Positions 1 through 64,000 of a stretch of DNA of 64,000 bases are shown here, piece by piece (the first letter of the stretch is position 1; each line of letters opens with the position of its first letter). The position numbers and the translations under genes were made by a program. The stretch is from Roseibium limicola (GTDB taxonomy: Bacteria > Pseudomonadota > Alphaproteobacteria > Rhizobiales > Stappiaceae): positions 186,001-250,000 of the forward strand of contig NZ_JAFLNF010000005.1 of the NCBI RefSeq assembly GCF_017313085.1, given 5' to 3'. The notes under the pieces were generated by a model. That model had not been told where the DNA came from, made no database searches, and saw nothing but the letters and a program-made list of their open reading frames with translations.

Positions 1-326
1 CACAGCACGTCGCCCTTGGCGATCTGCTCGCCGGCGTTGGTTGGGCGCGAGATGACGACAGCGGCAGTCTCTGCCTGGACCTGGACCTTCGCATGGGCTT
101 CGGTCCGGCCATGGATCTCAAGTGTCGCGCTGCGGTCCCGAGCCACAAGCTTGGTGACTTGTACTTTGAACAGGTTTTCCCCGGACGATGATTGCCGCTC
201 TGCGGGCGGCGGTGTGCTGTTGGGATTATCTTCTTCACCGCCACGCACCACGGTACCTGTCGCCATCCACAGTGCGACGCCGCCAGTCATGGCCAGTGCC
301 AGAACATATGAAAACTTGAAGTGCAT
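1..326 (-). CDS. RND efflux membrane-fusion (periplasmic adaptor) protein, N-terminal part
   Basis: This is the first 108 or so residues of a protein cut by the left window edge. The start ATG (complement of 324-326) is followed by a hydrophobic segment (residues about 5-24, FSYVLALAMTGGVALWMATG), then a Pro/Ser-rich linker. A segment then reads like the beta-barrel and lipoyl start of HlyD/AcrA-family adaptors (IHGRTEAHAKVQVQAETAA, then AGEQIAKGDVL). Such adaptors join an inner-membrane RND pump to an outer-membrane channel; a pump gene would be expected just beyond the edge. It starts 29 bp after the PadR gene on the same strand, so it is probably co-transcribed with and controlled by that regulator. 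The substrate cannot be told. The family call rests on the short conserved stretch only. Confidence 0.72.
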   Translation of the reverse strand, partial: MHFKFSYVLALAMTGGVALWMATGTVVRGGEEDNPNSTPPPAERQSSSGENLFKVQVTKLVARDRSATLEIHGRTEAHAKVQVQAETAAVVISRPTNAGEQIAKGDVL

Positions 327-355
327 CGAAATTGTCTCCGACTTTGAGACCCAGC

Positions 356-967
356 CTATTCGGCGGCCTCGGTCGCCACGGGCGGCGTTTGTTCGGTGGT
401 CTTGGAAAGACGGCCGCTGCCGTCATCGATAGGGTTGGCACCAGCGGGTCGCCCCGCCATTGCAATCAGTTCTTCGCCATGACTGGCAAGGTAACCGAGG
501 GAAAACTCCATGCAGGCGATGCCGTAATTGCGGGTCCAGCGGGCGCCGGGATGTTGTGTTTCTTCATTGTGGCCCTGCAGAACGCTCAGCTCTTCCTGCA
601 GATGCAGGCGGCGGCGTTCGATTGCGGCACGTAATGTGGCCTGATCCAGATGTTCAGCGCAGAGAGCGATCAAGAGAAAAGGAGAGCGATAGGAATCCGG
701 TTGTTGCGGAGCGCAGAGCTCTGTCACCAGAGCCGCGCGTCCTGCTTTCGTTATGGAGTAGACCTTGCGTGTCGGCTTGCCGGACTGGCTTTCCTCGCGA
801 ACGGTGACCAAGCCTTCGTTCTCCAGCTTGGCAAGCGTCGGATAAATCGAGCCGAAGCTGGCTTCGTCAAAGTAGCTGAAACGCCCGGACGTGGATTCCT
901 TCCGGATTTCATAGCCAGTGGCGTCTCCGAAACTCAGGATCGTCAGGCACAGCTTGCGCACGCTCAT
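356..967 (-). CDS. PadR-family transcriptional regulator
   Basis: A 203-residue protein with the PadR winged-helix layout. The N-terminal helix-turn-helix is near residues 5-75 (LTILSFGDATGYEIRK, then FGSIYPTLAKLENEGLVTV and KVYSITKAGRAAL). An alpha-helical C-terminal dimerisation domain (PadR_C/Vir-type, about 95-180) and a disordered tail follow. PadR proteins usually repress efflux or detoxification genes and release DNA on binding a small aromatic or drug-like ligand. The gene lies directly upstream of and collinear with an RND adaptor gene, the standard arrangement of an autoregulated efflux operon. The start at 967 is preceded by GGAGAT about 8 bp upstream. The ligand is unknown. Confidence 0.9.
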   Translation of the reverse strand: MSVRKLCLTILSFGDATGYEIRKESTSGRFSYFDEASFGSIYPTLAKLENEGLVTVREESQSGKPTRKVYSITKAGRAALVTELCAPQQPDSYRSPFLLIALCAEHLDQATLRAAIERRRLHLQEELSVLQGHNEETQHPGARWTRNYGIACMEFSLGYLASHGEELIAMAGRPAGANPIDDGSGRLSKTTEQTPPVATEAAE

Positions 968-1068
968 AGGCGAGATCTCCGGCGGGTCCAGGTTCTGTAA
1001 AATTCAACGAAGACGGCGCACACGCGCAGTCTGATCAAATGCATCATTTCGGTATGTATCAAATCAAT

Positions 1069-1089
1069 ATATGTCAGTCCGGATATGTC
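1069..1089 (-). promoter_or_regulatory. Candidate PadR operator: direct repeat ATATGTC
   Basis: ATATGTC occurs at 1069-1075 and again at 1083-1089, a spacing of 14 bp. A related TATGT lies just before it at 1053. The repeats lie about 100 bp upstream of the padR start, in an AT-rich patch likely to hold the promoter. PadR operators commonly contain ATGT/ACAT half-sites, so these may be operator halves. That reading is inference, because the halves here are direct and not inverted. Confidence 0.3.
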
Positions 1090-1223
1090 GTGCAAGACCT
1101 CTAGTCCGCGACAAATGCTCGGCAAGCAATTTTTCTCGTCATTTCCAGATCCGAGAGGATCCGCAAGCCTTGGCAACTCGCTGGACATGCCTTCAGTTCG
1201 AGGCTCGGAATGAAGGCCTGTTT

Positions 1224-1268
1224 CCATCTGACTTGCGTTAGGTCATGCAATTTACGCAAGTCAGATGG
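1224..1268. repeat. 15-bp perfect inverted repeat in gene-free DNA
   Basis: Arms at 1224-1238 (CCATCTGACTTGCGT) and 1254-1268 are exact reverse complements with a 15-nt loop. Neither strand carries a T-run after the stem, so it does not look like an intrinsic terminator. It is too long to be a chance repeat. Possible roles are a hairpin in an untranslated RNA, an operator, or the remnant of a small mobile palindrome. Confidence 0.6.
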
Positions 1269-1610
1269 GGTAAGAGGTGTGCAAGTGCAACATGGCAGCA
1301 GTTGTATTGCGCCAATTTTCACATGATGGATGGCATTTTTAGCTATCTGCTGGCCGGAGTGGCGCTCAATTGTCCAAAATGCTTTGAGCGTAAGAACAGA
1401 CGTCCTTCGAAAAATATGTCGTGATATTTCCAATTCCTGAGCGAAACCGGCGGCGGGCGCGCGCAGGAAGCGGGACCCGAGCGCCATCGCCGTCAGGCAA
1501 AAAGTGTCAGATGGAAAAGAGAAGGTGCGCGGATTGTTCGCGGTATGGAAGGAAGTCAGACGGACTCCGGGCGGGGATGGCCCACCCAAGTCGGATCGAC
1601 CGCATTCTGC

Positions 1611-1778
1611 CTAGTGAAGCAGGCTGGCCTGCATCATGCTCGTGCTGGTGTTCAGGTTGCTGCTGATGCTGGATCGCGCGCTGTAGCTTGAAGAATCTTC
1701 AAGCGTCTTGAGATCGGCGAAAAGTGCCATTGAGGCGGCCGTGGCCAAAAACAGCAGCCCCGTGGTGACGAGTTTCAT
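1611..1778 (-). CDS. Small hypothetical protein with a signal-like N-terminus (55 aa)
   Basis: A 55-codon frame with ATG at 1778 and TAG at 1611-1613. A good ribosome-binding site (TAGGAGAA) lies about 7 bp upstream. The protein begins MKLVTTGLLFLATAASMALF, a short positively charged start and hydrophobic core typical of a Sec signal or a single membrane helix. A Ser/Asn/Thr-rich region follows (residues about 29-47). No cysteine, lipobox or known domain is seen. It is flanked by gene-free DNA on one side and divergent from the PuuE-type gene on the other. Function is unknown. The start signals and signal-like N-terminus support a real small gene, but expression needs to be shown. Confidence 0.5.
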   Translation of the reverse strand: MKLVTTGLLFLATAASMALFADLKTLEDSSSYSARSSISSNLNTSTSMMQASLLH

Positions 1779-1980
1779 TGGGTTCTCCTAAGGTCTGCGG
1801 TGGGTTCTAACAGCGACCTTGGAAGACTTTGCAAAACAGTCCGGTAAAATTTGAGATAAAGGCTCGAGGTTGCGGCTGCCTCGCAAAGATGCTGGCCGTT
1901 CATCTCCTGCCTGCCCCTTGCATTGGGGAATCGAATGGGGTTTTGTGATTCTCACAAGTGAATGAGGGACTTCTGCCATC

Positions 1981-2892
1981 ATGACAACACCATATCCCCG
2001 CGACATGATCGGCTACGGCCGGACGTCTCCTGATCCGAAATGGCCTGGCAACGCGAATGTCGCCGTGCAGTTCGTGATCAATTATGAAGAGGGTGGCGAA
2101 AATAATATTCTCCACGGCGACGCTGCATCGGAAGCCTTCCTCTCCGAAATCACCGGAGCCCAGGCCTGGCCGGGCAAGCGCCACTGGAACATGGAGAGCA
2201 TCTACGAATACGGCTCCCGCGCAGGATTCTGGCGCTTGTGGCGCATGTTCTCCAAACGCGGCATTCCAGTCACCGTCTATGGTGTGGCAACGGCACTGGC
2301 CCGCACGCCGGATATCGTCGCTGCCATGAAGGAAGCTGATTGGGAAATTGCGTCTCACGGACTGAAGTGGATTGAATACGCCGATGTGCCGGAAGAGGTG
2401 GAACGCGAGCACATGCTTGAGGCCATCCGCATCCATGAGGAAGTGACCGGTTCCCGGCCTCTGGGCTGGTACACCGGACGCAGTTCCATGCAGACTCAAA
2501 AGCTCGTTATGGAGGAGGGCGGCTTCCTTTATGACAGCGACAGCTACGCCGATGATCTTCCCTATTGGGTGGACAGCCCGAATGGCGATCACTTGGTGAT
2601 CCCCTACACGCTCGACACCAATGACATGCGCTTTGCCGCGGTCCAGGGCTTCAACTCCGGCGACCAGTTCTTCACCTATCTGAAGGATGCCTTTGATGTG
2701 CTCTATCAAGAGGGGGAAGAGGGCGCACCGAAGATGCTGAACATCGGTCTGCACTGCCGTCTCGCCGGACGTCCGGGGCGGGCCGCAGCACTTGCTCGCT
2801 TCCTCGAATATGTGCAGTCCCATGATAAAGTGTGGTTGCCGCGCCGGATCGACATCGCCTGGCACTGGCACGCCCATCACGCGCGCGGCTAA
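1981..2892 (+). CDS. puuE: PuuE-type polysaccharide deacetylase-family protein, probable metal-independent allantoinase
   Basis: A 303-residue cytoplasmic protein of the NodB/polysaccharide deacetylase fold, of the kind named PuuE. It matches that group in length and motifs: the start PRDMIGYGRTSPDPKWP, then VQFVINYEEGGENNILHGD, IASHGLKWIEY, GWYTGRSS, a substrate-loop DSDSYADDLPYW, and the end LHCRLAGRPGRAAAL. PuuE proteins convert allantoin to allantoate in purine (urate) breakdown. The strict NodB metal triad is changed in this subgroup. Other urate genes are not beside it, so the pathway role is inferred from the family alone. A perfect bidirectional terminator follows the stop. Confidence 0.82.
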   Translation: MTTPYPRDMIGYGRTSPDPKWPGNANVAVQFVINYEEGGENNILHGDAASEAFLSEITGAQAWPGKRHWNMESIYEYGSRAGFWRLWRMFSKRGIPVTVYGVATALARTPDIVAAMKEADWEIASHGLKWIEYADVPEEVEREHMLEAIRIHEEVTGSRPLGWYTGRSSMQTQKLVMEEGGFLYDSDSYADDLPYWVDSPNGDHLVIPYTLDTNDMRFAAVQGFNSGDQFFTYLKDAFDVLYQEGEEGAPKMLNIGLHCRLAGRPGRAAALARFLEYVQSHDKVWLPRRIDIAWHWHAHHARG

Positions 2893-2907
2893 GTTTGTGT
2901 GGTGCAT

Positions 2908-2951
2908 AAACAAAGAAGGCCGGTGCAATCATGCACCGGCCTTCTTTGTTT
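2908..2951. terminator. Bidirectional intrinsic terminator between puuE and the chemoreceptor
   Basis: The 20-bp arms 2908-2927 and 2932-2951 are perfect complements around a 4-nt loop (ATCA). The A-rich start and T-rich end give a U-run on both strands. It sits between two convergent genes and should stop transcription from each. Confidence 0.93.
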
Positions 2952-2969
2952 TCCATGAGCGTTGTCGGG

Positions 2970-4661
2970 TCAGGCGGCAGCCGAATTGGCGCGAATGCAG
3001 GACAGAAACTCGTTGACATACTGACGCAGCATTTCGGATTCCTGCTCCAGATCCTGTGAGGCGGCATAGACAATATCTGCGGCGACATTGGTTTCCGAGG
3101 CAGCTTTGGAAACGCCGGAGATATTGGTCGAAACCTCTTGAGTGCCGCGCGCAGCTTCCTGCACATTGCGGGCGATCTCCTGAGTGGCGGAGCCCTGTTG
3201 TTCAACAGATGCTGAGATGCTTGAGGTGATCTCGTTGATCCTGCTGACAGTTGCAGTGATCTCTTCGATTGCACCAACGGCCTGCTGGGTTTCTTCCTGA
3301 ACATTGTGAATCTGGGCTGAGATTTCTTCCGTCGCCTTGGACGTCTGGGTCGCCAGATCCTTGACCTCGGCAGCCACAACTGCAAAGCCTCTGCCGGCCT
3401 CTCCGGCCCGGGCCGCTTCGATGGTGGCATTCAGGGCAAGCAGGTTGGTCTGCTCGGCGATTGCCTGAATCAGGTTGACGACCTCTCCGATGCGGTTTGC
3501 GGCATCGGACAGACCCTGGATCCGCTGGTTGGTCTGGGTTGCCTGGGAGGAAGCCCGAGACGCCACTTCGCTGGAGCTTGCCACCTGACGGCTGATTTCT
3601 GACACGGAGGCTGCCAGTTCTTCGGCTGCTGCGGCGACAGTCTCAACATTGGAGGAGGCATGTCCGGCAGCGCCGGCAACAGCTTCACTCTGGTCTGTTG
3701 TCTGCTGCGCTCCGGCATTCAGATCGGTGGAGGCCTGTTGCAGACCGCCGACGGACTTGGTGATCGTTTCGATCAAACCCTGGATCTGTCCTTCAAAACC
3801 GGCCGTCAGGGTCTGGACGTTGTCGCTGCGGGTGCGCTCCAGGGCCTGGCGGTCGCTTTCCTGATGCTCCAGTTCGCGGCGCGCGCGCTCATTTTCAGCA
3901 AAGACCTCCATGGCACGGGCCATGTTCCCGATCTCGTCGGAGCGGCCGGAGCTGGAAATCTCGATGTCCGTATCGCCTTGTGCCAGACGGGTCATGTTTT
4001 CGGTCAGGCAGGCCAGCGGTTTGGACAGGCTTCGGATAACCGCATAGGAGATCGAAAGCGCAAGAAGGCCGCCGACAAGTGCAATGCCGAGGATCTTGTA
4101 GGCGGTGTTCCAGAAGCTGGCTTCGACGTCATCCACATACATGCCGGTGGCGAGTACCCAGCCCCAAGGCTTGAATGGTTGAGCCCAGGAGGTTTTCGGC
4201 AAGGGCGTTTCCTGTCCCTTGCGTGGCTTGTAATAGGAGACGGCTCCACCACCGGTCTTGGCGGCTTCAATCATCGCCTGCACATGGTGCTTGCCGTTGC
4301 TGTCTGACGACCCGTAGGCGTCTTGCCCCTCTTTTTCAGGCGTGACGCTGACGACGCGGTGACCTGTTTCGGTGTAGCCAAAGGCGTAGTTGGAGCCGTC
4401 ATAGCGCAGGGCACGAATGACGTCGCGGGCACGGGCCTGCGCCTCGTCCTGCGAAAGTTCCCCGGTTTCTTCAAGGTGATGAAAATACTTCGCCATCGAG
4501 GTCGCGATTTCGGCAACCGTGTGCGTCTTGTTGATCCGCTCGCTATAAAGCACGGTGCGCAAGGACATGAGGCTGAAGACGGCGATAATGGCGCAGAAGA
4601 CGCCAACCGTCAGGACGGGAAGCCAGATTTTGAATCTGAGGCTGAAGCGATCTAGGGACAT
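2970..4661 (-). CDS. Methyl-accepting chemotaxis protein with a periplasmic Cache domain
   Basis: A 563-residue transmembrane chemoreceptor. TM1 is at about 11-33. A periplasmic single-Cache-type sensor spans about 40-185 ([18 protein letters not shown]; end signature [16 protein letters not shown]). TM2 is at about 190-209. HAMP follows at about 210-262, with a coiled-coil signalling domain to the C-terminus carrying the hairpin-tip motif [17 protein letters not shown]. Cache receptors of this type often sense small organic acids, but the ligand here is unknown. There is no C-terminal NWETF-like pentapeptide for CheR/CheB docking. It is a single gene with its own start upstream of the terminator at 2908-2951. 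Its position next to a catabolic locus makes a metabolite sensor plausible, but that is inference. Confidence 0.94.
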
Positions 4662-5087
4662 GGAGCAGGGAGCCTAAGTAGCAGAAAGGACTGTAAAAAT
4701 CAGCTTTTACCCCTTAAGGAATTGTGAAAAATGCGAAGGGCTTCTTAGGGTTGTTGATCGGAAGAATGGACGAGCTTCAGCGCCAGATTTCGCCAAACGT
4801 GAGGATTATAGCCAGAAAGTAGCGAGGGGGCTCGCATCAGCCTATTTCGCAAGTGCAGCAAAAATGAATGACTTCAATTGTAAAAGTGATGACGTTGGAA
4901 GCGTGATCTCGCGGCGAAGAGCCGGATTTCTGCTGCGGAGTTTATCGGGCTGAAGAAATCAGTGCGTCTTTCTTCCCTCTGTGCAGTGCAAGATTGTGGT
5001 CTGAGCCAAAGCCGGCGAGGGGCATGTCCAAGCAGCCCGAGGTCCTGCTATAAGAAGATCTGCGCGAGCTCAGGTGTCGAAGGCTTC
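4662..5087. other. Intergenic stretch between the divergent chemoreceptor and AraC genes
   Basis: About 425 bp between divergent genes, holding both promoters. No hairpin, strong palindrome or convincing small gene was seen. The open frame of the AraC gene extends upstream to 4962 but is not conserved-looking there, so the stretch is treated as non-coding. Confidence 0.5.
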
Positions 5088-5981
5088 ATGGTCCAAAATC
5101 CATTTATCCCACGCTACCACCTTTATGGCGAAAACGGGCCGGTTGAGGATTTCGATTTCTTTCACATCGAAACCATCCCGGCACGCTCGCGCTCGCTCGG
5201 CTGGTCGCTTGACCCCCATGCCCACGCTCATCTATTCCAGATTCTGGTGATCATGGAAGGCTCCGGTCGATTGAGCGGCGAAAGCGGCGAGCGATCGATA
5301 GATCATGAGACGGCAGTCTATGTCCCAGCCGGGGCTGTTCATGGCTGGACGTTTGCTCCCGGTACCGAGGGGTACGTTGTATCTTTCACGAGCGACTACC
5401 TGAGTGGCGGCAGTGCCGATCTGTCACAGGCGGAACAGGCAGCGCTGATGTGTGCCTCATGCAAGGTGACAGCTCTGGATCCCTTGAGGTTGCGCCGGAT
5501 GGCCTTTGCCCTGTCGGAAATGGCGGCTGAAAGCAATGAGGTGGTGGAGCGTCGGGCAATCTTTCGGTCTTTGCTGAACTTCGTGCTTGTCCTGCTGTTC
5601 GAGCAGCCTGCCAGCCCACCTGCGGCCGACTCCACGACGGGTTTCTCGCTGGTTCAGTTCAAGGGACTGGTTGAGGAGAACTTCCGACAGCAGCGAGGGG
5701 CTGAGTTCTATGCGTCGGAAATGGGGCTAAGTGTGGCGCGCCTCAACCGGTTCTGCCGATTGTTCCTCGATCGCACCGCATCCCAGGCAGTGCGGGACCG
5801 CTTGATGCTGGAAGCCAAGCGTCTTCTGACATTCTCCAACCAGAGCGTGCAGGAAATTGCTTTCGACCTCGGATATGAGGATCCAGCTTATTTTTCGCGG
5901 AGCTTTCGCAAAGATATCGGTCGTTCGCCTCAGGAGTTCCGCACCAGCCAGAGCTCGTCGTTGACTGCTAAACCCGACTGA
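5088..5981 (+). CDS. pobR: AraC-family regulator, probable activator of pobA (PobR-like)
   Basis: A 297-residue protein when started at the ATG at 5088; an upstream ATG in frame at 4962 would add 42 unlikely residues. The N-terminal half is a cupin ligand-binding domain (DPHAHAHLFQILVIMEGSGR, then VYVPAGAVHGWTF). The C-terminal 100 residues hold two AraC helix-turn-helix motifs (ASEMGLSVARLNRFCRLF and VQEIAFDLGYEDPAYFSRSF). In rhizobia an AraC-type PobR activates pobA in response to 4-hydroxybenzoate, and the domain layout and nearby pobA fit that role. The gene is convergent with pobA, with a small gene in between, and is not directly divergent as in the rhizobial case. The specific role is therefore inference, while the family is certain. 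Confidence 0.82.
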   Translation: MVQNPFIPRYHLYGENGPVEDFDFFHIETIPARSRSLGWSLDPHAHAHLFQILVIMEGSGRLSGESGERSIDHETAVYVPAGAVHGWTFAPGTEGYVVSFTSDYLSGGSADLSQAEQAALMCASCKVTALDPLRLRRMAFALSEMAAESNEVVERRAIFRSLLNFVLVLLFEQPASPPAADSTTGFSLVQFKGLVEENFRQQRGAEFYASEMGLSVARLNRFCRLFLDRTASQAVRDRLMLEAKRLLTFSNQSVQEIAFDLGYEDPAYFSRSFRKDIGRSPQEFRTSQSSSLTAKPD

Positions 5982-6119
5982 CACGAGGCTGTCCCCTTGT
6001 GTAAATTAACTAAGAGAGAGGACTGATTGCACTCGTTTGGGTTGCAGCTCTTGAGCTTGTCCGCCGATCTGTCTAATTGTCTTGAGTGAATTAATCTTTT
6101 GTTAACGCTCAGGGTCGGC

Positions 6120-6422
6120 ATGCAGGTTTCGGGTAGGTATTTTCATGTGTATGTTTTTGCTGCGTTTTCGGCGGGGTTCGCACTGATGGTCAGCCTCAAC
6201 ACGGATGATGCCCGGCTATTCGTGCAGAAATTTGCTGACGACAGTCGCACTGTCTTTGAGGATCTTCAGCCGGTTTATGAATTTGTGCGCAAGTTCGATC
6301 TGAACCGTATCATCCAGGAGAACCAGGATTTCGCTGAGGCGCTTGTGGCTTTTCCGACCGCTCCTTTGGCTGCTCTGAACACGCAACTCGAAGAAGCGCA
6401 GCGCCGCATCCAGGCGAACTGA
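6120..6422 (+). CDS. Small hypothetical protein with an N-terminal membrane segment
   Basis: A 100-residue protein from the ATG at 6120, with AGGGTC just upstream; a TTG at 6099 is an alternative start. Residues about 7-24 (YFHVYVFAAFSAGFALMV) form a hydrophobic helix, either a signal or an anchor. The rest is soluble, acidic and probably helical, ending in a likely coiled coil (LNTQLEEAQRRIQAN). I do not recognise the family. It follows the AraC gene by 138 bp on the same strand and faces pobA, so it may be read with the regulator. No enzyme motif is visible. Confidence 0.6.
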   Translation: MQVSGRYFHVYVFAAFSAGFALMVSLNTDDARLFVQKFADDSRTVFEDLQPVYEFVRKFDLNRIIQENQDFAEALVAFPTAPLAALNTQLEEAQRRIQAN

Positions 6423-6469
6423 GCGGCGCCAACCTGCAAGGGGGCCACCTTGGCTAACTGCAGGAGGCA

Positions 6470-6498
6470 AAGAAAAAGCCCCGCCGACAGGCGAGGCT
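6470..6498 (-). terminator. Intrinsic terminator downstream of pobA
   Basis: Stem 6477-6485 pairs with 6490-6498 (one G-U pair) around a 4-nt loop. On the minus strand the stem is followed by TTTTTCTTT. It lies 76 bp past the pobA stop. Confidence 0.82.
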
Positions 6499-6573
6499 GA
6501 GTTAGACCGAAACCCGGTCATGACCTGCTCTTGAAACGTCAGGTCATCGAATCTGAACTTCCGGGCGCTTCCG

Positions 6574-7749
<1,176 letters not shown>

Positions 7750-7947
7750 TCATCCTCCCCGGATTTCGTTAGTCGGCATTCTAGGGAGGCCACGGCAAAG
7801 GAGAATGGACGGTTTTTCAAATCACTTGGACTTTTCGACCGCGCAGATCCCGAGCTTACGGCTGGGACGACAGCCAGTGGCGTCAGATAGCTGATCAGAT
7901 GTGCGAGGCCGGATTGATTCATCACGCGAAGCAGTCGAATCGGTTTC

Positions 7948-9288
7948 TCAAGCCTTTTCAGCAAGCTTCTGAAATGATTCCAAAACCCGGTCAATCATCT
8001 GGTCACTGGCTCCCATATGGCAGGCCGGATCTTTCAATCCGTTCCAGTCGATTGGCAGGTCGTAGCTGTCCTTGAGAACATCGAACAGATGCTGTCCAGT
8101 TTCGTTGACGACCCTACAGGCCTTGGTGACTTTTTCCTGCGCTTCTGGACGGGGCATGTGGTCGGCAAGCGCGAACATGGCGGCTTCCGCCAAAAGCAGG
8201 CCGTTGGAAGCTTCGATGTTGGCGCGCATGTTCTCAGTTCGCACCACCAGTTCGGAGGCCAGCGTGTTGGCCTCTTTCAGCGCAGCTCCAGTGGCCAGAA
8301 CCATCTGCGGCAGGGTCAGCCACTCAATGGCCCAATTGGATCCGGAGCGTTCGTGCTCATGCAGCGCAGCCTGGTGCATCGTGGCGATCAGGCCGGCATT
8401 CTGACGGGCCAGTGCCACAAGCACTTCAGCCCCCACCGGATTGACCTTGTTCGGCATGGTGGAAGAGCCGCCTCCGGATCCGGGCTTCAGTTCTGCAACT
8501 TCGTTCTGTGCCATCAGCATGACGTCTTGCGCCATCTTGCCGAGCGTGCCAGTCACCAGCGTCAGCCAGTTTGCATAATCGTCCAGACTGTCGCGCATGA
8601 CATGCCAAGGGGCAGGTGAGATGCTCAGACCCAACCTTGCAGCGAGTTCGGCCTCCACATCCGTCGCCTTGTCACCAAGTGCTGCCAGATTACCGGCAGC
8701 ACCGCCGAAGGAGAGGGTCAACAATCGCTCGCGCAAACCCGGCAACCTGTCGAGATGCCGCAGGATCGCCGACAGCCAGACAGCGCATTTCAGGCCAAAG
8801 CTCGTCGGTGTTGCCTGCTGCGTCCGCGTTCTGGCGGCTACAGGGGTGTTACGGTGCGCCTGCGCGAGATCGCCCAGCGTTCTGGCAAGGCGCGTCAGGG
8901 CGCTTTCATGCAGGTCTAGGACAGCCTTCAGCCGCAGAACCAACCCGGTGTCGGCGATGTCCTGGCTTGTTGCACCCCAGTGGACGAAGCGGGCGTGGTC
9001 CTTGTCAACCTGGCTGCGCAATTCCTTGACCAATGCAGGAACCGGCACGCCGTCTTTCGCAGTGCCTTCTGCCAACCGGTAGGGAGCGATCCGCGCCCGG
9101 GCGCAGGTCTTCTCGATGGCAGCAGCTGCTTCTTTCGGAATGACACCGCAGGCACCTTCAGCGGCGGCGAGCGCACTCTCCACCTGCACCATCGCCTTGA
9201 TCACCGCGTCGTCTGAAAACAGCTCGGAAGTTTTCGAATCCGTGAACATAAGACCAGTGATCTGGCTGTCGAATGCGGTGAGGCTCAT
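7948..9288 (-). CDS. pcaB: 3-carboxy-cis,cis-muconate cycloisomerase
   Basis: A 446-residue member of the fumarase/aspartase superfamily. PcaB cyclises beta-carboxymuconate, the dioxygenase product, to gamma-carboxymuconolactone. The superfamily signature is clear (GSGGGSSTMPNKVNP, about 275-290). The early motif FVHWGATSQDIADTG (about 100-114), with its His and Thr-Ser pair, is also present. The length fits the proteobacterial enzymes. It lies between pobA and pcaF on the same strand. A 390-bp gap with a repeat element separates it from pcaF, so it may belong to a different transcript from the other pca genes. Confidence 0.94.
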   Translation of the reverse strand: MSLTAFDSQITGLMFTDSKTSELFSDDAVIKAMVQVESALAAAEGACGVIPKEAAAAIEKTCARARIAPYRLAEGTAKDGVPVPALVKELRSQVDKDHARFVHWGATSQDIADTGLVLRLKAVLDLHESALTRLARTLGDLAQAHRNTPVAARTRTQQATPTSFGLKCAVWLSAILRHLDRLPGLRERLLTLSFGGAAGNLAALGDKATDVEAELAARLGLSISPAPWHVMRDSLDDYANWLTLVTGTLGKMAQDVMLMAQNEVAELKPGSGGGSSTMPNKVNPVGAEVLVALARQNAGLIATMHQAALHEHERSGSNWAIEWLTLPQMVLATGAALKEANTLASELVVRTENMRANIEASNGLLLAEAAMFALADHMPRPEAQEKVTKACRVVNETGQHLFDVLKDSYDLPIDWNGLKDPACHMGASDQMIDRVLESFQKLAEKA

Positions 9289-9412
9289 GAGGCGTCCTGT
9301 GGTTTGAACACGCTGTTGGTGACAACGGGCCAGCTTAAAAGTGCGTGATTGTTTGTAATGGATTCTGAGCCGAGCGGGAATGACGAAGGAGCGGGGAAAA
9401 GTCGGGCTATCG

Positions 9413-9547
9413 TCGTCATCCCGGACGCCGGCAAAGCCGGAGATCCGGGGTCGGTGAGCCGGGACCTTGCGGTTTTCTGGGATTCAGATCGTTGGTCACG
9501 GAGGCTCGCCGGTCGCGTCTCGGCGCTTCACTTGTCCGGGATGACGA
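9413..9547. repeat. REP/BIME-like palindromic element with 13-bp inverted ends
   Basis: The element begins TCGTCATCCCGGA (9413-9425) and ends with its exact reverse complement (9535-9547), 135 bp in all. Inside are smaller palindromes (GCCGGCAAAGCCGG near 9428; GATCCGGGGTC near 9443). A further partial end copy, CGGGAATGACGAAGGAG, lies just before it (near 9375) and matches the sequence spanning the right end (CGGGATGACGAAGGAG). Similar GTCAT-CCCGGA palindromic repeats are scattered through many alphaproteobacterial genomes. No open frame is carried, so it is a non-autonomous repeat. Confidence 0.7.
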
Positions 9548-9628
9548 AGGAGGAGTGCGTTGTGGAGCATGGCTCCCTCGATGGCGTGTCATGCTCGGAC
9601 AAGCCCGAAGATTGCGCAGGAGAGTGAG

Positions 9629-9673
9629 CAGGCAATCGGCAGAGCGAAACGTCTTCGCCTTGCCGATTGCCTG
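9629..9673 (-). terminator. Long hairpin just downstream of pcaF (no U-run)
   Basis: The 13-bp perfect arms 9629-9641 and 9661-9673 enclose a smaller inner stem (GCGAA/TTCGC). The hairpin starts 4 bp after the pcaF stop. There is no T-run beyond the stem on the minus strand, so it may protect the 3' end of the transcript or act as a Rho-linked pause more than as a classic terminator. Confidence 0.55.
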
Positions 9674-9677
9674 AAGA

Positions 9678-10886
9678 TCAGACGCCTTCCAGAGCGATGG
9701 AAATGCCTTGGCCGACACCGATGCACATGGTCGCAAGGGCGAGTTTGCCACCGCGCTTTTTCAATTCCAGTGCTGCCGTGCCGGTGATGCGCGCACCTGA
9801 TGCGCCGAGCGGATGGCCAAGCGCAATGGCGCCGCCATTCGGGTTGATATAGTCCGCAGACTCGTCAAGACCCAGATCACGCAGCACCGCGATGCCCTGC
9901 GAGGCAAAGGCCTCGTTCAGTTCGATCAGGTCGAAGTCTTTCGGGGCAATGCCGATGCGCTGGCACAGCTTGCGGGTTGCCGGAGCCGGACCGATGCCCA
10001 TGATGCGTGGTGGAACACCGGCTGAAGCTCCTGCAACGATCCGGGCAATCGGCGTCAAGCCGTATTTCTTGACGGCCTCTTCAGAGGCAATGATCAGCGC
10101 TGCCGCTCCGTCGTTGACGCCGGAAGCGTTGCCGGCCGTCACCGAGCCGCCATCACGGAAAGGTGCCCGCAGCTTGGCGAGCGCTTCCAGTGTTGTGCTC
10201 GGGCGGGGATGTTCATCCGTGTCGAAGATGATCGGATCGCCCTTGCGCTGCGGAATGGTAACCGGCACGATTTCTTCCGCCAGGCGACCATTTGCCAATG
10301 CTTTGCCAGCCTTTTGCTGGGAGCGGAAAGCGAAGGCATCCTGATCTTCGCGCGAGATGTTGAAATCCTCGGCGACGTTCTCACCGGTCTCCGGCATGCT
10401 GTCGACACCATACTGCTTCTTCATCAGGGGATTGATGAAGCGCCAGCCAATGGTGGTGTCTTCAATGGAGTTGGCGCGAGAGAAGGCAGTTTCAGCCTTT
10501 GGCATGACAAACGGTGCGCGTGACATGTTTTCCACGCCACCCGCCACGATCAGATCGGCCTGACCAGCAATGATTGCCCGCGACGCAGTGATGATGGCAT
10601 CCATCCCAGATCCGCACAGGCGGTTCATCGTCGTGCCGGGAACGACGTCCGGCAGACCGGCCAGAAGCGCCGACATACGGGCGACGTTGCGGTTGTCTTC
10701 GCCGGCCTGGTTGGCACAGCCGTAGATGACTTCATCCACAGCGGTCCAGTCCACGCCCGCGTTGCGTTCCATCAAGGCGCTCAGAGGGATCGCGCCGAGA
10801 TCGTCGGCACGCACGGAGGACAGCGACCCGCCGAAACGGCCGATCGGAGTGCGGATGTAGTCGCAGATATAAGCGTGCTTCATCAT
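9678..10886 (-). CDS. pcaF: 3-oxoadipyl-CoA thiolase (beta-ketoadipyl-CoA thiolase)
   Basis: A 402-residue thiolase that splits 3-oxoadipyl-CoA into succinyl-CoA and acetyl-CoA, the last step of the pathway. The nucleophile Cys91 lies in MNRLCGSGMDA. The active-site His is in ALGHPLGASGAR and the second Cys in MCIGVGQG near the C-terminus. The DYIRTPIGRFGG start is typical of the PcaF/PaaE group and not of acetoacetyl-CoA thiolases. It follows pcaJ by 8 bp on the same strand, so pcaI-pcaJ-pcaF form one unit. Confidence 0.94.
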   Translation of the reverse strand: MMKHAYICDYIRTPIGRFGGSLSSVRADDLGAIPLSALMERNAGVDWTAVDEVIYGCANQAGEDNRNVARMSALLAGLPDVVPGTTMNRLCGSGMDAIITASRAIIAGQADLIVAGGVENMSRAPFVMPKAETAFSRANSIEDTTIGWRFINPLMKKQYGVDSMPETGENVAEDFNISREDQDAFAFRSQQKAGKALANGRLAEEIVPVTIPQRKGDPIIFDTDEHPRPSTTLEALAKLRAPFRDGGSVTAGNASGVNDGAAALIIASEEAVKKYGLTPIARIVAGASAGVPPRIMGIGPAPATRKLCQRIGIAPKDFDLIELNEAFASQGIAVLRDLGLDESADYINPNGGAIALGHPLGASGARITGTAALELKKRGGKLALATMCIGVGQGISIALEGV

Positions 10887-10894
10887 CTGTTTCC

Positions 10895-11665
10895 TTAGTT
10901 TCCCGAATGCGCGGCTTTGGTCCGGGCATGCAGATCACGCAGCACTTCCAGCTCTTCGGCAGTCGGCAGGGGTGTTTCTGATAGCTCGGCGGCGAACTTG
11001 GCCTTCCAGCCGACGGTCTCGGCGACCTGTTCCCGTGTCGCGCCCTGATGTAGGGAGGTAACAGTGAATTCCTTGGTCTCCGGATCCGGTTCCCAGATCG
11101 CCAGATCGGTGATCAGACGGCTCGGGCCCTTCGTTGTGACGCCCTTGTCGGCACGGTCCGTTCCGCCCGTGCCATGGCCCAGCGAAGTAATAAAGTCGAG
11201 TTTGTCGACGAAGCCGCGCAATGACTGCTTCATGGTGATGAAGATCTCGCCACATGAGACGGCAATTTCAGGTGCACCGCCGCCACCTGGCAGGCGGACC
11301 TTCGGATTGTCGTAGTCTCCAACGACGGTCGTGTTGATGTTGCCGAACTTGTCGAGCTGAGCGCCCCCAAGGAAGCCAACGGTTATGCGTCCACCTTGCA
11401 GCCAGTAGCGGAACATCTCCGGCACGGACACAGTGGTCACTGCGGTGTCGCAAAGCTCGCCGTCACCAATCGACAGAGGCAGAACGTCTGGAGCTGTGCC
11501 GATGGTGCCGCTCTCGTAGATCAGTGTGATGTCTGGCGCATGGGTCAGTCGTGCGAGGTTGCAGGCGGCCGAAGGCGCGCCGATGCCGACGAAACAGACG
11601 TCGGAGTTCTTCAGGGCCCGGGCAGCTGCTACGGTCATCATCTCGGTAGAGGTGAAATTGGTCAT
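10895..11665 (-). CDS. pcaJ: 3-oxoadipate CoA-transferase, subunit B
   Basis: A 256-residue class I CoA-transferase beta subunit. With PcaI it moves CoA from succinyl-CoA to 3-oxoadipate. The catalytic glutamate motif LIYESGTIG is at about residues 49-57. GGAQLDKFGNINTT and the glycine-rich LPGGGGAPEIA follow. It is longer than the Pseudomonas PcaJ (about 213 aa) and resembles the glutaconate CoA-transferase type of subunit, a variant also used for 3-oxoadipate in other bacteria. It lies between pcaI and pcaF with spacings of 10 and 8 bp, which supports the pathway assignment. Confidence 0.88.
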   Translation of the reverse strand: MTNFTSTEMMTVAAARALKNSDVCFVGIGAPSAACNLARLTHAPDITLIYESGTIGTAPDVLPLSIGDGELCDTAVTTVSVPEMFRYWLQGGRITVGFLGGAQLDKFGNINTTVVGDYDNPKVRLPGGGGAPEIAVSCGEIFITMKQSLRGFVDKLDFITSLGHGTGGTDRADKGVTTKGPSRLITDLAIWEPDPETKEFTVTSLHQGATREQVAETVGWKAKFAAELSETPLPTAEELEVLRDLHARTKAAHSGN

Positions 11666-11675
11666 GGCTCTCTCC

Positions 11676-12533
11676 TCAACCTTGGACTTTCAGATGGGCA
11701 ACGCGCTTGGCGAAGATCTCCGGCGTTTCGTTCATGACGTGCTCGCGCATCCACTCCATGAAAACTTCGCGATCAGCGGAAATCTTGTCCCATTCCAGAT
11801 AGGAAGCATTGTCGCGGGCATAGTAGCCCTGGGTGTAGGAGGGATGCGACCCACCTGGCACCTTGGCGACGGATGTCACGGTCCAGCACGGCAGAACGGT
11901 CGCATTGGGATGCACATCGTCGAAATCGTCGACGATTTCTTCAACAGTCACGATGGAGCGCTTGGCGGACAGTACGGCTTCCTTCTGGACGCCCGTGATG
12001 CCCTCGATCAGCACATCACCCTTTTTCGTCGCCTTCTGCGCATGGATCACAGCGACATCGGGACGGTGTGCCGGAACGGCAGCCAGTTCTTCGCCAGTGA
12101 AGGGGCAGTTAACGAACTTGATGTTCGGATTGACGCGGACCAGCTCGGCGCCACGGTAGCCGCGGAAAATCGCGCAAGGCAGGCCGGCAGCCCCAGCCTC
12201 ATATGCATTGGCCATCGCTGCGTGGCTGTGCTCCTCGATCTCCAACGCGCGGGGCCACTGGTTTTCGACAGCATCGCGCATCCGGCGCAAAAGGCCGACG
12301 CCCGGATTTCCGGCGAACGAGAAAACAAGTTTCTTGACGGCACCCATCCCGATCATCTGGTCGTAGATGATGTCCGGGGTCATGCGGATCACGGTCAGGT
12401 CCTTGCGGCCCTGGCGCAACGTTTCATGCGCGGCGGCGTGCGGAATGAGGTGGGTGAAACCTTCAAAGGCGACGGTATCGCCGTCCTTGATGTTTTCAGC
12501 GACCGCCTCGGAGAGAGACTGAATTTTCGCCAT
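11676..12533 (-). CDS. pcaI: 3-oxoadipate CoA-transferase, subunit A
   Basis: A 285-residue alpha subunit of the class I CoA-transferase. It begins with the coenzyme A-binding part (IKDGDTVAFEGFTHLIPHAA) and carries a central FSFAGNPGVGLLRRM glycine motif. It is clearly larger than the Pseudomonas-type PcaI (about 228 aa) and looks like the GctA-type subunit, as its partner does. The ribosome-binding site is weak (AGAAAAC before the ATG). A perfect 10-bp hairpin lies in the 117-bp gap behind pcaG, so read-through from pcaDCHG may be reduced. Pathway context makes 3-oxoadipate the likely substrate. Confidence 0.87.
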   Translation of the reverse strand: MAKIQSLSEAVAENIKDGDTVAFEGFTHLIPHAAAHETLRQGRKDLTVIRMTPDIIYDQMIGMGAVKKLVFSFAGNPGVGLLRRMRDAVENQWPRALEIEEHSHAAMANAYEAGAAGLPCAIFRGYRGAELVRVNPNIKFVNCPFTGEELAAVPAHRPDVAVIHAQKATKKGDVLIEGITGVQKEAVLSAKRSIVTVEEIVDDFDDVHPNATVLPCWTVTSVAKVPGGSHPSYTQGYYARDNASYLEWDKISADREVFMEWMREHVMNETPEIFAKRVAHLKVQG

Positions 12534-12560
12534 GTTTTCTACTCGTCTGTTTCACGAATG

Positions 12561-12585
12561 TGGCCCGTGCAGATCGCACGGGCCA
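12561..12585. repeat. Hairpin between pcaG and pcaI
   Basis: TGGCCCGTGC (12561-12570) pairs perfectly with 12576-12585 around a 5-nt loop. There is no U-run. It lies in the 117-bp spacer between pcaG and pcaI. It may mark the boundary of two transcripts or stabilise processed mRNA ends. Confidence 0.55.
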
Positions 12586-12650
12586 TTGGGCAGGAAGGGG
12601 ATCACGAGAAGCTGTCGGCAGGTATACCGGCTCTTGGCTCGCGGTGCTTT

Positions 12651-13277
12651 TCATATGTCGAAAAACACCGTTTCGTTGTCGCCCTGCAAATAGATGTCGA
12701 ATGTGTAGACCACTTCGCCGTCCGCCTCGTTGCGCTTGGCAATCAGGGTCTGACGTCGCTCCACAAGCTCGATGCCGTTAAGAACGGGGTCTGTCGCATT
12801 GGCCGTTGTTTCATCGCTGAAATAAACGCGTGTACTGAGGCCGATATTGATGCCGCGGGACACGATCCAGAGACTTATGTGTGGTGCTTGGACAGCGCCG
12901 TTGCGCCCGGGAACCTTGCCGGGCTTGATTGTTTTCAGCTGGTAGACGCCGGTGTCGAAGTCGGAGCAGATCCGGCCCCAGCCACGAAAATTGTCTTCAA
13001 TCTCCTTGGCTTGGAAATCTTCCGGATGGTTGTATTTGCCCTCGGAATTGGCCTGCCAGCTCTCCAGCAACACATCGCGAATCGGCGTGCCTGATCCGTC
13101 AAACACACGACCCTGCAAGGTGATCCGCTCGCCCTTGGTGTCCGGGCCGACGATCTCGTTGGAGAAGTTGTTCTCGAAGATGTCGAAGCCCGCATAGGAC
13201 GGCGCAAGGCCGATGTGGACGTAAGGCCCGGCCGTCTGGCTTGGCGTTTCCTTCAACATGTGAAGTGGCTGTACCAT
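12651..13277 (-). CDS. pcaG: Protocatechuate 3,4-dioxygenase, alpha subunit
   Basis: A 208-residue alpha subunit of the non-haem Fe(III) intradiol dioxygenase that opens protocatechuate to beta-carboxy-cis,cis-muconate. Shared fold motifs are visible: QTAGPYVHIGLAP at the start, RDVLLESWQANSEGKYNHPE, and the degenerate metal region GAVQAPHISLWIVSRGIN, which lacks the ligand set kept in the beta subunit, as expected. It starts 3 bp after pcaH, the usual tight H-G pairing. Confidence 0.95.
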   Translation of the reverse strand: MVQPLHMLKETPSQTAGPYVHIGLAPSYAGFDIFENNFSNEIVGPDTKGERITLQGRVFDGSGTPIRDVLLESWQANSEGKYNHPEDFQAKEIEDNFRGWGRICSDFDTGVYQLKTIKPGKVPGRNGAVQAPHISLWIVSRGINIGLSTRVYFSDETTANATDPVLNGIELVERRQTLIAKRNEADGEVVYTFDIYLQGDNETVFFDI

Positions 13278-13280
13278 GGC

Positions 13281-14144
<864 letters not shown>

Positions 14145-14537
14145 TCAGTCGGCTTGCATGCCGGCCAGGGTTTCCTTGGCGATCTTGATCGCCGTGTTGG
14201 CTGCCGGGACACCGGCGTAGATTGCCACATGCATCAGCAATTCACGGATGTCCTCTGCCGTCGCGCCAGTCTGGGCCGTGGCGCGCACATGCATGGCGAA
14301 TTCCTCGTGGTGGCCGAGACCGGCCAGCAGAGCGAGCGTCACGATAGAACGCTCGCGCTTGGAAAATGTGTCGTCCGACCAGACCGTGCCCCAGGCACTT
14401 TCAGTGATCAGCGTCTGAAAGTCGGTGTCAAAGTCGGTCATGTTAGCGCCGGCGCGGTCAACATGGGCATCGCCCAGGACGCTGCGTCGGGTCGCCAGGC
14501 CGGTATCATAGCGGGAGCCGGGGGCACGTTCAGACAA
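14145..14537 (-). CDS. pcaC: 4-carboxymuconolactone decarboxylase
   Basis: A 130-residue CMD-family protein. It removes CO2 from gamma-carboxymuconolactone to give the 3-oxoadipate enol-lactone. The family signature LALLAGLGHHEEFAMHVRAT (about 68-87), with catalytic-site Glu and His, is intact, followed by TAEDIRELLMHVAIYAGVPA. Length is normal for a stand-alone PcaC; it is not fused to PcaD. Its start overlaps the pcaD end by 8 bp, pointing to translational coupling. Confidence 0.95.
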   Translation of the reverse strand: MSERAPGSRYDTGLATRRSVLGDAHVDRAGANMTDFDTDFQTLITESAWGTVWSDDTFSKRERSIVTLALLAGLGHHEEFAMHVRATAQTGATAEDIRELLMHVAIYAGVPAANTAIKIAKETLAGMQAD

Positions 14538-15324
14538 TGGTTTTCTCCTGAAGGAATTTTGTTATTTTGGTTGCGACCTGATCGGGAAACTCGACACAGG
14601 GAAGATGTCCGGCGCCAGCAATCTCGGCGTATGTCGCGTTCTTGATCAGCGCTGCTGTCGCCTTGACCAGGTCGGTCGGTGTCGAGCCATCCTCGGAGCC
14701 GCACATGCAGAGAACCGGCAGCGTTAGAGCGCTGGTGGCCTGCGTGAAGTCCGTGTCGCGGATTGCAGCGCAGGTGCCAAGATATCCGTCCTTGGTGGTC
14801 CGTGTCAGCATTGCTCGCCATCCGGCAAGGTCCTGCGGCCGGTTGGCGCGGAAATCTGCTGAGAACCATCGCTCCAGAATGGGCTCGCTCAAGGCGGCAA
14901 TCCCACCGTCTTCAATGGCGGCCATGCGAGAGCCCCACATCTCGGGGGTGCCGATCTTGGCGGCAGTGTCCATCAGCACCAGCGCGTGCACAAGGTCTGG
15001 ACGCTTGTGCGCCAGCCCCTGGGCGATCTGGCCACCGACCGACAAGCCGATGAAGATCGTCTGTGAAAGACCGAGTTCATCCAGTAGGCCGGCCACATCG
15101 TCCACGAGGGTCGACATCTTGTAAGGGGCGGGGGTAGCCTCGCTCAGCCCATGGCCGCGCTTGTCATAACATACCATCCGGAAGCGACCGGAAAAGTGCT
15201 TCTCGATCCCGTCCCATACACGCAGATCGGTGCCCAGCGAATTGGAGAACACCATTGTCGGCAGGTCTGCTTCACCGGTATCCGTATAATGGAGATATAG
15301 GCCGTTGGCCTTGACCATCTTCAT
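14530..15324 (-). CDS. pcaD: 3-oxoadipate enol-lactonase
   Basis: A 264-residue alpha/beta hydrolase from the ATG at 15324, which has GGAGGG 7 bp upstream; a GTG 15 bp further up is less likely. It hydrolyses the enol-lactone to 3-oxoadipate. The oxyanion segment FSNSLGTDLRVWD (about 28-40), the nucleophile elbow IGLSVGGQ, the acid CGSEDGSTP and the base AGAGHLP are all visible. It is the first gene of the minus-strand pca unit and is divergent from pcaQ, as in Agrobacterium and Sinorhizobium. Confidence 0.95.
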   Translation of the reverse strand: MKMVKANGLYLHYTDTGEADLPTMVFSNSLGTDLRVWDGIEKHFSGRFRMVCYDKRGHGLSEATPAPYKMSTLVDDVAGLLDELGLSQTIFIGLSVGGQIAQGLAHKRPDLVHALVLMDTAAKIGTPEMWGSRMAAIEDGGIAALSEPILERWFSADFRANRPQDLAGWRAMLTRTTKDGYLGTCAAIRDTDFTQATSALTLPVLCMCGSEDGSTPTDLVKATAALIKNATYAEIAGAGHLPCVEFPDQVATKITKFLQEKTIV

Positions 15325-15457
15325 CGTTGTTCCCTCCACTTGTCCGGGAGCTGTGCCGCGGGCCGCTCACCGGTTCTATTGTATTTAATATTTGACTCTC
15401 ACGTTAGTTATGTAAAATGAGAAATTGATAGAGAACAATAACCAAACGGAATGGCGT
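15325..15457. promoter_or_regulatory. pcaD-pcaQ divergent promoter and likely PcaQ binding region
   Basis: This 133-bp spacer between divergent genes holds an AT-rich core (15377-15440). A degenerate match to the known PcaQ site (ATAACC-N4-GGTTAA) is seen at 15438-15453: ATAACC, AAAC, then GGAATG, so only the left half is good. A second ATAAC half lies on the minus strand at 15407-15411. TTGACT at 15392 could be a -35 for pcaQ. The region is certain as a regulatory spacer; the exact sites are inference. Confidence 0.45.
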
Positions 15458-16384
15458 ATGATCGATCCGCGCGTGAAGTATCGGCATGTGCAGTGTTTTT
15501 TGGAAGTGGCGCGCCGACGCAGCCTTGTCAAAGCGGCTGACGCGTTGACCATTACCCAGCCTGCGGTTTCCAAAACACTTAAGGAGCTGGAGGAAATCCT
15601 CCAGGTGCGCTTGTTCGAGCGCAGTCGCAAGGGTGTCGTCCCGACCCAGTTCGGCGAAGTGTTTCTGCATTACGCTGGCGCCAGCCTGGCGGCGCTGAAG
15701 CAGGGTCTCGACAGTGTTGCGCAAGCTCGCATGTCGGGGGAATCCTATCTCAACGTCGGTGTGCTGCCCAGTGTGGCTGCCCGGATCGTGCCGCAAGCGG
15801 TGGAAGCATTTCAAAGCGAAGGGCTGGAGACAACGCTGACGTTGATCACCGGCCCGAACACCCTGTTGCTCAGCAGGTTGCGCGGCGGAGAATTGGATCT
15901 GGTGGTGGGGCGATTGTCCGATCCCGAGCAGATGGCCGGGCTCTCTTTTACGCATCTTTATTCGGAAAGTGTCTCCTTCGTCGTTCGCAAGGGGCACCCG
16001 ATGCTTGATAATGGGGCGGATGATCTGTCCCGCATCGTCGATTATCCCGTGCTTTATCCGACCAAGGAGGCAATCATCCGGTCCTATGTGGAGCGGCTTT
16101 TGATTGCTCAGGGCATCACCCGTTTGCCGAAACGGATCGAGACGATTTCCAACAGTTTTGGTCGAACTTATACTTTGGGGACGGATGCGGTCTGGATCAT
16201 CTCCAGTGGTGTGGTTTCCCGCGATGTCGCCAATGGGGAATTGGTGGAACTGCCGTTGGAAACAGCCGAAACAACCGGGCCGGTGGGCCTGACCACACGG
16301 GCTGACGCAGCGCCGACCCCAGCTTTGCTCGTTTTCCAGAACGCGTTGCGGCAAGCGGCCAAATCAGTGCCGGTCAAAAAGTAA
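15458..16384 (+). CDS. pcaQ: LysR-family activator of the protocatechuate genes
   Basis: A 308-residue LysR-type regulator from the ATG at 15458; the frame is open to an ATG at 15425. The start IDPRVKYRHVQCFLEVARR is characteristic of PcaQ. The winged helix-turn-helix is SLVKAADALTITQPAVSKTL. An effector-binding domain follows at about 90-300, with GVLPSVAARIVPQAVEAF and VGRLSDPEQMAGL. In Agrobacterium and Sinorhizobium PcaQ activates pcaDCHGB in response to carboxymuconate or the carboxymuconolactone. Divergence from pcaD supports the same role here. It is also the nearest candidate regulator of the downstream TRAP genes. Confidence 0.93.
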   Translation: MIDPRVKYRHVQCFLEVARRRSLVKAADALTITQPAVSKTLKELEEILQVRLFERSRKGVVPTQFGEVFLHYAGASLAALKQGLDSVAQARMSGESYLNVGVLPSVAARIVPQAVEAFQSEGLETTLTLITGPNTLLLSRLRGGELDLVVGRLSDPEQMAGLSFTHLYSESVSFVVRKGHPMLDNGADDLSRIVDYPVLYPTKEAIIRSYVERLLIAQGITRLPKRIETISNSFGRTYTLGTDAVWIISSGVVSRDVANGELVELPLETAETTGPVGLTTRADAAPTPALLVFQNALRQAAKSVPVKK

Positions 16385-16445
16385 TGATTGCTTATGGAAA
16401 AAGATCGAATTTTCCGACGTCTTAGGAATTTGAAGGATCACTTGT

Positions 16446-16460
16446 ATAAGCAATACTTAT
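16446..16460. promoter_or_regulatory. LysR-type operator (T-N11-A palindrome) upstream of dctP
   Basis: ATAAGCAATACTTAT is a perfect 5-5-5 inverted repeat containing T-N11-A, the LysR-type core. A further half copy, ATTGCTTAT, lies at 16387-16395, in inverted orientation. The palindrome is 130 bp upstream of the dctP start and 62 bp past the pcaQ stop. It does not match the published PcaQ consensus well, so the regulator could be PcaQ or another LysR protein. Confidence 0.5.
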
Positions 16461-16589
16461 TCTTGATTGAGGAATCATTATTTTACCTCTCTGCAAGAAT
16501 GACGTAGTTTTTTGATGCAGTTTGACCGGGTTGGAGGGACCTGTAGAAACTCGTTCGGTCGAAATGCCACAACCTTAAGGGAGGTTCTT

Positions 16590-17618
16590 ATGAAACATTT
16601 GCTTTCCGTGGCTGCAGGTCTGTTGACCGCAACCATGATGACAGTGTCTGCCAGTGCGCAGGACGTGACTCTCACCATGCATCACTTCCTCGGCCCGAAA
16701 AGCCCGGCCCAGACGAAGATGATGGAGCCTTGGGCACAGAAGGTCGAAGCTGATTCCGACGGTCGCATCAAGGTCGAGATTTTCCCGTCCATGTCCCTCG
16801 GCGGCAAGCCGCCTGAGCTGTACCGTCAGGTGCGTGACGGCGTTGTGGATATTGTCTGGAGCCTGCTTGGCTACACTCCGGGCGTTTTCCCGCATGCCGA
16901 AGTTTTCGAGCTGCCGACGGTTCACCTTGGCTCTGCCGAGGAAAGCACGATGGCGCTGGTCAACAATTTTGACCTGATCGCAGAAGACTTCGAGGGTTTG
17001 AAGATCATCCTGCTTCACACCCATGGTGGTCAGGCATTCCACATGGTCGACAAGAAGGTCACGTCTCCGGGCGACCTCGAAGGTCTGAAGATCCGGACCC
17101 CGTCACGCGTTGGTGGTTGGAGTCTGGAAGCTCTCGGTGCCGAGCCGGTTGGCATGCCGGTTCCGGATCTGCCGCAGGCGCTGTCCAAGGGCGTCGTTGC
17201 CGGTGCCATGGTGCCGTTCGAAATCGTGCGTCCGCTCAAGCTTCAAGAGCTGACCAAATACACCACCGTTGGAGCAAACGACCTGCGTTTCGGCACGTCC
17301 ATCTTCATGATTGCCATGAACGAAGATCGCTATAACGATCTTCCGGACGATCTGAAAAAGGTCATCGACGACAACTCCATGGGCGCGATTGCTCAGGAAT
17401 ATGGTGCTCTTTGGGATGCCATCGAAGAAGACGGCAAGGGGCTGCGTCGCGAATCCGGTGAACTGATCGAGTTGTCCGAAGAGCAGACTGCTGCGTTTAA
17501 CGACAAGATGCAGCTGGTTGTCGACCGTTGGGTCGAAGAAGCAAACGGCAATGGTCTCGACGGTGCCGGCCTGGTTGAGAAGGCGCGTGCGGCTGTGATG
17601 GCTGAGCATAACAAATAA
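16590..17618 (+). CDS. dctP: TRAP transporter substrate-binding protein (DctP family)
   Basis: A 342-residue periplasmic solute receptor from the ATG at 16590, preceded by AAGGGAGG; an in-frame ATG at 16512 would put 26 odd residues before the signal. A Sec signal peptide of about 24 residues ends at SASA-Q. The DctP fold is clear: HHFLGPKSP, the glycine-rich SMSLGGKPPELYRQV, and the conserved Arg motif GLKIRTPSRVGGWSLEALGA, whose Arg usually grips the ligand carboxylate. It binds a carboxylate and hands it to DctQM. Location next to pcaQ suggests an aromatic acid such as protocatechuate or 4-hydroxybenzoate, which is inference. Confidence 0.92.
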   Translation: MKHLLSVAAGLLTATMMTVSASAQDVTLTMHHFLGPKSPAQTKMMEPWAQKVEADSDGRIKVEIFPSMSLGGKPPELYRQVRDGVVDIVWSLLGYTPGVFPHAEVFELPTVHLGSAEESTMALVNNFDLIAEDFEGLKIILLHTHGGQAFHMVDKKVTSPGDLEGLKIRTPSRVGGWSLEALGAEPVGMPVPDLPQALSKGVVAGAMVPFEIVRPLKLQELTKYTTVGANDLRFGTSIFMIAMNEDRYNDLPDDLKKVIDDNSMGAIAQEYGALWDAIEEDGKGLRRESGELIELSEEQTAAFNDKMQLVVDRWVEEANGNGLDGAGLVEKARAAVMAEHNK

Positions 17619-17645
17619 GCCTGTCTGACAAGGCAATAACAACAG

Positions 17646-17678
17646 GGCGAACGGCATAGAAGTGCCGTTCGCCTTTCT
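17646..17678 (+). terminator. Attenuator-like hairpin between dctP and dctQ
   Basis: GGCGAACGGCA (17646-17656) pairs perfectly over 11 bp with 17663-17673 around a 6-nt loop. TTTCTT follows the stem. It sits in the 76-bp gap between the binding-protein and membrane-subunit genes. It probably ends part of the transcripts, giving more receptor than permease. Confidence 0.75.
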
Positions 17679-17694
17679 TCCAAAAGGCTGAAAT

Positions 17695-18192
17695 ATGCAC
17701 GCGTTTCTGCAACGTATCGCCGGTGGTTGGGCGTTCCTCGGCGGGGTCCTCGTGATCGCGATCGTGCTCGTCACCGCAGTCAATGTTGGCGCTTTTCTTC
17801 TCGACAGTCTCCTCAAGCCGATGGGCATATTCGTGCCAGGGCTTCCCGGTTATGAGGACTTTGTTCGACTTGCTATCAGCGTAGCCGCACTGAGCTTCTT
17901 TCCTTACTGCCAGGTACGTCGAGGCCATGTCTCGGTCGAGCTGTTCGTGCAGCATTTTCCGCCGACGCTTCAGAATATTCTGGATCGCATGTGGCTCCTC
18001 TGCACGGTCTTTGTCGCGCTTTTCCTTGGTTATTGGATGATCCAGGGCATGCTGGAAACACGCGCCGACCACGCCATGACCTCTATTCTCGGTTGGGACG
18101 AGTGGCCCTGGTACATACCAGGCATTATTTCCATGGCACTGTGGGCGCTGGTTTGCCTCATCCAGACGTTTGAAAGGAAAACCCATGGGTGA
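17695..18192 (+). CDS. dctQ: TRAP transporter small permease (DctQ)
   Basis: A 165-residue membrane protein with four predicted helices (about 9-32, 54-75, 95-117 and 135-155), the DctQ layout. The conserved loop LPGYEDFVRLAISVAALSFF followed by CQVRRGHVSVELF matches the family's hallmark (E-x-x-R and hxHVxVELh). It forms the small subunit that couples with the large DctM permease. Its stop overlaps the dctM start by 8 bp, so the two are translationally coupled. Confidence 0.92.
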   Translation: MHAFLQRIAGGWAFLGGVLVIAIVLVTAVNVGAFLLDSLLKPMGIFVPGLPGYEDFVRLAISVAALSFFPYCQVRRGHVSVELFVQHFPPTLQNILDRMWLLCTVFVALFLGYWMIQGMLETRADHAMTSILGWDEWPWYIPGIISMALWALVCLIQTFERKTHG

Positions 18193-19573
18193 GATGGAGT
18201 TTATCGGGATTGGCGGGCTCGTTGTCCTGTTCATCCTGCTGTCCCTGCGCGCGCCTGTTGGTCTGTCGATGCTGCTGGTCGGCATCGGTGGCTACTATTG
18301 CCTGTCGCTGGCCGCGCCGTACGTTCGCTTTCTGCCTTACATCAAGCAGTTCAAGACGCTTCTGTGGTCGAACATGGCGAACTACGACCTGTCGGTCATC
18401 CCGCTGTTCGTCTTCATGGGGTATCTCGCCAGTCAGGCGGGATTGAGCCAGGATCTGTTCCGTGGAATGAGTGCGCTGATGTCGCGCTTCCGGGGCGGTG
18501 TTGCCATGTCAGCGATTGGCGCCTGCGCTGGTTTCGGCGCAGTCTGCGGATCTTCCCTGGCAACGGCTTCCACCATGGGCCGCGTTGCTCTGCCTGAGCT
18601 TCGTCGGATGAATTATTCGCCACGTCTGGCAACTGGTGCCCTTGCAGCCGGTGGAACGCTCGGTATCCTGATCCCGCCATCTGTCGCCTTGGTGATCTAT
18701 GCGGTCATCGTCGAAGCTTCGATCATCGATATGTTCCGGGCTGCGATCATCCCCGGCCTGATTGCCGTGCTGTTCTTCATCTCCGTGATTGCCATCATGG
18801 TGCGGATCAACCCGAAACTTGCTCCCAAGACTTCCGACATGGATCCGGCAGAACGCAAGACAGCACTGCTGAGGTTGATTCCCGTATTGTTGATCTTCGG
18901 GTCGATTATCCTGGGTCTGGGCGTTGGTCTGTTTACACCTACTCCGGCTGCCGGGGTCGGGGTGTTCGCCATTCTGGTCTATGGATTCGCCCAGCGGTTC
19001 TGGGGCGAGAAGGGGCTGAATATCAAGGGCGTCTCCACGGCACTGCTTGAAACGGCCATCACCTCCGGCATGATCTATTACATCCTGTTCGGCGCGGAGG
19101 TTCTCAAGGGCTTCTTCACCCGGGCAGGCTTGCCTTCGGCAATGGCAACCTGGGCCGGATCCAGCGGGCTCGACCCGTGGCTGGTGCTGATCATCATGCT
19201 GCTGATCTTCATCCTGCTTGGCTGTTTCATGGACAGCCTGGCGATGATCCTTGTTGTCGTTCCTTTCTTCTGGCCGGTTTTGATCGACCTGAATGGCGGG
19301 GATTATGCGACGGCTGCTTCATCAACCTTCGGAATGAGCGTGGATGAGCTCAAGATCTGGTTCGGTATCCTGTCGCTTATAGTCGTGGAGTTGGGGCTGA
19401 TCACACCGCCTGTCGGTCTGAACGTCTTCATCATCAATGCGCTCGCCAAGGACGTTCCGATGTCAGAGACGTTCAAGGGCGTCATTCCCTTCTTCGGAGT
19501 GGAATTGATCCGGGTGGCGCTGCTGATTTTCTTCCCTGTCCTAGTGCTGTTCATGCCCAGTGCACTTGGATAG
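18185..19573 (+). CDS. dctM: TRAP transporter large permease (DctM)
   Basis: A 462-residue polytopic protein with about 12 hydrophobic helices from the ATG at 18185, which has GAAAGGAAAA just before it. Typical DctM stretches are seen: YDLSVIPLFVFMGYLASQAG, GGVAMSAIGACAGFGAVCGSS, GTLGILIPPSVALVIYAVI and LGLITPPVGLNVFIINALA. It moves the substrate across the inner membrane, driven by the sodium gradient in most members. It is the last gene of the dctPQM unit and is followed by a strong terminator. Confidence 0.95.
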   Translation: MGEMEFIGIGGLVVLFILLSLRAPVGLSMLLVGIGGYYCLSLAAPYVRFLPYIKQFKTLLWSNMANYDLSVIPLFVFMGYLASQAGLSQDLFRGMSALMSRFRGGVAMSAIGACAGFGAVCGSSLATASTMGRVALPELRRMNYSPRLATGALAAGGTLGILIPPSVALVIYAVIVEASIIDMFRAAIIPGLIAVLFFISVIAIMVRINPKLAPKTSDMDPAERKTALLRLIPVLLIFGSIILGLGVGLFTPTPAAGVGVFAILVYGFAQRFWGEKGLNIKGVSTALLETAITSGMIYYILFGAEVLKGFFTRAGLPSAMATWAGSSGLDPWLVLIIMLLIFILLGCFMDSLAMILVVVPFFWPVLIDLNGGDYATAASSTFGMSVDELKIWFGILSLIVVELGLITPPVGLNVFIINALAKDVPMSETFKGVIPFFGVELIRVALLIFFPVLVLFMPSALG

Positions 19574-19613
19574 CGATGCTGTCGTTGCCTCGGCTTTTGC
19601 CTGAAAAACTTAC

Positions 19614-19648
19614 AAACCCCGCCGGTTATCATGCCGGCGGGGTTTTTC
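19614..19648 (+). terminator. Intrinsic terminator of the dctPQM operon
   Basis: AAACCCCGCCGG (19614-19625) pairs perfectly with 19634-19645 around an 8-nt loop, and the stem runs into TTTTT. Confidence 0.93.
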
Positions 19649-19825
19649 GTATTGATACAGCGATTGCCACAGGCTGAGCCTGAATTGGGTTGCCGTTTTG
19701 TTTGATGATCGAAATTGAGACGAAAATACCAGCGCTCGGATTTCGTTCGCAATCCCATTCGTTTATTCCTCGGTGTCTCGCACCTACTTTAGACCCAACA
19801 TCAGACGAACCGGAAAAAGGGTTTC

Positions 19826-20689
19826 ATGACCGCCATCTCCTCGGCTTCTTCGGCCCTGTGCACCCTCGCGATTGCTGCGGGTGCAAAAATTCTTGAGATC
19901 TATGAAGCAGAAGCGGTCACTGCGGCTTCCAAGGCCGACGGGTCTCCGGTGACAGCTGCGGACGAAGCAGCCGAAGAGGTGATCCTTGCCGGTCTGGCCA
20001 AGCTTTTCCCCGGTGTGCCCGTTGTGGCTGAAGAAGCCGTAGAAGCGGGTAACTTGCCGGTTGTCCAGAACCGCTATTTTCTCGTTGATCCGCTCGACGG
20101 AACCAAGGAGTTCATCAGCCGAAATGGTCAGTTCACGGTCAATATCGCTCTGATCGAAGACGGCTTACCGGTTTTTGGCGTTGTCTATGCCCCGGCACTT
20201 GATGAAATCTACTGGGGCGGAGCGTTCCCGGCCGAGATGAGTGACAGCCAGGACGCTGGCGCTTACCAGGCCGATGTGTTGGACGGTGTGCTTGGCGCAG
20301 TGCGCAAGATTGCCGTTCGTCCGGTCCCCGCCGGTGGTCTGTCGGTTCTTGCCAGCCGCTCGCATCTCTCGGCAGAGACCGCCGAGTTCATCGAGAAATT
20401 CGAGGTGGATGAAAAGCTGTCTGTCGGGTCCAGCCTGAAGCTGTGCTGGGTTGCTTGTGGCAAGGCGGATCTCTACCCGCGCATGGCCCCGACGATGCAA
20501 TGGGACATTGCTGCAGGTGATGCGGTTCTGCGCGCAGCCGGTGGCACGGTTCTGGAAGCGGAGACCTGGACGCTCCGGCGCTACGCGGTGCCGGAGGGCG
20601 CAGTCAAATCCGACCTTCTCAATCCCTATTTCGTGGCTGTTAGCGATGTCGAGATTCTGGCCGCTGCCGGATTTCCGGTTGCTGGCTGA
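19826..20689 (+). CDS. cysQ: 3'(2'),5'-bisphosphate nucleotidase
   Basis: A 287-residue member of the inositol monophosphatase superfamily. It removes the 3'-phosphate from PAP (adenosine 3',5'-bisphosphate), a by-product of sulfate assimilation. Metal-binding motifs are in order: SPVTAADEAAEEVIL, VVAEEAVE, the core DPLDGTKEFISR and the C-terminal WDIAAGDAVLRAAGG. TKEF after DPLDG is the CysQ form and separates it from the phosphatase at 32078, which has TANF. It is placed 66 bp ahead of cysD on the same strand, so a sulfur function is well supported. Confidence 0.93.
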   Translation: MTAISSASSALCTLAIAAGAKILEIYEAEAVTAASKADGSPVTAADEAAEEVILAGLAKLFPGVPVVAEEAVEAGNLPVVQNRYFLVDPLDGTKEFISRNGQFTVNIALIEDGLPVFGVVYAPALDEIYWGGAFPAEMSDSQDAGAYQADVLDGVLGAVRKIAVRPVPAGGLSVLASRSHLSAETAEFIEKFEVDEKLSVGSSLKLCWVACGKADLYPRMAPTMQWDIAAGDAVLRAAGGTVLEAETWTLRRYAVPEGAVKSDLLNPYFVAVSDVEILAAAGFPVAG

Positions 20690-20755
20690 ACGGCCAAACG
20701 CTTGATGTTGTCTGAGACCGGACCGAGGTCCGAGAAAACCAAAAAGGGTGTCCAT

Positions 20756-21685
20756 ATGGATACGACACATACGGATCTTTCTTCCGACCGACTGAGCAAT
20801 CTGCGGCGTCTTGAGGCAGAAAGCATCCACATCATCCGCGAGGTTGCTGCCGAGTTCCGCAACCCGGTGATGCTTTATTCCATCGGCAAGGACAGCAGCG
20901 TCATGCTGCATCTTGCGATGAAGGCATTCTATCCTTCCAAGCCGCCATTTCCGCTGATGCACGTGGATACCACGTGGAAGTTCCGCGACATGATCAAGTT
21001 CCGCGATGAAACCGTGGAACGCCTAGGTCTGGATCTGATCGTCCATTCCAATCCGGAAGGTCTGGAGAAGGGCATCAATCCGTTCGACCATGGTTCTTCG
21101 GTCCACACGCACATTATGAAGACTGAGGCGCTCAAGCAGGCGCTGACCAAATACGGCTTTGATGCAGCCTTCGGCGGTGCCCGCCGTGATGAGGAAAAGA
21201 GCCGCGCCAAGGAGCGGGTGTTTTCGTTTAGAAATACGAACCACGGCTGGGATCCCAAGAACCAACGGCCGGAACTCTGGAACCTCTATAACGGGCGTGT
21301 CTCCAAAGGCGAAAGCATTCGAGCCTTCCCGCTGTCGAATTGGACCGAGTTGGACATCTGGCAGTACATCCTGACGGAGAATATCCCGATGGTGCCGCTG
21401 TATTTCGCTGCACCACGTCCGGTGGTCGAGCGCGATGGCATGTTGATCATGGTCGACGATGACCGCATGACCATCCTGCCGGGCGAAACGGTGGAAGAAA
21501 AGCTTGTTCGCTTCCGGACCCTTGGCTGCTATCCGCTGACAGGCGCCATTGAATCCGATGCCGACACGCTGCCCAAGATTGTACGCGAAATGCTGATTGC
21601 GCGCACCTCGGAGCGGTCAGGTCGCCTGATCGATCATGACGACAGCGCCTCCATGGAAAAGAAAAAGCGGGAAGGGTATTTCTGA
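20756..21685 (+). CDS. cysD: Sulfate adenylyltransferase subunit 2
   Basis: A 309-residue PAPS-reductase-like ATP pyrophosphatase from the ATG at 20756; an upstream in-frame ATG at 20705 is not needed and lacks family-like sequence. It makes APS from sulfate and ATP together with the CysN GTPase. Visible are the PP-loop [48 protein letters not shown], and the C-terminal [13 protein letters not shown] followed by EKKKREGYF. Its stop and the cysNC start overlap in TGATG, so the two are coupled. Confidence 0.95.
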
Positions 21686-23625
21686 TGTCGGATACCGAAA
21701 CCATCACCGCTTCGGCGGAAACCGTCACTGACTACATTCTGGCGCAGGAAGAAAAGGACCAGCTCCGCTTCCTGACCTGTGGCTCCGTTGATGACGGCAA
21801 GTCTACCCTCATCGGGCGACTTCTGTTCGATACCAAGCTGATCTTTGAAGATCAGCTCGCCGCTCTGGAGAAGGATTCCAGGCGCCACGGTACGGTCGGC
21901 GAGGAAATGGATCTGGCGCTGCTGGTGGACGGCCTGGAAGCCGAGCGCGAGCAGGGCATCACCATTGATGTTGCCTATCGCTTCTTTGCCACCGACAAGC
22001 GCAAGTTCATCGTTGCCGACACGCCGGGGCATGAGCAATACACCCGCAATATGGCGACCGGTGCGTCGACTGCCGACCTGGCCGTTCTGCTGGTCGATGC
22101 CCGCCATGGTTTGATGGTGCAGACCCGGCGGCATGCGTACATTGCGTCGCTTTTGGGCATTCGTCATGTGGTGCTTGCGATCAACAAGATCGATCTGGTT
22201 GATTTCTCCCAGGAGCGTTTTGAGGAAATCCGCCAGGAATTCGCAGCCTTTGCGACCGGATTTGATTTTGAAACCCTCGAAGCAATCCCGATGTCTGCGC
22301 GATATGGCGATAACGTCACGATCCGTAGCGAGAAAATGGACTGGTTTGAAGGCCCGACGCTGCTTGAGCATTTGGAAACTGTCCAGATTGGCATTCATGA
22401 GCTCAATCAGCCGTTCCGTTTCCCGGTCCAGTGGGTGAACCGTCCGAACCTCGATTTCCGGGGCTATTCCGGCACAATTGCCGCAGGTACAGTTTCCATT
22501 GGCGACGAGCTTGTGGTCGCGGCTTCCGGCAAGACGTCCAAAGTGCAGGAAATTGTCACGCCAGTTGGTAATCAGCCGTCAGCGGCGGCTGGTGAAGCGG
22601 TCACGATCACACTGGAAGACGAGATCGATATTTCCCGTGGTGATTTGCTGGCAACCTCAGGGTCCCGCCCTGATGTCGCAGATCAGATGGCAGCCCATCT
22701 AATCTGGATGAATGACGCGCCGCTCTTTCCGGGCCGATCTTACCTGATGAAAATCGGGACGAAGACCGTGACGGCGACCGTCACGGAGATTAAGCACAAG
22801 ATCAACGTCAACACCTTCGAGCAGGTGGCAGGCAAGCAGATAGATCTCAATGAGATTGCCTTCTGTAACCTCTCCCTGAGTGCGCCGGTTGCCTTTGATC
22901 CCTATGAGGCCAACCGCACAACTGGGTCGTTTATCCTGATCGACCGGTTGACCAATGCGACTGTCGGAGCAGGGATGGTGTGGTTTGCACTGCGTCGCGC
23001 CACCAACATTCATTGGCAGGCAATGCATGTTGACAAGCAGGCCCGTGCGACCAACCTCGGCCAGCGTCCGGCGGTGCTCTGGTTCACCGGATTGAGTGGA
23101 TCGGGCAAGTCGACTATCGCGTCGATTGTCGAGCGCAAGTTGCACCTTGAAGGGCGCCATACCTACACGCTCGACGGGGACAACGTGCGTCACGGACTGA
23201 ACCGCGATCTTGGCTTTGCCGACGTCGACCGGGTGGAGAATATCCGCCGGGTTGGCGAAGTGTCGAAGCTGTTTGTCGACGCCGGCCTGATCACCTTGGT
23301 GTCTTTCATCTCGCCGTTCCGCGCCGAGCGCGACTTGGCACGTGAGATGGTCGGGTCTGACGAGTTCATCGAGATCTTTGTCGATACGCCGATCGAAGAA
23401 TGCAAGAAGCGCGATCCGAAGGGCCTCTACGCCAAGGCTGAGGCGGGTGAGATCAAGAACTTCACCGGCATCGACAGCCCGTACGAAGCGCCGGTCAATC
23501 CGGAACTTCGATTGTCGAATGTTGGACGTGATCCTGAAGAGGTCGCCGAAGAGGTGATCGAATACCTGCGCGCCAACAATTATTTGGTGCCACCGGCCAG
23601 CATCGCGGATGGCGCTGGCATCTGA
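21685..23625 (+). CDS. cysNC: Bifunctional sulfate adenylyltransferase subunit 1 / APS kinase
   Basis: A 646-residue fusion. The N-terminal part (about 1-440) is the CysN GTPase with its G1 motif [14 protein letters not shown] (32-45), [15 protein letters not shown] and INKIDLVD, followed by EF-Tu-like beta-barrels. The C-terminal part (about 455-646) is APS kinase (CysC) with P-loop [13 protein letters not shown] and [17 protein letters not shown]. The protein drives APS synthesis by GTP hydrolysis and then phosphorylates APS to PAPS. The fusion is common in rhizobia (as NodQ/CysNC). It is followed by a strong terminator, so cysQ-cysD-cysNC is one unit. Confidence 0.96.
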
Positions 23626-23649
23626 TCAGGCTCCCCTGATGATAACTGA

Positions 23650-23692
23650 AATCAAGAAGAGCCGGGCCGTATGGTCCGGCTCTTCTTGATTA
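23650..23692 (+). terminator. Intrinsic terminator of the cysQ-cysD-cysNC unit
   Basis: AATCAAGAAGAGCCGG (23650-23665) pairs perfectly with 23676-23691, and the inner loop pairs further (CC/GG). The outer A/T bases give U-runs in both directions. Confidence 0.88.
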
Positions 23693-23772
23693 AGTGCCAC
23701 AGTCGGCCGTCTGATCTCTACAGGCGCGGGGTGGGGGCTTGCCTGCTTGCAGCGAAGCGCTTATAGAAATCT

Positions 23773-23795
23773 CGAATGTAATATTATAACGCCTC
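23773..23795 (+). promoter_or_regulatory. Candidate Zur box upstream of znuC
   Basis: The core GTAATATTATAAC (23778-23790) differs from the symmetrical Zur-type core GTTATANTATAAC at one base, and is preceded by GAAT. It lies 30 bp upstream of the znuC start, in the expected promoter position. The zur gene is the last gene of the same row, so autoregulation by zinc is the natural reading. Confidence 0.6.
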
Positions 23796-23820
23796 TGAAT
23801 GTGAGGCGGTGGAGTTGACC

Positions 23821-24696
23821 ATGGCCTCGACAGGCGAGCCTCAAAGTCTGATTGAACTGCGCCAGGCAGGGATCTTTCGTGATGGGCGATGGCTGGTTCA
23901 GGGAATCGATCTGGCCGTGGCTCCGAGGCAGATCGTGACGCTGATCGGGCCGAACGGCTCTGGCAAGTCGACGACCGCCAAGATGGCGCTGGGTATCCTT
24001 TCCCCCTCCGAGGGAGAGGCCTTGCGGCGCCCCCGCTTGCGCGTCGGTTATGTGCCGCAAAAGCTTCAGGTGGACTGGACCTTGCCGTTGAAGGTCAAGC
24101 GGTTGATGGGGCTGACCCAGTCGATATCCTCCAGCGATATGCTGGCTTCACTTGGCCGGACAGGCGCTGCTCATCTGCTGGAATACGAAGTGCGCAATCT
24201 CTCCGGGGGCGAGTTGCAACGGGTTCTGCTGGCCCGGGCCATTGCACGCAAACCGGATCTGCTTGTGCTGGATGAGCCGGTGCAGGGCGTCGATTATTCC
24301 GGTGAGATTGAAATCTACGACATGATCGCCAATCTGCGGGACGAACTGGGGTGCGGAATCCTGATGATTTCCCATGATCTGCATGTGGTCATGGCCTCCA
24401 CCGATCATGTGGTCTGTCTGAATGGCCATGTCTGCTGCCGCGGAACGCCTGGAGCGGTCAGCCAGAGCAAGAGCTTTCGTGAGCTGTTTGGCCGGCGTGC
24501 CGGGTTGGCACTTTATGAGCACAAGCATGACCACGAGCATTTGCCTGACGGGCGGGTGCGCCACGCGGATGGATCAGTTTCCGAGAGCTGCGCGGGTGAA
24601 CACTGCGATTCGCCCGCTCACGGCCATGACCACGGGCATCATGATCATGCACATGAGCCGGTTCTTACGGTGACGGAGAAGACGGGCAATGCTTGA
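23821..24696 (+). CDS. znuC: Zinc ABC transporter ATP-binding protein
   Basis: A 291-residue ABC ATPase from the ATG at 23821, with GGAG 7 bp before it; a GTG at 23809 is possible but weaker. Walker A is GPNGSGKST (43-51), the signature is LSGGELQRVLLARAIA, Walker B is LLVLDEPVQGVD, and the H-loop is LMISHDLH. The last 60 residues are rich in histidine (EHKHDHEHLPDG, then GHDHGHHDHAH), a tail likely to bind Zn(II) in the cytoplasm and seen in some alphaproteobacterial ZnuC proteins. It powers zinc import with ZnuB. No ZnuA gene lies nearby. Confidence 0.93.
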   Translation: MASTGEPQSLIELRQAGIFRDGRWLVQGIDLAVAPRQIVTLIGPNGSGKSTTAKMALGILSPSEGEALRRPRLRVGYVPQKLQVDWTLPLKVKRLMGLTQSISSSDMLASLGRTGAAHLLEYEVRNLSGGELQRVLLARAIARKPDLLVLDEPVQGVDYSGEIEIYDMIANLRDELGCGILMISHDLHVVMASTDHVVCLNGHVCCRGTPGAVSQSKSFRELFGRRAGLALYEHKHDHEHLPDGRVRHADGSVSESCAGEHCDSPAHGHDHGHHDHAHEPVLTVTEKTGNA

Positions 24697-25489
24697 CGAT
24701 TTTTTCCTCCGGGCTCTGCTGGCTGGTATCGGCATCGCCGTGGTGGCTGGTCCCTTCGGCTGCTTCATCGTCTGGCGGCGCATGTCCTACTTCGGCGACA
24801 CCCTGTCTCACGCCGGGCTTCTGGGGGTTGCGCTGTCTCTGGCGCTTGAAATCAACACCATGCTTGCTGTCTTTGCAGTCTCTGCCTTGTTGGCTGTTCT
24901 GCTGGTGGTTTTGTCGCGGCGCCCGTCTTTGTCCAGTGATGCCCTGTTGGGGCTTCTATCCCACTCCGCCTTGGCCATCGGGCTGGTGTGTCTGTCCTTC
25001 ATGACATGGGTCCGGATGGATTTGCTCGGACTTCTCTTCGGCGATATTCTTGCCGTCGGTCGCGCCGATCTGGCGCTGATCTATGGGGGCGGGGCCTCGG
25101 TGCTGCTGATTCTTTGGCGGATCTGGGGTCGTCTGTTTGCGGCGACCGTTAGCCCGGAGCTTGCTGCAGCGGAAGGCGCTCAACCGCAGCGCATGGAGCT
25201 TGTTTTCGTGCTGTTGATGGCAGCCGTCATCGCCATTGCGATGAAGGTTGTGGGCGTTCTGCTGATCACCGCCCTGCTGATCATGCCGGCAGCCGCCGCG
25301 CGCCGTCTGTCTTCTGGACCCGAACAGATGGCTCTCGTTGCCAGTGGGCTTGGGGTTGCCGCAGTCGTGGGCGGGCTGTATGGCTCGCTTTTCTGGGATA
25401 CGCCCTCCGGGCCGTCGATCGTCGTTGCGGCTCTGTTGCTTTTTCTCGTCAGCTTGTTGCCGGTCTTCGGTCGACAAAGCGCCAATTGA
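24689..25489 (+). CDS. znuB: Zinc ABC transporter permease
   Basis: A 266-residue ABC-3 family membrane protein with about eight hydrophobic helices. It starts with FLRALLAGIGIAVVAGPFGC. It carries the WRRMSYFGDTLSHAGLLGVA motif and the conserved VGVLLITALLIMPAAAARRL loop typical of ZnuB/MntB-type permeases. Its start overlaps the znuC end by 8 bp, so the two are coupled. Zinc, not manganese, is favoured because the operon ends in zur. Confidence 0.94.
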   Translation: MLDDFFLRALLAGIGIAVVAGPFGCFIVWRRMSYFGDTLSHAGLLGVALSLALEINTMLAVFAVSALLAVLLVVLSRRPSLSSDALLGLLSHSALAIGLVCLSFMTWVRMDLLGLLFGDILAVGRADLALIYGGGASVLLILWRIWGRLFAATVSPELAAAEGAQPQRMELVFVLLMAAVIAIAMKVVGVLLITALLIMPAAAARRLSSGPEQMALVASGLGVAAVVGGLYGSLFWDTPSGPSIVVAALLLFLVSLLPVFGRQSAN

Positions 25490-25518
25490 GGTGAGCCGTT
25501 CGCGGCAAGGGAACTGAA

Positions 25519-25929
25519 ATGCACGAGCACGCCCCCAAGTCCAAACTGGAACTGACCCGCAATCAGGCACTGGTCTTTGACGCGCTGGCTGATGCCGGTG
25601 GTCCACTGACCGCTTACGCAATCCTCGATGCATTACGTGAAGAGGGAATGCGGGCTCCGTTGCAGGTCTACCGCGCGTTGACCAAGCTGATGAATGTTGG
25701 GCTGGTGCATCGGCTGGAAAGCCTGAATGCCTTCGTCGTGTGTCGGCATCCGGAGTGCTCGTCTCACGAGACCGCGGCCTTTGCGATTTGTGAAACATGC
25801 GGGCAGGTCGATGAATTCGCACCCGATGAAGCTGTCAGCTTGCTGCAGTCCTGGGCGAGTGATCACAAGTTTGCTCTTGCGAGAACAACCATAGAATTGC
25901 GTGGCGAGTGCTCTTCCTGTCATAAGTAA
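25519..25929 (+). CDS. zur: Zinc-responsive Fur-family repressor (Zur)
   Basis: A 136-residue Fur-superfamily protein. The winged helix is at about 10-75 (TRNQALVFDALADAGGPLTA; RAPLQVYRALTKLMNVGLVH). The dimer/metal domain carries the structural zinc pairs CETC (about 94-97) and CSSC (near the C-terminus), plus regulatory His/Cys ligands (VCRHPECSSHE). It is co-directional with znuCB and starts 29 bp after znuB. Zur binds Zn(II) and shuts off zinc import. The candidate operator upstream of znuC fits autoregulation. Confidence 0.92.
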   Translation: MHEHAPKSKLELTRNQALVFDALADAGGPLTAYAILDALREEGMRAPLQVYRALTKLMNVGLVHRLESLNAFVVCRHPECSSHETAAFAICETCGQVDEFAPDEAVSLLQSWASDHKFALARTTIELRGECSSCHK

Positions 25930-26118
25930 CAGTGCTTATTTATTTCCTGCATAGGTAGTTGATCCATTTTACTGCAACGTAAACCAATGGGAAATGCAAC
26001 TGCTCCTAGTTTCTTGCCTTGAGGGAAGGTTGGCCGCATGTCTGCAGCCACCTTTCTGTTCAAGAAGTGTTGGCTCGGATGTTCATGACCGGGGCCAATC
26101 GAACTGGCAGGAGCGTTG

Positions 26119-27240
26119 ATGCGCATCGGGATCATTGGCTGCGGAGCCATTTCAGAAAGCTATATTCAGAGTCTTCCACGGTTTCGGGGCATGGAGATTA
26201 ATGCTTGCGCCGACTTGAATCGCGGCATGGCGGAACGCCTGAGCAATGCCTACGGAATCCGGCGGCTCACTGTGACCGATCTGTTGCAGGCGCCAGACGT
26301 CGATCTGGTTCTTAATCTCACATCAGCTGACGCCCACTATGCTGTCGGGCGCGAGGTGCTGCTGGCCGGTAAGCATCTCTATAGCGAGAAGCCTTTGGCA
26401 CTGACCTTTGAGCAGGCCCGGACATTGCAAGACCTCGCGGTCAAGCATCGCCGGGGGCTGGGCGTCGCTCCGGATACCTTCCTCACCGCACCCTATCAGC
26501 AGGCCCGTGCCATTTTGGAATCGGGGCAGCTGGGGAAAGTGAGCTTTGCCACCTGCCGGGTGATGAACCGCGGGGCAGAAAGCCGACGCCATCCGCATAT
26601 CGACACGCAATACTATGAGGGGCAGGGGCCGTTGGTTCACCAGGGCCCCTATTGCATCAGCACGCTGGTGTCCCTCTTTGGCGCGGTACAACGTGTTTCA
26701 GCTCTCAGCCTGCGCTCGGAACCCGTGCGTCGTGCCAGAGACGGCAATGGCGAGGAGCTTGTCTTCGATGTCAAATGCCAGACCACTTATCAGGCATTGC
26801 TTGTCTTTGAAAACGAGCTTCATGTCAGTTTGACATTAAGCTGGGATGTGTGGAGCGAAGGCAGCTCTGCAATCGAGATCTTCGGCACGCAGGGCGCGCT
26901 CAAATTGCCGGATCCTTCCAACTACACTGGGGCCCTGGAGCTTAGTATGTCACCGGGCGGGGCTCAGCAGGTACGCGATGACGAGAGTTTTTATGTTGCA
27001 GGCGCGACCACGCAAAAACAGGCGGAAGACTTTTATCGCGGTCTCGCTTTGGCCGACATGATCCGTGCTCTGCGCGAAGGCGGGGCCTACCGCTGCTCGG
27101 ATTTTCTTGGCGTTCACGTGGTGGAAGTTCTGGAAGCAATCGACCAGGCAGCACAGGATGGTTCTGTGCTCGAAATGAAAACCGGATGCATCTCACCCCA
27201 GCAATTGACGACTATCGACGTCGAGGACCTGCTGGCCTGA
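26119..27240 (+). CDS. Gfo/Idh/MocA-family oxidoreductase
   Basis: A 373-residue NAD(P)-dependent dehydrogenase of unknown substrate. The N-terminal Rossmann fold begins MRIGIIGCGAISESYIQS. The EKP motif is clear (YSEKPLALTFEQA, around 93-105), with the catalytic-region Lys. The C-terminal domain carries the expected beta-sheet (VNRGAESRRHPHIDTQYYE-type segments). The start at 26119 is backed by CAGGAG 7 bp upstream; a TTG 3 bp earlier is in the same frame. Members oxidise sugars, inositols or amino-sugar nucleotides. Nothing beside it hints at the substrate: zur is 190 bp upstream and the next gene is convergent. Confidence 0.87.
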   Translation: MRIGIIGCGAISESYIQSLPRFRGMEINACADLNRGMAERLSNAYGIRRLTVTDLLQAPDVDLVLNLTSADAHYAVGREVLLAGKHLYSEKPLALTFEQARTLQDLAVKHRRGLGVAPDTFLTAPYQQARAILESGQLGKVSFATCRVMNRGAESRRHPHIDTQYYEGQGPLVHQGPYCISTLVSLFGAVQRVSALSLRSEPVRRARDGNGEELVFDVKCQTTYQALLVFENELHVSLTLSWDVWSEGSSAIEIFGTQGALKLPDPSNYTGALELSMSPGGAQQVRDDESFYVAGATTQKQAEDFYRGLALADMIRALREGGAYRCSDFLGVHVVEVLEAIDQAAQDGSVLEMKTGCISPQQLTTIDVEDLLA

Positions 27241-27342
27241 CGGCCCGGCACAGCTCATTGTCGGTATTTGTCAAAAGCTGATGCTGGCGAAGGGATGTCG
27301 GAGTTGAATTAAGGTCAGGAACCGGAATGGTGAAGCGGGCGC

Positions 27343-27624
27343 TCAAATCGCCCGTTTCAACAGGCTTTCGGCCGGGCCGATATAACGCACGCCCATCCGG
27401 TCATCGGAGCGCCAGACTACCTCAACCGGGCGGCGGTTCGATTCATTGTCGATGTAAAGCAGGAAGTTGTTCGGCACTCCAACGGTGCTCGGCAGAACCA
27501 GCAAGGCTCCGGTCTCATTGGCGTTGCGAATGGTGCAGTTAAACACCTGCGACAGGCCACCAAAGACGATGCGAGCGGATTTTAGGGTGCGGCGACGTGG
27601 CTCTGCTCTGCGCTCTTCGGTCAT
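27343..27624 (-). CDS. PilZ-domain protein (possible c-di-GMP binder)
   Basis: A 93-residue single-domain protein. It carries the Arg-rich PilZ N-terminal motif (ERRAEPRRRTLKSARI) and the downstream RNANETGALL in place of the common D/N-x-S-x-x-G. A beta-barrel pattern follows to EVVWRSDDRMGVRYIG. PilZ proteins sense cyclic di-GMP and steer motility, secretion or polysaccharide synthesis. The Ser-to-Asn change in the second motif may weaken binding. The gene stands alone between a convergent oxidoreductase and an AT-rich gap. Confidence 0.8.
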   Translation of the reverse strand: MTEERRAEPRRRTLKSARIVFGGLSQVFNCTIRNANETGALLVLPSTVGVPNNFLLYIDNESNRRPVEVVWRSDDRMGVRYIGPAESLLKRAI

Positions 27625-28358
27625 GCTTCTTGTCCATCAAACGTTCGTTGCGTGGATTTTTATCCGGTATTTCTAAACAAAGAATTTCCGCATGTCTGGG
27701 ATAAAAATTAGAATACCATCTAACCAGTTGAAATTCCCTATTTAATTAAACACCATCTGGAGGAAGTGCGTCAATTGTGACTTACGCACAAATTGCAACT
27801 GCAGATGACGGTTAAGTAGTATCCTCAATTTGATAATTACTAATGTGAGTTTATTGATTCTATGTTTTTGAATGCTTGGTGATGATGTGGTTTTTGTGTA
27901 AAATTTTCAATTTATTCGTTATTTTTCGCATTTATTTTTTAATAAGCTTTGGCAAATCGGTCTGACGTAGTCGTGGAGATTTGCTACGTGGCTGAGCTCG
28001 CCTGGAGAATGCCGCAGCGGACCGTTGCGCCGGTCAACCGGAAAATCTCTTCTCGCAGAGACCAGAAGCAGATCTGAACAGGTGACCTACTGAAACAAGC
28101 CTGAGGCGGACGAAAAATTTCAAATTCAGTCTGGCAACATGTCGCAGCAAGCTTGTGTTTGCGGTGCTCTTTTCGTAAGCACGGGGGGAGACGTGCAAGG
28201 GGACCGTTTCTTGTTGTCGCGTGCCTCACTCCGGCCATCAATACGGGTGAAGAGATGCTGACAGGAATTTGTGCCTGAGATGGGGAGCGGGTAGAGTTTC
28301 GTGCCCGCATTCAGGCGGTCTCTGCCCAAGATTATTAGCAGTAGGAATTAATCGCGCA
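27625..28358. other. 734-bp gap with an AT-rich core
   Basis: From about 27660 to 27960 the sequence is strikingly AT-rich for this window, with runs such as TTTATTTTTTAATAAGC. No conserved-looking gene is present. The 3' part (27960-28358) returns to normal composition and should hold the promoter of the yfgM-bamB-der row. Open frames on the minus strand near 27984-28310 show no family-like sequence. An imperfect inverted repeat (CAATTGTG/CACAAATTG) is near 27772. Confidence 0.6.
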
Positions 28359-29051
28359 ATGTCCGATATTTTTCGTGAAGTCGATGAAGACATCCGTCAG
28401 GAGAAGTACCGTCGGCTTTGGGACCGTTTCGGTCCATGGGTGATGGTTCTTGCTGTGTTTATTGTTGTGGGGACCGGCGGTTATCGTGGCTGGCTCTACT
28501 GGCAGGAAACCCAGGCTCAGGCATCGGGTGAAAAATTCCAGCTCGCCGTGACGGCTGCTGAAGGTGGAAAGTTCGACGAAGCCGACGCCCTGCTGAGCGA
28601 GCTCGCTCAGGCAGGTGGCGGTTATCCGGCTTTGGCGCGTCTGCGCGATGCTGCCCTGGAAGGAGAGCGCGGCGAAAAGGAAGTTGCACTTGCAGCTTTC
28701 GACGCGATTTCAGCTGACAGCTCTCTTGATAAATCCTTCCGCGATGTCGCAGCTCTGCGCGCGGCTCTGCTGGCCGCTGATACAGGTGATTATGACGCCG
28801 TTGCGGATCGCGCTGAGTCATTGACTGGCGACACCAATCCATTCCGTGCCAGCGCTCGCGAAATCTTGGCCATTGCGGCCTGGAAAGCTGGCGACATCGG
28901 GCTGAGCCGGACATGGATCACCGCCATCGAGGAAGATTCGGAAACCCCGACCGACGTTTCGCGCCGGATTGCCTTGCTGAACGATGTGATCGTCGCAGCT
29001 GAAGGCACGCCTGCGGCAACGGATGATGCGGCTGTGGAGGGCGGAAACTGA
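28359..29051 (+). CDS. YfgM-like membrane-anchored TPR-type protein
   Basis: A 230-residue protein from the ATG at 28359; the frame is open up to 28269 but family-like sequence begins at MSDIFREVDEDIRQEKYRRL. One membrane helix (about 24-46) is followed by a periplasmic TPR-like helical domain (QAQASGEKFQLAV; KFDEADALLSELAQAGGGYP; ALAAFDAISADS). Proteins of this kind (TPR_21/YfgM) are linked to the Sec translocon and periplasmic chaperones in E. coli. It overlaps the bamB-like gene by one base and comes just before der, the usual yfgM-bamB-der order. Confidence 0.88.
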   Translation: MSDIFREVDEDIRQEKYRRLWDRFGPWVMVLAVFIVVGTGGYRGWLYWQETQAQASGEKFQLAVTAAEGGKFDEADALLSELAQAGGGYPALARLRDAALEGERGEKEVALAAFDAISADSSLDKSFRDVAALRAALLAADTGDYDAVADRAESLTGDTNPFRASAREILAIAAWKAGDIGLSRTWITAIEEDSETPTDVSRRIALLNDVIVAAEGTPAATDDAAVEGGN

Positions 29052-30415
29052 TGACCTGGTTGAAGTTTCGACGGGCAACGGCTGTGCAGTTTCGCCCCGT
29101 TGCTCTCGCTGTTCTGTTGAGCAGCGGACTGGCTGCCTGCGGCAGTGTTTCCGAATTTGCCGGAAACATGAATCCCTGGGGCAAGGAAAAGATTCTCGCT
29201 GGTGATCGTAAAGCGTTGTTCAACAACAACGATCCGGCGATCGAGGCGACAGCCAAACCCGCCAGCTTCGGATCGGCGTCTGGCGGGCAAACGTGGACCA
29301 CGGTCGGCGGTAATGCGGAAAACAATCCCGGCAACGTTGCCATCAGCATCTCCGGATCCAGAGTCTGGCGCGCCAGCATCGGTTCTTCCGGTGGAGGTCT
29401 CACCTCTGATGCGTTGAGAAGCTATGCCCGTCCGGTTTCTGACGGATCCCGTGTCTTTGTTTACAAGCCTTCCGGCGATGTCGTGGCGCTGAGCACGGGC
29501 GGCGGACGTCTGTGGACGCGCTCGCTGCGGCCTGAAGGCGAACGTGATCTGGCCCCCGGTGGCGGTGTTGCTGTGTCCGGTGGCCGCGTCTATGCAGCGA
29601 CGGCTTACCGCACGCTCGCAGCTCTTGATGCTGGTTCGGGTCAGGTTCTTTGGCAGGTCGATCTGCCGACCCCGGCACGGGGCGCACCCGCAGTTGGTCA
29701 GGGCAAGGTTTTTGTGGTCAGTCAGTCGAACGAAGTCTACGCGCTGAACCTTGAGGACGGCTCCGAAGCCTGGTCCTACACGGGCATTGAAGAAAATGCC
29801 GGTGTCTTGTCTGCTGCAGCTCCTGCTGTCTCCGGCAAAAAGGTCGTTGTTCCGTTCTCTTCCGGCGAAGTGATGGCGATCGATACGGAAAGTGGCGAAG
29901 CTGACTGGATTGATGGCGTTACCCGTGGTATCCGCACCTTCGCGCTGTCCGGTTTGTCGGATGTGTCTGCTAGCCCGGTAATTGCCGGTGGCACCGTATA
30001 CGCAACTGGTGTATCAGGGCGCATTCTCGCTGCTTCCTTGAAAACAGGCTCCCGTGAATGGGCTCAGGATCTGGGCTCCGTTCACACACCTGTGGTTTCA
30101 GGCAATTCGCTCTTCATGGTTGATCTCGATGATCGCCTTGTGGCGCTGGACCGCAAGAGCGGCGAAATCCTCTGGGCGACGGTCTTGCCGAAGCCTCAGA
30201 AAAAGAAACAGCGCCGCAATTGGGCCGGACCGCTGCTTGCCAATGGCGCCCTGGTCGTCATGTCGAGCGACGGCCGGATGGCGCTGGTTGATGCTGCCTC
30301 CGGCAAGATCATGACAACCAATGACGTCAAGACGGACGTCTATGTTGCTCCGATCGCCGCAGGTGGCCGCATGATCGTTCTGGACGGCGATGACGCCGTC
30401 GCCGCCTTTAGATAA
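29051..30415 (+). CDS. bamB: Outer membrane assembly lipoprotein, BamB-like beta-propeller
   Basis: A 454-residue protein with a lipoprotein signal ending in the lipobox SSGLAAC (Cys30). An eight-bladed PQQ-like beta-propeller follows: repeated blade motifs are seen at RVFVYKPSGDVVALSTGGG, RVYAATAYRTLAALDAGSGQ, KVFVVSQSNEVYALNLEDG and RLVALDRKSGEILWATVL. BamB is an accessory subunit of the beta-barrel assembly machine that folds porins and LptD. It overlaps the upstream yfgM-like gene by one base (ATGA) and precedes der, matching the conserved neighbourhood. The length is above the E. coli protein (392 aa), mostly in the N-terminal linker. Confidence 0.9.
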   Translation: MTWLKFRRATAVQFRPVALAVLLSSGLAACGSVSEFAGNMNPWGKEKILAGDRKALFNNNDPAIEATAKPASFGSASGGQTWTTVGGNAENNPGNVAISISGSRVWRASIGSSGGGLTSDALRSYARPVSDGSRVFVYKPSGDVVALSTGGGRLWTRSLRPEGERDLAPGGGVAVSGGRVYAATAYRTLAALDAGSGQVLWQVDLPTPARGAPAVGQGKVFVVSQSNEVYALNLEDGSEAWSYTGIEENAGVLSAAAPAVSGKKVVVPFSSGEVMAIDTESGEADWIDGVTRGIRTFALSGLSDVSASPVIAGGTVYATGVSGRILAASLKTGSREWAQDLGSVHTPVVSGNSLFMVDLDDRLVALDRKSGEILWATVLPKPQKKKQRRNWAGPLLANGALVVMSSDGRMALVDAASGKIMTTNDVKTDVYVAPIAAGGRMIVLDGDDAVAAFR

Positions 30416-30472
30416 AGATGGTCCCCGCCGTACGCGACGGGGCTCTTGGCGGCTGTCAAGGAGTACAGTCTC

Positions 30473-31909
30473 GTGGGCGCAAAAGTCGCCATTATCGGAC
30501 GGCCGAATGTCGGCAAGTCCACTTTGTTCAATCGCCTTGTCGGCAAACGCCTGGCACTGGTTGACGACACGCCGGGTGTAACCCGCGACCGTCGTCCTGG
30601 TGAGGCACGTCTTGGCGATCTGAAATTTACCATCGTCGATACGGCGGGGCTGGAAGATGCAGATGACGCATCTTTGGAAGGCCGCATGCGCCGCCAGACC
30701 GAGGAAGCCATCGCCGAAGCCGACGTTGTGCTGTTCGTCATTGATGCGCGCGCCGGCGTGACCCCGCTCGATGCTCACTTTGCCTCGGTGGCCCGAAAGA
30801 CGACCACACCGGTCGTTCTGCTGGCCAACAAGGCCGAAGGCCGTGCGGGCATGCCCGGGCTGTATGAATCCTACTCCCTCGGCCTTGGCGATCCGATCGC
30901 CTTTTCGGCAGAACATGGGGAGGGCCTGGCCGATCTTTACGATGCTCTCAAGCCCCATGTGGATCGGGTGAGCGACGAGGAAGAGCTGGAACTTGCGAAG
31001 GCTGATGAAGCCCGAACCGGCATTGAATTGGATGAAGACGGCGAGCTTCTGGAAGAGGAAGAGCCGGTTGGAACCAAGGAGCGCCCGCTGCGCGTGGCCA
31101 TTGTCGGGCGCCCCAACGCAGGCAAGTCGACGCTGATCAACACGCTGCTTGGCGAAGACCGGATGCTAACCGGGCCGGAAGCTGGTATCACCCGCGACAG
31201 TATCTCTGTCGATTGGCAGTGGCGTGAGCATCACATCAAGCTGTTCGATACGGCCGGGATCCGCCGGAAGGCACGTGTGCAGGAGAAGTTGGAAAAACTC
31301 TCCGTTGCCGATGCCCTGCGCGCCATCAAGTTTGCGGAAGTGGTGATCATCACGCTGGACGCGCTGGTCTCCTTCGAAAAGCAGGATCTGCAGATCATTG
31401 ATCTGATCGGCCGCGAAGGCCGGGCCCTGGTGATTGCCGTCAACAAGTGGGACCTGGTCGAAGATCGCGAAGCAGCCTGGGCGAAGATCCGGGACGCCAA
31501 CGAGAGATACTTCAACCAGGTTCGCGGTGTTCAGATCTGTACCCTCTCGGGTATTCAGGGGCAGGGCATCGATCGAATGATGGAGAGTGTCTTCACGGCC
31601 TATGAGGCCTGGAACTCGCGCGTCTCCACATCGCGTCTGAACCGTTGGCTCGAGCGGGCGACCGCAAGCCATGCGCCCCCCGCCGTGGCTGGACGTCGTG
31701 TACGCCTGCGTTACATGACGCAGCCGAAGACCCGCCCACCGCATTTCATTGCGTTCTGTTCGCGTCCAGAGCAGTTGCCGGAAAGCTATACCCGCTATCT
31801 GGTGAACAATCTGCGTGAGACGTTTAATATTCATGGCACTCCGATCCGCCTGTCCTATCGGAAGGGTGAGAACCCATATGCGGTGAAGAAAAAGCGTAAG
31901 ATTCAGTAG
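30473..31909 (+). CDS. der: Ribosome biogenesis GTPase Der (EngA)
   Basis: A 478-residue tandem GTPase that assists 50S subunit assembly. The start is taken as the GTG at 30473, 9 bp after AAGGAG; a TTG at 30446 would add nine residues. First GTPase domain: GRPNVGKST (9-17), DTAGLEDA, and ANKAEG in place of the NKxD-type motif. Second domain: GRPNAGKST near 213, [11 protein letters not shown], and VNKWDLVE. The C-terminal KH-like domain ends in [12 protein letters not shown]. An acidic linker joins the two GTPase domains ([12 protein letters not shown]). Confidence 0.95.
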
Positions 31910-32020
31910 CCTTCAGACTGTGGTCGCCGCGCGTGTGGTAGAGCCGCAGATGAGGTGTAACAGCGGCTGGTTTATTTAGGCGGCTGTCACACAACTGAAG
32001 AAGAATCTCTGTTTATCCAT

Positions 32021-32054
32021 AAGGCATCGCCGGTCTCGGCGGTGCCTTCCTTTT
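32021..32054 (+). terminator. Intrinsic terminator downstream of der
   Basis: AAGGCATCGCCG (32021-32032) pairs with 32037-32048 (one G-U pair) around a 4-nt loop, followed by CCTTTT. It lies 24 bp before the phosphatase start, so that gene's own promoter would have to lie upstream of or within the hairpin. Confidence 0.7.
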
Positions 32055-32077
32055 GACGCAGCAGGAGTATTGAGAAA

Positions 32078-32860
32078 ATGACGTCCGAACGGCTGGACTT
32101 TGCAAAAACGCTCGCCATCAAGGCGGGAGACCTCGGCCTCACCTACTTCCGCCGTCTGGACGAACTCACGATCTCAGCCAAAGGTCATCAGGACCTCGTT
32201 TCCGAGGCTGATCGGGACGTCGAAACCCTCGTGCGCGACGAAATCGCCAAAGCCTATCCGACCGATGGGATTTTGGGCGAAGAGCACGGCGTTGTCGCGG
32301 GAACCAGTGGATACACCTGGGTCATCGATCCGATTGATGGCACCGCAAACTTCGTCACCTCAATTCCTCAGTGGTGTGTGGTTCTGTCTTGCGTTTACGA
32401 AGGGCAGGTGATCCTGGGAGTGACCCATGACCCATGCCACAACGAAACTTTTTGGGCGGCAAAAGGCCAGGGTGCATTCATCAACGGCAAGCCGATGAAG
32501 ATTTCCGACAGCGAGAGCCTGGCAAATGGCTCCCTCGGCATCGGTTTCAATGGTCGCACCCGGGCTGAAGATGCGAACAACTGCATCAGCGCCTTGATTG
32601 ACCAGGGTGGTGTGTTCTTCCGGAATGCCTCGGGTGGACTGATGCTGGCCTATGCCGCGTCCGGTCGCCTGATCGGCTATGTGGAAAGCCACATGAATGC
32701 CTGGGATTGCCTGGCGGGTATGCTGATGGTGGAAGAGGCTGGCGGCAAAGTCGAAGCCTACAGTGCAGACGAAGCCCTGGAGAAGGGCACGCGTGTCGTG
32801 GTTGCCGGACCTGGCGTCTATGATGCAGTCCGGGAGATCGCCCAAAAGTCCTTCGCCTGA
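32078..32860 (+). CDS. Inositol monophosphatase-family phosphatase (SuhB-like)
   Basis: A 260-residue metal-dependent phosphatase. Motifs in order: DLVSEADRDVE, ILGEEHGVV, the core DPIDGTANF, and the C-terminal AWDCLAGMLMVEEAGG. The core TANF is the IMPase form and separates it from the PAP-directed CysQ encoded at 19826. Members hydrolyse inositol-1-phosphate, other sugar phosphates or histidinol-phosphate, so the substrate is open. GCAGGAG lies 13 bp upstream of the ATG. It is a single gene between terminators at 32021 and 32896. Confidence 0.86.
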   Translation: MTSERLDFAKTLAIKAGDLGLTYFRRLDELTISAKGHQDLVSEADRDVETLVRDEIAKAYPTDGILGEEHGVVAGTSGYTWVIDPIDGTANFVTSIPQWCVVLSCVYEGQVILGVTHDPCHNETFWAAKGQGAFINGKPMKISDSESLANGSLGIGFNGRTRAEDANNCISALIDQGGVFFRNASGGLMLAYAASGRLIGYVESHMNAWDCLAGMLMVEEAGGKVEAYSADEALEKGTRVVVAGPGVYDAVREIAQKSFA

Positions 32861-32895
32861 TTTCTGAGGCTCTCGGAAGAAGGTGTGAGGCAAAC

Positions 32896-32930
32896 AAAAA
32901 GCGCGGGCCTGAATGGGCGCCGCGCTTTTT
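32896..32930. terminator. Bidirectional terminator between convergent phosphatase and SDR genes
   Basis: AAAAAGCGCGG (32896-32906) pairs with CCGCGCTTTTT (32920-32930). The A-run and T-run on either side serve both strands. Confidence 0.88.
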
Positions 32931-32954
32931 CTATAGGGCAGGTAGCCTGATCGT

Positions 32955-33689
32955 TCAGACGGCTTCGAAGGATCCGCTTTCACGGCGATAGCACAGCCCG
33001 GTTTCAGCCAGCTCAGGCGATAACAGCTTGAGGATATCTGGCACGACTTCTTCGGGCTGGGTCAGGCTTTCGGGCTTTTCACCCGGCATGGCCTTTGCCC
33101 GCAGTCCGGTGCGCACCGGCCCTGGGTCATAGAGATTGACGCGCAGAGGTGCTTTCTCCATCTCGTGGGCATAGGTGACCACCATGGCATCCAGAGCAGC
33201 CTTGGAGGCTGCCTGAAGTCCCCAGAAGGGCACCCGGTCACGTGCCTGTGCTGATGTCATGAACACGGCACGACCGGCCTCTGACTGCCGCAGCAGAGGA
33301 TCCAGCGAGCGGATGAGGCGGAAGTTGGCGGTGACGTTGGTCGCCATCACCTTTTCGAAGTCCTTCGGCTTGATATGCCCGGTGGGGGCCAATGTGCCGA
33401 GGATACCAGCGTTGCCTACAAGAATATCGAGCTTCTTGAAGCGCTCAAAAATGGCGGCTCCAAGGCGGTCCAGCGCGTCAAAGTCGGTCACATCGACCGG
33501 CACCAGAGTGGCTGTGCCGCCTGCAGCGCGGATCTCGTCATCAAGATCTTCAAGCCCGCCCACGGTCTTGGCCAGCGCGAACACATGTGCGCCGCGCTTG
33601 CCGAGTTCCTTCGCCAGCTGATAGCCGATCCCGCGCGATGCGCCGGTGACCACAGCCACGCGCCCCGCAAAGTCTTGTGTATCTGCCAT
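32955..33689 (-). CDS. Short-chain dehydrogenase/reductase-like protein with altered active site
   Basis: A 244-residue SDR fold. The cofactor loop TGASRGIG (15-22), the NAG motif (VGNAGILG, 92-99) and the structural Asn118 (ATNVTANF) are present. The catalytic Ser is residue 146 (MTSAQAR) and Lys163 lies in AASKAAL. The tyrosine expected four residues before that lysine is Gln159 (FWGLQAASK), read directly from the DNA (CAG). This residue normally acts as the proton donor, so classical dehydrogenase activity is doubtful. It starts 8 bp after the purF stop and is probably co-transcribed with purF. Confidence 0.9.
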   Translation of the reverse strand: MADTQDFAGRVAVVTGASRGIGYQLAKELGKRGAHVFALAKTVGGLEDLDDEIRAAGGTATLVPVDVTDFDALDRLGAAIFERFKKLDILVGNAGILGTLAPTGHIKPKDFEKVMATNVTANFRLIRSLDPLLRQSEAGRAVFMTSAQARDRVPFWGLQAASKAALDAMVVTYAHEMEKAPLRVNLYDPGPVRTGLRAKAMPGEKPESLTQPEEVVPDILKLLSPELAETGLCYRRESGSFEAV

Positions 33690-33697
33690 CAGGTCGA

Positions 33698-35170
33698 TCA
33701 GCTCGCTTCCACCAGACGCGGTGCCTTGACCAGATCCTTTTCGCCATGCAGATCAGTCAAAGGCGTCGGATAGTCACCGGTGAAACAATGGTCGGTGAAC
33801 TGCGGGTTTTCGTTGTCGCGGCCCTCATAGCCCATGGCTTTGTAGATGCCATCGATGGAAACGAAGGAAAGGCTGTCGGCGCCGATGTAGTTGCACATCT
33901 CCTTGAGATTGTACTTGGCGGCCAGCAGCTTTTCGCGCACCGGCGTATCGATGCCGTAATAGTCAGAATAGCGGATTGGCGGCGAGGCGAGGCGGAAATG
34001 CACTTCCGCAGCTCCGGCTTCGCGGATCATTTGAACGATCTTCACTGATGTGGTGCCGCGCACAAGGCTGTCATCGATCAGCACGACGCGCTTGCCCTGG
34101 ATGATCGGCTTGTTGGCGGAATGCTTCATCTTGACGCCCTGATTACGGATCTGCTGCGTCGGTTCAATGAATGTTCGTCCCACATAGTGGTTACGGATGA
34201 TGCCGAGTTCGAAGGGAATGCCGCTTTCCTGGCTGTAGCCGATGGCAGCTGGAACGCCACTGTCGGGCACAGGCACGATGACATCTGCATCGACATGGGA
34301 TTCGAGCGCCAGCTGACGCCCCATCTTGCGGCGTACGTCATAAACGCTGCGGCCGCCGACAATGGAATCAGGACGCGAGAAGTAGATGTATTCGAAAATG
34401 CAGGGACGCGCCGGACGCTTGCCAAATGGGAAGTAGCTCTCAATACCGGTCGGCGTGCAGACGATCACTTCGCCGTTTTCAACTTCACGGATGAACGTCG
34501 CGCCGATGATGTCGAGTGCACAGGTTTCCGACGCCAGAATAGGTGCGCCATTCAGGTCGCCGAGTACAAGCGGACGAATGCCAAGCGGGTCACGGGCACC
34601 GATCAGCTTTTTCGGTGTCAGAGCAACAAGCGCATAAGCGCCTTCCATCGTGGTGATTGCCTCAATGAACCGGTCAACGATCTTGGTCTCGCGCGACCGG
34701 GCGATGAGCTGCAGAACCACTTCCGAATCGGAGGTGGACTGGCAGATTGCGCCGTCCCGAATAAGTTGCTGGCGCTGGGTCAGGCCGTTGGTGAAGTTGC
34801 CGTTATGGCAGATGGAGATACCGCCACCTTCCAGCTCGGCAAACAACGGCTGTACATTGCGCAGAACGGTCTCGCCAGTGGTGGAGTAGCGCACGTGGCC
34901 GATGGCTGACATGCCCGACAAGCGGGCCATGGTCTCGGCCTTGGAGAAGTGGTCGCCGACCAGTCCAAGGTGACGCTCGGCGCGGAACTGATCACCATCC
35001 AGGGTCACGATGCCGGCTGCTTCCTGGCCACGGTGCTGCAGGGCGTGCAGACCGAGAGCGGTTAGGGCGCTGGCGTCTTCATGGCCAAGAATGCCGAAAA
35101 CACCGCACTCTTCGCGCAACGTGTCGCCATTGATGTCGAACGGATCGTCAAGAGTTGTCTCGCCGTGCAT
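33698..35170 (-). CDS. purF: Amidophosphoribosyltransferase
   Basis: A 490-residue enzyme of the first committed step of purine synthesis: it makes phosphoribosylamine from PRPP and glutamine. A 21-residue propeptide precedes the nucleophile Cys22 (REECGVFGILG), as in Bacillus-type enzymes that are processed. The PRPP-binding motif is VVLIDDSLVRGTTS. Cysteines that match Fe-S ligand positions in Bacillus PurF are seen in PCIFEYIYFSRPDS, MCNYIGADSL and HCFTGDYP, but only one Cys is present at the last site, where Bacillus has two. It is followed by the SDR gene after 8 bp, and cvpA lies upstream on the same strand, as in many proteobacteria. Confidence 0.96.
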   Translation of the reverse strand: MHGETTLDDPFDINGDTLREECGVFGILGHEDASALTALGLHALQHRGQEAAGIVTLDGDQFRAERHLGLVGDHFSKAETMARLSGMSAIGHVRYSTTGETVLRNVQPLFAELEGGGISICHNGNFTNGLTQRQQLIRDGAICQSTSDSEVVLQLIARSRETKIVDRFIEAITTMEGAYALVALTPKKLIGARDPLGIRPLVLGDLNGAPILASETCALDIIGATFIREVENGEVIVCTPTGIESYFPFGKRPARPCIFEYIYFSRPDSIVGGRSVYDVRRKMGRQLALESHVDADVIVPVPDSGVPAAIGYSQESGIPFELGIIRNHYVGRTFIEPTQQIRNQGVKMKHSANKPIIQGKRVVLIDDSLVRGTTSVKIVQMIREAGAAEVHFRLASPPIRYSDYYGIDTPVREKLLAAKYNLKEMCNYIGADSLSFVSIDGIYKAMGYEGRDNENPQFTDHCFTGDYPTPLTDLHGEKDLVKAPRLVEAS

Positions 35171-35262
35171 GGCGAAGCTCCTTCATTGGCGCCGCGCGGG
35201 GGGAGGGCGGCGGTTTTGCTGGGTCTAGGGCAGCGGTGCCGGATCTTTGCGGGGCATCCGCG

Positions 35263-35287
35263 AAAAAAGGCCGGCTGTGCCGACCTT
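35263..35287 (-). terminator. Intrinsic terminator between cvpA and purF
   Basis: AAGGCCGGC (35267-35275) pairs with 35279-35287 (one G-U pair) around a 3-nt loop. On the minus strand TTTTTT follows. It lies a few bases past the cvpA stop, so cvpA and purF may be only partly co-transcribed. Confidence 0.85.
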
Positions 35288-35292
35288 CTAAT

Positions 35293-35904
35293 TCAGTTAT
35301 CGCCGGTTGTCAGCTGTTCCAGTCCCTGACGCTGGGAGGCGCTGTAGCCGGTATCTTCCTGGCTGGAGACAGACCCGGTGGTCTGTGTGGACTCAGCCTT
35401 GAGCTTGTCCAGGATGGCCTGTTCGGGATCCTCAGGCAGGAAGCCAACCAGGCGCTCGCCGACAGACAGAAGCACGGGGCGCGACTTGGCCTGGACAATC
35501 CAGCCGGGCTGTTGGTCCGGATGAACGAACCAGTTGAAGAACATCAAGGCCACCACAACCAGCAACAGCCCGCGAACCGAGCCGAACACGAAGCCGAGCG
35601 TGCGGTCGAGTGCACCGATGCGGCTGTCGAGCACGAAATCGGAGATACGCATTGTCACATAGCTGACGATAAGCAGCGTGATGATGAAGACGCTGGCCAC
35701 CGAGACGCCAAGCGCCACATGCTGGTTGGTGATATATTGTTGGGCGTAGGGCAGCACGTCCCCATACAGATAGAAAGCCGCAACGGCAGCCGCAACCCAG
35801 GAGGCGATTGACAGAACCTCGCGGACAAAACCACGGATCATCGCAAGAGCCGCCGAGATCAGCATGATGACGATCAGGATTCCGTCGAGCAGCGTAATCG
35901 GCAT
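35293..35904 (-). CDS. cvpA: CvpA-family membrane protein
   Basis: A 203-residue inner-membrane protein with four hydrophobic segments (about 6-25, 27-50, 64-85, 100-120). The conserved opening is LLDGILIVIMLISAALAMIR and the signature RGLLLVVVALMF is present. CvpA was described as needed for colicin V export and affects envelope properties; its exact activity is unresolved. A low-complexity, charged C-terminal tail follows the last helix. It is read before purF, the usual cvpA-purF order. Confidence 0.92.
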   Translation of the reverse strand: MPITLLDGILIVIMLISAALAMIRGFVREVLSIASWVAAAVAAFYLYGDVLPYAQQYITNQHVALGVSVASVFIITLLIVSYVTMRISDFVLDSRIGALDRTLGFVFGSVRGLLLVVVALMFFNWFVHPDQQPGWIVQAKSRPVLLSVGERLVGFLPEDPEQAILDKLKAESTQTTGSVSSQEDTGYSASQRQGLEQLTTGDN

Positions 35905-35963
35905 GTGTCTTTCCGGTCCCTCGTCCGTTTCGCCGGCGCCAATCCCTGACCTGAGATGGAGCG

Positions 35964-35983
35964 CCAGACCAAGTCTGGTTTTT
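35964..35983 (+). repeat. Terminator-like hairpin facing opposite to the genes around it
   Basis: CCAGAC (35964-35969) pairs with 35973-35978 around a 3-nt loop and is followed by TTTTT on the plus strand. Both neighbouring genes (radA and cvpA) are on the minus strand, and no plus-strand gene precedes it. It may end an antisense transcript, or be chance. Confidence 0.35.
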
Positions 35984-36001
35984 GGTGCGCGTCAGGATCC
36001 T

Positions 36002-37402
36002 TTATGAGCCATCCGACTCAGTACGACCTGCTTGCGCCGATATTTTGGCGATGAAATCCCCAAGTTCCTCGAGGCCATTCGCCGTCAAATCTGTAAGGGC
36101 TTTGTCCTTTAGATTTCCTTGCGGACAAAACGCCTTGTCGAAGCCCAGTTTTTCCGCCTCTTTGAGGCGGGATTGTGCCTGAGCCACTGGTCTGATGGCT
36201 CCTGACAGGCTGACCTCGCCGAAATAGACGCAATTGGCTGGAAGGGCAAGCCCGCTAAGTGAAGAGACAAGGGCCGCAGCGACAGCCAGATCGGCGCCTG
36301 GTTCATTGATCCGCAGTCCACCGGCCACATTCAGGTAGACATCATGCTGTGAAAAGCGGATCCCGCAGCGGGCTTCCAGTACCGCAAGGATCATCGACAG
36401 ACGTGCCGAATCCCAGCCGATAACGGCTCTGCGCGGGGTCCCGAGCGGAGATGGGGCAACCAGAGCCTGGATCTCGATGAGCAGCGGGCGCGAGCCTTCA
36501 AGGCCGGCAAACACGGCAGCGCCGGGTGAGTTCGTCGATCGTTCACCCAGAAAAAGCGCTGAAGGGTTTGCGACCTGTTGTAATCCGGCACCGGTCATCT
36601 CGAAGACGCCGATCTCGTCGGTCGCCCCAAACCGGTTCTTGACCGACCTGAGAATTCGGTACTGGTGCGCGCCATCGCCTTCAAAGTAGAGCACTGCGTC
36701 GACCATATGCTCGACGACACGTGGCCCGGCAATCTGGCCGTCCTTGGTCACATGTCCGACCAAGACAAGGGTACTGCCGGTTTTCTTGGCATAGCGCACC
36801 ATCGCCTGTGCCGAAGCTCTGACCTGGGTCACGGTGCCGGGAGGCGAATCGACCTTGTCTGTCCACAGGGTCTGAACGGAATCGAGGATGACGAGGGCCG
36901 GCGGCTTGTCGGCCTGCAAGGTGGCGAGAATATCTTCCACGCTGGTTTCGGCGGCGAGTGCCACAGGCGATTTGGCCAATCCCAGGCGTTCGGCCCGCAG
37001 ACGAACCTGTCCGATGGCTTCTTCGCCGGATATATACACCGTCTTGTGGCCGAGATCTGCCAGTGCAGCGGCTGCCTGAATGAGAAGTGTTGACTTGCCG
37101 ATGCCCGGATCGCCGCCGACCAGAAGTGCGGACCCGCGCACGAAGCCGCCCCCGGTCACCCGGTCGAGTTCGGCCACCTTTGACTGGATGCGCAGAGGTT
37201 CTTTGGCGTCGCCTTCCAATCCGACCAGCTCGATCACACGGCCGCGGGTTGCCGAGCCGCGTGAAGGGCCCCCGCCGATGCCTCCGCCGGTCTGCTCCTC
37301 CACGATGGAATTCCATTCGCCACAGGATTCGCAGCGCCCCGCCCATTTGGCGGTAACCGCACCGCAGGACTGGCAGACAAAGGTAGTGGACCGTTTGGCC
37401 AT
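36002..37402 (-). CDS. radA: DNA repair protein RadA
   Basis: A 466-residue RecA-like branch-migration helicase. The N-terminal four-cysteine zinc finger is CQSCGAVTAKWAGRCESCG (about 10-28). Walker A is GGDPGIGKSTLL (about 95-106). The RadA-specific KNRFGATDEIG motif lies mid-protein. The C-terminal Lon-like domain follows. It acts in recombinational repair and processes branched DNA. Its start directly abuts the alr stop, with the ribosome-binding site inside alr, so the two genes are translationally linked. Confidence 0.96.
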   Translation of the reverse strand: MAKRSTTFVCQSCGAVTAKWAGRCESCGEWNSIVEEQTGGGIGGGPSRGSATRGRVIELVGLEGDAKEPLRIQSKVAELDRVTGGGFVRGSALLVGGDPGIGKSTLLIQAAAALADLGHKTVYISGEEAIGQVRLRAERLGLAKSPVALAAETSVEDILATLQADKPPALVILDSVQTLWTDKVDSPPGTVTQVRASAQAMVRYAKKTGSTLVLVGHVTKDGQIAGPRVVEHMVDAVLYFEGDGAHQYRILRSVKNRFGATDEIGVFEMTGAGLQQVANPSALFLGERSTNSPGAAVFAGLEGSRPLLIEIQALVAPSPLGTPRRAVIGWDSARLSMILAVLEARCGIRFSQHDVYLNVAGGLRINEPGADLAVAAALVSSLSGLALPANCVYFGEVSLSGAIRPVAQAQSRLKEAEKLGFDKAFCPQGNLKDKALTDLTANGLEELGDFIAKISAQAGRTESDGS

Positions 37403-38563
37403 TTAGTCTCCGGGTCGTGCTCCAGGGGCGGGCAGGCGGCCATAGTGGCGCCGGTATCGTTTGCCCAACCCCGTCAGGTATTCGTAATCGATGGTCTGGG
37501 CATAGGAAGCCAGATCGCTCGCGGCAACATTCGGGCCCAGTATTTCCACAAGCGAACCGCGTTTTACAATGCCTTGAGGCACATCTGTGACGTCAAGCGC
37601 CATCATGTCCATGGAGATGCGGCCGAACAGCGGCGCAATGTGGCCTTCAATCCAGCCATACCCACCTTCTGAGGCGTCGGTGGACCCCGTCAGACGCAAC
37701 ATCCCGTCGGCATATCCGGCTGCGACCATGGCAATGCGGGTGTCGCGTCGAGCGGTCCGGGAAGCGGCGTAGCCGACTGTTTCTCCCGCGGGAACCGATC
37801 TGACGGTCATCACGCGCGCTTCCACGCGGGCAACGGCTGCCATCGTGTTCGCCTGGGTATCGAGGGCTTTGCCGCCATACAGAGAGATGCCGGGTCGGGC
37901 CATGTCGAAATGGAACTCCTTGCCCATCAGCACACCGGCAGAATTAGCCAGCGAACGCGGAATCTGGCTGAAGGGAGCGGTGACTTCACGAAAGGCCGAC
38001 AGCTGGCGCCCATTCATTGGGTGGTTCGGGTCTGAGCCGCAGGCGAGGTGCGTCAGCAGCAGGTCCAGCGAGAAGGAATTGATCAGTGCTGCGTCGCCCA
38101 TCATGCTGGAAAACTGTTCCGGACGTAGCCCGAGCCGGTTCATGCCGGTGTCGATGTGAATAGCGGCAGGAAAAGCCTGGCCTGCGGTCCTGCAGAAGCC
38201 AGCCCACTCCCGAATTTCTTCTTCCGAACCTAGAACCGGTACGAGGCTGTTGGACGCCAGAGTTTCCGCAGTGTCCGGAAACAACCCATCGAGAACATAG
38301 ATCTTGGCCTGGGGAAGAACCTTGCGCACTTCCAGGGCTTCTCCCGGCAGTGCCACGCAAAAGGTTGTGCAGCCTTCGTCCCAAAGCCGCTTGGAGGTGA
38401 TCTTGGCTCCGGTGCCATAGGCGTCAGCCTTGATGGTGGCAGCGCAGGAGCAGCCTGAGGCAAGCTGTGAGGCGATAAGGGACCAGTTGGCGGCGATGGC
38501 ATCGGTGTCGATGGTCAAAACGCCGCCGGCGTGGGAATCAGGAAGGGGTCTTTGCGAAGTCAC
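37403..38563 (-). CDS. alr: Alanine racemase
   Basis: A 386-residue PLP enzyme that makes D-alanine for peptidoglycan. The PLP lysine is Lys45 (AATIKADAYGTGAK). The catalytic tyrosine lies in MVAAGYADGMLR. The carboxylate-binding GRISMDMMALDVT is present. Length and motifs match the fold-type III family. It is next to radA and runs in the same direction, with dnaB further upstream; this dnaB-alr-radA order occurs in Hyphomicrobiales. Confidence 0.95.
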   Translation of the reverse strand: MTSQRPLPDSHAGGVLTIDTDAIAANWSLIASQLASGCSCAATIKADAYGTGAKITSKRLWDEGCTTFCVALPGEALEVRKVLPQAKIYVLDGLFPDTAETLASNSLVPVLGSEEEIREWAGFCRTAGQAFPAAIHIDTGMNRLGLRPEQFSSMMGDAALINSFSLDLLLTHLACGSDPNHPMNGRQLSAFREVTAPFSQIPRSLANSAGVLMGKEFHFDMARPGISLYGGKALDTQANTMAAVARVEARVMTVRSVPAGETVGYAASRTARRDTRIAMVAAGYADGMLRLTGSTDASEGGYGWIEGHIAPLFGRISMDMMALDVTDVPQGIVKRGSLVEILGPNVAASDLASYAQTIDYEYLTGLGKRYRRHYGRLPAPGARPGD

Positions 38564-38652
38564 GGCGGCCTCTCGGCGAGTGTGTCACGGTCAATGTTGT
38601 CCGTTTGTGATCACAAACTTACGGGAAATCCAGGGGGCTGGGCCAGCCCTTG

Positions 38653-38697
38653 AAAAAACAAAACTGGCCCCAAGCAACCAATATTGCTGGGGCCAGT
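38653..38697 (-). terminator. Intrinsic terminator downstream of dnaB
   Basis: A stem with one bulged base: 38663-38677 pairs with 38684-38697 (ACTGGCCCC core). On the minus strand it is followed by TTTTGTTTTTT. Confidence 0.87.
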
Positions 38698-38800
38698 GAG
38701 GTCCGCCACGTTTTTCTTGGCGCGCCGGTCTCCAGTCTCCTGAGCGCCGACAGGCAGGCGCATCTCACTCTATGGGCCTCGAGATGCGATGATGCGATGC

Positions 38801-40285
38801 TTATTCCATTCGCTCGGGCAGATAGTCGTCTTCTGCCAGATCGGAGAAGCGGGTGTACTGGCCCTCGAAGTGAAGGTTGGCTGTTCCGGTCGGACCATGA
38901 CGCTGCTTGGCGACGATGATTTCAGCCCGGCCCTTTACGCGGTCGACCTTGTCGCGCCAGACTTCGTACTCTGGCGTGCCTTCTTCAGGTTCTGACTTGG
39001 AGAGGTAATATTCTTCACGGTAGATGAACATGACCACATCGGCGTCCTGCTCGATGGAGCCCGATTCACGCAGATCCGAAAGCTGCGGACGCTTGTCTTC
39101 GCGGTTTTCCACCTGACGAGACAGCTGGGAAAGCGCCAGGATCGGAACATTCAGTTCCTTCGCCAGAGCCTTCAGGCCGGTGGTGATCTCGGTGACTTCC
39201 TGCACGCGATTGCCGGCGGTTTTCGATGTTCCCGAAAGCAGCTGAATATAGTCGACGATCAGCAGATCGAGGCCGCGCTGACGCTTGAGGCGACGGGCGC
39301 GAGCGACAAGCGAAGCAATCGAGATGCCACCGGTCTGGTCCACATGCAGGGGAACCGTCTGCATGATCTGGGAACAGGCAGCGAGTTTCTCAAATTCGGC
39401 CTCGGAAATTTCACCACGGCGGATTTTCGAGGAGGAAATCTCTGCCTGCTCGGAGATAATACGCGTGGCGAGCTGTTCTGCTGACATTTCCAGCGAGAAG
39501 AAGCCGACGACGCCGCCGTTCTTCGTCTTGATCGTCCCGTCAGGCTGTTCTTCGGCTTGATACCCTTGCGCGACATTATAGGCGATATTGGTAACAAGTG
39601 ACGTCTTGCCCATGGCAGGACGTGCAGCCAGTACGATCAAATCGGAGTGCTGCAGGCCGCCCATCAGTTTATCGAGGGCCGTCAGTCCTGTCGAAATACC
39701 GGAGAGGGCACCTTCGCGGTGATACGCTGCCTGCGCCATTTCGATGGTCTCGGTGAGGGCTTCACCGAAGGAAAGAAAGCCACCCTCGTTCCGGCCGGTT
39801 TCTGCCAGCTCAAACAAGCGTCTTTCCGCGTCGTCGATCTGCTGGTTCGGCGGTACATCGATCGGGGCATCATAGGCGATGTTGACCATGTCCTCGCCGA
39901 TGCGGATCAAGTTTCGCCGCAGGGCCAGTTCATAGATTGTGCGACCATAGTCTTCGGCGTTGATGATCGAGGCTGCATCGGCAGCCAGACGCAGCAGAAA
40001 CTGCGTGGCGCTCAGATCTGCGATTTTGGCGTCGGCCGGATAGAATGTCTTGAGTGTAATCGGCGAGGCGGTTTTGCCTGCGCGGATCAGCTGGCCGATC
40101 TTCTCGTAGATTTCCTGATGCTGTGGAACGAAGAATTGATACGGCTCTAGAAAGTCGGAAACCCGGTAAAAAGTTTCGTTGTTGACCAGGATGGCACCGA
40201 GCAGCTGGCGTTCAGCTTCCGCATTATGCGGAGCGACGCGTTGTATGCTGTCATCCGATTCCACCGACTGTAATTTGCCCTTCAT
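38801..40285 (-). CDS. dnaB: Replicative DNA helicase
   Basis: A 494-residue hexameric helicase that unwinds DNA at the replication fork. The N-terminal domain that recruits primase starts PHNAEAERQLLGAILVNNE. The helicase core has Walker A AARPAMGKTSL, SLEMSAEQLATRI and Walker B DLLIVDYIQLL. Also seen is LSQLSRQVENREDKRPQLSD. The length is standard. It is read towards alr and radA, separated from them by a terminator. Confidence 0.97.
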   Translation of the reverse strand: MKGKLQSVESDDSIQRVAPHNAEAERQLLGAILVNNETFYRVSDFLEPYQFFVPQHQEIYEKIGQLIRAGKTASPITLKTFYPADAKIADLSATQFLLRLAADAASIINAEDYGRTIYELALRRNLIRIGEDMVNIAYDAPIDVPPNQQIDDAERRLFELAETGRNEGGFLSFGEALTETIEMAQAAYHREGALSGISTGLTALDKLMGGLQHSDLIVLAARPAMGKTSLVTNIAYNVAQGYQAEEQPDGTIKTKNGGVVGFFSLEMSAEQLATRIISEQAEISSSKIRRGEISEAEFEKLAACSQIMQTVPLHVDQTGGISIASLVARARRLKRQRGLDLLIVDYIQLLSGTSKTAGNRVQEVTEITTGLKALAKELNVPILALSQLSRQVENREDKRPQLSDLRESGSIEQDADVVMFIYREEYYLSKSEPEEGTPEYEVWRDKVDRVKGRAEIIVAKQRHGPTGTANLHFEGQYTRFSDLAEDDYLPERME

Positions 40286-40646
40286 ATCGTCCCCCGATGG
40301 CCCTTGCCCAATGGGTCTACCCGCATCTTCAGGGAGCTATCAAGGAATCAAAAACCTTGACTCCGATTCCCTTAGCCGGGTGGAAATCAACGGGGATATC
40401 TTGTCGTTGGCCTTGACGTTTCTGTTTACCATGTCCTCGCCAACCCAGGGTGAGGCGCATTGAAAAGACAATGTTTTTTTGAATAGCCTCCTAAAAAGGC
40501 AGGGGTCTGATTGTTAATGCGGCGATAATACTAACAATGTGAAAAGCACGTATTCGATGCTTTTTCAATTTTTGTGAAAAGACAAAGAAAAACGGCGCCA
40601 CGATGGGCGCCGTCTTGCAGTCTTGGAAACGATTAAGACGTCGTTG
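40286..40646. other. Intergenic stretch between rplI and dnaB
   Basis: About 360 bp with the rplI terminator at 40587-40613 and presumably the dnaB promoter. No open frame of interest or further repeat was seen. Confidence 0.6.
40587..40613 (-). terminator. Intrinsic terminator of the rpsF-rpsR-rplI operon
   Basis: ACGGCGCC (40592-40599) pairs perfectly with 40606-40613. On the minus strand the stem is followed by TTTTTCTTTG. Confidence 0.9.
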
Positions 40647-41234
40647 TTACGCGTCTTCGTCGGTCGCTTCTTCAGCTTCTGCGTCGTCTTCGCCTTCAGC
40701 TTCGTCCTCATCCTCGTCCTCTTCGAATTCGAAGACTTCGTGGTCTGGCGAGCTCAGGTCTTCACCGGCTGTCTGGCGAATGGCTTCGTCTGCCGAGCGT
40801 GCAACGTTGACGATGACGGAGACTTCGACTTCCGGATGCAGAGCGATCAGAACGCTGTGCAGGCCAACGGTCTTGATTGGCGTGCTCAGTTCGATCTGGC
40901 TGCGGCCAACCGAGAAGCCGATTTCATTCAGGCCGTCGGAAATGTCGCGCTTGGAAACTGAACCGTAGAGCTGGCCTGTTTCACCAGCGGAACGGATCAT
41001 GGTCAGGCTCTGACCTTCGATCTTGCCAGCAACTGCTTCAGCTTCGGTCTTGCGCTCGAGGTTACGAGCTTCAAGCTGAGCCCGCTCGGCTTCAAAGCGT
41101 GTCAGGTTCGACTTGTTGGCGCGAAGCGCCTTGCCCTGCGGCAGAAGGAAGTTACGTGCGTAACCGTCCTTGACGCGGACTGTGTCGCCCATCTGACCGA
41201 GCTTGGCGATACGTTCGAGAAGAATGACTTCCAT
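40647..41234 (-). CDS. rplI: 50S ribosomal protein L9
   Basis: A 195-residue L9 from the ATG at 41234, with GGAGAG 7 bp upstream; the frame extends 11 codons further but L9 homologues start MEVILLERI. The N-terminal ribosome-binding domain ([34 protein letters not shown]), the long connecting helix (about 40-75) and the C-terminal domain are all present. The last 35 or so residues are a strongly acidic tail ([19 protein letters not shown]), a known extension in alphaproteobacteria and absent from E. coli L9 (149 aa). Confidence 0.97.
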
Positions 41235-41334
41235 GGAATCTCTCCGGGGGTCTGTCCCGTGGGTCAATCCGATATCCGGATGCCACGGTTAGAGGCTGGT
41301 CCTGCAATGCGATGTCAGGCCGGCCCCAGTCCTA

Positions 41335-41360
41335 AGAAAGCCCGGGGCTGTGCCCCGGGC
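41335..41360 (-). terminator. Hairpin between rpsR and rplI
   Basis: GCCCGGGGC (41340-41348) pairs perfectly with 41352-41360 around a 3-nt loop, and TTTCTT follows on the minus strand. It lies in the 163-bp gap between rpsR and rplI. It could trim part of the transcripts so that L9 is made from a reduced or separate mRNA. Confidence 0.65.
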
Positions 41361-41397
41361 CGTCGAAATTGGGTGAGTGCTTAAAGCCGCGGACGGC

Positions 41398-41646
41398 TTA
41401 GCTGATCACGAAAGGCAGCAGGCCGAGCAGGCGGGCGCGCTTGATAGCACGGGCCAGTTCACGCTGCTTCTTCGCGGAAACCGCGGTGATGCGGCTCGGG
41501 ACGATTTTGCCGCGCTCAGAGATGTAGCGCTGTAGCAGGCGAACGTCCTTGTAGTCGATCTTCGGAGAGTTGGCACCGGAGAACGGGCAGGTCTTCCGAC
41601 GACGGAAGAACGGACGGCGGCTCGGAAGCTGTGCAATATCAACCAT
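41398..41646 (-). CDS. rpsR: 30S ribosomal protein S18
   Basis: An 82-residue basic protein with the S18 motifs [40 protein letters not shown], and the C-terminal [19 protein letters not shown]. It binds S6 in the platform of the 30S subunit. It follows rpsF by 6 bp on the same strand in the standard operon. Confidence 0.97.
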
Positions 41647-41652
41647 GATCGT

Positions 41653-42105
41653 TTACTCCGCTTCTGCGCGGCGTGGGCCGCGGTCACCGCCACGATCGCC
41701 ACCACGGTCACCACCGCGATCGCCACCACGGCCACCTTTATCGCCGAAACGATCGCCACGGCCGCCACGGCGGTCATCACGATCGCGCTTCTGCATCATT
41801 GCAGACGGCTCGTCGTCGTGCTCTTCGACCTTGAAGGTCATGAAGCGCAGAACGTCTTCGCTGAGGCCCATCTGACGCTCCATCTCGGCAACTGCCGGAT
41901 GCGGAGCATCAATGTTCATCAGGGTGTAATGAGCCTTGCGGTTCTTTTTGACGCGGTATGCGAGGGAACGCAGACCCCAATTTTCTACCTTGCCGACAGT
42001 GCCGCCACCAGCTTCGATGATAGCTTTGTACTGTTCGACGAGGGCTTCGACCTGCTGGGCCGAAACGTCCTGGCGTGCCAGGAACACGTGCTCGTAAAGA
42101 GGCAT
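41653..42105 (-). CDS. rpsF: 30S ribosomal protein S6 with an RGD/GGDR-rich tail
   Basis: A 150-residue S6 from the ATG at 42105 (GGAAAGG upstream); a frame start 40 codons earlier is not family-like. The S6 fold is at 1-100 ([40 protein letters not shown]). The last 45 residues are low-complexity: [16 protein letters not shown] followed by four GGDR units. Such tails are common in alphaproteobacterial S6. The tail DNA is a 12-nt tandem repeat (plus-strand 41681-41730). Confidence 0.95.
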
Positions 42106-42803
42106 GAGAAAAGCCTTTCCTAGGGTTTTACGACGGGATCTGGCGCAAAGCCTCCTCGTGACCGTTGGAAAGGTAACGAGAATTCTACGAGAGCGGAGAC
42201 ACGGGAAGACGGGTTTTTGGAACACCCTGATAGTATGAGCGAGCTCACATATCCTTCCGTTCAGCCTTCGGCCAAGATCCCGGACGAACGCGGTCTATAA
42301 GCGGATGTTCAGCGCAATGCAAGGCCTGGCGGGGCATTTGTCCCGGATTGCAGGCCATTCAGGGCCTGGGCCCGATCCGATATAGCGCGGGCGTGCCTTG
42401 AAACAGAGCTGCCTGGATTAAAGACGATCTCATGCTCGGCAGTTTGCTATGAGTGATGAGCCACGGCGGCCCTTGGAGATGTTCCAAGTCTGAAGTGACT
42501 TGGAGCGCCCTGTGCCGCGGCGCCCTTCACTATAGTGACCTGCTGGGGGAGAAACAATTGAAATGGCGGGAATCCCGCCTGATGTGGCGGGTTCCCTAGG
42601 GAAATTAAGGCTTTTTCCCACAAATGGCTTATCGTAACCTGCTGGCAGGTCTTGACAGGGGTCCTGTGTTGGTCCCATAGCCTCGCGCCAAACAGCCGAT
42701 TCCGATCGTCGCCCCAAATGTGACGTCTGACGGACGATAAAGATGGCGACCAGGGCTGCGAACCAGGTCATGCGCCAGATAAAAGACAGGAAGGCGACCT
42801 CCT
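42106..42803. other. 698-bp divergent promoter region between rpsF and fabD
   Basis: No convincing gene. Hairpins are clustered: TCCAAGTC/GACTTGGA (42483-42504), GGCGGG/CCCGCC (42565-42579) and the 12-bp palindrome TTCCCTAGGGAA (42592-42603). The region should hold promoters for both the ribosomal and fatty-acid rows. The small open frames on either strand show no conserved sequence. Confidence 0.55.
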
Positions 42804-43748
42804 ATGAGCATTGCATTCACATTTCCCGGACAGGGCAGCCAGGCTGTCGGCATGGGCAAGGCCCTGGCCGATGAATTTGCCGAAGCACGCACGGTCTTTG
42901 AAGAAGTCGATGACGCTCTCGGTCAGAAGCTGTCTGATATCATGTGGAACGGCCCAGAGGATCAGCTGACCCTGACGGCGAATGCACAGCCTGCTCTGAT
43001 GGCTGTCAGCCTCGCCACGATGCGGGTGCTGGAAGCCAAGGGCCTGGATCTCAAGTCCTCTGTATCTTATGTCGCCGGCCATTCGCTTGGGGAATACTCA
43101 GCTCTGGCAGCGGCTGGCAGCTTTGATGTCGCCACCGCAGCCAAGCTGCTGCGGGTTCGCGGTGAAGCCATGCAGGCGGCTGTGCCGGTCGGGCAGGGGG
43201 CAATGGCTGCTTTGTTGGGCCTCGACTTTGAGGCTGCCATGGAAATCGCCAAGGAAGCCGCCGGTGATGACGTGTGTCAGGCAGCCAACGACAACGCGCC
43301 CGGGCAGGTGGTTGTCTCCGGCCATGTTGCCGCGGTCGAACGCGCCATCGAACTGGCCAAGGCAAAAGGTGCGCGCCGGGCACTGCTGCTGCCAGTCAGC
43401 GCGCCGTTCCATTGTTCTCTCATGGGTCCGGCTGCAGATACGATGGCAGCAGCACTCGCCGAAGCCGACATCAAGGACCCACGTGTGCCCTTGGTGGCAA
43501 ACGTTCTGGCGCGCCCGATTACGGCTGCGGCAGAGGTTCGTCAGCGTCTCGTTGAACAGGTAACGGGAACCGTGCGCTGGCGTGAAAGTGTGATCTGGCT
43601 GTCCGAGCAGGATGTGGACACTCTGGTGGAAGTTGGCACTGGCAAGGTTCTGTCCGGTATGGTCAAGCGCATTGCACCGGGCGTCAAAGGCCAGGCAGTC
43701 AATACGGCCGAGGATATTGATGCGTTGATCGCAACGCTCAACGCCTGA
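42804..43748 (+). CDS. fabD: Malonyl-CoA:ACP transacylase
   Basis: A 314-residue acyltransferase that loads malonyl groups on to acyl carrier protein. The start MSIAFTFPGQGSQAVGMG and the nucleophile motif AGHSLGEYSAL (Ser94) are clear. The catalytic His region is VSAPFHCSLM. It is the first gene of the fab row; fabG follows on the same strand after 78 bp. Confidence 0.97.
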   Translation: MSIAFTFPGQGSQAVGMGKALADEFAEARTVFEEVDDALGQKLSDIMWNGPEDQLTLTANAQPALMAVSLATMRVLEAKGLDLKSSVSYVAGHSLGEYSALAAAGSFDVATAAKLLRVRGEAMQAAVPVGQGAMAALLGLDFEAAMEIAKEAAGDDVCQAANDNAPGQVVVSGHVAAVERAIELAKAKGARRALLLPVSAPFHCSLMGPAADTMAAALAEADIKDPRVPLVANVLARPITAAAEVRQRLVEQVTGTVRWRESVIWLSEQDVDTLVEVGTGKVLSGMVKRIAPGVKGQAVNTAEDIDALIATLNA

Positions 43749-43826
43749 GGCGCTACTTAAATCAAGTTAAGAGGTCGTTGTTTCGGTCAGCCGGACACGG
43801 GTTCAAAGTCTAGGAAGGAAGCTCGA

Positions 43827-44564
43827 ATGTTCAGCCTTGAGGGAAAAGCCGCCCTTGTTACCGGTGCGACCGGTGGGATCGGCGAAGCCATCGCGCGGGC
43901 ATTGCATGCCCAGGGTGCGACTGTTGCTCTGTCTGGGACACGGGCTGAGAAGCTCGAGGCTCTTGCGGCCGATCTTGGCGAGCGCGCTTTCGTGACCCCG
44001 GCCAATCTGTCTGACCGCGCTGCAGTCGACGCTCTTCTGCCGGCCGCCGAAGCCGTGATGGGCAAGGTCGATATTCTGGTCAACAACGCTGGTATCACGC
44101 GCGACAATCTCTTCATGCGCATGAAGGACGAGGAGTGGGACCAGGTTCTGGAAGTGAATCTGACATCCGGTTTCCGTCTTTGCCGGTCCGCCATCAAGGG
44201 CATGATGAAGCGCCGCACCGGCCGCATCATCGGCATTACCTCCGTCGTCGGCGTGACGGGCAATCCTGGTCAGGCTAATTATGCCGCCGCGAAAGCCGGC
44301 ATGATCGGCATGTACAAATCTTTGGCTCGCGAAGTGGCCAGCCGCCACATCACCGTCAACACGGTAGCGCCGGGTTTCATTGAAACAGCCATGACTGATG
44401 CGTTGAACGACAAGCAGAAGGAATCAATTCTGCAAGGCGTTCCGGCCGGCCGCCTCGGCAAGGCTGACGAGATTGCGTCGGCCTGCAGCTATCTGGCCAG
44501 CGACGAAGCAGCTTACGTGTCGGGCCAGACCCTTCATGTTAACGGTGGCATGGCCATGATTTGA
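43827..44564 (+). CDS. fabG: 3-oxoacyl-ACP reductase
   Basis: A 245-residue SDR reductase that uses NADPH to reduce 3-oxoacyl-ACP. The cofactor loop TGATGGIGEAIARAL is near 12-26, NNAGITRDNLFMRMK matches FabG, and the Ser/Tyr/Lys set is intact (GITSVVG..., NYAAAKAGM). The C-terminal SGQTLHVNGGMAMI is characteristic. It lies between fabD and acpP. Confidence 0.97.
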   Translation: MFSLEGKAALVTGATGGIGEAIARALHAQGATVALSGTRAEKLEALAADLGERAFVTPANLSDRAAVDALLPAAEAVMGKVDILVNNAGITRDNLFMRMKDEEWDQVLEVNLTSGFRLCRSAIKGMMKRRTGRIIGITSVVGVTGNPGQANYAAAKAGMIGMYKSLAREVASRHITVNTVAPGFIETAMTDALNDKQKESILQGVPAGRLGKADEIASACSYLASDEAAYVSGQTLHVNGGMAMI

Positions 44565-44792
44565 TTGGGAAACTCTCCTCAAATCACGATGAGAATACCG
44601 GCCGCGTCCGCGCGGTCGGATCGGCTGGTCAAGGTGTAGAAAGTGTGATACCTAGCCGCCGACTATTGCAAGGGATGGGTCAATAGGCCAAATACTGTTG
44701 GCCACCACTGCCCTGTACAGACATCGCGCGTTCAAGCGGATGGGAAACGGTTCCCATGCTTGTGCGGCGACGTAGTAAACTCAGCCTTTCTA

Positions 44793-44820
44793 TTGACCTT
44801 TGGGCTCGATAGAGTAGGCA
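44793..44820 (+). promoter_or_regulatory. Candidate promoter for acpP
   Basis: TTGACC (44793-44798) and TAGGCA (44815-44820) with a 16-bp spacer, 34 bp before the acpP start. The -35 is good and the -10 is weak. The 289-bp fabG-acpP gap also holds a GATGGGAA/TTCCCAT hairpin near 44738. Acyl carrier protein is needed in large amounts, so a private promoter is reasonable. Confidence 0.35.
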
Positions 44821-44853
44821 CAGGAAAAACGTGAAAACTCAAGGAAGTACAAA

Positions 44854-45090
44854 ATGAGCGACATCGCGGAACGTGTGAAGAAGATCGTTATCGAGCACCT
44901 CGGTGTGGATGCCGAAAAGGTAACCGACAACGCAAGCTTCATCGACGACCTGGGCGCAGACAGCCTCGACACAGTTGAGCTGGTCATGGCGTTTGAAGAA
45001 GAGTTCGGCGTGGAAATCCCGGACGATGCAGCTGAAACTATTCTGACTGTCGGCGATGCCGTTTCCTTCCTGGAAAAGAACGCTGGCTGA
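44854..45090 (+). CDS. acpP: Acyl carrier protein
   Basis: A 78-residue acidic four-helix protein. The 4'-phosphopantetheine site is Ser37 ([14 protein letters not shown]). It carries the growing acyl chain for the Fab enzymes and for other pathways. An AAGGAAG ribosome-binding site precedes the ATG at 44854. Length is standard. Confidence 0.98.
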
Positions 45091-45179
45091 TTAAGCCGGT
45101 AAATTGACAGATTGGATGGGCGGCGCGGCTCCTTTTCAAGGAATAAGCTCGCGCCGCCGTTCTAAAAAGATGCAGGTCA

Positions 45180-46445
45180 ATGAGGCGAGTAGTTGTAACA
45201 GGATTGGGCATGGTGTCTCCGCTTGGCGGAAACGTGGATGTCTCTTGGAAAAATATCGTCGCTGGCAAGAGCGGAGCCAATCGGGTCACTGACTTCGAAA
45301 CTTCCGATCTTGCATGTCAAGTCGCTGCGCAAATTCCGCGTGGGTCAGCCGAAGATGGGGGCTACGATCCCAACGATTGGCTCGATGTCAAGGAACAGCG
45401 CAAGGTTGACGACTTCATTGTCTATGCTGTGGCCGCGGCTGATCAGGCCTTGGCCGACGCCGACTGGAAGCCGACTTCTTATGAAGATCAAACCCGCTCT
45501 GGTGTCTTGATCGGATCTGGTATTGGCGGATTGCAGGGCATCGAGACTGCGGCGCATACGCTGGCTGAAAAAGGCCCGCGCCGAATTTCGCCTTTCTTTA
45601 TTCCGGGTCGTCTGATCAACTTGGCAGGAGGCTATGTCTCCATTCGTCATGGTTTGAAAGGTCCGAACCATGCGGTCGTGACCGCTTGCTCCACCGGCGC
45701 GCACGCCATTGGTGATGCCTCCCGTCTGATTGCCTTCGGGGATGCAGATGTAATGGTTGCAGGTGGCACAGAGTCACCCATTTGCCGTCTTTCGCTTGCA
45801 GGGTTTGCTGCTTGCCGTGCGCTTTCCACCGCATTCAATGACAATCCGGAAAAAGCTTCGCGTCCTTACGACAAGGCCCGTGACGGCTTCTTGATGGGTG
45901 AGGGTGCTGGCGTTGTCGTGCTGGAAGAGTACGAACATGCCAAGGCGCGTGGTGCCAAGATCTATGCCGAAGTTGTCGGTTATGGCCTTTCAGGTGATGC
46001 CTACCACATTACGGCACCTGCCGCTGATGGCGATGGGGCATACCGTTGTATGGACGCAGCATTGAAGCGAGCTGGCATCACAGCTGCGGAAGTTGATTAC
46101 GTCAACGCCCACGGTACCTCAACGCCTCTTGGTGACGAAATCGAACTTGGTGCGATCACGCGCCTTGCCGGTGAATCCGCGTCAAAGCTGACCATGTCTT
46201 CGACGAAGTCCTGTACAGGTCACCTTCTTGGTGCAGCCGGTGCAATTGAGGCGATCTTCTCGGTGCTATCGATTCGCGACAGTATCGCGCCGCCGACAAT
46301 CAACCTTGACGATCCTTCTGTTGAAACGCCAATCGATCTCGTGCCACACACGGCGAAATCGATGAACATTGACGTAGCCCTGTCAAACTCCTTTGGGTTT
46401 GGCGGCACCAATGCTTCTCTGGTTTTCAAGAAGGTCGCGAGCTAA
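45180..46445 (+). CDS. fabF: 3-oxoacyl-ACP synthase II
   Basis: A 421-residue condensing enzyme. The catalytic triad Cys170 (VVTACSTGAHA), His in NAHGTSTPLGD and His in SCTGHLLGAAG is complete. It elongates acyl-ACP with malonyl-ACP. The start at 45180 is 89 bp after acpP, with a weak AGG ribosome-binding site. A strong terminator follows 30 bp past the stop, which ends the fab row. Confidence 0.97.
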   Translation: MRRVVVTGLGMVSPLGGNVDVSWKNIVAGKSGANRVTDFETSDLACQVAAQIPRGSAEDGGYDPNDWLDVKEQRKVDDFIVYAVAAADQALADADWKPTSYEDQTRSGVLIGSGIGGLQGIETAAHTLAEKGPRRISPFFIPGRLINLAGGYVSIRHGLKGPNHAVVTACSTGAHAIGDASRLIAFGDADVMVAGGTESPICRLSLAGFAACRALSTAFNDNPEKASRPYDKARDGFLMGEGAGVVVLEEYEHAKARGAKIYAEVVGYGLSGDAYHITAPAADGDGAYRCMDAALKRAGITAAEVDYVNAHGTSTPLGDEIELGAITRLAGESASKLTMSSTKSCTGHLLGAAGAIEAIFSVLSIRDSIAPPTINLDDPSVETPIDLVPHTAKSMNIDVALSNSFGFGGTNASLVFKKVAS

Positions 46446-46475
46446 CAGCTCGCTATCTGACGAAACTAAGGAAAA

Positions 46476-46512
46476 CGCCGCCGGATGACGCATTCGGCGG
46501 CGATCTTTTTTT
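46476..46512 (+). terminator. Intrinsic terminator downstream of fabF
   Basis: CGCCGCCG (46476-46483) pairs with 46495-46502 and runs into TTTTTTT (46506-46512). Confidence 0.92.
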
Positions 46513-46648
46513 GTTGTGCCTTTATAAAGTCTCAGCCTTGTCTCAAACAGGCGCAGGGAATTGGCTATCGAAGTCGATTGACCCCTCCGGGAAACAGACC
46601 CGGTGCTGCCGTTGAGCCATATCGGAGATGAACGGGAAGGAGCGATCA

Positions 46649-47773
46649 ATGCGTATCAAGCCGAAAAGTCCACGGGAGGCTATTCAGCCTGAAGTGGCAC
46701 CGGCACCGCCTCAGCGGTCGCGGCATGTGCGTAATCCGATCGTTATCCTAATCAATCTGCTGATCACCATTGCCGTGCTTGGGCTTCTTGGCGCCGGCTG
46801 TGGTCTGTATTTCGGCAAACAGGCTTTTGAGCAAGCCGGCCCCCTTGAAGAAGACACCACTGTGATCATTTCTTCCGGCGCAGGTCTCTCCGGTATCACT
46901 GATCGGCTTCAGGCTCAGAACGTGATCGACGACAACATCATCGACGAGCTTCTCTTCAACATCGGTGTCCGCTTTTACAAGAATGCGACCAAGCTGCAGG
47001 CGGGTGAATACGCTTTTGAAACCGGCGTCAGCATGGAGCAGGTGATGGACGCTCTGGTGTCCGGCAAAGCCGTGGTTCATCAGGTAACGGTACCCGAAGG
47101 CTGGAGCACCGCGCAGATCCTGCAGCGAGTGCGTGCGCATCCGGTTCTCGTCGGCGAAATCAACGACCTTCCAGGCGAGGGCGATCTGCTGCCCGAGACC
47201 TATACTTTCACCCGTGGCACGTCTCGTCAGGGCATCATCGACCAGATGCGCGATGCTCAGGATAAGGTTCTTGCGGATGCCTGGTCCCGTCGCGACCAGA
47301 ACTTGCCGATTGAAACGCCGGAGGATCTGGTGATCCTGGCGTCGATCGTGGAGAAGGAAACCGCCAAGGCCGACGAACGCCCGCGGATTGCCGGCGTTTT
47401 CGTCAACCGTCTGAACCAAGGCATGCGCCTGCAGTCGGACCCTACGATCCTCTACGGCCTGTATGGCGGCGAGGCCTGGTTGAAGGACCGCTCGGCGATC
47501 AAGCAGTCCGAACTGAAAAAAGAGAATGCCTACAATACCTATCAGATCCAGGGCCTGCCGCCCGGACCGATCGGGAACCCGGGCAAGGCCTCGATGGAGG
47601 CGGTTGCCAATCCGTCTCGCACCAAGGACCTGTATTTTGTGGCTGATGGCACTGGTGGGCATTTCTTCTCAGAGACCTACGAGCAACACCAGGCGAATGT
47701 GCGCAAGTGGCGCAAGATCGAGAAGGAACTGCGGGATCGCGAAAAGCAATCCGGCACGACGGAATCGAACTGA
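46649..47773 (+). CDS. mltG: Endolytic murein transglycosylase
   Basis: A 374-residue protein from the ATG at 46649 (AAGGAG 9 bp upstream); a start at 46628 would add seven residues. One N-terminal membrane helix (about 28-52) anchors it, followed by a LysM-like portion and the YceG domain. The catalytic region VILASIVEKETAKADERPRI contains the general-acid Glu. QSDPTILYGLYGG and the closing PGPIGNPGKASMEAVANP are typical. It cuts nascent glycan strands during peptidoglycan synthesis. It is followed by yicC and gmk on the same strand. Confidence 0.95.
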   Translation: MRIKPKSPREAIQPEVAPAPPQRSRHVRNPIVILINLLITIAVLGLLGAGCGLYFGKQAFEQAGPLEEDTTVIISSGAGLSGITDRLQAQNVIDDNIIDELLFNIGVRFYKNATKLQAGEYAFETGVSMEQVMDALVSGKAVVHQVTVPEGWSTAQILQRVRAHPVLVGEINDLPGEGDLLPETYTFTRGTSRQGIIDQMRDAQDKVLADAWSRRDQNLPIETPEDLVILASIVEKETAKADERPRIAGVFVNRLNQGMRLQSDPTILYGLYGGEAWLKDRSAIKQSELKKENAYNTYQIQGLPPGPIGNPGKASMEAVANPSRTKDLYFVADGTGGHFFSETYEQHQANVRKWRKIEKELRDREKQSGTTESN

Positions 47774-47816
47774 TCAGCGTGAATTAAGATCCGCTCCGGC
47801 GGCGAGGAGACGATTG

Positions 47817-48710
47817 ATGACCGTAGCCAGCATGACCGGATTTGCACGCGTGCAAGGCGCAAGTGGCGTTGTTCGCTGGACCTGGGAGCTGCGCTCTGTC
47901 AACGGCAAGAACCTTGATGTCCGCATTCGAATTCCACAGGGACTGGACCCTCTTGAACAGAAGATCCGCGAGCGCTGTGCCGGGGCCCTGAAACGCGGGA
48001 ATATCTCGGTCGGCCTATCAATGCAGCGCGACCAGACTGGCAACGCCCTGACCGTCAACGAGAACGCTCTGGACGCGGTTTTGAACGCTATTTCTCTGCT
48101 GCGAGACAAGGTGCCGGATATTGCTCCGCCGACGTTGGACGGGATCCTCTCTCAGTCCGGGGTGCTGGAAGTCAAGGATAGCGAAGACGATGAAGAGACG
48201 CGCGCTGCCATGATGCAGACTCTTCTGGCCACGCTGGATGAGGCCCTGCAGGCCTTGGTGGGCATGCGTCGACAGGAAGGGGCTGCGGTCGAAGCTCTGC
48301 TGACCGCTCAGGTCGACCGGATTGCCGAGTTGACGAGCCAGGCCGAAGTTCTGCCTGCCCGCAAGCCGGCCGCGATCAAGGCGCGTCTGAAACTTCAGGT
48401 GACGGAACTGCTGGAAGCTGGTGCCGGGGCCTTTGACCCTCAGCGTCTGCATCAGGAAGCTGTGCTGCTCGCGACCAAGGCCGACATCCGTGAGGAACTT
48501 GACCGCTTGGACGCGCACGTGACTGCGGTGCGTGATCTGATGAAGAAGGGCGGGCCGATTGGGCGACGCCTCGACTTCCTGGCTCAGGAATTCAATCGGG
48601 AAACCAACACGCTCTGCTCCAAATCCAATGACGTTGATCTGACTTCAATCGGCCTTGAGCTCAAGGCGGTGATTGATCAGATGCGCGAGCAAATACAGAA
48701 CCTGGAGTGA
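47817..48710 (+). CDS. yicC: YicC-family endoribonuclease
   Basis: A 297-residue protein beginning MTVASMTGFARVQG, the conserved N-terminus of the YicC family, with GAGGAGA upstream. The open frame extends well upstream (to 47526) over the end of mltG, but that part is out-of-frame noise. The central ELRSVNGKNLDVRIRIPQGL and the C-terminal GRRLDFLAQEFNRETNTLCS and MREQIQNLE fit. The E. coli protein degrades small RNAs such as RyhB; the family also appears in other RNA cleavage. It lies between mltG and gmk. Confidence 0.92.
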   Translation: MTVASMTGFARVQGASGVVRWTWELRSVNGKNLDVRIRIPQGLDPLEQKIRERCAGALKRGNISVGLSMQRDQTGNALTVNENALDAVLNAISLLRDKVPDIAPPTLDGILSQSGVLEVKDSEDDEETRAAMMQTLLATLDEALQALVGMRRQEGAAVEALLTAQVDRIAELTSQAEVLPARKPAAIKARLKLQVTELLEAGAGAFDPQRLHQEAVLLATKADIREELDRLDAHVTAVRDLMKKGGPIGRRLDFLAQEFNRETNTLCSKSNDVDLTSIGLELKAVIDQMREQIQNLE

Positions 48711-48715
48711 CCTTC

Positions 48716-49414
48716 ATGTCCGAGACCCCCAAACCCAAAGCCGCAACACTGGTGACTGCGGATCAGGTCGACGCACAACGTCGCGGTTTGATGCTGGTCC
48801 TGTCTTCTCCCTCCGGTGCAGGCAAATCGACGATTGCCCGCATGCTGCTGGAGCGTGAAAAGGGCCTTGAGCTTTCCATTTCCGTAACCACCCGTCCACG
48901 TCGCTCTTACGAAGAGGACGGCGTGCATTACCATTTCGTTTCACAGGAACGGTTCTTCGAGATGCGGGACGGCGGCGAGCTGCTGGAATGGGCGGAGGTT
49001 CACGGAAACTATTACGCCACGCCACGGGCTCCAGTTGAATCTGCCATCGAAAGTGGTCGTGATATTCTCTTCGACATCGACATCAAGGGAACCTTCCAAC
49101 TCTATGAAAAGATGCGGGAAGATGTTGTCTCGATTTTCGTTCTTCCGCCCTCCATCGAGGATATGAAAAAGCGACTGAAAGGCCGGGGCGAAGACGAGGA
49201 TGCCGTGATCCTGCGCCGCATGGAAACAGCGGTCGGAGAAATGCGCCACTGGGTCCGTTACGACTATGTGGTGGTCAATGAGGTTCTGGACCGGGCCTAT
49301 GAGGCTGTCCGCTCGGTTCTGCGCGCAGAGCGCCATAAGCAGGCTCGTTCGGCTGCGATAGGTCCCTTTATCGAAGGAATGGTGAGCGATCTGCAGGACG
49401 CACTCGACGGCTGA
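48716..49414 (+). CDS. gmk: Guanylate kinase
   Basis: A 232-residue P-loop kinase that converts GMP to GDP, starting at the ATG at 48716 after a GGAG. The P-loop is SSPSGAGKSTIARM (30-43). The GMP-binding region includes SVTTRPRRSYEEDGVHYHFV and the lid region ILRRMETAVGEM. The C-terminal part ends DLQDALDG. It starts 5 bp after the yicC stop, forming the yicC-gmk pair. Confidence 0.96.
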   Translation: MSETPKPKAATLVTADQVDAQRRGLMLVLSSPSGAGKSTIARMLLEREKGLELSISVTTRPRRSYEEDGVHYHFVSQERFFEMRDGGELLEWAEVHGNYYATPRAPVESAIESGRDILFDIDIKGTFQLYEKMREDVVSIFVLPPSIEDMKKRLKGRGEDEDAVILRRMETAVGEMRHWVRYDYVVVNEVLDRAYEAVRSVLRAERHKQARSAAIGPFIEGMVSDLQDALDG

Positions 49415-49446
49415 GCTTTCTTGGTTGCATTGAAAGTCCAGATCAC

Positions 49447-49480
49447 AACGGCGTCGGAGCGAATGCTCAGGCGCCGTTTT
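49447..49480 (+). terminator. Terminator downstream of gmk, overlapping the rsmA end
   Basis: AACGGCG (49447-49453) pairs with 49472-49478, with an inner GAGC/GCTC stem, followed by TTTTGC. It includes the last bases of the convergent rsmA gene, whose stop is at 49467. Confidence 0.72.
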
Positions 49481-50315
49481 GCTTGAAGATGTTGGCAAGA
49501 CGGACAAACCCTGCCACGTCGATTTCCTCAGCCCGGGCAGTCGGCGCAAGCCCTGCAGCCTCAATGAGCGGTTCGGCGGGCTTGGCGAGACCCTTGAGGC
49601 TGGCGCGCAGCATCTTGCGCCGTTGTCCGAAGGCAGCTGCAGTCAGCTTTTCAAGTTGCTTCAGATCGCATTCAAAAGGCTCGGGACGGGGTGTCAGATG
49701 GATCACGGTTGACGTCACTTTGGGCGGTGGCGTGAAGGCTTTCGGGTTGAGGTCGAACAGCTGATCCGCGTGGGTTCGCCAGCCGGTAAGAACGCTCAGA
49801 CGGCCATAGTGTTTGGATCCCGGTTTCGCGGTAATCCGCTCAGCAACTTCCTTCTGGAACATCAGTGTCAGCGACAGCCAGAACGGCGGCCATTGAGGGG
49901 TAGCGACCCAGTTTAACAGCAATTGAGTGCCGACGTTGTAGGGTAGGTTGGCGACGATGCGGATGTCTTCGCCCGGCGCAAGCTCTTGTGGGTTGATCTG
50001 CAGTGCATCTCCCTCAATCACGTGGAGCTTGCCATCGTAATGGCCGGAGATTTCCGCAAGAGCAGGCAGGCAACGTTGGTCCTTTTCAATCGCCACGACC
50101 CGTTTGGCACCAGCCGCCAATAAGGCACGTGTCAGCCCACCGGGCCCCGGTCCAATCTCAATAACGGTACAATTGGTCAGGTCACCGGCAGACCGGGCAA
50201 TGCGAGACGTCAGATTGAGGTCGAGCAAGAAGTTCTGGCCCAGCGACTTGCGGGCATCAAGGCCATGAGAGGCAATGACCTCCCGCAAGGGAGGCAGGTT
50301 ATCGATCTGGGCCAT
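49467..50315 (-). CDS. rsmA: 16S rRNA (adenine1518-N6/adenine1519-N6)-dimethyltransferase
   Basis: A 282-residue SAM methyltransferase (KsgA) that dimethylates two adjacent adenines in helix 45 of 16S rRNA. Motifs: [10 protein letters not shown] (23-32), [14 protein letters not shown] (about 54-67), and the catalytic NLPYNV near 116. It starts 2 bp after pdxA, the normal pdxA-rsmA pairing. Confidence 0.96.
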
Positions 50316-50317
50316 GG

Positions 50318-51340
50318 CTACAGCGCTCCCGGATTGCCGAGCACGGTTGCCATGCGCAGGGCTGCGACGAAGCTGTCTGGCTTGGCCTTGCCGGTACCGG
50401 CCAGCCCATAAGCCGTGCCATGGTCGGGCGAGGTGCGCACGAAAGGCAAACCGAGTGTCACGTTGACACCGTCATCGAAGGCCAGCGTCTTGGCGGGCAC
50501 GAGAACCTGATCATGGTACATGCCAAGGGCACAGTCATAGGTTTGGCGCGCGCGTGCATGGAACAGCGTGTCGGCGGGCAGGGGGCCGGAAACGTCAATT
50601 CCTTCCTGCTGAAGGATTTCTACGGCAGGCGCAATGATGTCACGGTCTTCGGTACCCATGGTGCCGTTTTCGCCGGCATGCGGGTTCAGACCGCAGACGG
50701 CAATGCGTGGCTCGGCCAGACCGAAGCGTTCGCGCAGATCACGGGCGACGATCCGGCCTGTCTCGACGATCAGGTCGCGGGTCAGCTGCACCGGCACATC
50801 CTTAAGTGCGATGTGAATGGTGACAGGCACAACCATCAGATCCGGTCCGGCAATCATCATGACAGGCCTTAAAGGCTTGTCGAACGCCCAGAGCTTTTCT
50901 GCCAAGGCGCCAAGATACTCCGTGTGACCAGGGTAACTGAAGCCGGCTTCATAGAGGTTCGCCTTGTTGATCGGATTGGTCAGAACGGCGATGGCGCGTC
51001 CTTCGTGAACATCGCGAACACAGCCTTCAATCGAGCTGATGACGTCTTGGCCGGTGGTGGCTATTTCGTCTCCGGGTCTGTCTTCCACAGGGGCAGTGCC
51101 AGACACGACCGGCAGGCTCTTGGAGAAGGTTTTATAGGCGTCTTCGGGCTCGCCCAGCTGGATCGGCACGGTCAACCCGAGACGGTGGGCACGGTGCGCC
51201 AGAAGTCCGGGGTCAGCGCGCATATAGAACGGTGGCAGGCCGAGGTCCTTGCGGGCGACCCATGCCATCAGTGCGATGTCAGGGCCAATACCTGCCGGTT
51301 CGCCCATAGTCACGGCGACGGGCGTCTTGTTTTGTGGCAT
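50318..51340 (-). CDS. pdxA: 4-hydroxythreonine-4-phosphate dehydrogenase
   Basis: A 340-residue enzyme of the DXP-dependent vitamin B6 (pyridoxal phosphate) pathway. Metal-binding His residues fall in [27 protein letters not shown] and [15 protein letters not shown]. The start [12 protein letters not shown] and the end [20 protein letters not shown] are characteristic. It is located between surA and rsmA, as in other proteobacteria. Confidence 0.96.
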
Positions 51341-51356
51341 ACAATTTTATTCCGGC

Positions 51357-52292
51357 TTAGCGGTCGACGATGGTTGCCCGGCGGCGAAGATCCATCAGGT
51401 AGCGGCGAGAAAGCTGCTCGCCTTCCTTTTCGCGCAGAACGTTTTCCATTTCCGTGCGCGCCGCGATATCAGACTTGATTTCGCGTTTTCCGCAAACGGC
51501 GATCATCTCATAGCCGCGGCCGGTTTTTTCCGCAGCAGTCAGTTTTCCTTCGCCGGCCTTGTCGATGGCCGTGCGCATGTTTTCAGGAATTTCCGTCTCC
51601 AGGCGGCGACCGATCGGCATGATCACGACCTCCTTGTAGGTGCCCAGAATGGGGCCAGATGTATCGCAGCCGCTGAATTTGGCGCGAATGGCATCCGATT
51701 CCCGCTTGCGTTGGGCGCGGAAGCCGTTGCTGGACTTCTGCGGAACGACCACGACTACACGCTTGAGGTCATACTCAATGCTGGTCTGCTGGTCTTTCAT
51801 GTCCGATTTGCGCAGGGCGGCAATCACTTCGCTATCGGTAATGTCGACGGACGCCTGGAAGCGGCGCCGAACAACCTGTGACCAGGCGAGCTGCGCCCGC
51901 AGTCGGTCCTTCAGCGTGTCCGGGCTGACACCGTTCTGGCGCAGGGCTTGCGACAACTTCGAGGGAGATAGCTTCACATTGCTGGCGATGCTGCCAAACG
52001 CATTGTTGACGTCGCTCTCGCTGACAGTCACGCCAATGCGCTTGGCTTCTGCCAGTTTGATGCTGTCATCAATCAGTTCCTGCTCAGCCAGCCGCTGGGC
52101 GGTGGCCCCGGTCTTTCGCTGGGTCAGGCGGATCAGCTTGGCGCGTTGATTGACGTCATAATTGGTAATCGCTTGGTCATTAACGACAACCGCAATCGAA
52201 GTCTGAGCCCAAGCCTGTGCACCCAAAACAGGAGCAACAGAAAGGCCGAGAGCCAGAAGAACGTGTTTGAATGCCGGACGTTTGAAAGCCAT
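51357..52292 (-). CDS. surA: SurA-like periplasmic chaperone
   Basis: A 311-residue exported protein from the ATG at 52292; 37 further codons in frame upstream are not family-like. A Sec signal peptide of about 29 residues ends AQAWAQ. A SurA N-terminal helical domain follows (about 30-165: VVVNDQAITNYDVNQRAKLI; RLAEQELIDDSIKLAEAKR). It is shorter than E. coli SurA (428 aa), and only one weak parvulin-like region is visible (about 165-290), so the isomerase part may be reduced. It escorts outer-membrane proteins such as LptD. It lies in the lptD-surA-pdxA-rsmA row. Confidence 0.85.
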   Translation of the reverse strand: MAFKRPAFKHVLLALGLSVAPVLGAQAWAQTSIAVVVNDQAITNYDVNQRAKLIRLTQRKTGATAQRLAEQELIDDSIKLAEAKRIGVTVSESDVNNAFGSIASNVKLSPSKLSQALRQNGVSPDTLKDRLRAQLAWSQVVRRRFQASVDITDSEVIAALRKSDMKDQQTSIEYDLKRVVVVVPQKSSNGFRAQRKRESDAIRAKFSGCDTSGPILGTYKEVVIMPIGRRLETEIPENMRTAIDKAGEGKLTAAEKTGRGYEMIAVCGKREIKSDIAARTEMENVLREKEGEQLSRRYLMDLRRRATIVDR

Positions 52293-52620
52293 GTGAACCT
52301 GGGTTTGTCGTTTGCTGCCGCCGGTTTGCGTCCTCGTGGTTGCCCACTCAGTCCCGGTAGAAAATCCTGAACGCGATCTTGCACAATTTGTATGCCAATT
52401 CAAAGGGGCAAAGAAATGGTAAGCCTTCGGTATTTTGCGGGCAGAAGCGGAGTTGCTTGCAAATAAACGGTATGCGATCTGTTGTTCTGCGTGCTCTCAG
52501 ATCGAACTTTGCGTCAGATAGCCGCAAAGCTCTTTTTGGAGCGCGCTTGTGAAACGGTTAAATAAGTAAAATTTTCAGTGAGTTATATCAGGTGTCTGAT
52601 TCTGTTTCTGCACGGGCGGA
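52293..52620. other. Intergenic stretch between lptD and surA
   Basis: 328 bp. An AT-rich patch near 52555-52580 is the likeliest promoter site, and a short GCTC-TTTTT-GGAGC hairpin lies near 52529. No terminator with a clear U-run and no small gene were found. Confidence 0.45.
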
Positions 52621-55080
52621 TCAGTTTGCGCCGGAAGAGAACTGCGTGTTGCCGATCGTTCTCAAGCCAATGCGCAAGTAGAACGTCCGGTCAGTGTCTT
52701 CATCGCTATCACTGCGATCTTCGTCGTAAGAAAGCGAAATCGAGAAGCCCTCATCGTCGTAGCCGACACCGATTCCGTTTTGAACAATGTCCTTGTTCTC
52801 AAGATCGTAACGCATCGATCCAAAAATACGCCAATTGTCTTCCAGCTTCAGGCTGGTTGAACCGACGATTTCTTCGCGCGGGTCATTGATGCCGAGGTTC
52901 GGCTGCGCACCAAGGAAGGCATAAGCCAGCGACGAGACCACAGGGCCGTAGCTGCCGGTCGCCTGGGCTTGCAGACGGCGGACACGGAAGTCCTCGTCAT
53001 CAAGCCGTGCCTGAGCACCGAGACGGACGCCGTATTGTGTGTCGAGATACATGCTGGCGACATAGTCTGATTGGGCCGTGGCGAGGCCGGAATCCTGAGT
53101 CGAGCCGAGAATATCGGTCGTCGCATAGGAGTTCTCGCCAGCGATATGATACGAGCGACCGATCAGCGCGCTCATGTAATAGCCGTTGTCGAGTTGCACT
53201 TTATAGCGCAGCCCTGCATTGACGCGCGAGCCGCCTTCCGCCCGATCAAAGCCGGAAAACTTGTCGTAATCAAACAACGTGGTGGAATCGAACACCAGGC
53301 TCTGGGCGTCTTCATTGGGAAGCTCACCGATCCGCGTTTCGTCCGGCCGCACGATGACCTGTGCCACCGGCTCGATGATCTGGTTGCCGCCCTTGAACGT
53401 CGCCAGGAAAGGATACCGGTATTCCAGCCCGGCGGCAGGCATTGCCCGGCCGGCAAAGGATTCACTTGTCAGCGCACTCACATCATTGTCGGCAGACGCA
53501 ATGAAGAACAGATCACCACGCACATATGCGAACGGCGTGAAAACCTGCCCAAGCGGGTCGATAAAGCTTCTGCGCCAATCACTCTGAACGGAAAGACGCG
53601 AGAAGGTGCCGTCGATGCCACGAAACCGGTCAACGTTGCTACCTGTCGCCTGGAAGGCATCGGTTTCGGCCCGGGTAAGCGACGTGAAGTTGGATGTCAG
53701 AGACAGTTCACCGCCGAAAATCGGATCGTCAAACACATGATCATAGTCGATCACGGGCAGCACGAAGGGCTGCTTTTCCTGCAGTGAATCGCCGACCGAC
53801 GAGAACAGCGTAGAGGTCGCGTCATTGACGCCGGTGGAGGTGTAGTCCTCTTGCGATAGCGAGAAAGAGTAAGCGCGGACGCTCAAGCCATTCCGGTCTG
53901 TACTGCCTTCCAGGTAGATCTCTGAGACCTCGCCATCGCCACTGATGTCAGCCATATCGTAGTCTTCAAGGAAACGACGGTCGCTCTTGAAGGTGACATC
54001 CCAACCATACTCCCAATTGGGGGCAAGGCGGAAGCGGCCGGACGTGTTGATCGCACCGCGCCAACGGTCACTGCCGCTGGTTCCGGAGAATTCGCCGGGG
54101 CGTGCCTGGAAGAGGCCGGCGCCGGAAACGGAATACTGGCCGGTGCCCAGGCGCTGGCGGAACTCGAAGCTTCCCAGCGTGCCCTGCTTGCTCAGTGGCG
54201 TAAGAGTGGTGGTGACGTCGAAGTGCGGGCTAAGTGCCCAGAAATAAGGAACGGAGACGCCGTAGCCGAGTTTGTCCTGATAGACGCCGGACGGAAGCAG
54301 GAAACCGGATTTCCGCTTCACTGTAGGGTCAGGCATGGAGAAATAAGGGAGATAGGCGATCGGCTGGCCGAAAAGCTCGAACGACGCGCTCTCGTAGTAG
54401 ATCATCCGTTCCTTCTGGTCGTGGATGATCTTGGCAGCGCGGATCCGCCACAGGGGTGGCTTGTTCGGCGGATTGGTCGGTTTTGTGTAGACGGTGTAGA
54501 GGCCGTTCTCGATTGTCGTGGTGTTGCCTTCGGTCCGCGTTGCCTTCTCCGCAATGAAGCGGGTGCGTTGCGGCGTATCGATCTGCAGGGCGTTGGCAAA
54601 GCCCTCTGCGAAATCTTCCGTGAGGGTCAGTTCGTGGCTTTGAACCACATTGCCATCCGGCTCGACCATCACAACGTTGCCGCGCGCGGTCAGCGTTCCG
54701 ACGCCACGGTCGAAGACGATCTGATCGGCATCGACCGTATATCCGATATAGTAGATCTGCACGCGACCGGTCGCGACGATGACATCGCGGTCGAAATCAT
54801 AGGTCAGCTGAGCAGCTTCCAGAAGAAGCTGCTCATCGCTCTCCGGGAGAGCATTGGCGAAACTGGGTGTAAACCCGTTCTGCGCATGCGCGGGGGCAAT
54901 CGCCAGGGATGCTGTGGCGAGAGCTGTGGCTGAGAGAAGGGCGGCGATCCCGACAGACCCAGCCTGGCGCACAAGGGCCAACGGCAGGCGAAGCAAAGCC
55001 TTCGCTGCGGCACGGGCGTGCCGGCAGCGGGTCTGTGTCAGGTCAGATCGGGCAATACTCTGCACGCGTCTTCTACCCAT
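52621..55080 (-). CDS. lptD: LPS-assembly outer-membrane protein LptD
   Basis: An 819-residue protein. A long Arg-rich start and a hydrophobic stretch end at the signal site PAHAQ (about residue 67). The periplasmic OstA/LptA-like jellyroll follows (LTYDFDRDVIVATGRVQI; YYIGYTVDADQIVFDRGVG). A large C-terminal beta-barrel (about 210-819) contains YLPYFSMPDPTVKRKSGFLL and the usual alternating aromatic strands. It threads lipopolysaccharide into the outer leaflet. Its start overlaps lptG by 8 bp, and it precedes surA. Confidence 0.94.
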   Translation of the reverse strand: MGRRRVQSIARSDLTQTRCRHARAAAKALLRLPLALVRQAGSVGIAALLSATALATASLAIAPAHAQNGFTPSFANALPESDEQLLLEAAQLTYDFDRDVIVATGRVQIYYIGYTVDADQIVFDRGVGTLTARGNVVMVEPDGNVVQSHELTLTEDFAEGFANALQIDTPQRTRFIAEKATRTEGNTTTIENGLYTVYTKPTNPPNKPPLWRIRAAKIIHDQKERMIYYESASFELFGQPIAYLPYFSMPDPTVKRKSGFLLPSGVYQDKLGYGVSVPYFWALSPHFDVTTTLTPLSKQGTLGSFEFRQRLGTGQYSVSGAGLFQARPGEFSGTSGSDRWRGAINTSGRFRLAPNWEYGWDVTFKSDRRFLEDYDMADISGDGEVSEIYLEGSTDRNGLSVRAYSFSLSQEDYTSTGVNDATSTLFSSVGDSLQEKQPFVLPVIDYDHVFDDPIFGGELSLTSNFTSLTRAETDAFQATGSNVDRFRGIDGTFSRLSVQSDWRRSFIDPLGQVFTPFAYVRGDLFFIASADNDVSALTSESFAGRAMPAAGLEYRYPFLATFKGGNQIIEPVAQVIVRPDETRIGELPNEDAQSLVFDSTTLFDYDKFSGFDRAEGGSRVNAGLRYKVQLDNGYYMSALIGRSYHIAGENSYATTDILGSTQDSGLATAQSDYVASMYLDTQYGVRLGAQARLDDEDFRVRRLQAQATGSYGPVVSSLAYAFLGAQPNLGINDPREEIVGSTSLKLEDNWRIFGSMRYDLENKDIVQNGIGVGYDDEGFSISLSYDEDRSDSDEDTDRTFYLRIGLRTIGNTQFSSGAN

Positions 55081-56167
55081 CTTCCTGATGCAATAGGATC
55101 GTAAGTCCCATCAGCACCCCAAATAGTCCCGGAGCCCAGGCTGCAATCGTCGGTGGGACAATCCCCGCGCCACCGAAGTCCTTTGCGAGCTCCGTTAGAA
55201 CGTAAAGCACGAAGCCGGCGAGGATTCCACCCACAATCATCTTCCCGAGTCCACCAAACCGCGACACTCTAAGGGAAACTGCGGCTGCGATCAGTGTCAT
55301 GGCCGCCAAAAGTAGGGGACGGGCGAGAAGCGTCTGATATTGCAATGCATATCTGTAGGCAGGAAGACCGGCATTTCTAGCAAGCTCAATAAACCGCGGA
55401 AGTTTCCAGAATGAGATTGATTCGGGTGAGCCGATGCTCTCGCGCACTTCCGTTGCCGTCAGATAGGTGCTGACTTCGTAATTGTCGTAGCGCTGCGGGT
55501 CTTGCTCGGTCGTATAGACCGTGACGTTTGTCAGATACCAGATTTGGTTGCCAAGGCGGGCGTTGTCCGCTTCCACCCGTTCGCGGAAGCTTCCATCCTT
55601 ATCGAAGGTGAAGATGGTGACGTCCAGCAATCGGGTGCCCCCATCGAGCAACTTCTTGGCCAGCAGCACGCTTTCGCCATCCAGGCCGTCCTGACGGACC
55701 CAGATGTCATTGGTGGTCTGCATCAGCAGGCTTTCACCCGAGTCGAAAATGCCAGCGGCGATTTCCTCTGACTTCTGTTGCAGATAAACGGCAGTCGGAT
55801 TGTAGACCGTAATGGAAAAAACGCCGATGCCGATGGCCGCGAGCAGCGCCGGAAGCATGAACTGCCAGGCAGAAACTCCGGCTGCCCGCGTAACGACAAG
55901 CTCCAAAGCACGGCTCAGGCTGACAAAGGCTGCGATGGAACCGAAGAGCACGGCAAAGGGAATGACCTGCTCAAGCAGCAGCGGCACTCTGAGCAGCGAG
56001 ATTGCAGCGACTCGAAGTACTGAAAAGCCATCGCGATCCGATCCACGCCGCACCAGCTCCAGCACATCGAACAGGAATATAAGCACGCTCGCAAGCAGGA
56101 ACAGCCCAAGAATGGTCTTCAGAAAGCGCGCAGAAAAATACAGCGAGAGTGTCCGCCCTAACAGCAT
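55073..56167 (-). CDS. lptG: LPS export ABC transporter permease LptG
   Basis: A 364-residue membrane protein of the YjgP/YjgQ family, with six predicted membrane helices split three and three around a periplasmic beta-jellyroll (about 115-260). It begins TLSLYFSARFLKTILGLFLL. Together with LptF and the ATPase LptB it lifts LPS from the inner membrane. It overlaps the lptD start by 8 bp and comes 3 bp after lptF, so the three are coupled. LptG is distinguished from LptF by position (second in the pair) and length. Confidence 0.93.
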   Translation of the reverse strand: MLLGRTLSLYFSARFLKTILGLFLLASVLIFLFDVLELVRRGSDRDGFSVLRVAAISLLRVPLLLEQVIPFAVLFGSIAAFVSLSRALELVVTRAAGVSAWQFMLPALLAAIGIGVFSITVYNPTAVYLQQKSEEIAAGIFDSGESLLMQTTNDIWVRQDGLDGESVLLAKKLLDGGTRLLDVTIFTFDKDGSFRERVEADNARLGNQIWYLTNVTVYTTEQDPQRYDNYEVSTYLTATEVRESIGSPESISFWKLPRFIELARNAGLPAYRYALQYQTLLARPLLLAAMTLIAAAVSLRVSRFGGLGKMIVGGILAGFVLYVLTELAKDFGGAGIVPPTIAAWAPGLFGVLMGLTILLHQEDG

Positions 56168-56170
56168 GGA

Positions 56171-57364
56171 TCAAGAAGCCCCCCCGTTCGGGCCGTTGGT
56201 GGCCGTAAGCCGCGAGGAGAGCTTTTCGATCCGCTCGGAGAGACCTTCCGCAGCCTTTGATAGCGGACGTGGCAGGCTCAGCCGCTGGCTGCGGACAATC
56301 GACCAGAGGGCGATCACGATGCCCGACACCGGGATGGCGTAAAGCAACACCAGAAGCAGTTGCGAGTTGCCGGCAATGGCGCTGGCTCCAAAGCCTGCAG
56401 TGCGCATGCCGATACAGCAGGCAATGGCGCCAAGGGTCAGAAGGCCCGCACTTTGCCGGGTTGAGCGCACGCGGCCCAGGAAGGCAAAAACCACGAGAGC
56501 AAATGACAGGCAATACAGCGGTTGGCTGATGCGTTCATGCAACTCGGTTTGCAGTCTGTCGTTGTGCTGTTGGGCGTAGCGATCATCGGGCGAGGGGGCC
56601 AGGAGATCGTAGGTGGAGCGCTCACTGGCCTTGTAGACGGGCTGCCCGGCTTCCGGGATCAGGCTTGAAAGGTCAAAGGCATAAGACTGGAAGCGGACGA
56701 TGGAAATGTCGCCCTGTTGCTTTGGTTTGCGTTGGATCGTGCCGTTCTGCATGACCAGCAAGGTGCGGTTGGCTGCCTCGATGATCTGCCCGTTTTCGGC
56801 CTGATAGGTGAAAGCCGTTTCCTCGTCGCGCGTGTCGTGCAGCAAGAGGCCCTCAAGCGTGCCATTTCCGGAGCGATTGCGAATGTGGAAAGTCAGGCCG
56901 TCCTCAACCGAAATAAACCGTCCCGGCTTGACAATATTGGCGACCAGATCGGCGCGAACCCGCGTGATTTCATCGCGCAACTGCCCCAACCCCAGCGGCG
57001 CCACATAGAGTGACATGCTGGCCGACAGGGCGAACACCAGCGCTGCGAAGATCATCACCGGCTTGAGAACGAGAAAGCGTGAACCACCCGTCGCATTGAT
57101 CACGATCAGCTCGCTGTCGCCGGACAAGGCATTCAGCACGAGGATCAACGCAATCATCAGGGCGAAGGGGGCGACAATGACGAGAAGGAACGGCAGCGCA
57201 AGGATCGTGATGCCGATGAACTGTAAGACAGTCTGGCCTTTGGAGGTCACAAGGTCGAGCTGGCGAAGAGCCTGGGTCGCCCAGACGACGCCGGTCATGG
57301 CTCCCAGTGTCATGACGAACACGAAGGCCGTGCGCCGAATGATGTAGCGTTCCAGAATTTTCAT
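56171..57364 (-). CDS. lptF: LPS export ABC transporter permease LptF
   Basis: A 397-residue protein from the ATG at 57364 (MKILERYIIRRTAFVFVMTL); a longer start 26 codons upstream is unlikely. It has three N-terminal helices, a periplasmic domain (about 110-270: YVAPLGLGQLRDEITRVRAD, then IQRKPKQQGDISIVRFQSY) and three C-terminal helices. It forms the LPS-extracting inner-membrane complex with LptG. It heads the lptF-lptG-lptD row and is divergent from pepA (220-bp spacer). Confidence 0.93.
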   Translation of the reverse strand: MKILERYIIRRTAFVFVMTLGAMTGVVWATQALRQLDLVTSKGQTVLQFIGITILALPFLLVIVAPFALMIALILVLNALSGDSELIVINATGGSRFLVLKPVMIFAALVFALSASMSLYVAPLGLGQLRDEITRVRADLVANIVKPGRFISVEDGLTFHIRNRSGNGTLEGLLLHDTRDEETAFTYQAENGQIIEAANRTLLVMQNGTIQRKPKQQGDISIVRFQSYAFDLSSLIPEAGQPVYKASERSTYDLLAPSPDDRYAQQHNDRLQTELHERISQPLYCLSFALVVFAFLGRVRSTRQSAGLLTLGAIACCIGMRTAGFGASAIAGNSQLLLVLLYAIPVSGIVIALWSIVRSQRLSLPRPLSKAAEGLSERIEKLSSRLTATNGPNGGAS

Positions 57365-57585
57365 GCTGCGCCAGACCGGATTAGGCACCTCTTGTAGGGG
57401 AAGTGCGTCACTGGAGCAATAGCACCTATTTTGGTGAACCAAGGCTCAACAAGCATGGTAAATTTCTGGTCATAAAGTCGGCTCTTGCAGCTGCTATCGG
57501 TTGCCGCCATGATCGCAAACTTGAAAGAAGGCCTGCTTCGGCACCCTGATTGGCGGGCTTTTCCACGAGAGGTAATAGGATAGAA

Positions 57586-59088
57586 ATGGCTCAACTCACC
57601 AAGGTCTCCTTCGCTAAGGTCTCCGCTCCGGAAAAGGGCACGGCTGTGGTTCTTGCCACAGACGAGATGGCCATGGGGGCCACGACCTCAGAGCTTCTTG
57701 GACGTTTGTCCTCAGGCTTGGAGAAGATTGCAGCAATTGGCGGGTTTACCGGCAAGAAGGGCAGCATTCTGGAGCTCATCGCACCTGCTGGACTTGAGCT
57801 TGACCGACTTGTCGTGCTGGGCCTGGGAAAGCCGCAAGAGCTGAACGAAGAGGACTGGCTTGGTCTGGGTGGTAAACTTCAGGCAGCTTTGGCGAAGGCC
57901 AAGGTAGAAACAGCATCGCTGCTGTTTGAAGCAGCAGGTCTGGAAGGCGAGACCGGGACATCTGCAGCTGCCAAGCTGGCGATGGGTGCCAAGCTGGCCT
58001 CCTACACTTTCGATACCTACAAGAGCGCAAAGCCTGACGATGACAAGCCGACAGCGTTGAAGCTGGAGATCTCGATTGAAGATCATAAGGCCACACGCAA
58101 GGTCTGGGACGATCTTGACGGTATCAGCGACGGCGTTCTGCTGGCCCGTGAACTGGTAAATGAGCCGCCGAATGTGCTTGGCCCTGTCGAATTCGCCGCC
58201 AAGGCCAAGGAGCTAGAGAAGCTTGGCGTAGAAGTGGAAATCCTCACCGAGAAGGAAATGACCAAGCTCAAGATGGGCGCGCTGCTGGGGGTGGCTCAGG
58301 GGTCTGTCCGTCCACCGCGACTGGCGGTCATGAAGTGGAACGGCGGCAAGAAGTCCGACGCACCGCTGGCCTTCGTCGGCAAGGGCGTGGTGTTTGACAC
58401 CGGCGGCATTTCCATCAAGCCGGCTGGCGGCATGGAAGATATGAAGGGCGACATGGGCGGGGCAGCAGCAGTGACCGGCCTGATGCATGCGCTGGCCGCC
58501 CGCAAGGCGCGGGTCAACGCCGTCGGTGTGATCGGACTTGTGGAGAACATGCCGGACGGCAATGCCTACCGTCCGGGCGATATTCTCACCGCTATGTCGG
58601 GCACGACGATCGAAGTCCTGAACACCGATGCGGAAGGCCGCCTCGTTCTGGCCGATGCGCTCTGGTACACGCAGGAGAAATTCACTCCGGTCTTCATGAT
58701 CGACCTCGCCACTCTGACCGGCGCGGTTCTCGTCGCGCTTGGTCACCTGATGGCCGGAATGTTCACAGAAGATGATGAGCTGGCGGAACGCCTGACCGCT
58801 GCCGGAAAATCCTCCGGTGAACCCGTCTGGCGTCTGCCGGTTTCCAAAGACTATGACAAGCTGATCGATACCCCCAATGCGGACGTGAAGAACACCGGTG
58901 GTCGGACGGCTGGATCCATTACGGCGGCCCAGTTCCTGCTGCGCTTCTCCAACGGCGTGCCGCATGTGCATCTGGATGTCGCCGGCACGGCATTCGGCGC
59001 GGGCAAGACCGACATCAACACCGGATGGGCCTCCGGATACGGCGTGCGCCTGCTGGATCGGTTCGTGGCGGATTTCTACGAGAGCTGA
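57586..59088 (+). CDS. pepA: Leucyl aminopeptidase
   Basis: A 500-residue M17 peptidase from the ATG at 57586 (AGGATAG upstream); the frame is open 12 codons further. The metal and catalytic motifs [33 protein letters not shown] and the signature [14 protein letters not shown] are all intact. It removes N-terminal residues from peptides and can act as a DNA-binding protein in E. coli. It is divergent from the lptFGD row and ends in a terminator; holC lies downstream, the common pepA-holC order. Confidence 0.96.
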
Positions 59089-59115
59089 TATCAACGAGTG
59101 GCAAGGCTTAAAACG

Positions 59116-59146
59116 AAAAAACCCGCCGGAAACGGCGGGTTTTTGT
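59116..59146. terminator. Intrinsic terminator downstream of pepA
   Basis: AAACCCGCCG (59119-59128) pairs with 59133-59142 around a stable GAAA loop. T-runs are present on both strands, so it also faces the small minus-strand gene at 59210. Confidence 0.92.
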
Positions 59147-59209
59147 ATTCTTGTCGCAGACTGTATTTCAGCAAGAGCGAGGCTGGTGTGTCCCGGAGGG
59201 CGCAGATGC

Positions 59210-59329
59210 TCAGCAGGTCTTGTAGGCCTGACAAGCAGAAGCCTCTTCGGTAACGATCATACCGATGGAAGCGGTTGCCCCTGCAAGTGCGAAAACCAGT
59301 GCGAAAAAAACGACAATACGAGCAGCCAT
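59210..59329 (-). CDS. Small membrane or secreted peptide (39 aa)
   Basis: ATG at 59329 and TGA at 59210-59212. AGGGGATGG lies just upstream. The peptide begins MAARIVVFFALVFALAGATA, an N-terminal hydrophobic helix with a possible signal-peptidase site near ATA, and ends in EEASACQAYKTC with two cysteines (33 and 39). The first part would insert into or cross the membrane, and the Cys pair could form a disulfide or bind metal. It is convergent with pepA and shares its bidirectional terminator. Function is unknown. The small size makes it easy to miss. Confidence 0.5.
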   Translation of the reverse strand: MAARIVVFFALVFALAGATASIGMIVTEEASACQAYKTC

Positions 59330-59832
59330 GCCCATCCCCTTAAAACAACGCAGACAGGTTGGGCTTCAACCTGTTTAGCCAATTCATCCTTTTCAAAAGC
59401 CGCAGTTCAAAACAGCCCAGATAAGGATTTTTACCAATTCCCCGGACGACAGAGTTAGGCGATCCCGATTTGTGAAGGGTTAATGGAATGACGGGAAAGC
59501 AATGTCTATACGGATTTTCCCATGGGCATCGCATCGCGGGAATTTGTTGCCCTACCGCATCACAAAACCAGTGTTTGGCTGGGTAACGCCACGACTTTGA
59601 CATAAGTTCCCAACATTTCTGCTCAAATAGGGCTGAAACATGAGATGGTTAAGCTGCTGCCCTGCGCGAGCTAGACACTCTCATCAGTCCGTGTGAGCGG
59701 GGTGGCTGTAACCAGATTCGTCAGACCTGCCAAACAGCCCGTCAATAAGCGTCTTGCCGGTGGTCGACTGTCGTGACTTCTCTCTTTAAAACGATCACGA
59801 AGTTCAATGCCCACACTCGATTGGCCCGAATC
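59330..59832. other. Intergenic stretch upstream of holC
   Basis: About 500 bp between a small minus-strand gene and holC. The stretch has no clear gene, and no strong repeat was seen. It should contain the promoters of both genes. The open frame of holC reaches up to 59773 without conserved sequence. Confidence 0.5.
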
Positions 59833-60285
59833 ATGAGTACGGACGTCCTGTTTTACCATTTGATGCACCAGCCACTTGAGGCAGCCTTGCCGAAACTGCT
59901 GCTGAAGTGCCTGGAGCGGGACTGGACCGTGACGGTGCAGACGGGTACCAGCGAACGTCGCGATGCCTTGAATGCCCATCTGTGGACGTTCTCCGATGAC
60001 AGCTTTTTGCCCCATGGCACGCTTGAAGACGACTTTCCCGAGCTGCAACCAATCTATCTCACACATGAGGTGGATAATCCGAACGAGGCGAATGTCCGTT
60101 TTCTCGTCGACAAGGCGACGCCTCCAGAGCTCGCCGCCTACGAGCGGGTCGTCTTTCTGTTCGACGGCAATGATCAGCAGGCGTTGGGACAAGCGCGCCA
60201 GCAGTGGAAGGTCAACAAGGACGCCGGTCATGCGCTGACCTATTGGCAGCAGACAGACACCGGTGGCTGGGAACGTAAGGCTTGA
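59833..60285 (+). CDS. holC: DNA polymerase III chi subunit
   Basis: A 150-residue protein from the ATG at 59833. It matches HolC in length and features: DVLFYHLMHQPLEAALPKLL, KCLERDWTVTVQTG, LWTFSDDSFLPHG, and ERVVFLFDGNDQQALGQARQ. It links the clamp loader to single-strand binding protein at the fork. It is located downstream of pepA, the expected position. A start at 59773 is possible but adds 20 unlike residues. Confidence 0.9.
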   Translation: MSTDVLFYHLMHQPLEAALPKLLLKCLERDWTVTVQTGTSERRDALNAHLWTFSDDSFLPHGTLEDDFPELQPIYLTHEVDNPNEANVRFLVDKATPPELAAYERVVFLFDGNDQQALGQARQQWKVNKDAGHALTYWQQTDTGGWERKA

Positions 60286-60317
60286 GCTTTTGGCTTTGCA
60301 GAGATCAAACGGAAACG

Positions 60318-60354
60318 AAAAAGGCCAGCTCCCAACGGGGACCTGGCCTTTTTT
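60318..60354. terminator. Bidirectional terminator between holC and the convergent gene
   Basis: AAAAAGGCCAG (60318-60328) pairs with CTGGCCTTTTTT (60343-60354), with further inner pairing, between two convergent genes. Confidence 0.87.
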
Positions 60355-60371
60355 CTCATGTCGTCAACTGA

Positions 60372-61394
60372 TTATTCGATAGGTTTGAGTTCGGTCGTCG
60401 CATTGCGGTCTTCTTCGTCAACAACGATCTGCGAGGTGCGTGCCGCCTTGATCTCATCGATCTTGCCGTGTGCAGCACCAACCCCCAGAAGAGACTTGGC
60501 CCACGCAAGAGTGGCCTCATCCACCGTTGCGTCCTCGTCAGAAACGGAACTGCCCGGCTTCGAAGAAGCGGACAGGATCGCGCTCTTCAGCGTGGCGTCG
60601 GAAACAGCGGTCGCATCAGTACTGGAGGCAGCAGCCTGCGCGGCAGTGTACTCCGACAAGGCTTCCGCAAGGTTCTCTGCTTCCGGGCTGTCGAGGGCGG
60701 CCGTCAGATCGACAATCTCCCCGTCCAGATAGACCGCCTGCGTGACGCTGATGGTCGCCTTATCAATCGCCTTAAGCTCACTCAGTCGCGTGGCCGCGCT
60801 TTCAAGCGTTGCATCATCATAGGGTGTCCCATCATAGGAACGGACTTTGGACAGACGGGTTCGGAAGGCTCCGACGGCAGACTGTACGTCTGCGTCGGCC
60901 TTTACGAAATTCTCGCGGGCTTCATCCTGGGCAATGGAAGCCTCGATATAAGCCTGCACCTTTTCCAGCCCCGGATCTTCCGAGGTCATGTAAACGCGGT
61001 AGCTCTGGTCCAGTTTGGAGTATTCTGCCGACACTTCGCCTGAAGTTACGACAGACTCAGTTTCCAGGGACTCTGCTTCCTTACCAGGATGTTCCGGAGG
61101 GAGGATAGAGACTGTTGCCAGGGAAGCCCGTTGCTTGGTGTTCAAACCATTGGCTGCTGGACGACGCGCGGTCTTCGGCCGGGATTTTTCAATCCCCAAG
61201 GCGCCGCCGATTGTTTTGCCAAGGAAGTTGGAGGCTTTGTACCCCATCTTGTTGATTGTCTTCGCTACATCGTCGCCATCCGCATGGGCGACGGTCGACA
61301 GATTCAGCTGACTTGTCAGGCTGCTCGGCCCAATGGGGAGCGCAGTCAACGCCAGGGCACCTAAGGCGATAATAATATTGCGCGATGTGGACAT
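60372..61394 (-). CDS. Exported Ala-rich hypothetical protein
   Basis: A 340-residue protein from the ATG at 61394 (GGGAGAC upstream); the open frame goes on 50 codons but is unlike a protein start there. An N-terminal hydrophobic stretch (about 5-22) and a site near VAHA-DG suggest Sec export. The rest is rich in Ala, Ser, Asp and Thr and appears mainly helical (EASIAQDEARENFVKADADV; LADAL-like repeats such as LTAALDSPEAENLAEALSEY). There is no lipobox, catalytic motif or recognised domain. It is single, between a terminator shared with holC and a divergent methyltransferase gene. I do not recognise the family. Confidence 0.7.
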   Translation of the reverse strand: MSTSRNIIIALGALALTALPIGPSSLTSQLNLSTVAHADGDDVAKTINKMGYKASNFLGKTIGGALGIEKSRPKTARRPAANGLNTKQRASLATVSILPPEHPGKEAESLETESVVTSGEVSAEYSKLDQSYRVYMTSEDPGLEKVQAYIEASIAQDEARENFVKADADVQSAVGAFRTRLSKVRSYDGTPYDDATLESAATRLSELKAIDKATISVTQAVYLDGEIVDLTAALDSPEAENLAEALSEYTAAQAAASSTDATAVSDATLKSAILSASSKPGSSVSDEDATVDEATLAWAKSLLGVGAAHGKIDEIKAARTSQIVVDEEDRNATTELKPIE

Positions 61395-61516
61395 GCTTAG
61401 TCTCCCTTTGACAGGAGAACGCACCAAAGCCGATATGTTTCCGCCAAGCGAGCGAATAAACGCGGGCGGCAGATTCTCCGCTGCCCATACTCGCGCAGGC
61501 AAGAAGGGTTTTCGAC

Positions 61517-62224
61517 ATGGATGACACGGAGGTCGGCAGTGCAACGTTCCTGGCGCGGCGCGATGCGGCCCGCAGGCGGCTGGATGATCTGACCGGCGGA
61601 AAAGGAGGAACGGAACTGGATCGCAAGGACTGGTTTAAGACCGTCTACCGCGAAGCAGACGGCGATCCGGCTGCTGTCCCTTGGGCAGATATGAAACCCA
61701 AGCAAGCCTTGCTGGCCTGGCTGGAGAACAATCCGGGCAACGGGGAGAAGGCCCTCGATGTGGCCTGCGGTCTGGGCGACAACGCAGAGGCGATGGCCAA
61801 GGCCGGCTATTCAACCACCGCCTTTGATCTGGCGGGGGACGCCATTGACTGGGCACGCCAACGTTTCCCGCAGACGGCGGTAGATTATCAGGTGGCCGAT
61901 CTGCTTCAAATGCCGGAGGACTGGAATGGTGCCTTCGATCTCGTTCATGAGTGCTACACGCTTCAGGCCTTGCAGGAGCCTTTGCGCTCGAACGCGCTCA
62001 AGGCATTGGCGGGATTGGTGAAGCCGGGTGGCCAGTTGTTGCTGATTACCAGATGTCGACCAGAGGGTGTCGCGGTAGACGGACCACCTTGGCCCCTGGC
62101 GCCATCTGAGTGGAAAACCTTTGAGAGCCTGGGCTTTACGCTTATGGAAGCGCATGAGTATGAGATTGCCCGCAAGGACAGGAGCATTCCCCACGTCCGG
62201 GCTCTCTTCCACAAGACCGGTTAG
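61517..62224 (+). CDS. Class I SAM-dependent methyltransferase
   Basis: A 235-residue cytoplasmic methyltransferase. The SAM-binding motif I is LDVACGLGDNAEAMAKAGY (about 76-94), with the acidic end of the second strand in AFDLAGDAI. A DLVHECYTLQAL segment and KPGGQLLLITRCRP follow. The layout resembles the thiopurine/thiol methyltransferase-like group, but the substrate cannot be told. Spacing to the next gene (convergent HAD gene) is 11 bp. Confidence 0.85.
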   Translation: MDDTEVGSATFLARRDAARRRLDDLTGGKGGTELDRKDWFKTVYREADGDPAAVPWADMKPKQALLAWLENNPGNGEKALDVACGLGDNAEAMAKAGYSTTAFDLAGDAIDWARQRFPQTAVDYQVADLLQMPEDWNGAFDLVHECYTLQALQEPLRSNALKALAGLVKPGGQLLLITRCRPEGVAVDGPPWPLAPSEWKTFESLGFTLMEAHEYEIARKDRSIPHVRALFHKTG

Positions 62225-62235
62225 CGTTTGGGAGC

Positions 62236-62937
62236 TTAACCGATTTGAGCGAGAAGGTCGGTCAATTCCCCGAGGTGTGCCAACCGGTGAAACCGTTCAG
62301 TTGAGCTTGGGGCGTCGGCCTTTTCCATGGCCCAGGTGATCTCATAGGGCACATGGACGCCGTGAGCGCCCGCTGAGAGAGCCGGCAGAATGTCGGACTT
62401 CATCGAGTTGCCGATCATCATGGCCTTGTCAGCCCCAGCCCCGTGACGCGAAAAGATCCGGGCGTAAGTGGCATCGTCTTTTTCGGAGACGACTTCTACC
62501 GCTTTGAAGTAATTGGCCAGCCCGCTTTCCGCGACTTTGCGCTCCTGATCGAAAAGATCGCCCTTGGTGATCAATACCAGTTGGAACTCGGTGCTGACGA
62601 CCTTGAGCGTTGCTTCCACGTGGGGCAAGGGCTCCACCGGATGAGACAGCATCGCTCTGCCGGCTTCGAGGATCTCGCCGATCACATGACCTGGGACATT
62701 GCCGCCTGTCACTTCGATGGCGGTCTCGATCATCGATAAAGTGAAGCCTTTGATGCCGTAACCGTAGTGGCCGACATTACGCCGCTCGGCTGCAAGCAGC
62801 CGTTGGCGCAAGTGATCACCTTCCGCATGATCCGACAAGAGCTCGGTGAAGCGGGTTTCCGTCAGCTGGAAAAACCGCTCGTTGTGCCAAAGCGTGTCAT
62901 CGGCATCGAAGCCGAGCGTTTTGATGGAATGGGGCAT
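62236..62937 (-). CDS. HAD-superfamily hydrolase
   Basis: A 233-residue HAD phosphatase-like protein. Motif I is GFDADDTLWHNE (9-20, Asp nucleophile and acid), followed by a helical cap domain (about 20-110). Motif II/III regions are LVLITKGDLFDQE. Motif IV is MMIGNSMKSDILPALSAG, with the metal-binding Asp. YjjG-like nucleotidases have this layout, but the substrate is not fixed. The stop of the ABC-F gene lies 11 bp upstream of its start on the same strand, so the two probably share a transcript. Confidence 0.88.
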   Translation of the reverse strand: MPHSIKTLGFDADDTLWHNERFFQLTETRFTELLSDHAEGDHLRQRLLAAERRNVGHYGYGIKGFTLSMIETAIEVTGGNVPGHVIGEILEAGRAMLSHPVEPLPHVEATLKVVSTEFQLVLITKGDLFDQERKVAESGLANYFKAVEVVSEKDDATYARIFSRHGAGADKAMMIGNSMKSDILPALSAGAHGVHVPYEITWAMEKADAPSSTERFHRLAHLGELTDLLAQIG

Positions 62938-62948
62938 GACGCTTCCCG

Positions 62949-64000
62949 TTAGCTGGCGGCTTCATACTTGGCAGAAAGCTTCAGCCATTCCTCTTCGGTC
63001 TTTGCCAGTTTCTTTTCGCAGAAGGCCCGCTCCTTGGCGTATTTCATCGCTCGATCGGGAAGTTTCTGGAAGAAGTCCGGATCCGAAAGTGCCTGATCCA
63101 GCTTGGCGATTTTCTCCTGGAGACGGGTGATTTCGGCTTCGGCCACGTCGATTTTGGCGCGCAGGGGCTGCAACTGAGAGCGCTTCTGTGCGGCTTCCCG
63201 GCGTTTTTCCTGGCTTGAAGCTGCAGAGGCTTCCTGATCGACAGCTGCCTGCTTTTCCCGAGCCTTCTGGGCTGCTTCCGGGCCCTGAAGAATGAGGCGC
63301 TTGTAGTCCTCCATGTCGCCATCGTAGGGAGCCACCTTGCCGTCGTGCACCAGCCAAAGCTGATCGGCGCAGGCCTCCACCAGGTGGCGGTCATGCGAGA
63401 TCAGAAGTACCGCGCCCTTGTAGTCATTCAGGGCGTGAACCAGTGCTTCACGGCTGTCGATATCCAGGTGGTTGGTCGGCTCATCGAGGATCAGCAGGTT
63501 CGGACCATGGAAGGTCGCCAGGCCAAGCAGCAGCCGGGCCTTTTCACCACCCGACAGATCCTTCGCAGGGGTGTCCATGCGATCGGTCGGCAGGCCAAAC
63601 CGGGCAACACGGGCACGCACTTGCGGCTCGGTCGCCTGTGGCATCAGAGTGCGAACATGGGCAATCGGGGTTTCAGCTGGGCGCAGTTCGTCCAACTGAT
63701 GCTGGGCAAAGAAGGCGATCTTCAGCTTCGATGCACGCGCCAGCTCGCCACCCATAGCTTCCATTCGGCCGGAAATGAGCTTGGCGAAGGTGGATTTGCC
63801 GTTGCCGTTGGCGCCCAGAAGCGCGATCCGATCGTCCGTATCGACGTTCAAGGTCAGATTCTTGAGAATGGCTTTGCCGTCGTAGCCGACGCTGACGCCT
63901 TCCAGTTTCAGGATCGGCGGTGCCAGGCGACCGACCGGATCAGGGAAATGGATGGGGCGGGAGCTTTCTTCCGTTAGAGCGGCTATCGGCTCCATCTTTT
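62949..64000 (-). CDS. ABC-F family ATPase, C-terminal half
   Basis: The protein runs off the right window edge. The visible part (about 350 residues) starts in the linker between the two ATPase domains (MEPIAALTEESSRPIHFPDP). It contains the complete second domain: Walker A LLGANGNGKSTFAKL, signature LSGGEKARLLLGLA, and Walker B LLILDEPTNHLDIDSREALV. It ends in a coiled-coil C-terminal extension (AEITRLQEKIAKLDQALSDP), the kind seen in YheS/Uup. ABC-F proteins act on the ribosome and carry no membrane domain. The first ATPase domain must lie beyond the window. Confidence 0.93.
   Translation of the reverse strand, partial: KMEPIAALTEESSRPIHFPDPVGRLAPPILKLEGVSVGYDGKAILKNLTLNVDTDDRIALLGANGNGKSTFAKLISGRMEAMGGELARASKLKIAFFAQHQLDELRPAETPIAHVRTLMPQATEPQVRARVARFGLPTDRMDTPAKDLSGGEKARLLLGLATFHGPNLLILDEPTNHLDIDSREALVHALNDYKGAVLLISHDRHLVEACADQLWLVHDGKVAPYDGDMEDYKRLILQGPEAAQKAREKQAAVDQEASAASSQEKRREAAQKRSQLQPLRAKIDVAEAEITRLQEKIAKLDQALSDPDFFQKLPDRAMKYAKERAFCEKKLAKTEEEWLKLSAKYEAAS

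Follow-up and report, generated by a model that had tools for sequence, protein, structure and literature searches.

What does an SDR do once the tyrosine of its YxxxK motif has gone? The motif is the hallmark of classical SDRs, and the loss of catalytic residues is usually read as decay. The question is raised by a gene beside purF in the window (the whole stretch of 64,000 nucleotides of Roseibium limicola DNA analysed here, from a genome of 4.51 Mb in 17 contigs whose nearest named relatives are Roseibium and 'Labrenzia'). The gene encodes glutamine at the tyrosine position, and comparison with its orthologues reveals a real, conserved and somewhat surprising variant.

An SDR without the catalytic tyrosine

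The gene and the residues discussed are given below; row counts here and later refer to 47 Tyr-less and 38 Tyr-bearing Stappiaceae sequences, the incomplete rows L048 and L199 being left out.

32955..33689, minus strand: Tyr-less classical SDR, 244 aa, ATG start (PF00106 match, fold, likeness to 4z0t)
33624..33647, minus strand: cofactor loop T15-G-A-S-R-G-I-G22 (TGASRGIG), intact in the sequence
33336..33338, minus strand: Asn118 of the SDR tetrad (45 of the 47 Tyr-less rows have Asn and 2 have Ala)
33252..33254, minus strand: Ser146, the catalytic serine position, Ser in the window
33246..33248, minus strand: Gln148, which covaries with the absence of Tyr159/Ser146 (most Tyr-bearers have Ala)
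33213..33215, minus strand: Gln159, codon CAG, at the catalytic tyrosine position (sequence and orthologue reading)
33201..33203, minus strand: Lys163 of YxxxK, kept (Lys in 47 of 47 Tyr-less rows)

The protein matches adh_short (PF00106; 152.9 bits, cut-off 26.6) and also adh_short_C2, and its AlphaFold2 model (41 sequences; mean pLDDT 94.2, pTM 0.92) predicts a classical SDR fold for the Tyr-less protein. The top 50 Foldseek matches are all SDR-type dehydrogenases or reductases by description; the closest solved structure is 4z0t from Brucella ovis, followed by YciK structures, several of which contain NADP+ or NADPH. Besides a Rossmann fold with adh_short, the window SDR has the classical motifs TGxxxGxG (T15-G22) and NAG (N93-A94-G95) as well as Ser146, Asn118 and Lys163, while the tyrosine of YxxxK is replaced by Gln159. 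The earlier note had read the tetrad as Asn118, Ser146, Gln159 and Lys163 and the cofactor loop as intact, and the codon CAG at 33213-33215 and the TGASRGIG at T15-G22 bear it out on both points. In SDRs, the lack of an acidic residue at the end of strand 2, together with basic residues, goes with a preference for NADP(H); the window SDR, which has no acidic residue there and carries Lys/Arg41 and Arg19, fits this rule, suggesting NADP(H) as its cofactor.

The window SDR belongs to a purF-linked alphaproteobacterial SDR orthologue group, being the best profile match of its genome with purF next upstream on the same strand. Its best curated family match is YciK (NF006509, 170.2 bits), under the curated cut-off of 269. 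Two other assignments were rejected. Divergent (FabI-type) SDRs have the motif YxxMxxxK, with Tyr seven residues before Lys, and at this place, residue 156, every one of the 47 Tyr-less and 38 Tyr-bearing rows has Trp. A PruA-type protein was considered, since Asp at the Ser position of an SDR is reminiscent of PTR1 and PruA itself is an SDR of Agrobacterium; the TGx3RxG motif of PruA/FolM pteridine reductases is missing, residue 20 being Gly in 85 of 85 Stappiaceae rows.

Distribution of the tyrosine loss

All 87 Stappiaceae genomes searched gave one strong SDR match each. Among the 45 Roseibium genomes (window included; the orthologues of the others are 65-85% identical to the window SDR), residue 159 is Gln in 40, His in 5 and Tyr in none, and the neighbouring genus g27, which is probably Hongsoonwoonella / 'Stappia' sediminis, since the loci of both have Gln at this residue, has Gln159 in 3 of 3 genomes. 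Tyr159 is absent, with only Gln or His in its place, from 48 of 48 genomes of these two genera, and the other five Stappiaceae genera have it in 39 of 39. A change from Tyr to Gln takes two base changes with His as a one-step intermediate, which would fit the mixture of His and Gln. In a scan of named genomes, the best 80 of at least 565 confirmed relatives had Tyr in 70, Gln in 9 and His in 1. The earlier note had proposed that Tyr in close relatives would mean a sequence error or a decayed gene; such relatives occur in the five other Stappiaceae genera but not in Roseibium. Because Tyr159 is gone from all 45 Roseibium genomes, a sequencing error or chance is excluded, and because the five other genera bear Tyr, the loss is placed in the Roseibium lineage and its neighbour genus.

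A class-wide sample keeps Tyr159 in 87 of 88 loci; 134 genomes were searched for it and 87 of them yielded these loci, with the window genome omitted and one genome giving two. Outside the Stappiaceae, Leu159 was found in 2 of 2 genomes of genus g18 (G053 and G214, family f18), and g65 of the same family has Tyr159 in 8 of 8 genomes read; a single genome elsewhere in the class has Phe159 (L370). At L254 (G169), the purF-linked SDR runs out of frame after Trp156, just ahead of the catalytic Tyr, and this locus is a pseudogene or an assembly error and no true Tyr loss. A second SDR of the window served as control:

43827..44564, plus strand: FabG-like SDR, 245 aa (named by eye from its neighbours)

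It was matched at E<1e-100 in 31 of the 31 genomes searched, all of one family, and both Tyr and Ser are kept in the 30 loci read.

Parsimony places two Tyr-loss changes on two of three trees and four on the 237-row tree, one of the four being L370 (Phe) and one L254 (shifted frame). By an AU test on a subset of 46 rows, a single Tyr-less clade is not significantly worse (p 0.377), and constraining the Leu159 pair to its own family gave a slightly better tree. The two Gln genera group together with an SH-aLRT of 90 (not starred) in a tree that included the active-site columns. Two losses are favoured, one loss combined with transfer is the less likely course, and Leu159 in family f18 is probably a second, independent loss.

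A Tyr-bearing paralogue of the same orthologue group, acting as a replacement, was rejected, as 87 of 87 family genomes have one match at E<1e-90 and no second below about 1e-45. At E<1e-40, a second SDR match occurs in 34 of 45 Roseibium genomes versus 4 of 42 other Stappiaceae genomes. Five of these second Roseibium SDRs were read (L377, L378-L380 and L383); they have Ser, Tyr and Lys intact, are 30-34% identical to the window SDR, and no purF was found in the stretches read around them. The first, L377 (G000 C14:272800-277500), is the next SDR of the window genome, a Ser/Tyr/Lys protein (about 34% identical), with no purF found within the 4.7 kb read; belonging to a different subfamily, it speaks neither for nor against a takeover of the function.

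Selection on the gene and on its catalytic segment

The Tyr-less and Tyr-bearing Stappiaceae rows are equally diverse (mean pairwise identity 0.759 vs 0.758). Median dN/dS of close pairs is 0.063 in the Tyr-less group (23 pairs) vs 0.068 in the Tyr-bearing group (41 pairs), and SDR distances relative to PurF distances give a ratio of means of 2.02 vs 1.88 and a slope of 1.41 vs 1.50. Since dN/dS and SDR/PurF distances are alike in both groups, the gene is not decaying and has been kept; judged by these substitution patterns, it is under normal purifying selection. Entropy is higher in the Tyr-less group at residues 142-158 (0.99 vs 0.62) and 159-175 (0.82 vs 0.47), the mean difference being +0.36 in segment 142-175 and -0.03 over the rest of the protein (p 0.0005 by site permutation, 3% by circular blocks), with residues 201-217 nearly as relaxed as 146-162 (0.50 vs 0.55). 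By this measure, the catalytic segment 142-175 is relaxed while the gene as a whole stays constrained.

A lost catalytic residue and a relaxed loop are what a decaying gene, or a sequencing error, would also produce. However, the loss of Tyr is fixed in 45 of 45 Roseibium genomes and in 3 of 3 of the neighbour genus, dN/dS is 0.06, and no Roseibium match among the matches listed has an internal stop. The orthologues rule this explanation out, and we regard it as extremely improbable.

Serine 146 and other residues of the active site

Loss of the tyrosine is often accompanied by loss of the serine. In the 48 Tyr-less Stappiaceae genomes residue 146 is Ser in 25, Ala in 16, Asp in 4, Thr in 2 and Cys in 1; the serine is replaced in 23 of them, most commonly by Ala, which leaves neither Ser nor Tyr. 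All 38 Tyr-bearing Stappiaceae rows have Ser146. Class-wide it is kept in 62 of 88 loci and replaced in 26 (Cys 10, Asp 7, Ala 3, Thr 3, Gly 2, Asn 1), with Lys163 kept in 86. From these counts, the purF-linked orthologue group often tolerates the loss of Ser146, the FabG-like control covering one family only. Some SDRs stay active with Asp or Thr in place of Ser, and pteridine reductase PTR1 uses Asp.

These numbers bear on the possibility that the whole purF-linked SDR family, Tyr-bearers included, never relied on the full relay and has a main job that is non-catalytic or limited to cofactor binding, which would only be clearer in Roseibium. The missing serines beside a conserved Lys163 point in this direction, as do the 30 of 30 serines of the control (one family) and the near universality of the gene in the order, where an orthologue was found in 288 of 297 genomes (E 1e-60; in the class sample 88 of 134, the window's own included). 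But Tyr159 in 87 of 88 class-wide loci indicates that Tyr matters outside the Tyr-less lineages, and with Asp or Thr standing for Ser activity can be kept; we consider this family-wide reading rather unlikely. That Ser146 is so often missing class-wide, in a gene next to purF, is also a pointer to some uncharacterised housekeeping function.

Invariant in the 47 Tyr-less and 38 Tyr-bearing rows are Thr15, Gly16, Arg19, Gly20, Gly22, Asn93-Ala94, His105, Trp156, Lys163, Pro189-Gly190, Thr194, Arg197 and Pro202-Gly-Glu204; exceptions among the Tyr-less rows are Asn118 to Ala in 2, Ser18 to Pro in 2 and Gly95 to Ala in 8. Residue 188 separates the groups, being Asp in 47 of 47 Tyr-less vs Asn in 37 of 38 Tyr-bearing rows. 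Two class-wide loci keep Tyr and lose Lys163 (L375 and L376, with Gln163 beside Asn146 and Ser118, and Leu163 beside Gly146, respectively), and L117, from a MAG of the Rhizobiaceae group, has Ala146 and Gln163 with Tyr kept; from their residues, these three are further candidate pseudoenzymes.

A coupled change at residue 148

Residue 148, two after the catalytic serine, covaries with these losses. The counts come from 308 distinct proteins, a set enriched for Stappiaceae and for low-scoring genomes, of which 305 had all sites readable (three dropped). Of the 215 orthologues that have both Tyr and Ser, 214 carry Ala, Val, Ser, Ile or Leu at residue 148 and 1 carries Glu; where Tyr is present and Ser missing, 10 of 38 have Gln, Glu, Asp or Arg there; with Gln, His or Leu159, residue 148 is Gln in 32, His in 15, Met in 2 and Glu in 1 (50 of 50 such rows, the non-Tyr group of 52 also including L370, with Phe159 and Phe148, and L254, with its frame shifted after 156 and Ala148). 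On the 237-row tree, built without active-site columns, polar 148 takes 13 changes, and 12 of the 13 all-polar-148 groups consist only of rows without Ser or without Tyr; L341 is the exception. Among 201 Tyr-bearers, 11 have polar 148 and 10 of these 11 lack Ser, where the background rate is 17% (29% when taken by branch length), giving binomial p values of 2e-7 and 3e-5 in a post hoc test that takes rows as independent and counts the covariation on the data in which it was noticed. A phylogenetic pairs test went mostly in the same direction (median p 0.25-1) and was underpowered. From this covariation, we read the change at 148 as a rewired pocket more than as simple decay.

The main rival to a non-reducing, NADP(H)-loaded protein is an enzyme that works without Tyr159 and remains an oxidoreductase. 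Its proton could come from Gln/His148 together with Gln/His159, from Asp188, from the invariant His105, from a water held by Lys163, or from the substrate as in SimC7. The concerted changes at 148 and 159, with 159 staying Gln or His in the Stappiaceae, are consistent with such an enzyme, as are the Asp188 fixed in Tyr-less rows (Asn in Tyr-bearers) and the His105 invariant in both; active Tyr-less SDRs are known, too, namely SimC7 with Ile (PMC5039031, in its available text) and PglF/WbpM with Met (PMC8987622, likewise). Residue 159 is not free, only Gln and His being found there, and 148 is confined to Gln, His, Glu or Met, so that there could be a new catalytic arrangement instead of none. 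On the other hand, 16 of the 47 Tyr-less rows have Ala in place of Ser146, the Leu159 of the second Tyr-less lineage cannot donate a proton, and the active-site loop is more variable than in Tyr-bearers. We consider a Tyr-free oxidoreductase possible, but would not bet on it. A bolder form, which we think unlikely, would be a second active-site chemistry in the purF-linked SDR family, in which Gln, His or Glu148 (Ser+2) takes over hydrogen bonding or proton transfer and makes Ser146 and Tyr159 dispensable; having originated repeatedly and become fixed in Roseibium, it would give a functional classical SDR that lacks Tyr, and in several species also Ser, and that is linked to purine synthesis.

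Linkage to purF

The SDR gene stands in the following neighbourhood.

35293..35904, minus strand: cvpA-like gene (colicin V production protein; PF02674, 116 bits), upstream of purF
33698..35170, minus strand: purF, 8 bp upstream of the SDR start (TIGR01134, 489 bits, cut-off 350)
32896..32930, no strand assigned: likely bidirectional terminator between the SDR gene and the inositol-monophosphatase-like gene, 11-bp inverted repeat AAAAAGCGCGG/CCGCGCTTTTT, found by eye
32078..32860: inositol-monophosphatase-like gene (PF00459), convergent with the SDR gene

Terminator prediction gave a plus-strand stem at 32915-32927, with 4 sites in the region where chance alone would give 2.5, and no promoter-like sites were found in 32800-36100. 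A minus-strand run at 35293-38563, which ends in the purF-SDR pair, comprises the cvpA-like gene and ORFs 36002-37402 and 37403-38563, which by eye look like radA and alr.

The earlier note had proposed to check the co-occurrence of purF and the SDR gene and had taken the linkage as a hint of some role with nucleotide synthesis. The linkage is real: purF lies on the same strand as the SDR gene in 80 of 88 class-wide loci, mostly less than 150 nt away and at most about 1.2 kb (tblastn ends). Two smaller sets of loci had it in 75 of 78 and in 25 of 30, some misses perhaps reflecting contig ends or short flanks, and it is present, strand aside, at the locus in all 85 Stappiaceae rows compared. 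Because of its class-wide spread, the linkage would long predate the loss of Tyr. As the cause of that loss it was rejected, since Tyr-bearers share it (80 of 88 linked, 87 of 88 with Tyr).

The protein might also be an NADP(H)-sensing partner of PurF which tunes purine synthesis to the redox state, by analogy with MAT2B and methionine adenosyltransferase. The tight conservation of the pair and its 8 bp spacing in the window would suit such a partnership, and an NADP-binding SDR regulatory subunit provides a precedent (PMC3793261, in the text available). Conserved adjacency is no proof of contact, however, and the Tyr-bearing orthologues have it too; MAT2B keeps YxxxK (same source), and none of the papers listed in the literature searches deals with this pair or with the purF-linked SDR, judged by titles and the opening of abstracts. 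Such a partner role seems doubtful to us.

A probable cofactor-binding protein without the textbook relay

We lean towards the view that the window SDR is an NADP(H)-binding protein which lacks the textbook proton relay and has been kept as a binding, sensing or structural protein. In active SDRs, Tyr acts as proton donor, its pKa lowered by Lys, and Ser serves to polarise the carbonyl (PMC5039031, as far as its available text goes). With Gln159 the SDR relay cannot run, and with Ala146 as well there would be no polarisation or donation by these residues. Gln or His159 could still bond the nicotinamide ribose, by analogy with Tyr159 and Lys163 of MAT2B (PMC3793261, available text). What speaks for this view in the sequences are the fixed Gln/His159, the normal purifying selection, the kept cofactor motif and the coupled change at 148; NADP(H) binding, a lost reductase activity and a non-catalytic job would be the consequence. 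The earlier note had offered NAD(P) binding without reduction, or another donor, and this remains the best pair of readings, strengthened by the fixation of Gln/His and the conserved cofactor motif and Lys163 in an alignment where Ser146 is lost in 23 of 48 genomes.

We envisage the following history. The gene would be the Roseibium member of an ancient orthologue group of purF-linked classical SDRs in the Alphaproteobacteria. Its Tyr would have changed to Gln, with His in some species, likely in the common ancestor of Roseibium and its neighbour genus. The residue two after the catalytic serine would have become Gln or His (in few cases Glu or Met), and the serine and its surrounding loop would have been freed from constraint, with the cofactor loop, Lys163 and the family-specific residues staying fixed and Asn118 nearly always so. 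The Tyr-less protein would still fold as a classical SDR and bind NADP(H), the textbook hydride and proton-relay reaction being gone, and would serve as a cofactor-dependent binding, structural or sensing protein, a pseudoenzyme comparable to NmrA, HSCARG or MAT2B. Both the family-wide reading and the PurF partnership are compatible with this preferred, non-catalytic view, and our confidences in them overlap. In this case an SDR that is syntenic and present in nearly the whole order has lost its Tyr clade-wide under constraint and with a coupled second-site change; the Tyr-bearing Stappiaceae genera provide a natural control, and the role of an SDR without its proton donor could be tested by a two-residue swap.

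Comparison with known systems

The closest structure, 4z0t ('putative oxoacyl-(acyl carrier protein) reductase'), is like the window SDR at the level of an orthologue (57% identity over 239 columns, same fold) and shares the family motif FWGPYAASKAA and the tail AMPGEDPETL; it differs by the Tyr of its YxxxK motif and by Gly-Val-Ala in place of the Ala147-Gln148-Ala149 of the window SDR. The Brucella ovis SDR described in the available part of PMC12810213 has PDB entries 5ha5 and 5er6, not 4z0t. YciK (NF006509; 3f1k and 3iah of E. coli/Salmonella) is the best curated family and the nearest fold group after 4z0t, but its structures are only about 31-34% identical and the family score stays under the cut-off. 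PruA/FolM proteins are likewise SDRs found in Alphaproteobacteria, with a known regulatory output in the case of PruA, but have the TGx3RxG motif that the window SDR lacks (PMC13259868, from its available text).

Among SDRs without the catalytic Tyr, the polyketide ketoreductase SimC7 is also an NADP-binding SDR, but of the extended type, with a Ser-Ile-His triad and a substrate-assisted reaction on angucyclinone (PMC5039031, available text). In WbpM/PglF (MxxxK), Tyr has been replaced in a defined SDR lineage with Lys kept, as here, but these are active nucleotide-sugar dehydratases in which a Thr-Asp pair takes the role of the base (PMC8987622, available text). MAT2B, the NADP-binding regulatory subunit of methionine adenosyltransferase, differs in its second domain, its kept YxxxK and its known partnership; together with NmrA, HSCARG and CtBP, however, it represents SDR-type NAD(P) binders that serve as regulators (PMC3793261, available text).
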